Counted from the stretch's first letter, positions 1 to 16,630 are shown. The stretch is DNA of 16,630 nucleotides from Candidatus Latescibacterota bacterium (GCA_016209865.1 JACQVL010000246.1:1-16630); one strand, 5' to 3'. A program made the numbers and translations. The notes: generated by a model from the letters alone, not told the origin.

Positions 1-622
1 CGCCTGGATCGACATCGAGACGACCGGCCGGGCGGCCCACGGCAGCCGTCCCGACGAGGGCATCGACGCGATCGTGCTGATGGGCGAGGTGCTCGTCGCC
101 CTCCGTGACCTGGAGCGCACGACGCTCGCCGACCGGACGCACCCGATGCTCGGTCATCCGTCCGTCCACGCGTCCCTCATCGCTGGCGGGAAGGAACTGA
201 GCACGTACCCTGACAAGTGTACACTCCAGGTCGAGCGTCGCACGATCCCCGGCGAGACGCGCGAGATGGTCGAGCAGGAACTTCACGACCTCCTCGCCCG
301 GCTCTCTGCATCCGACCCGAGGTTTCAGGGGAAAGCGGAACTCTTCTTCTACCGCGACCCGCTGGAAATCGACCGGGACGCGCCCATCGTCCAGCTCATC
401 CGGCGCGTTGCCACCCGCGTGCTCGGCCGCGAGCCGGCCTACAGCCATCTCACCGGCTGGCTCGATTCGGGCATCCTGTGTGCGCACGGTATCCCGACCG
501 TCGTCTTCGGCCCTGGCGGCGAGGGCTTCCACGCGGCGGTCGAGTACACGTACCGCGATCAGGTTCCGCTGTGCGCGCAGGTCTTGGCAGAGACGGTCGT
601 GGAGTTTTGTGGGACGCAGTAA
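1..622 (+). CDS. M20 family metallopeptidase (ArgE/DapE/ACY1/CPG2-like), C-terminal part
   Basis: The reading frame is open from the left window edge (frame beginning at base 2) to TAA at 620-622, so the N-terminal catalytic half, with most of the metal ligands, is outside the window. The first visible residues carry the motif GRAAHGSRPDEG, typical of the dimerisation (lid) domain of M20 peptidases. The end carries GPGGEGFHAAVEY, the usual C-terminal catalytic-domain segment whose His belongs to the metal centre. Family members are cytosolic, two-metal amidohydrolases that release amino acids from N-acyl or peptide substrates (acetylornithine deacetylase, succinyl-diaminopimelate desuccinylase, carboxypeptidase G2). 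The exact substrate cannot be told from this half. The next gene follows 22 nt later but has clearly lower GC, so it is probably not part of the same original operon. Confidence 0.88.
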   Translation, partial: AWIDIETTGRAAHGSRPDEGIDAIVLMGEVLVALRDLERTTLADRTHPMLGHPSVHASLIAGGKELSTYPDKCTLQVERRTIPGETREMVEQELHDLLARLSASDPRFQGKAELFFYRDPLEIDRDAPIVQLIRRVATRVLGREPAYSHLTGWLDSGILCAHGIPTVVFGPGGEGFHAAVEYTYRDQVPLCAQVLAETVVEFCGTQ

Positions 623-644
623 CAGAGCGAAGAGGGAAGAAATT

Positions 645-1028
645 ATGCATCCTACCATTCAAAGTAAACTCGCTGATCTGGCGAAGCTGTGTGTCAAACG
701 TCGTGTGCACCGGCTGGCGTTATTCGGGTCTGCAGCGAGTGATCGTTTCGATCCAGCCACGAGTGACCTGGATGTGCTCGTCGAATTCCAGCCGATGTCG
801 CCCGTGCAACATGCCGATAGCTACTTCGGCCTCATGGAAGATCTGCAACAGCTCTTCGGAATGCCGATTGATCTGGTCGAACCAGGGCCGATTCGTAATC
901 CATACTTTCGGAAAGCCGTCGAAGAAACCCAGGTGGTGTTGTATGAGACGGCTCAAAATCGGCTGTCCGTTGCAGCCGCTTGGAATAAGAAGAGAAAGTG
1001 CCCACGTCTCACAGGAGGTGAGCGTTGA
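645..1028 (+). CDS. MNT-type minimal nucleotidyltransferase (toxin-antitoxin-like)
   Basis: A 127-residue protein starting at ATG 645, preceded by a purine-rich GAGGGAAG ribosome site. It carries the polymerase-beta-type nucleotidyltransferase signature: G28-S29, then an acidic pair D41-x-D43 within SDLDVLVEF. A second strand, PIDLVEPGPI, and NPYFRKAV match the minimal nucleotidyltransferase (MNT) family. MNT proteins are usually encoded beside HEPN-domain toxins, and some (MntA of MntA-HepT) neutralise the toxin by transferring AMP groups to it. No HEPN gene follows here. The stop TGA overlaps the ATG of the next small gene (TGATG), suggesting coupled translation. The last ~25 residues (TAQNRLSVAAAW onward) form an unexplained basic tail. 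GC is visibly lower than in flanking genes. The family call is firm; antitoxin function is inferred. Confidence 0.85.
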   Translation: MHPTIQSKLADLAKLCVKRRVHRLALFGSAASDRFDPATSDLDVLVEFQPMSPVQHADSYFGLMEDLQQLFGMPIDLVEPGPIRNPYFRKAVEETQVVLYETAQNRLSVAAAWNKKRKCPRLTGGER

Positions 1029-1204
1029 TGATGGCGGAGACCAACATCAAAGAAATCTACAAGCGGTATATCAAGCCCTTGTCAATTGCCGAGCAATTAC
1101 GACTGGTCGTGATGATCGCGAATGATCTGACGATAGAACTTACCGAGTCAGCCCAACAATCACAGCATCCCCTTAAAGAACAAGAAGGAAAGGGGCAATT
1201 ATGA
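1028..1204 (+). CDS. 58-residue small protein in an antitoxin-like operon
   Basis: Starting at ATG 1028, within TGATGATG at the end of the nucleotidyltransferase gene, there is an open frame of 58 codons ending at TGA 1202-1204. The start is preceded by AGGAGG at 1014-1019, a strong ribosome site. Its stop overlaps the next start as ATGA. The protein begins MMAETNIKEIYKRY and contains IKPLSIAEQLRLVVMIAND, an amphipathic helical stretch of the kind seen in short antitoxin-associated proteins, then a hydrophilic Gln/Glu/Lys-rich tail. I do not recognise a named family. The overlaps on both sides and the good ribosome site are the main evidence that it is a real gene. It could be an antitoxin, or a partner subunit for the nucleotidyltransferase. 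Confidence 0.68.
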   Translation: MMAETNIKEIYKRYIKPLSIAEQLRLVVMIANDLTIELTESAQQSQHPLKEQEGKGQL

Positions 1205-1410
1205 AATCGGTACAGATAGAATTACCGGACAAATTAGCAGCCGACCTTGACGCGCTGGTGCAAGCCGGATGGTTTCGGAGCGAAGATGAACTCGTTCGCT
1301 TAGCCTTAGTCGAGTTTGTACGACGTCATCGGTTCGAATTATTAGAACGATTCCAGCGAGAGGATATCGCGTGGGTGTCACGGCAGACAGGAGAAACAGA
1401 CAATGGCTGA
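1201..1410 (+). CDS. Ribbon-helix-helix (CopG/ParD-like) antitoxin-type DNA-binding protein
   Basis: A 69-residue protein starting at ATG 1201, overlapping the previous stop by 4 nt and preceded by GGAAAGG. The N-terminal strand KSVQIELPDKLAADLDAL followed by two short helices (SEDELVRLALVEFVRRH) is the ribbon-helix-helix fold: alternating residues of the strand insert into the DNA major groove in dimers. The C-terminal part (FELLERFQREDIAWVSRQ) resembles the toxin-binding tail of CopG/ParD-type antitoxins. Such proteins are normally partnered with a PIN, RelE/ParE or similar toxin and repress their own operon. No toxin gene is recognisable next to it. The end overlaps the HicB-like gene by 8 nt. 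Confidence 0.8.
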   Translation: MKSVQIELPDKLAADLDALVQAGWFRSEDELVRLALVEFVRRHRFELLERFQREDIAWVSRQTGETDNG

Positions 1411-1603
1411 GATTCTTATTGCGATTAAGATTGAGCCGCTGGAAGAAGGTGGCTATTTGGCAACCAGCGACGAGCTACAGGGACTGGTCGCTCAAGGGCG
1501 TACGGTCGCTGAAGCAATGGAGATCGCCCAAGACGTGGCACGTAAGCTCATCGAGTCGTATATCGAACACGGCGATCCACTCCCTTATCTGGGTGAACAG
1601 TAA
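1403..1603 (+). CDS. HicB-like antitoxin-family protein without an adjacent HicA
   Basis: A 66-residue protein starting at ATG 1403 inside the end of the ribbon-helix-helix gene, with GGAGAAA upstream (1390-1396). The pattern of an initial strand (ILIAIKIEPLEEGGYLATS), a second strand and turn (DELQGLVAQGRT) and a long helix (VAEAMEIAQDVARKLIESYIEHG) ending in PLP is the partial RNase H-like fold of HicB. HicB normally blocks the small mRNA interferase HicA encoded directly beside it. Here the flanks are the ribbon-helix-helix gene and, after 38 nt, the sialidase-like gene; neither strand of the gap can encode HicA. The DNA-binding domain often found at the C-terminus of HicB is also absent, and the upstream ribbon-helix-helix protein might supply that role in trans (inference). 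Confidence 0.8.
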   Translation: MAEILIAIKIEPLEEGGYLATSDELQGLVAQGRTVAEAMEIAQDVARKLIESYIEHGDPLPYLGEQ

Positions 1604-1641
1604 TACCCTATTCTGAAGGACAACACAACGAGAGGCCCACT

Positions 1642-2727
1642 ATGACCCATCCCATCGACATCCGCACCCTCCTCGGCGCGACGGTCACGGACGTCGTGCG
1701 CGGCCAGGGATATTTTCCCGTCATCATCCAGACCGGCGGACGTGAACTGCTCGTCGTCCTCCGTGGCGGAGCCGGACACATCGGCATCAAAGGCCGCTTA
1801 GACATCGTCCGCTCGACGGACGGCGGGCAGACATGGGCCCCGCCGCAGACGGTCGCCGATAGCGAGCGGGATGACCGCAACCCGGCGTTCGGCATCGCGT
1901 CCGACGGGACGATCGTCTTGGCGTACCACTGGCAGGGCTGCTACGACGCGACAGGCAAATGGAACCCCTCCCTCAACCGGCAAGACACCCGCGTCGTCCG
2001 TTCGACCGACGGGGGACGAACATGGACCGGGGACACGCTCATCGATTACACGCCCATCAACGGTGCATCCCCTTTTGGGAAAATCCGCGACGTGAACGGC
2101 ATCCTCCACATGCCCATTTACGTGGGCCAGGTACTCGGCGATGCGACCGACGCGGTCAGAGTCGGCCCGGCGACGTGTCCGACGTACCTCCTCCGGTCGT
2201 CCGATCATGGCCGGACGTGGGGCGACCCGATCCTCGTCGCCCTCGGCCTGAATGAGGCGGACGTCATCGTCCTGCCGGACGGGGACTGGCTGTTCGCCGC
2301 CCGGTCGGAGCAGGAAGATGAGCAGGCGATCTACACCTGCCGGTCGTCCGACGGCGGGCGGACGTGGCGGCTGACCGGGCGGGTCACGGCAGCCTCCGAG
2401 CATCCACCCGACCTGACGCTCCTGGGCAACGGATGGGTGCTCCTCACCTTCGGGCATCGCCATCCGCCGTACGGGGTGCAGGGGATCGTCAGCAAGGACG
2501 GCGGCCGGACATGGGACGGCCGGCGGCTCGTGTACGACGAGACCCTGCCCGGCGGGGACAGCGGCTACCCCTCAACCGCCCGATTGCCGGACGGCCGGCT
2601 GATCACCGTGTACTACTCGACGGGCACTCCCGAACAGCCGTGGGATGCGTACGAGGCGGTCAACACGTTCTGTCGTGCGGTGTGCTACGATGAACAAGCA
2701 CTCATCGGCGCACTGGACGGTCAATAA
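1642..2727 (+). CDS. Sialidase-family beta-propeller protein with five Asp boxes (BNR repeats)
   Basis: A 361-residue protein starting at ATG 1642, with GAGAGG upstream. Five Asp-box motifs of the form S-x-D-x-G-x-T-W are visible at residues 58-65, 121-128, 186-193, 235-242 and 284-291, regularly spaced as expected for the blades of a six-bladed propeller. RNPAFGIASDG (about residue 80) and YPSTARLPDG (near 320) match typical sialidase blade segments, including candidate arginines for carboxylate binding. The family includes exo-sialidases (GH33) but also propellers acting on other glycans, so the substrate is not certain. There is no signal peptide or membrane segment, so the protein appears cytosolic, unlike secreted sialidases. 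It is followed by a cupin gene after 54 nt, probably in one operon. Confidence 0.82.
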   Translation: MTHPIDIRTLLGATVTDVVRGQGYFPVIIQTGGRELLVVLRGGAGHIGIKGRLDIVRSTDGGQTWAPPQTVADSERDDRNPAFGIASDGTIVLAYHWQGCYDATGKWNPSLNRQDTRVVRSTDGGRTWTGDTLIDYTPINGASPFGKIRDVNGILHMPIYVGQVLGDATDAVRVGPATCPTYLLRSSDHGRTWGDPILVALGLNEADVIVLPDGDWLFAARSEQEDEQAIYTCRSSDGGRTWRLTGRVTAASEHPPDLTLLGNGWVLLTFGHRHPPYGVQGIVSKDGGRTWDGRRLVYDETLPGGDSGYPSTARLPDGRLITVYYSTGTPEQPWDAYEAVNTFCRAVCYDEQALIGALDGQ

Positions 2728-2781
2728 TGGGTTGCGGCGAATCGTAAACCTCCTTATCTTGATACAGGAAGGAGCGCCACC

Positions 2782-3936
2782 ATGCCTGGCATTGTCGTCG
2801 GTCATCTTGATGACCCGAACAGTCTTGAGCCGGTGTTCAGGGAACTGGAGGACGGGGACCCTGGCTTCACGATGGGCGTGGGCACGGTCGATTCGGACGA
2901 AGTGATCCTCACGTCCGGACGCGGCGGGGTGCGGCACCTCTGGATCGAACGTGGAGAAGGGAGAGTCTATCTCCCTGAAGGCTACCGGACGCAGGAAGGG
3001 GACGGCGCGCGGCTGCCGGATGAGTACCGCACGGCTGCCGTAGACCCGGACGTGCTTGCAACGTTGCATACTCTCGCGCACAGAGTAGAGACGTTCCATC
3101 CGAGACTGCAGGCCCCCGTCCGTGCGATCATCGCGCGTTTGCATGGCACGACGTTCATCGGCGACATCGCCGGGGAGGTCTGGCTGATCATCGAAAGCGG
3201 CGTCCCGCCTGAGGAATGGACGGCCGATCAGGATGCCAGCCTGGCGCTCGATATCATCATCGCACGCTACCGGGACCTCGGCTGGTCGGTCAAACAGACC
3301 GGGTCGTATGAACCCATCACGGCGGGGGATCAGGTGACGGTTACCGGCGATCAGCCGCTCCGGGCCGGCGGCCGGTTCCGGTCCTGGTGGATCGAGTATG
3401 GCGAGCGAACGACCCACATCTCCGCCGCCCGCCGTCTGCGCTACCTGAAGGACACGGCGGGCGGGTGCAATTTTTCGTTCGACGCGTTCCGCCGGCTCCC
3501 GATGACCTGGTACGCGAACACAGGAACGCCCGACCAGCCCGACGGGATCAACCGGATCAACAGTCACGTCGTCAACATCGCCGCCGAGACATCCCAGACG
3601 CACTATCACCCCGCTATCCCCGTCGGCGGGGGACGACCGCAGAGCGAGCTGTACCTGGTGCTCGACCCGGCGATGTACCGGCTCAACACATACGGCCGAC
3701 GGGCCTTTCTCCACACGTTTCCTGACCTGCAAGACCTCTCCGTCTACGATGAAACGCCCCTCCGGCCAGGGTCGACGATCTACATCCGCCCGGACACCGG
3801 TCATCGCGGGATCGACGTGTTCGTCAACGTCATCACCCTGCCGGGGTTCAAGCCCCGGAACGAGATCTACCTCGATCAGGCGATCAAGGACACCGCGCAC
3901 GGACGCGCGCCGTACAACGGGAATGTGGCGAGATAG
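2782..3936 (+). CDS. Uncharacterised protein with a C-terminal cupin domain
   Basis: A 384-residue protein starting at ATG 2782, 7 nt after AAGGAG (2769-2774). The C-terminal third carries both cupin motifs: H274-Y-H276 with E289 (motif 1) and a PDTGH segment with H341 followed by N (motif 2), giving a plausible His3-Glu metal site. The first ~200 residues, with VGTVDSDEV and EVWLIIESGVPPEEW, match nothing I recognise. There is no signal peptide. The neighbours, a sialidase-like propeller upstream and a sugar kinase beyond the sigma factor, fit a role in carbohydrate metabolism such as a sugar isomerase or a sugar-responsive protein, but this is a guess. A longer frame on the opposite strand over this gene is Arg/Val/Asp/Pro-rich and has no ribosome site, so I take this strand as coding. 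Confidence 0.75.
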   Translation: MPGIVVGHLDDPNSLEPVFRELEDGDPGFTMGVGTVDSDEVILTSGRGGVRHLWIERGEGRVYLPEGYRTQEGDGARLPDEYRTAAVDPDVLATLHTLAHRVETFHPRLQAPVRAIIARLHGTTFIGDIAGEVWLIIESGVPPEEWTADQDASLALDIIIARYRDLGWSVKQTGSYEPITAGDQVTVTGDQPLRAGGRFRSWWIEYGERTTHISAARRLRYLKDTAGGCNFSFDAFRRLPMTWYANTGTPDQPDGINRINSHVVNIAAETSQTHYHPAIPVGGGRPQSELYLVLDPAMYRLNTYGRRAFLHTFPDLQDLSVYDETPLRPGSTIYIRPDTGHRGIDVFVNVITLPGFKPRNEIYLDQAIKDTAHGRAPYNGNVAR

Positions 3937-3954
3937 GGATTCGTGAAAAAATGC

Positions 3955-3983
3955 TTGACGCCCGCTCCCCTTCGTGCTATTGT
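3955..3983 (+). promoter_or_regulatory. Sigma-70-type promoter of the sigma factor gene (extended -10)
   Basis: TTGACG (3955-3960) and TATTGT (3978-3983) are separated by exactly 17 nt. A TG pair one base before the -10 box (TGCTATTGT) makes it an extended -10 promoter. Transcription would start near 3990, giving a leader of about 70 nt before the chosen ATG at 4061. It lies just after the cupin stop codon and points at the sigma factor gene. Confidence 0.72.
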
Positions 3984-4024
3984 GAACAGATGACAGACCA
4001 CGGATAATGGACGGCGGGCAGCGA

Positions 4025-4054
4025 ATCACCTCCTTCACCCCCGTTTTCGTGGAG
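4025..4054 (+). promoter_or_regulatory. Sigma factor leader: anti-Shine-Dalgarno-like sequence and ribosome site
   Basis: ATCACCTCCTT at 4025-4035 is the same as the universally conserved 3' tail of 16S rRNA. The ribosome site GGAG (4051-4054) lies 6 nt before ATG 4061 and decides the start; the earlier in-frame ATG at 4007 has no ribosome site. CTCC within the first element could pair with GGAG, masking the ribosome site. The ribosome site is fairly safe; a regulatory role for the mimic is speculative. Confidence 0.4.
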
Positions 4055-4060
4055 TCCCGC

Positions 4061-4963
4061 ATGGACGACTCGATGCATGAGAAGCCGGATATCAGAGAGC
4101 GGATGATGAATGTCCCGACGTCGAAGTCGCACGCGCCCGAGGATCAATCCCTCGATATCTACCTGCGTGAAATCCGGGAGATTCCGCTCCTCTCCGCCGA
4201 GGAGGAGATCGCGCTGGCCCAGTCTGTCCGTCGGGGGGAGCGCGACGCGTTGAATAAGCTCGTCCAGTCGAACCTGCGGTTCGTCGTCGCCGTCGCCAAG
4301 CAATACCAGAATCAGGGCCTCCCGCTGTCTGATCTGATCAACGAGGGCAACCTCGGCCTCATCAAGGCCGCGGAGCGGTTCGACGAGGCCAAAGGGTTCA
4401 AGTTCATCTCGTACGCGGTCTGGTGGGTCCGCCAGGCGATCCTGCAGGCCTTGGCCGAGCAGTCCCGCATCTTCCGGCTCCCGCTCAACCGGGTCGAGGA
4501 ACTCCGGCGGATCAATAAAGTGCTTCGCGGCCTCAAGCAGGAGTATGGCCGGGAGCCCAGTACCCTCGAGATCGCCGAACAACTCTCGATGAACCAGAAC
4601 GACATCGCGGACACGCTGAAGATGTTCAGCACCCATCTCTCTCTGGACGCGTCGTTTAACTACGGGGAAGACGGTCGACTGCTGGACATCCTGGAGGACA
4701 AGACCCAGGAATCCCCGGACGGCCGGTTGATGGACAGCGCGTTGAAAGAAGAAGTCCACTGGGCGCTCAACACCCTGTCTGCCCGCGAGGCGGAGGTCGT
4801 GCGCCTGTATTTCGGGATCGATGAGGACCGGCCGTTCACCCTCGACGAGATCGGCAGGCGATTCGGACTCACGCGGGAGCGGGTCCGGCAGATCAAGGAA
4901 CGGGCCATCCGGCGGCTCCAGCACAGTTCGCGCAGTATGCGATTGAGGCCGTATATGAATTAG
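4061..4963 (+). CDS. rpoD: RNA polymerase primary-type sigma factor (sigma-70, short form)
   Basis: A 300-residue sigma-70 protein. It begins with region 1.2 (DQSLDIYLREIREIPLLS, from residue 28), has region 2 with the core-binding and -10 recognition helix (NLRFVVAVAKQYQNQG, and YAVWWVRQAILQAL from residue 118), region 3 (LNRVEELRRINKVLRGL), and region 4 with the -35 binding helix-turn-helix (FTLDEIGRRFGLTRERVRQIKERA, from residue 259, given here as a motif in two halves around GLTRERV). Region 1.1 and the long non-conserved insert of E. coli RpoD are absent, as in primary sigma factors of Bacteroidota, Chlorobi and relatives. It therefore may be the housekeeping sigma factor (rpoD/sigA) or a group 2 paralogue. 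ATG 4061 is chosen because GGAG lies 6 nt upstream. It is transcribed from its own promoter; a heptamer inverted array starts in its stop codon. Confidence 0.9.
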   Translation: MDDSMHEKPDIRERMMNVPTSKSHAPEDQSLDIYLREIREIPLLSAEEEIALAQSVRRGERDALNKLVQSNLRFVVAVAKQYQNQGLPLSDLINEGNLGLIKAAERFDEAKGFKFISYAVWWVRQAILQALAEQSRIFRLPLNRVEELRRINKVLRGLKQEYGREPSTLEIAEQLSMNQNDIADTLKMFSTHLSLDASFNYGEDGRLLDILEDKTQESPDGRLMDSALKEEVHWALNTLSAREAEVVRLYFGIDEDRPFTLDEIGRRFGLTRERVRQIKERAIRRLQHSSRSMRLRPYMN

Positions 4964-5083
4964 TGACGAGTGACAAGTGACGAGTAAAAGACGATCATGC
5001 CAGATCACATTCAGCCCTGGTAATTGTCGTCAATACATCAGTTTTCTTTACACTCGCCACTCGTCACCCGTCACTCGTCACTG
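4963..5083. repeat. Inverted heptamer array A (GTGACGA type)
   Basis: The left arm has three tandem 7-nt units, GTGACGA-GTGACAA-GTGACGA (4963-4983), then GTAAA (4984-4988). After a 58-nt spacer the right arm begins TTTAC (4047 plus 1000, i.e. 5047-5051) and has four reverse-complement units: TCGCCAC, TCGTCAC, CCGTCAC, TCGTCAC (5054-5081). The GTAAA/TTTAC pair flanks the spacer symmetrically. The first unit uses the G of the sigma factor stop codon. The arms can form a long imperfect hairpin. It has no coding content; a frame running through it into xylB (from TTG 5024) is an artefact. Confidence 0.85.
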
Positions 5084-5090
5084 TGTTTTG

Positions 5091-5096
5091 AAGGAG
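5091..5096 (+). promoter_or_regulatory. Ribosome site deciding the xylB start
   Basis: AAGGAG lies 5 nt before ATG 5102. The upstream in-frame TTG at 5024 would add 26 residues (SLHSPLVTRHSSL type) that come from the heptamer repeat, so the ATG is preferred. Confidence 0.8.
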
Positions 5097-5101
5097 CCCT
5101 C

Positions 5102-6643
5102 ATGCGCCATCTCATCGGCCTTGATGTCGGAACCACCGGCGTCAAAACCATCCTCGTCGATGAGCGGGGAACGGTCTTAGCGAGCGCGTTTGAAGCATAC
5201 CCCCTGTCAACTCCCTCCCCCAACTGGGCAGAGCAGGACCCGGCGGACTGGTGGCGCGCGACGGTCGAGACGCTCCAGGACGTCGTCACCGCCTCCCAGG
5301 TCGACCCTGCAACGATCGCCGGGATCGGCCTCTCCGGCCAAATGCACAGCTCCGTCCTCTTAGACGAACACGATCAGGTGCTCCGTCCCTCCATCCTCTG
5401 GTGCGATACCCGCACGACCGCCCAATGCCGCTGGATCACGGAGACCGTCGGCCTCGACCGCTTAGCGTCGTACGTGTCCAACCCGGCGCTCGAAGGGTTC
5501 ACCGCCCCGAAGCTCATCTGGGTGCGCGACCATGAGCCGGACGTGTACCACAAAATCCAGCACGTCATCCTTCCGAAGGATTACATCCGGTTCAAGCTGA
5601 CGGGCGTGTACGCGATGGAAGTGTCGGACGCCGCCGGGACGCTCCTGTTCGACGTCAAGAACCGGCGGTGGTCGCACGAATTGATGCACGCCATCGGTCT
5701 TGCCCCGGAGTGGATGCCCCCATGCTACGAATCGATCGATGTGTGCGGGACGGTCACGCCGGCGGTGGCGGAGGCGACCGGCCTGAAGGCCGGGACGCCC
5801 GTTGTCGGTGGGGGAGCGGATAACACCTGCGGCGCGGTGGGCAACGGCATCGTCCGGGCCGGACGGGTGCTGTCCAGTCTCGGCACGTCGGGCGTCGTGT
5901 TCGCCCACACCGACGACGTCCGGGTCGATCCCGACATGCGCGTTCATACGTTCTGCCACAGCGTCCCCCACAAGTGGTACCTGATGGGCGTGACCCTGTT
6001 CGCGGGCGGGTCGTTCCGCTGGTACCGCGACACGTTGGGCGAGCTCGAGGTCAGCATGGGGCGGCTGGCGAACATCGACCCGTACGAATTGCTCACCCTC
6101 GAGGCGGAACGGGCCCCGGTCGGCAGTGAAGGGCTGATCTTCCTCCCCTACCTGATGGGTGAACGGACCCCGCACAAGGACGCCAACGCCAAAGGGATGT
6201 TCTTCGGCCTCACCGGACGGCATGACCGGAGCCATCTCATCCGATCCGTGATCGAGGGGATCACCTACGCCATGCGAGATTCGCTCGAGATCGTCCGCGG
6301 ACTCGGACTCTCCATCGCCCAGATCCGGACGACGGGCGGGGGCGCGCGGAGCCCGTTTTGGCGGCAGGTCCAGGCGGATATCTACGGCGCGGAAGTCGTC
6401 ACCATCAACGTCGCCGAAGGGCCTGCGTTCGGGGCGGCCATCTTAGCCGGCGTCGGCACCGGCCTGTTCACGAGCGTGGAAGAGGCGACCGATGACCTTG
6501 TCCGGATCGTCACCCGCACCGAACCGAACGCGACCGCGTCCTCATGGTATGACCGCTACTATCAGGTGTTCAAAGGACTGTATCCTGCGTTGAAACCGAG
6601 TTTCGATCAGGTGTCTGACCTGGTCCGAGCACAGACGAAGTAA
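5102..6643 (+). CDS. xylB: Xylulokinase (FGGY family)
   Basis: A 513-residue carbohydrate kinase of normal xylulokinase length. It phosphorylates D-xylulose with ATP to xylulose 5-phosphate, feeding the pentose phosphate pathway. Motifs in order: GLDVGTTGVKTILVDERG (phosphate-binding loop, residues ~6-23), GLSGQMHSSVLLDE with WCDTRT (sugar site, the Gln-Met-His signature of xylulokinases), GGGADNTCGAVG with the presumed catalytic base D240, SLGTSGVVF, LPYLMGERTPHKDA and TTGGGARSPFWRQ with EGPAFGAA at the ATP site. GQMH and GERTPH favour xylulokinase over glycerol kinase. The start ATG 5102 has AAGGAG 5 nt upstream. It lies between heptamer arrays A and B, so its transcription may come from the sigma factor promoter or from an unseen promoter. 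Confidence 0.92.
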   Translation: MRHLIGLDVGTTGVKTILVDERGTVLASAFEAYPLSTPSPNWAEQDPADWWRATVETLQDVVTASQVDPATIAGIGLSGQMHSSVLLDEHDQVLRPSILWCDTRTTAQCRWITETVGLDRLASYVSNPALEGFTAPKLIWVRDHEPDVYHKIQHVILPKDYIRFKLTGVYAMEVSDAAGTLLFDVKNRRWSHELMHAIGLAPEWMPPCYESIDVCGTVTPAVAEATGLKAGTPVVGGGADNTCGAVGNGIVRAGRVLSSLGTSGVVFAHTDDVRVDPDMRVHTFCHSVPHKWYLMGVTLFAGGSFRWYRDTLGELEVSMGRLANIDPYELLTLEAERAPVGSEGLIFLPYLMGERTPHKDANAKGMFFGLTGRHDRSHLIRSVIEGITYAMRDSLEIVRGLGLSIAQIRTTGGGARSPFWRQVQADIYGAEVVTINVAEGPAFGAAILAGVGTGLFTSVEEATDDLVRIVTRTEPNATASSWYDRYYQVFKGLYPALKPSFDQVSDLVRAQTK

Positions 6644-6666
6644 GCTACCCACATCCTCCCCACTCC

Positions 6667-6771
6667 ATTTTGGATTTTGGATTGCGGATTTGGATTGATC
6701 CTGCGTTGATAGTCTTCTGCATTGATGGTCTCATGCCGTTAATCCAAAATCCAAAACCTAAAATCCAAAAT
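6667..6771. repeat. Inverted heptamer array B (ATTTTGG type)
   Basis: It begins 23 nt after the xylB stop. Left arm: ATTTTGG, ATTTTGG, ATTGCGG, a 6-nt ATTTGG and ATT (6667-6696). Spacer of 44 nt (6697-6740). Right arm: AAT then CCAAAAT, CCAAAAC, CTAAAAT, CCAAAAT (6741-6771). The spacer holds a 16-nt imperfect tandem duplication (6701-6716 and 6717-6732). The arms are complementary with G-U pairs in RNA. No poly-U run follows, so it is not a standard terminator. The rest of the 163-nt gap holds only the ribosome site of the next gene. Confidence 0.85.
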
Positions 6772-6806
6772 CGCAGTCTGTCCTCTCATCCTATGAGGTG
6801 CCCCCT

Positions 6807-8288
6807 ATGACAACGTTCCACAACTACATCGGCGGTCGATGGGTGGATACCGCCCCGGGCAGGCGGTTCGAGAACATCAACCCGGCGACCGGAGAAGCCC
6901 TGGGACTCTTCCCCCGTTCCAGTACGGAAGACGTCCGCAAGGCCGTCGATGCGGCAGAACAGGCGTTCACAGAGTGGCGGTTGATGCCCGCGCCCAAACG
7001 GGGAGAGATTCTGTTCCAGGCCGGCCAGCTCTTAGTCGAACGGAAGGAGGAGGTTGCCCGCGACATGACCCGTGAGATGGGCAAAGTCCTCAAAGAAGCC
7101 CGAGGGGACGTGCAGGAAGCCATCGACATGGCCTTCTTCGCCGCCGGAGAAGGCCGGCGGCTCTTGGGCACCACGTCCCCGCCTGAACTCCCGAACAAAT
7201 TCGGGATGTCCGTCCGGATGCCCATCGGGGTCGTCGGCATCATCACCCCCTGGAACTTCCCGATGGCCATCCCGTCCTGGAAGATTTTCCCCGCCCTCGT
7301 CGCCGGGAACACCATCGTCTTCAAACCCGCCCGGTACACGCCCCATTCCGCGTACAACTTCGTCAAGACGCTGGAAGACGCCGGCCTGCCCGGTGGGGTC
7401 CTCAACCTCGTCTTCGGGTATGCGGATGAAGTCGGTGATCCTCTCGTCGCCGACCCACGCGTCGGGCTGATCTCGTTCACCGGCTCGACGTCTGTCGGGA
7501 CGAAGCTGGCGACGGAGTGCCCGAAGACACAGAAGCGGGTCTCCTTAGAGATGGGCGGGAAGAACGCGATCACCGTCTTAGACGACGCGGATGTTGACCT
7601 GGCGATCGACGGCATCCTCTGGAGCGCGTTCGGGACGACCGGCCAGCGGTGTACCGCGGGCAGTCGGGTGATCGTCCACCGGGCGGTGGTGGACGAACTC
7701 ACGGAGAAGCTCGTCGCCCGCACGAACAAGCTCAGGCTGGGGAACGGACTGGACGAGACGGTCGACGTCGGCCCGGTCGTCAACGAGAACCAGCTCGACA
7801 CCGTCCACCGGTACACCGAGATCGGCCTCGCAGAAGGCGCCACCCTTCTGTGCGGCGGAGAACGGGCGACGGACGGCGACCTCGCGAAGGGATTCTTCTA
7901 CCGTCCCACCCTCTTCGGGAACGTGAAGCCCACGATGCGAATCGCCCAGGAGGAAATCTTCGGTCCGTCGACCGCCATCATCCCGGTCGATTCCTTCGAG
8001 GAGGCGATCCAGGTCAATAATGGAACCCTCTACGGACTTTCCTCATCCATCTATACTCGTGACGTGAACCGGGCGTTCGCCGCCATGCGCGACCTGTACA
8101 CCGGGATCGTGTACGTCAACTCCGGGACGATCGGGGCGGAGATCCATTACCCGTTCGGAGGAACCAAAGGAACCGGCAACGGTCATCGTGAAGCGGGTCA
8201 AACCCTCCTCGACGCGTTCACGGAATGGAAGACGATCTACGTCGACTTCAGCGGCAGGTTGCAGAAGGCGCAGATTGATCGAGGGTGA
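6807..8288 (+). CDS. NAD(P)-dependent aldehyde dehydrogenase (semialdehyde type)
   Basis: A 493-residue ALDH-superfamily enzyme that oxidises an aldehyde to the carboxylate with NAD(P)+. The Rossmann cofactor site (TPWNFP with N150, then KPA), FTGSTSVG, the general base E248 in LEMGGKN, the nucleophile C282 in GQRCTA and the EEIFGP motif are all present, so it should be active. The end (IHYPFGGTKGTGNGHREAG) is like bacterial enzymes for succinate semialdehyde or alpha-ketoglutarate semialdehyde, and also ALDH7-type enzymes; the substrate is not settled. ATG 6807 is chosen because GAGGTG (6796-6801) lies 5 nt upstream; the in-frame GTG 6798 is part of that ribosome site. Being between xylulokinase and sucCD suggests a product entering the TCA cycle (inference). 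Arrays B and C flank it. Confidence 0.88.
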   Translation: MTTFHNYIGGRWVDTAPGRRFENINPATGEALGLFPRSSTEDVRKAVDAAEQAFTEWRLMPAPKRGEILFQAGQLLVERKEEVARDMTREMGKVLKEARGDVQEAIDMAFFAAGEGRRLLGTTSPPELPNKFGMSVRMPIGVVGIITPWNFPMAIPSWKIFPALVAGNTIVFKPARYTPHSAYNFVKTLEDAGLPGGVLNLVFGYADEVGDPLVADPRVGLISFTGSTSVGTKLATECPKTQKRVSLEMGGKNAITVLDDADVDLAIDGILWSAFGTTGQRCTAGSRVIVHRAVVDELTEKLVARTNKLRLGNGLDETVDVGPVVNENQLDTVHRYTEIGLAEGATLLCGGERATDGDLAKGFFYRPTLFGNVKPTMRIAQEEIFGPSTAIIPVDSFEEAIQVNNGTLYGLSSSIYTRDVNRAFAAMRDLYTGIVYVNSGTIGAEIHYPFGGTKGTGNGHREAGQTLLDAFTEWKTIYVDFSGRLQKAQIDRG

Positions 8289-8293
8289 AAGAG

Positions 8294-8399
8294 ATTTTGG
8301 ATTTTAGATTTTGGATTTAGGATTGAGAAGGACTGAGTGTCAATTCGACAAGCTGAGTCTAATCTGTCAATCTAAAATCTAAAATCCAAAATCTAAAAT
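8294..8399. repeat. Inverted heptamer array C (ATTTTGG/ATTTTAG type)
   Basis: It starts 6 nt after the aldehyde dehydrogenase stop. Left arm: ATTTTGG, ATTTTAG, ATTTTGG, ATTTAGG, ATT (8294-8324) with unbroken 7-nt phase. Spacer of 44 nt (8325-8368), the same length as in array B but with a different sequence. Right arm: AAT, CTAAAAT, CTAAAAT, CCAAAAT, CTAAAAT (8369-8399), also in perfect 7-nt phase. The mix of G-C and G-U partners means that pairing would be better as RNA than as DNA. The 134-nt gap otherwise holds only the sucC ribosome site. Confidence 0.87.
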
Positions 8400-8422
8400 C
8401 GGGTGGAGAAGGGAGGCAGGGC

Positions 8423-9571
8423 TTGAACATCCACGAATACCAGGCGAAGGACATTTTCTCGAACTACGGCATCCCCATCCCGCGTGGCCGGGTGGCTCGG
8501 ACGCCGGACGAGGCGCGCCAGGTCGCGACGGAGTACGGGACGACCGTGGTCGTCAAGGCGCAGGTGCACGTCGGCGGGCGGGGCAAGGCGGGCGGAGTGA
8601 AGCTCGCCCGAACCCCGGACGAGGCGTCTGACGCCACCAGCCGGATTCTGGGGATGGACATCAAAGGACTGACCGTGAAGCAGGTGCTCGTCACCGAGGC
8701 GATGGGCATCGCCCATGAGGCGTACGTCGGGATCGTGCTCGACCGGAAATCGAAGCGGCCTGTCGTGATGGTCAGCGCGGCGGGCGGGATCGAGATCGAG
8801 CAGGTGGCGCGGGAGACCCCGGAGCAGATCCACAAGCTCGCCGTCGACCCGTTCTTGGGACTGCTGCCGTACCAGGCCCGTGCGCTCGCGTTCAGGCTGT
8901 ACCGTGACCCTCATCAGGCATCGCAGGCGGCGAAGATCGTCGGACAGCTCTACCGGGCATTCATCGAGAGCGACGCGTCCTTAGCCGAGGTCAACCCGCT
9001 CGTCACGACGCCAGCCGGGGCGCTCTGGGCGGTCGACGGGAAGATGAACATCGATGATAACGCCCTCTACCGTCAGCCGGCCATCGCCGGGATGCGCGAC
9101 CCGGACGCGGAGGCGTGGGCGGAGGGAGAAGCGCGGAACGCCAGCCTGAGCTTCGTCAAGCTCGACGGGGACATCGGCTGTGTCGTCAACGGCGCCGGAC
9201 TGGCGATGGCGACGATGGATCTGGTCAAATACTACGGCGGCTATCCCGCCAATTTCCTGGACATCGGCGGCAGCTCCAACCCGGACAAAGTAGTCGCGGC
9301 GATGACGATCATCACCGCCGATCCCAAGGTCCGGGCGATCCTGTTCAACATCTTCGGCGGGATCACCCGGTGCGATGACGTGGCCAACGGTATCGTCACC
9401 GCGCTCGACCGGATCGCCAACGGGCCGTCGGGGCCGTTGAAGCTCCCCATCGTCATCCGGCTGACCGGGACGAACGAGGAGGAGGGACGGCGGATCTTGA
9501 GCACGGTCGGGCTTGTGGCGACAGACACGATGGCGGACGCGGTCGAACGCGCAATCGCGTTGAGTCGATAG
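8423..9571 (+). CDS. sucC: Succinyl-CoA ligase, beta subunit (ADP/GDP-forming)
   Basis: A 382-residue protein, the usual length. With SucD it interconverts succinyl-CoA + ADP + Pi and succinate + CoA + ATP in the TCA cycle. It has the ATP-grasp domain: [11 protein letters not shown] at the N-terminus, the nucleotide-binding loop [12 protein letters not shown] (residues ~49-60), the Mg-binding EVNPLV (E189-N191) and, in the C-terminal CoA-ligase domain, [13 protein letters not shown] and [13 protein letters not shown] contacting the phosphohistidine of the alpha subunit. The start is TTG 8423, the only start consistent with the conserved NIHEYQAK N-terminus, with GGGAGG 6 nt upstream. sucD follows after 12 nt. 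Confidence 0.95.
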
Positions 9572-9583
9572 GGGAGCTCATTC

Positions 9584-10450
9584 ATGAGCATTCTCGTCAA
9601 CGAGGAGACGAAAGTCATCGTCCAGGGCATCACCGGGCGGGATGGGTCGTTCCATACGCGCCAGATGCTCGAATACGGGACGCAGGTCGTGGCGGGGGTG
9701 ACCCCCGGCAAGGGCGGGCAGACGGTCGACGGCGTCCCAGTCTACGACACCGTGCAGGAGGCGGTGGACGCGACGGGCGCCAACACCTCGGTCATCTATG
9801 TCCCGCCCCCGTTCGCCGCCGACGCGATCTACGAAGCGGCCAACGCGGGACTGCGTCTGGGGATCTGCATCACTGAAGGGATTCCGACGCTGGAGATGGT
9901 GCGCGTGTGTGCCTATCTCAAGCAGACGAAGACCCGGCTGGTCGGGCCGAACTGTCCGGGGGTGATCACGCCCGGGGTGGCGAAAGTCGGGATCATGCCC
10001 GGCCCTATCCATCGACCAGGACACGTCGGGGTCGTCTCCCGGAGCGGAACGCTCACGTACGAGATCGTCCATCAATTGACACTCGCCGGGATCGGACAGT
10101 CGACCTGCCTGGGCATCGGCGGGGACCCGGTCATCGGCACGAACTTTCTCGATGCCCTGACGCTGTTCGAGCAGGACCCGGCCACACGGGCGGTGGTGAT
10201 GATCGGGGAGATTGGGGGCACGGACGAAGAAGAGGCCGCCGCGTTCATCAAGCGGAAGATGAAGACGCCGGTCGTGGGGTTTATCGCGGGACGGACCGCT
10301 CCGCCGGGCAAGCGGATGGGACACGCCGGGGCGATCATCTCCGGGGGGACGGGGACGGCGGCGGAGAAGATCGCAGCCCTCAACGCGGCCGGGATTCCAG
10401 TGGCCGACCGCTCTGCCGACGTCGTCGACCTGATCCGTCGGGCGTTGTAG
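9584..10450 (+). CDS. sucD: Succinyl-CoA ligase, alpha subunit
   Basis: A 288-residue partner of SucC. The N-terminal Rossmann CoA-binding domain is seen in [20 protein letters not shown] and [14 protein letters not shown], followed by [17 protein letters not shown] and SRSGTLTYE. The C-terminal domain has the catalytic histidine H247 in [13 protein letters not shown], matching the phosphorylated His246 of the E. coli enzyme. [14 protein letters not shown] is also typical. Start ATG 9584 with GGGGAG 7 nt upstream. The 12-nt spacing from sucC indicates one transcript. The stop is followed within 12 nt by the promoter of the next operon. Confidence 0.96.
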
Positions 10451-10461
10451 CGTTTTTCTTC

Positions 10462-10491
10462 TTGACAATGAGCCTGTATCGGTACTATTTT
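10462..10491 (+). promoter_or_regulatory. Sigma-70-type promoter of the yceD-rpmF-fab operon
   Basis: A perfect -35 box TTGACA (10462-10467) is followed after 18 nt by TATTTT (10486-10491); TACTAT (10483-10488) at 15 nt is a poorer choice. A T-rich stretch (TTTTTCTTC) lies just upstream and the start would be near 10498. The leader to ATG 10558 is about 60 nt. I see no clear FapR- or FadR-like operator in it. Confidence 0.72.
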
Positions 10492-10557
10492 ACATAACTT
10501 ACGAGGACTTCACGCGGCCAGGTTCTGCGCGGGGCCTTCAGCACGGAAGGACGAGGT

Positions 10558-11079
10558 ATGCACATCGACATTCAGAGTCTCGTCGAGGGAATCAACCCGT
10601 TTCGTCTGGATGACGCGCCCGACGGCCTCGTCCTGCCGACGGACGAGGCGACGTTCCCGGCCCCCATCAGTGTCGTCGGCGTCCTCACGAAGACGGGGAA
10701 CAACCTGGTGCTGCACGCGACCATGTCCACGATCGCGATGCTCGAGTGCAGCCGGTGTCTGGCGAGCTACCCGGAACGGATCACCGGGGAGGTCGATGTC
10801 CTCTACCAGCGGGCGGAACGAGGAGCCCCGGTCGTCTTTATTCGAGAGCAGGTGGACGAGATGGAGACGATCGGCTATGACGCCAAGCGGGTCGAGATCG
10901 GCTGGCGGATCGAAGAAGTCATCCGCCTGGCGCTTCCGCTCAAGCCGCTCTGCCGGGAAGACTGCCGGGGGCTTTGTTCGATCTGCGGCACCAACTTGAA
11001 TGAATCCGTGTGCGACTGCCGGCAGGAGTCTGAGGACCCGCGCTGGCAGGTGCTAAAGACGATGTTCAAGTCCCACTGA
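10558..11079 (+). CDS. yceD: DUF177 / YceD family protein
   Basis: A 173-residue protein of the DUF177 (YceD) family, which is encoded immediately before rpmF in most bacteria and has been linked to 23S rRNA accumulation and plastid homologues. Visible features: an N-terminal beta-rich half, a CSRC pair (about residues 63-66), and a C-terminal Cys cluster (LCREDCRGLCSICGTNLN, then CDC) that probably binds zinc. ATG 10558 has purine-rich AAGGACGAGG before it. It is the first gene after the promoter at 10462-10491, and rpmF follows after 20 nt. Confidence 0.88.
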   Translation: MHIDIQSLVEGINPFRLDDAPDGLVLPTDEATFPAPISVVGVLTKTGNNLVLHATMSTIAMLECSRCLASYPERITGEVDVLYQRAERGAPVVFIREQVDEMETIGYDAKRVEIGWRIEEVIRLALPLKPLCREDCRGLCSICGTNLNESVCDCRQESEDPRWQVLKTMFKSH

Positions 11080-11099
11080 TTCCCTCATGGAGGAAAGGC

Positions 11100-11282
11100 A
11101 TGCCGTTACCGAAACGACGCCATTCACGAACGCGAGGCCGCAAGCGCCGGACACACTGGAAGCTCGTCCGGCCCACCGTGACGCCCTGTCCTCATTGCAA
11201 CCAGCCGAGACGCCCTCACCATGTCTGTGTGCATTGCGGGTATTATGACGGGCGAGAAGTCAAGACTCCGGCAAAGGTGTAG
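11100..11282 (+). CDS. rpmF: Large-subunit ribosomal protein bL32
   Basis: A 60-residue basic protein with the bL32 N-terminus PLPKRRHSRTRGRKRRTHW and a four-cysteine zinc ribbon (C30, C33, C43, C46), the zinc-binding C+ form. Start ATG 11100 with GGAGGAAAGG upstream. Located directly after yceD as in most bacteria. In the usual gene order plsX and fabH come next, but here only 42-57 nt separate rpmF from fabD. Confidence 0.95.
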   Translation: MPLPKRRHSRTRGRKRRTHWKLVRPTVTPCPHCNQPRRPHHVCVHCGYYDGREVKTPAKV

Positions 11283-11326
11283 TCCGTGTTCGGCCTTCAA
11301 CCCGGCGAACAACTCGTGCGGTAGAT

Positions 11327-11330
11327 GGAG
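11327..11330 (+). promoter_or_regulatory. Ribosome site favouring GTG 11340 as the fabD start
   Basis: GGAG lies 9 nt before GTG 11340, giving the common FabD start MTVAFLFPGQ. The in-frame ATG 11325 has no ribosome site upstream but would add five residues. The 42-nt gap before it can fold as a small hairpin (GTTC 11288-11291 with GAAC 11307-11310, GCC with GGC inside). Confidence 0.55.
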
Positions 11331-11339
11331 ATCGAACGG

Positions 11340-12302
11340 GTGACGGTTGCGTTTCTCTTTCCCGGCCAGGCGTCCCAGTATGTCGGCATGGGACGCGACC
11401 TGTACGACAGGATTCCCGAAGTCAGCGGGTTGTACGAGCAGGCCAGCATCCTGCTCGGGTTCGACATCGCTCGCTTGTCGTTCGAGGGGCCTGCCGAATC
11501 CCTACGACAGACCGCCTACACGCAGCCCGCCATCTTAGTGCACAGCGTGGCGGCGGCCAGGGTGCTGGTCACACGGGGACTACGTCCCGCCTTCGTCGCC
11601 GGACACAGCCTGGGGGAGTACTCTGCGCTGGTCGTCGCCGGGTCGCTCGATTTTTCAGAGGCCGTCCGGCTCGTCCGTCTTCGCGGCACACTGATGCAGC
11701 AGGCCGGCGAGCGGAGGCCGGGGACGATGGCGGCGCTCATCGGCCTGTCGGCAGAGGATGTCGAGTGCGTCTGCCGGGAGGCGGCGACGGCGGAGGAGCC
11801 GGTTCAGCCCGCCAATTTCAACTCACCGGACCAGATCGCCATCGCGGGGGCCGTGCCCGCGGTCCGGCGGGCGATGGGACTGGCCAAAGCGGCGGGGGCG
11901 AAGCGCGTGATCGAGCTGGAGGTCAGCGGCGCGTTCCATTCCGTCCTGATGGCGCGCGCGCGCGACGGCCTGGCCGACGCGATCACGGATACGCCCATGC
12001 GCCCCTGCGGAGTGCCTCTGATCGCGAACGTGACCGCCCAGCCGGTGTCTGACCCGTTGGACATCCGTCGGTTGTTGATCGAACAGGTCACCAGCCCGGT
12101 CCAGTGGGCGGCTTCGATGCAGACGCTCGCCCGGTTGGGAGCCGATGTGTTCGTCGAAGTCGGCCCCGGTACGGTCTTGCGAGGCCTGATGAAGCGCATC
12201 CTCAAAGATGCTCGAACGCTGAACGCGGATACACTGAAGCAGATCGAGCAGGTCGTGGCGGAACTGGTATGCGGGGACTCCGGGAAAAAATCGCCATCGT
12301 AA
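11340..12302 (+). CDS. fabD: Malonyl-CoA:ACP transacylase
   Basis: A 320-residue enzyme (325 if ATG 11325 is used) that moves malonyl from CoA to acyl carrier protein, supplying two-carbon units for fatty-acid elongation. The N-terminus FLFPGQASQYVGMG, the nucleophile Ser in GHSLGEYSA (residue 90 from this start), the Arg in VRLRGTLMQ, and the catalytic His in GAFHSVLM are all present. The C-terminal EVGPGTVLRGLMKRI is typical. The GTG start is chosen for its ribosome site and its match to the family N-terminus. The 3' end overlaps fabG by 34 nt. An alternating GC tract (11952-11964) lies just after the catalytic His codon. Confidence 0.93.
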   Translation: MTVAFLFPGQASQYVGMGRDLYDRIPEVSGLYEQASILLGFDIARLSFEGPAESLRQTAYTQPAILVHSVAAARVLVTRGLRPAFVAGHSLGEYSALVVAGSLDFSEAVRLVRLRGTLMQQAGERRPGTMAALIGLSAEDVECVCREAATAEEPVQPANFNSPDQIAIAGAVPAVRRAMGLAKAAGAKRVIELEVSGAFHSVLMARARDGLADAITDTPMRPCGVPLIANVTAQPVSDPLDIRRLLIEQVTSPVQWAASMQTLARLGADVFVEVGPGTVLRGLMKRILKDARTLNADTLKQIEQVVAELVCGDSGKKSPS

Positions 12303-13015
12303 CCGGGGCGACGCGGGGGATCGGGTTCGCCATCGCGCGCCGGCTGGCGGAAGAAGGGGTGACAGTGGTTGTCACCAGCCGGGAACAGCAGCGCGCCGAG
12401 GACGCGGCCGGCCGTCTGCGCGCCGATGGCGGGGCCGCGATCGGACTGGCTACGGTCGTCCACGAGGCCGCGAGCGCCGCCGCGATGGTCGGCCGGGTGC
12501 TCGAACAGTTTGGAGCGATCCACATCCTCGTCAACAACGCCGCCACGGTACGGGACAACCTGCTCCTCCGGATGAAACCCCAGGACTGGGATGACGTGAT
12601 CCGGGTCAACCTGGGCGGGGTGTTCCATTGCACCCAGGCGGTCTCCCGTACGATGCTCAAACAGCGGGCGGGGCGTATCATCAACCTGACGTCGATCGTC
12701 GGGGTGATCGGCAACGCGGGCCAGGCGAATTACGCCGCCTCGAAAGCCGGGATTATCGGGTTTACGAAATCGGTCGCTCGAGAACTGGCCTCTCGAGGAA
12801 TTACCGTCAACGCGGTCGCCCCCGGACTGATCGAGACGGACATGACCAGCGGACTGCCGCAGACGGTTCGAGAGGCGTTCATCGCTGATACTCCCCTCGG
12901 CCGTGCCGGTCTCCCGGAGGACGTCGCCGGCGTCGTCGCGTTCCTCGCGTCGGATGACGGGGCGTTCATTACCGGCCAGGTCATCCACGTGGACGGGGGA
13001 CTGGTGATGGCGTAG
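12269..13015 (+). CDS. fabG: 3-oxoacyl-[ACP] reductase
   Basis: A 248-residue short-chain dehydrogenase that reduces 3-ketoacyl-ACP with NADPH in each elongation round. TGATRGIG forms the cofactor loop, NNAA (in HILVNNAATVRD) follows, and the catalytic triad is S142, Y155 and K159 (YAASK). The end PEDVAGVVAFLASDDGAFITGQ with HVDGGLVMA is the usual C-terminus. ATG 12269 gives the normal FabG N-terminus (LREKIAIVTG); it lies inside fabD and has no strong ribosome site, so translation is probably coupled to that of fabD by the 34-nt overlap. Confidence 0.95.
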   Translation: MRGLREKIAIVTGATRGIGFAIARRLAEEGVTVVVTSREQQRAEDAAGRLRADGGAAIGLATVVHEAASAAAMVGRVLEQFGAIHILVNNAATVRDNLLLRMKPQDWDDVIRVNLGGVFHCTQAVSRTMLKQRAGRIINLTSIVGVIGNAGQANYAASKAGIIGFTKSVARELASRGITVNAVAPGLIETDMTSGLPQTVREAFIADTPLGRAGLPEDVAGVVAFLASDDGAFITGQVIHVDGGLVMA

Positions 13016-13027
13016 GAACAACGCGTG

Positions 13028-13045
13028 GGCACAGGCTCACGTGCC
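13028..13045 (+). other. Small hairpin in the fabG-acpP gap
   Basis: GGCAC (13028-13032) and GTGCC (13041-13045) form a 5-bp GC-rich stem with an 8-nt loop, in the 57-nt gap before acpP. It is 15 nt upstream of the acpP ribosome site AGGAGG (13061-13066). It may be a processing or stabilising element, or only chance. Confidence 0.3.
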
Positions 13046-13072
13046 AACGAGTCGTTACAAAGGAGGAGAACG

Positions 13073-13309
13073 ATGGGACTGGAAGAACGGGTCAAGGAGA
13101 TCATCGTCGAGCAGTTGGGCGTCGACGCGGATCAGGTCACCGATACGGCTTCATTCGTGGATGACCTGGGCGCGGATTCGCTCGATACGGTTGAGCTCGT
13201 CATGGCTCTGGAGGAGGAATTCGATGTCGAGATCCCGGATGAGGACGCCGAAAAAATCACCACTGTGCGGGATGCGATCGACTACTTGAAGACGAACAAG
13301 AAATCGTGA
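13073..13309 (+). CDS. acpP: Acyl carrier protein
   Basis: A 78-residue acidic protein that carries growing acyl chains on a 4'-phosphopantetheine arm attached at S36 in the motif [11 protein letters not shown]. The length, acidity and three-helix pattern are standard for the type II fatty-acid synthase carrier. Start ATG 13073 with AGGAGG (13061-13066) close upstream, the strongest ribosome site in the operon, fitting the high expression of this protein. Between fabG and fabF, the usual place. Confidence 0.97.
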
Positions 13310-13321
13310 GGAGACGATCGC

Positions 13322-14560
13322 GTGGCCAATCGTGTCGTCGTGACCGGCATAGGCGTGCTGAGTCCGATCGGACTGACGACGGGCGAATTCTGGGCCGGAC
13401 TGTGTGAGGGACGGAGCGGGATCGGGCCGATCACGAAGTTCGACGTCACCGAATTTCCGGCGAAGATCGCAGGAGAGTTGAAAGGGTTCGTCCCGGAGGA
13501 ACGGATCGACCGCAAAGAGGCTCGCCGGATGGACCCGTTCGTCCAGTACGCAGTCGTCGCCTCGCTCATGGCGGTCGAAGACGCCGGCCTCGACCTGTCA
13601 CACGAGAACCCCAGCCGGGTTGGTGTCCTCTTAGGCTCCGGGATCGGGGGGATCTGGACGTTCGAGACGCAGCACTCCATCCTGATGGAGAAGGGGCCTG
13701 GCCGGATCAGCCCGTTCTTCATCCCGATGATGATCGCGGACATGGCGCCGGGGCACGTCGCCATCCTGCTCGGCCTGAAAGGCCCGAATTACACCACGGT
13801 CTCCGCGTGTGCGAGCGGGGCCCACGCGATCGGGGATGCGTTCCGGTTCCTCCAGCGCGGGGATGCGGACGTGATGCTGACGGGTGGGTCGGAGGCGAGC
13901 ATCTCGCCCATGGCCGTCGGCGGCTTCTGTTCGATGAAGGCGCTGTCGCTCCGCAACGATGCGCCCAGTCGGGCCAGCCGGCCGTTCGATGCAGAACGGG
14001 ACGGGTTCGTCCTGGGCGAGGGCGCGGGGGTGATCGTCCTCGAGACGCTCGACCATGCCGTCAAGCGCGGAGCGCGGGTCTACGCGGAGCTGATCGGCTA
14101 CGCCCCCACCGCCGATGCGTACCACATCACCGCCCCTTGCGTCGACGGAGAGGGCGCGGTCCGGGCGATGCGACTGGCCCTCGAAGACGCGCAGCTCCGG
14201 CCGGAGGAGATCGATTACATCAATGCGCACGGGACGTCCACTCTGATCGGCGACCGGGTCGAGACGATGGCGATCAAGACGGTGTTCGGCGATGCTGCGT
14301 ACCGTCTCGCCGTCAGCTCGACCAAGTCGCTCATCGGGCACCTGTTGGGCGCGTCGGGGGGGGTCGAATTCATCGCCACCCTCCTCTGCTTAGTGCATGA
14401 CGTCGTGCATCCGACGATCAACTATGACTACCCCGACCCGGAGTGCGACCTGAACTACGTGCCCAACACGGCCCAGGAACGCCGTGTCCGCGCGGCGCTG
14501 TCCAACTCCTTCGGGTTCGGCGGCCACAACGTGACACTGGCGATGAAGAAATTCACATGA
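13322..14560 (+). CDS. fabF: 3-oxoacyl-[ACP] synthase II
   Basis: A 412-residue condensing enzyme (KAS II) that joins malonyl-ACP to acyl-ACP. The catalytic Cys-His-His triad is C163 ([10 protein letters not shown]), H303 ([11 protein letters not shown]) and H340 ([12 protein letters not shown]), with the same numbering as E. coli FabF. The C-terminal NSFGFGGHN is conserved. The start is GTG 13322, giving [16 protein letters not shown], with GAGGAG upstream overlapping the acpP stop. With no fabH in the cluster, FabF or a distant FabH must begin chains. A run of eight G (14356-14363) lies in the GASGG codons. Array D begins directly after its stop. Confidence 0.96.
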
Positions 14561-14672
14561 ATTTTGGATTTTAGATTTGGATTTTGGATTGACGGCGATA
14601 CCCCGTGCTTACAATGTATTCATGTCAACCCCAGCTATTGCAAATCCAAAATCTAAAATCCAAAACCAAAAT
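14561..14672. repeat. Inverted heptamer array D (ATTTTGG/ATTTTAG type)
   Basis: It starts on the base after the fabF stop codon. Left arm: ATTTTGG, ATTTTAG, a 6-nt ATTTGG, ATTTTGG, ATT (14561-14590). Spacer about 51 nt. Right arm: AAAT, CCAAAAT, CTAAAAT, CCAAAAC, CAAAAT (14642-14672). The left arm ends GGATTGA, as in arrays B and C. The array end creates a TTGACG (14589-14594), and TACAAT (14610-14615) follows after 15 nt, a poor-spacing promoter candidate for rnc. Confidence 0.85.
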
Positions 14673-14686
14673 CACACAAGGGGGGA

Positions 14687-15523
14687 ATGTCATCCGTGCG
14701 ACAATGGCACACGGTCATCCTGGCCGTCCGACGGATGTTCACCCGCTGGTTCCCGCTTCTCCGCCCTCGCTCCTTTGCCGGCATCGCCGGTCATGCGACC
14801 GAGCAACAGGTCGTTGAGCAGTTTTTTGCCAGCCAAATCCAGAAGAAAATCGGGTACAAGTTCCGGGATGTCTCCCAACTCATCCTGGCGTTAAAACACC
14901 GGTCGTACGTGTATGCCCAGGACCAGAGTGGCGTCCACTCGAATGAACGGTTGGAATTCTTAGGGGACGCCGTGCTCGACCTCATCGTCAGTGAATACCT
15001 CTACCAGGTCTTCCCGGAGCGACGAGAAGGCGGGCTGACCCAGCTTCGATCCGCCCTGGTCAATAAAGTCACTCTGGCGGCGAAAGCCCAGCAGATGAAC
15101 CTGGGAAAGTACCTGCTCCTGAGCGAAGGGGAAGCGCGGGCGGGCGGGCGTCACCGCGGCTCGATCCTCTCGGACGCGTACGAATCCCTCATCGGAGCGA
15201 TCTTCCTGGACGGCGGGATCGAACCGGCCAGACGGTTCATCATGGAATCGTTGCTCACCAACGTGGAGAAATTCGATACGCCCCACCAGTGGATGAACTA
15301 CAAGAGCGTGCTGCTCGAGTACACGCAGAGCGAAGGCAAGGGGCAGCCCCGGTACCGCATCGAAGCGGAGGAAGGCCCGGACCACCGGAAGATCTTCACG
15401 GTTGAGGTGTATATCGCCGGTCTCCCCGTCGGCAAGGGGACGGGGTCGAGCAAGAAGGACGCCGAACAGAGCGCGGCGCGGGACGCCACGGAGCGGTTGA
15501 ACTTGTTGCCGACGATGCCGTGA
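14687..15523 (+). CDS. rnc: Ribonuclease III
   Basis: A 278-residue double-strand-specific endoribonuclease that processes rRNA and structured mRNA. The catalytic signature NERLEFLGDAVLDL gives E87, E90 and D94; D163 and E166 (SDAYESLIGAIFLDGG) complete the acidic metal site. The double-stranded RNA-binding domain is at the C-terminus (YKSVLLEYTQSEGK; GTGSSKKDAEQSAARDA). About 45 extra basic/hydrophobic residues precede the catalytic domain, a feature also seen in Bacteroidota and relatives. The start is taken at ATG 14687 with AAGGGGGG only 1-2 nt upstream; GTG 14696 (spacing 10 nt) is an equally good start. Its stop overlaps the lipM start. Confidence 0.94.
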   Translation: MSSVRQWHTVILAVRRMFTRWFPLLRPRSFAGIAGHATEQQVVEQFFASQIQKKIGYKFRDVSQLILALKHRSYVYAQDQSGVHSNERLEFLGDAVLDLIVSEYLYQVFPERREGGLTQLRSALVNKVTLAAKAQQMNLGKYLLLSEGEARAGGRHRGSILSDAYESLIGAIFLDGGIEPARRFIMESLLTNVEKFDTPHQWMNYKSVLLEYTQSEGKGQPRYRIEAEEGPDHRKIFTVEVYIAGLPVGKGTGSSKKDAEQSAARDATERLNLLPTMP

Positions 15524-16377
15524 TGTGGCGGTTCCTCAACACGGGCGCGGCTGAGGCCGCGCTCAACATGGCCATCGACGAAGCGGTGATGCGCGCCTGC
15601 CGGCGCACAGAGGCGCCGCCGACCGTCCGTGTCTACGCCTGGCGCCCGCCGGCCGTCTCCTTCGGGTATGCCCAGCAGGTCGAGCATGAGATCGACCTCC
15701 GCCTCTGCCGCCTCTCCGGTCTCAGCGTCGTCCGCCGTCCGACCGGCGGCCGGGTCGTCCTGCATGATGAAGAGCTGACGTACAGCCTGATCGTCCCGGA
15801 ATCCCACCCTGCCATCGGGACGTCTCCCTACGAGACATACCGGATCGCCAGCGAAGCCCTGGTGAATGGCCTCCGCCGGCTGGGGGTGGACGGCGACCTC
15901 GCCCGCCCGCCCCTGTCGTCCTCTCGCAGCGGGACTGCTGGAATCTGCTTCTCCAGCGCTTCTCGCTTCGAGATCATCGTCGACGGCCGGAAGCTCGTCG
16001 GGAGCGCCCAGCGGCGCACCGCCGGGATGGTGCTCCAGCATGGCTCGCTGCTCCTCGGGCCCGGCCATAAACGGCTGCCCTTCCTGTTACCGGAGGGATT
16101 CGAGGCCCAACGAGAGACACTCATCGCGGAACTGGAGGAACGAACGACGTCGATGGCTGAGCTGTTGGGCCGGCCCGTCTCGTTCGATGAGATGGCGGAG
16201 ATGGTGAGACTCGGCTTTGAAGAGCGCCTGGGCGTGACGTTCAGCGACGCAGGCCTGACGCCCGTCGAGCGCGAGGAAGCGGAACGCCTCGTGGCGGAGA
16301 AATACGGGACGGAGGCGTGGAATCTGGAGGGGAAGGTGCACACGGAGGGGCGGTTCACGAACCGCTCCTCCGTGTAG
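15523..16377 (+). CDS. lipM: Octanoyltransferase LipM / lipoate-protein ligase A family
   Basis: A 284-residue protein of the biotin/lipoate ligase-like family. It has the lipoyl-binding RRPTGGRVVLHD (residues ~71-82), the LTYS strand, C142 in ICFSSASRFEI and K157 in GRKLVGSAQRR, then LQHGSLLL. A Cys at this place is the acyl-enzyme nucleophile of LipM, which moves octanoate from octanoyl-ACP to GcvH or E2 domains, rather than the ATP-using LplA. LplA-type function cannot be fully excluded. The start ATG 15523 overlaps the rnc stop as TGATG (GTG 15520 is also in frame). Its place at the end of a fatty-acid operon suits an enzyme using octanoyl-ACP. The last 12 codons form a 17-bp hairpin. Confidence 0.87.
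   Translation: MWRFLNTGAAEAALNMAIDEAVMRACRRTEAPPTVRVYAWRPPAVSFGYAQQVEHEIDLRLCRLSGLSVVRRPTGGRVVLHDEELTYSLIVPESHPAIGTSPYETYRIASEALVNGLRRLGVDGDLARPPLSSSRSGTAGICFSSASRFEIIVDGRKLVGSAQRRTAGMVLQHGSLLLGPGHKRLPFLLPEGFEAQRETLIAELEERTTSMAELLGRPVSFDEMAEMVRLGFEERLGVTFSDAGLTPVEREEAERLVAEKYGTEAWNLEGKVHTEGRFTNRSSV
16340..16375. terminator. Hairpin at the lipM-ridA convergent junction (no U tract)
   Basis: ACACGGAGGGGCGGTTC (16340-16356) and GAACCGCTCCTCCGTGT (16359-16375) are complementary over all 17 positions if one G-U pair is allowed, with a nominal 2-nt (really about 4-nt) loop. The stem sits inside the last codons of lipM and ends in its stop codon; ridA ends 3 nt further, convergent. No T run follows on either strand, so it may be a bidirectional U-less terminator or transcript-end protector. 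Confidence 0.6.
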
Positions 16378-16630
16378 TCAGCCCATCACCGCGATCACGT
16401 CGATCTCGATGCCCGCGTTGCGGGGAAGCTTGGCGACCCCGACGGTGGAGCGCGCAGGCGGCTGGTGGGAGAAATACTCGGCGTAGATTGTATTGACCGT
16501 TGCGAAATCGTCGATGCTCAGGAGGTAGATGGTCGTCTTGACCACCCGGTCGAGGGATGATCCCGCCGCCTCTAAGACCCCCTTCAAGTTGTCCAACACC
16601 CGGCGTGTCTGTACCTCGATCCCGCCTGAG
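16378..16630 (-). CDS. ridA: RidA family (YjgF/YER057c/UK114) protein, C-terminal part
   Basis: Reading on the minus strand, the frame is open from the right window edge to TGA at 16380-16378. It begins SGGIEVQTRRVLDNL and continues through VLEAAGSSLDRVVKTTIYL to PPARSTVGVAKLPRNAGIEID. These are the RidA signatures, including the substrate-binding Arg in PARSTV and the Glu in GIEIDV. RidA enzymes are trimeric imine/enamine deaminases that destroy reactive 2-aminoacrylate from PLP enzymes. About 40-50 N-terminal residues are missing beyond the window. The gene is convergent with lipM with no spacing; an internal GTG at 16599 is not the true start because the homology continues upstream. Confidence 0.92.
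   Translation of the reverse strand, partial: SGGIEVQTRRVLDNLKGVLEAAGSSLDRVVKTTIYLLSIDDFATVNTIYAEYFSHQPPARSTVGVAKLPRNAGIEIDVIAVMG

Follow-up and report, generated by a model that had tools for sequence, protein, structure and literature searches.

Heptamer arrays at gene ends in a Latescibacterota genome and their association with S23 genes

INTRODUCTION

Four gaps between genes in a 16,630-nt stretch of DNA from Candidatus Latescibacterota bacterium (GCA_016209865.1 JACQVL010000246.1:1-16630; the window) are occupied by the same arrangement, in which a run of tandem heptamers close to a stop codon is followed by a spacer and then by the reverse-complementary run. What kind of sequence is this, and what placed it at the ends of genes?

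Heptamer arrays as such have been reported before. Hundreds of intergenic G-rich arrays, mostly of four units, are found in Xanthomonas (GGGAATC) and Nostoc (GGGGATT), near the 5' neighbouring ORF and with 70–75 convergent inverted pairs per genome; the Xanthomonas figures are 186 arrays and 70 convergent pairs (PMC4692102). In Beggiatoaceae, Cyanobacteria and Bacteroidetes, TAACTGA direct repeats form arrays in short intergenic gaps (PMC4679880). A further case is the 23S rRNA IVS of Coxiella, where three GACAGAT heptamers and one GACAGAA lie immediately ahead of the S23p ORF; RNase III excises this IVS from the RNA, cutting at the first repeat, and host function is kept (PMC4990558).

RESULTS

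The four arrays of the window

A preliminary description of the window had listed four arrays, and all were recovered at the same positions with total lengths of 121, 105, 106 and 112 nt; TRF found period 7 for both arms of each. The plan is the same in every gap: an upstream stop codon, a G-rich heptamer arm, a spacer, a C-rich inverted arm placed ∼20 nt ahead of the next start, and a ribosome-binding site. The genes around the arrays all lie on the plus strand and have ordinary functions (sigma-70 factor, FGGY carbohydrate kinase, aldehyde dehydrogenase, succinyl-CoA ligase beta-like, fabF and RNase III).

In element A, the G-rich left arm (4962–4985, plus strand), which belongs to the AGTGACG family and has four AGT cores, overlaps the stop codon TAG (4961–4963) of the sigma-factor gene. 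A spacer of 65 nt (4986–5050, plus) separates it from the inverted right arm (5051–5082, minus), which has five cores and ends 19 nt upstream of the kinase start. The left arm of element B (6667–6698, plus; ATTTTGG family) begins 23 nt past the kinase stop codon and is followed by a 42-nt spacer without kinship to the other spacers (6699–6740, plus) and a five-core inverted right arm (6741–6771, minus). Element C starts 5 nt past the aldehyde dehydrogenase stop codon with a five-core left arm of the ATTTTGG/ATTTTAG family (8294–8326, plus), continues with a spacer of 42 nt (8327–8368, plus), and closes with a five-core inverted right arm (8369–8399, minus) 23 nt upstream of the sucC-like start. 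Element D lies immediately 3' of the fabF stop codon; its left arm (14561–14592, plus; ATTTTGG family) has five cores, one of them at 6-nt spacing, its spacer is 49 nt long (14593–14641, plus), and its inverted right arm (14642–14672, minus) stands upstream of the RNase III gene.

Judged by the gene calls, the arrays start as had been described, at or shortly after a stop codon (A overlapping it, B at +23, C at +5 and D at 0 nt), and GGATTGA does end three left arms (B, C and D). The spacers of B and C are indeed equal in length, but with the arm limits used here they measure 42 nt and not 44 nt; likewise the spacers range over ∼42–65 nt rather than 44–58 nt, a range that varies with the chosen arm end.

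As RNA, the four copies folded much more stably than their dinucleotide shuffles, with z-scores of −7.9, −4.9, −8.4 and −5.1. A scan of the window with Rfam returned 0 matches over the gathering score, and terminator-like sites (a GC stem plus a T run) were neither present nor in excess at the arrays. No array was found in the fabF–rnc gap of any order-level relative; these relatives are too distant for a comparison of junctions, and the genus is represented by this genome alone.

Arrays across the genome

The window is contig C199 of genome G000 (3.75 Mb in 356 contigs, 83% complete). For a census, 64 contigs picked by number, not by content, were combined with the window, giving 65 contigs and 619,480 b. 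Period-7 arrays are present far beyond chance: 123 were found, as against 0–2 for each of the control periods 5, 6 and 9–13, 14 for period 8, and 67 for period 14, which is a multiple of seven. A search of the genome with an 18-nt pattern gave 158 hits, and with the pattern reversed as control, 0. Read on the G-rich strand, the heptamer families are ATTTTGG/ATTTTAG, AGTGACG, CGGGATT, TCAGGGG, CGGTGGT, AAGGACG and rarer ones.

Where neighbouring arrays lie no more than 300 nt apart, a G-rich array is followed by a C-rich one in 40 cases, with one GG, one CC and no CG case. Alignment recovered 48 paired elements, all with the G-left/C-right topology, and none in 109 control pairings. One reversed pair, with a TTTGTAC arm on the left and GTACAAA on the right, was noted in genome G013 (L327:1813-1914), where it breaks this order.

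Placement was scored in tandem gaps between genes called with a codon-usage model. Of 65 G-sense arms, 61 start between −25 and +30 nt from the upstream stop codon (median +4), where random placement would put 40% (binomial p 5e-20), and 23 of the G-sense arms contain the stop codon itself. C-sense arms behave differently, with 3/55 near the upstream stop and 34/55 ending ≤30 nt from the next start. Placement is thus strongly non-random, and the earlier proposal that gene 3' ends carry a defined element is correct.

The unit of this element is the single five-core arm of ∼31 nt and not a pair copied as a whole. An arm has five (A/G)G-type cores at 7-nt spacing, widened to 8–9 nt in some lineages, and at either end of the element the G-rich strand is directed inward. 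Array lengths in G000 peak at 24–25 and 30–33 nt, with hardly any longer, and five is the most frequent number of (A/G)G cores in 7-nt phase (69/168). The census includes 44 strict lone arms, and arms are also found in mixed-family pairs, in nested families and flanking unrelated spacers. The lone arms, two-family pairs and nested families show that each arm behaves independently. The preliminary description had tied its defined element both to an inverted partner and to non-random position; position holds (61/65), whereas heptamers without a partner do occur, and the inverted pair has to be given up as the obligatory unit, since many arms genome-wide have no partner or one of another family.

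Within an element, the arms showed no covariation beyond that of the family, left and right being no more alike than swapped family arms, so selection for hairpin pairing is unsupported. We considered whether lone arms might pair over long distances across host genes and rejected the idea (GC same-family 3 versus CG same-family 4). No target-site duplication was seen at the G000 arrays (flank word sharing 3.15 versus 3.12 shuffled), and no spacer homology between copies apart from nested REPs and one tandem gene duplication. The latter concerns L062:192-285 and 1116-1215, two elements with an identical 38-nt spacer; as the similarity runs on into the flanks, it reflects local duplication and not transposition. 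The former is a REP-like palindrome, GTCATTCCCGCG(N)AAGCGGGAATCC (also written GTCATTCCCGCG..GCGGGAATCC), nested in many G000 spacers, for example L040:6334-6391, L057:3267-3360 and L065:4682-4792; yet the assembly has no Y1_Tnp gene.

Association with S23 genes

Three S23 four-helix-bundle proteins (PF05635, 23S_rRNA_IVP, TIGR02436) are encoded in this genome, and the genes of all three (3/3) are flanked by inverted arrays, each of a distinct family, with units GGCAGTG, GGGAGAG and AAGGACG. The GGCAGTG and AAGGACG families also have ORF-less copies. ATTTTGG and AGTGACG are the commonest families here, yet in the 83%-complete assembly they have no S23 gene of their own.

A scan of contigs from one genome per species yielded 80 S23 loci from ∼20 phyla, one archaeon included. 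At a score of ≥14, inverted arms were detected at 59/80 loci, compared with 0/71 far flanks and 2/80 swapped flanks; at ≥16, the counts were 50/80 and 0 in both controls. For about 20% of the S23 genes, no arms could be detected. Seven is the dominant period on 54/67 upstream and 55/63 downstream sides, the remainder being mostly 8. Across phyla, arm lengths peak at 29–32 nt, five is the commonest core count (26/56 downstream, 16/53 upstream), and the heptamer common to the arms is roughly (A/G)G(T/G)GRNT.

Orientation is equally constrained. Among the 49 S23 loci with callable neighbours, 45 lie in sense between codirectional genes, 3 are antisense and 1 is convergent (45 versus 3, p 1e-10). 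Left arms start within ∼25 nt of a stop codon in nearly all codirectional cases, and right arms end ∼20 nt upstream of the next start. It is mainly because this placement rule is identical that we class the ORF-less arrays of the window with the S23 forms, and we regard them as very probably ORF-less members of an S23-associated class of insertion elements.

The association was also compared at the level of genomes, using 20-kb samples. In S23-positive genomes, 10/20 regions contained arrays, 21 in all over 324 kb, whereas the 342 kb from S23-negative genomes contained none (0/20 regions). The Fisher p of 4e-4 is weakened by phylogenetic non-independence, 8/20 negatives belonging to the window's own order. 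Within that order, the S23-positive G013 has 5 arrays in 140 kb, and no array was found in S23-positive G011 (140 kb) or S23-negative G012 (31 kb).

Several loci depart from the common form. The S23 arms at L136, L145, L157, L175 and L168 have period 8 rather than 7, a spacing possibly adapted to the S23 lineage. Much longer arrays exist in some genomes; at L185, a Planctomycetota contig, the arms of an S23 element reach ∼240 nt (26–28 cores) rather than 31 nt. In G023 (contigs C2, C3, C7 and C12) there are 19 S23 matches, many partial, arranged as divergent pairs on opposite strands a few hundred bases apart, which suggests a repeat built from two half S23 genes. Finally, genes of the GxxExxY family (TIGR04256) are flanked by inverted arrays of ∼9-nt units at 5/7 loci examined, namely L340 (G000:C193:3900-5300), L342, L343, L344 and L345, with conserved ends TTTCACCAC...GTGGTGAAA; over 143 genomes, 20/30 GxxExxY-positive genomes are also S23-positive (p 2e-5). 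Could GxxExxY be a second type of cargo for the same design?

Insertion polymorphism between nuoC and nuoD

In Hyphomicrobiales, an S23 element is located between nuoC and nuoD. Of 29 Mesorhizobium species in which this gap was readable, 20 have it empty (−1 to 9 nt) and 9 filled (453–478 nt), the filled gaps holding three distinct S23 lineages. The junction is exact: the empty state reads GCGAAGCAGT^AGGGCGACCC and the filled state GCGAAGCAGT[GAATGGTGAATAG...CTATTCGCCA]AGGGCGACCC, with a clean junction point at CAGT^AGGGCGACCC and no target duplication. The left arm takes its first core, AGT, from the host, and in the filled state the repeat's TGA stands in for the stop codon TAG. At least 7 changes are needed to explain the filled state on a tree of the downstream DNA. 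Interspecies recombination of nuo alleles could contribute to that number, but that one site carries three S23 lineages leads us to argue for repeated insertion.

The miniature mobile element of the preliminary description survives in spirit for the S23-coding relatives, with their clean presence and absence, but not as a classical MITE. Derivation from a DDE transposon is unsupported: there is no target-site duplication, the internal sequence is not common to the copies, and the two arms of one copy resemble each other no more than they resemble the arms of other copies.

DISCUSSION

The arms have a regular anatomy and a strict placement, they are associated with S23 both at the locus and at the genome level, and the S23 form is polymorphic without target-site duplication. 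As a whole, these observations are probably best explained by S23/IVS-type elements and their ORF-less derivatives residing in intercistronic mRNA, a reading whose parts include a hairpin, a pentamer and S23-dependent spread. The coding form consists of a heptamer arm, the S23 four-helix-bundle gene and an inverted heptamer arm, and elements lie in sense between cistrons, reaching from the stop codon of the upstream gene almost to the next ribosome-binding site. Once transcribed, the two arms are predicted to form a ∼30-bp hairpin open to cleavage by RNase III, as demonstrated for the S23-bearing IVS of 23S rRNA; we hold this step reasonably likely, and it would allow insertion between cistrons to be tolerated. 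The fold z-scores and the sense orientation of the S23 forms also support the earlier suggestion of an RNA structure at operon-internal gene ends.

The 44 strict lone arms are unable to form the hairpin. Since lone arms occur and covariation between arms is absent, a function confined to the hairpin is disfavoured, and lone arms are better explained by protein binding to a single arm. The trp RNA-binding attenuation protein (TRAP) is a ring in which every subunit recognises one of a series of evenly spaced, short purine motifs; TRAP is an 11-mer with 4–5 nt spacing and its fold is different from that of S23. An S23 homopentamer may bind the five cores of an arm, one core per subunit, as TRAP does with triplets, a proposal to which we give even odds. 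The likeness to TRAP concerns the proposed way of working only, S23 binding here being putative. The structural relatives of S23 in the PDB, 2gsc and 2rld, have 5 chains each, and the S23p of Xanthomonas is a homopentameric torus (PMC4990558). S23, or S23 bound to an arm, might in addition drive the spread of arms to new stop codons, which we put forward tentatively and at somewhat less than even odds. The sense-only placement would be due either to strand-aware insertion or to selection.

The alternative that survives best is that the arrays are RNA or DNA elements of host regulation (3'-end stabilisers, terminators, G-quadruplexes or protein-binding sites), which selection and not mobility has multiplied, with S23 as a trans-acting RNA-binding regulator. 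Strong RNA folds, sense-oriented placement at gene ends and the genome-level link to S23 speak in its favour, and the G-rich heptamers of Xanthomonas have been examined as quadruplex formers (PMC4692102). We nevertheless consider it unlikely: a terminator-like excess is absent at the arrays, the families are many and some form no G-runs (ATTTTGG, AGTGACG), and species of a single genus differ by gain or loss of the S23 form at the nuoC–nuoD operon site, which carries three S23 lineages.

As tandem 7-nt units in intergenic DNA, the arrays do fall into the descriptive class of heptameric SSRs or STRRs. It seems quite improbable that they are ordinary SSRs produced by polymerase slippage and tolerated at gene ends, with the inverted partner and the S23 link incidental. 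The constant arrangement (40 G-then-C against 0 C-then-G), the sharp arm length of 30–33 nt in G000 with no slippage tail, the strand-specific placement at stop codons (61/65), and the arms around S23 genes (59/80 loci, controls near zero) all speak against slippage, even though heptamers are over-represented among bacterial SSRs (PMC4692102) and the unit variants within arrays resemble SSR decay.

REPINs, which are moved by a RAYT (Y1) transposase encoded elsewhere, resemble the arms in being short dispersed intergenic units, single or in inverted pairs, and the independence of the arms recalls REP/REPIN logic; Y1_Tnp genes also occur in 27/33 S23-positive genomes. REPINs have palindromic units and a Y1 transposase, however, whereas we find repeat arrays and a non-enzymatic pentamer as candidate. 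The arms are not palindromic, G000 (83% complete) has no Y1_Tnp, and heptamer arrays are absent from eight RAYT loci, which together make a mechanism of this kind very unlikely. A retro-mobile element with a reverse transcriptase, in which S23 would act like its homologue Avd of diversity-generating retroelements, is scarcely credible: a relationship between S23 and Avd (NF033474, E=2.7e-6) and the sense-only insertion in transcripts speak for it, but RVT_1 is lacking from G000 and from 22/33 S23-positive genomes, and a reverse transcriptase is not a requirement.

Returning to the reading as S23/IVS-type elements, the closest known system is the 23S rRNA IVS with an S23p ORF of Coxiella and Leptospira (PMC4990558), in which the S23 gene likewise lies within an inverted-repeat stem. 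Stem-forming inverted flanks around an S23 ORF are found at 3 loci in this genome and at 59/80 elsewhere, and the four window copies have the flanks and lack the S23 ORF. The window copies are not IVSs proper, since they stand between protein genes and not inside a 23S rRNA gene, and the comparison is one of how the elements work. Unlike the IVS, the elements here lie at stop codons between the cistrons of protein operons, their arms flank both sides and span a wide range of heptamer families, and in this genome copies without an ORF are the majority.

The heptamers of Xanthomonas and Nostoc were read as one-family G-quadruplex SSRs, without a link to S23 or an insertion polymorphism (PMC4692102). 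The solved S23 pentamer 2gsc (XCC0516) comes from Xanthomonas campestris. The TAACTGA arrays resemble our right arms in lying mostly just ahead of starts, some overlapping upstream stops, but they consist of one sequence, almost never form inverted pairs, and were proposed to be post-transcriptional regulators (PMC4679880). Earlier work thus covers heptamer arrays, their pairing in inverted orientation and a single case linked to S23; for the general link, we found no paper in the open-access literature that joins S23 to genome-wide heptamer arrays, to a five-core arm or to insertion at stop codons.

In its widest form, the argument would point to a mobile class without transposase or reverse transcriptase, present in ∼20 phyla, in which an S23 ring reads the five cores and so allows sense insertion of arms, together with the S23 gene between them, at stop codons of translated operons, with RNase III excising the insert from mRNA; this generalisation we hold to be rather doubtful. 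S23/TIGR02436 proteins are widely annotated and have no function assigned to them; accounts of heptamer repeats are scattered and treat them by turns as SSRs, quadruplex formers or regulators. The present data join the two in many phyla, under an exact rule of placement and with an arm whose five cores match the known pentamer. Linking S23 with heptamer arms makes both testable, including by a cheap binding assay, and the nuoC–nuoD gap of Mesorhizobium offers a natural system for the entry into stop codons of an element without a recognisable transposase.
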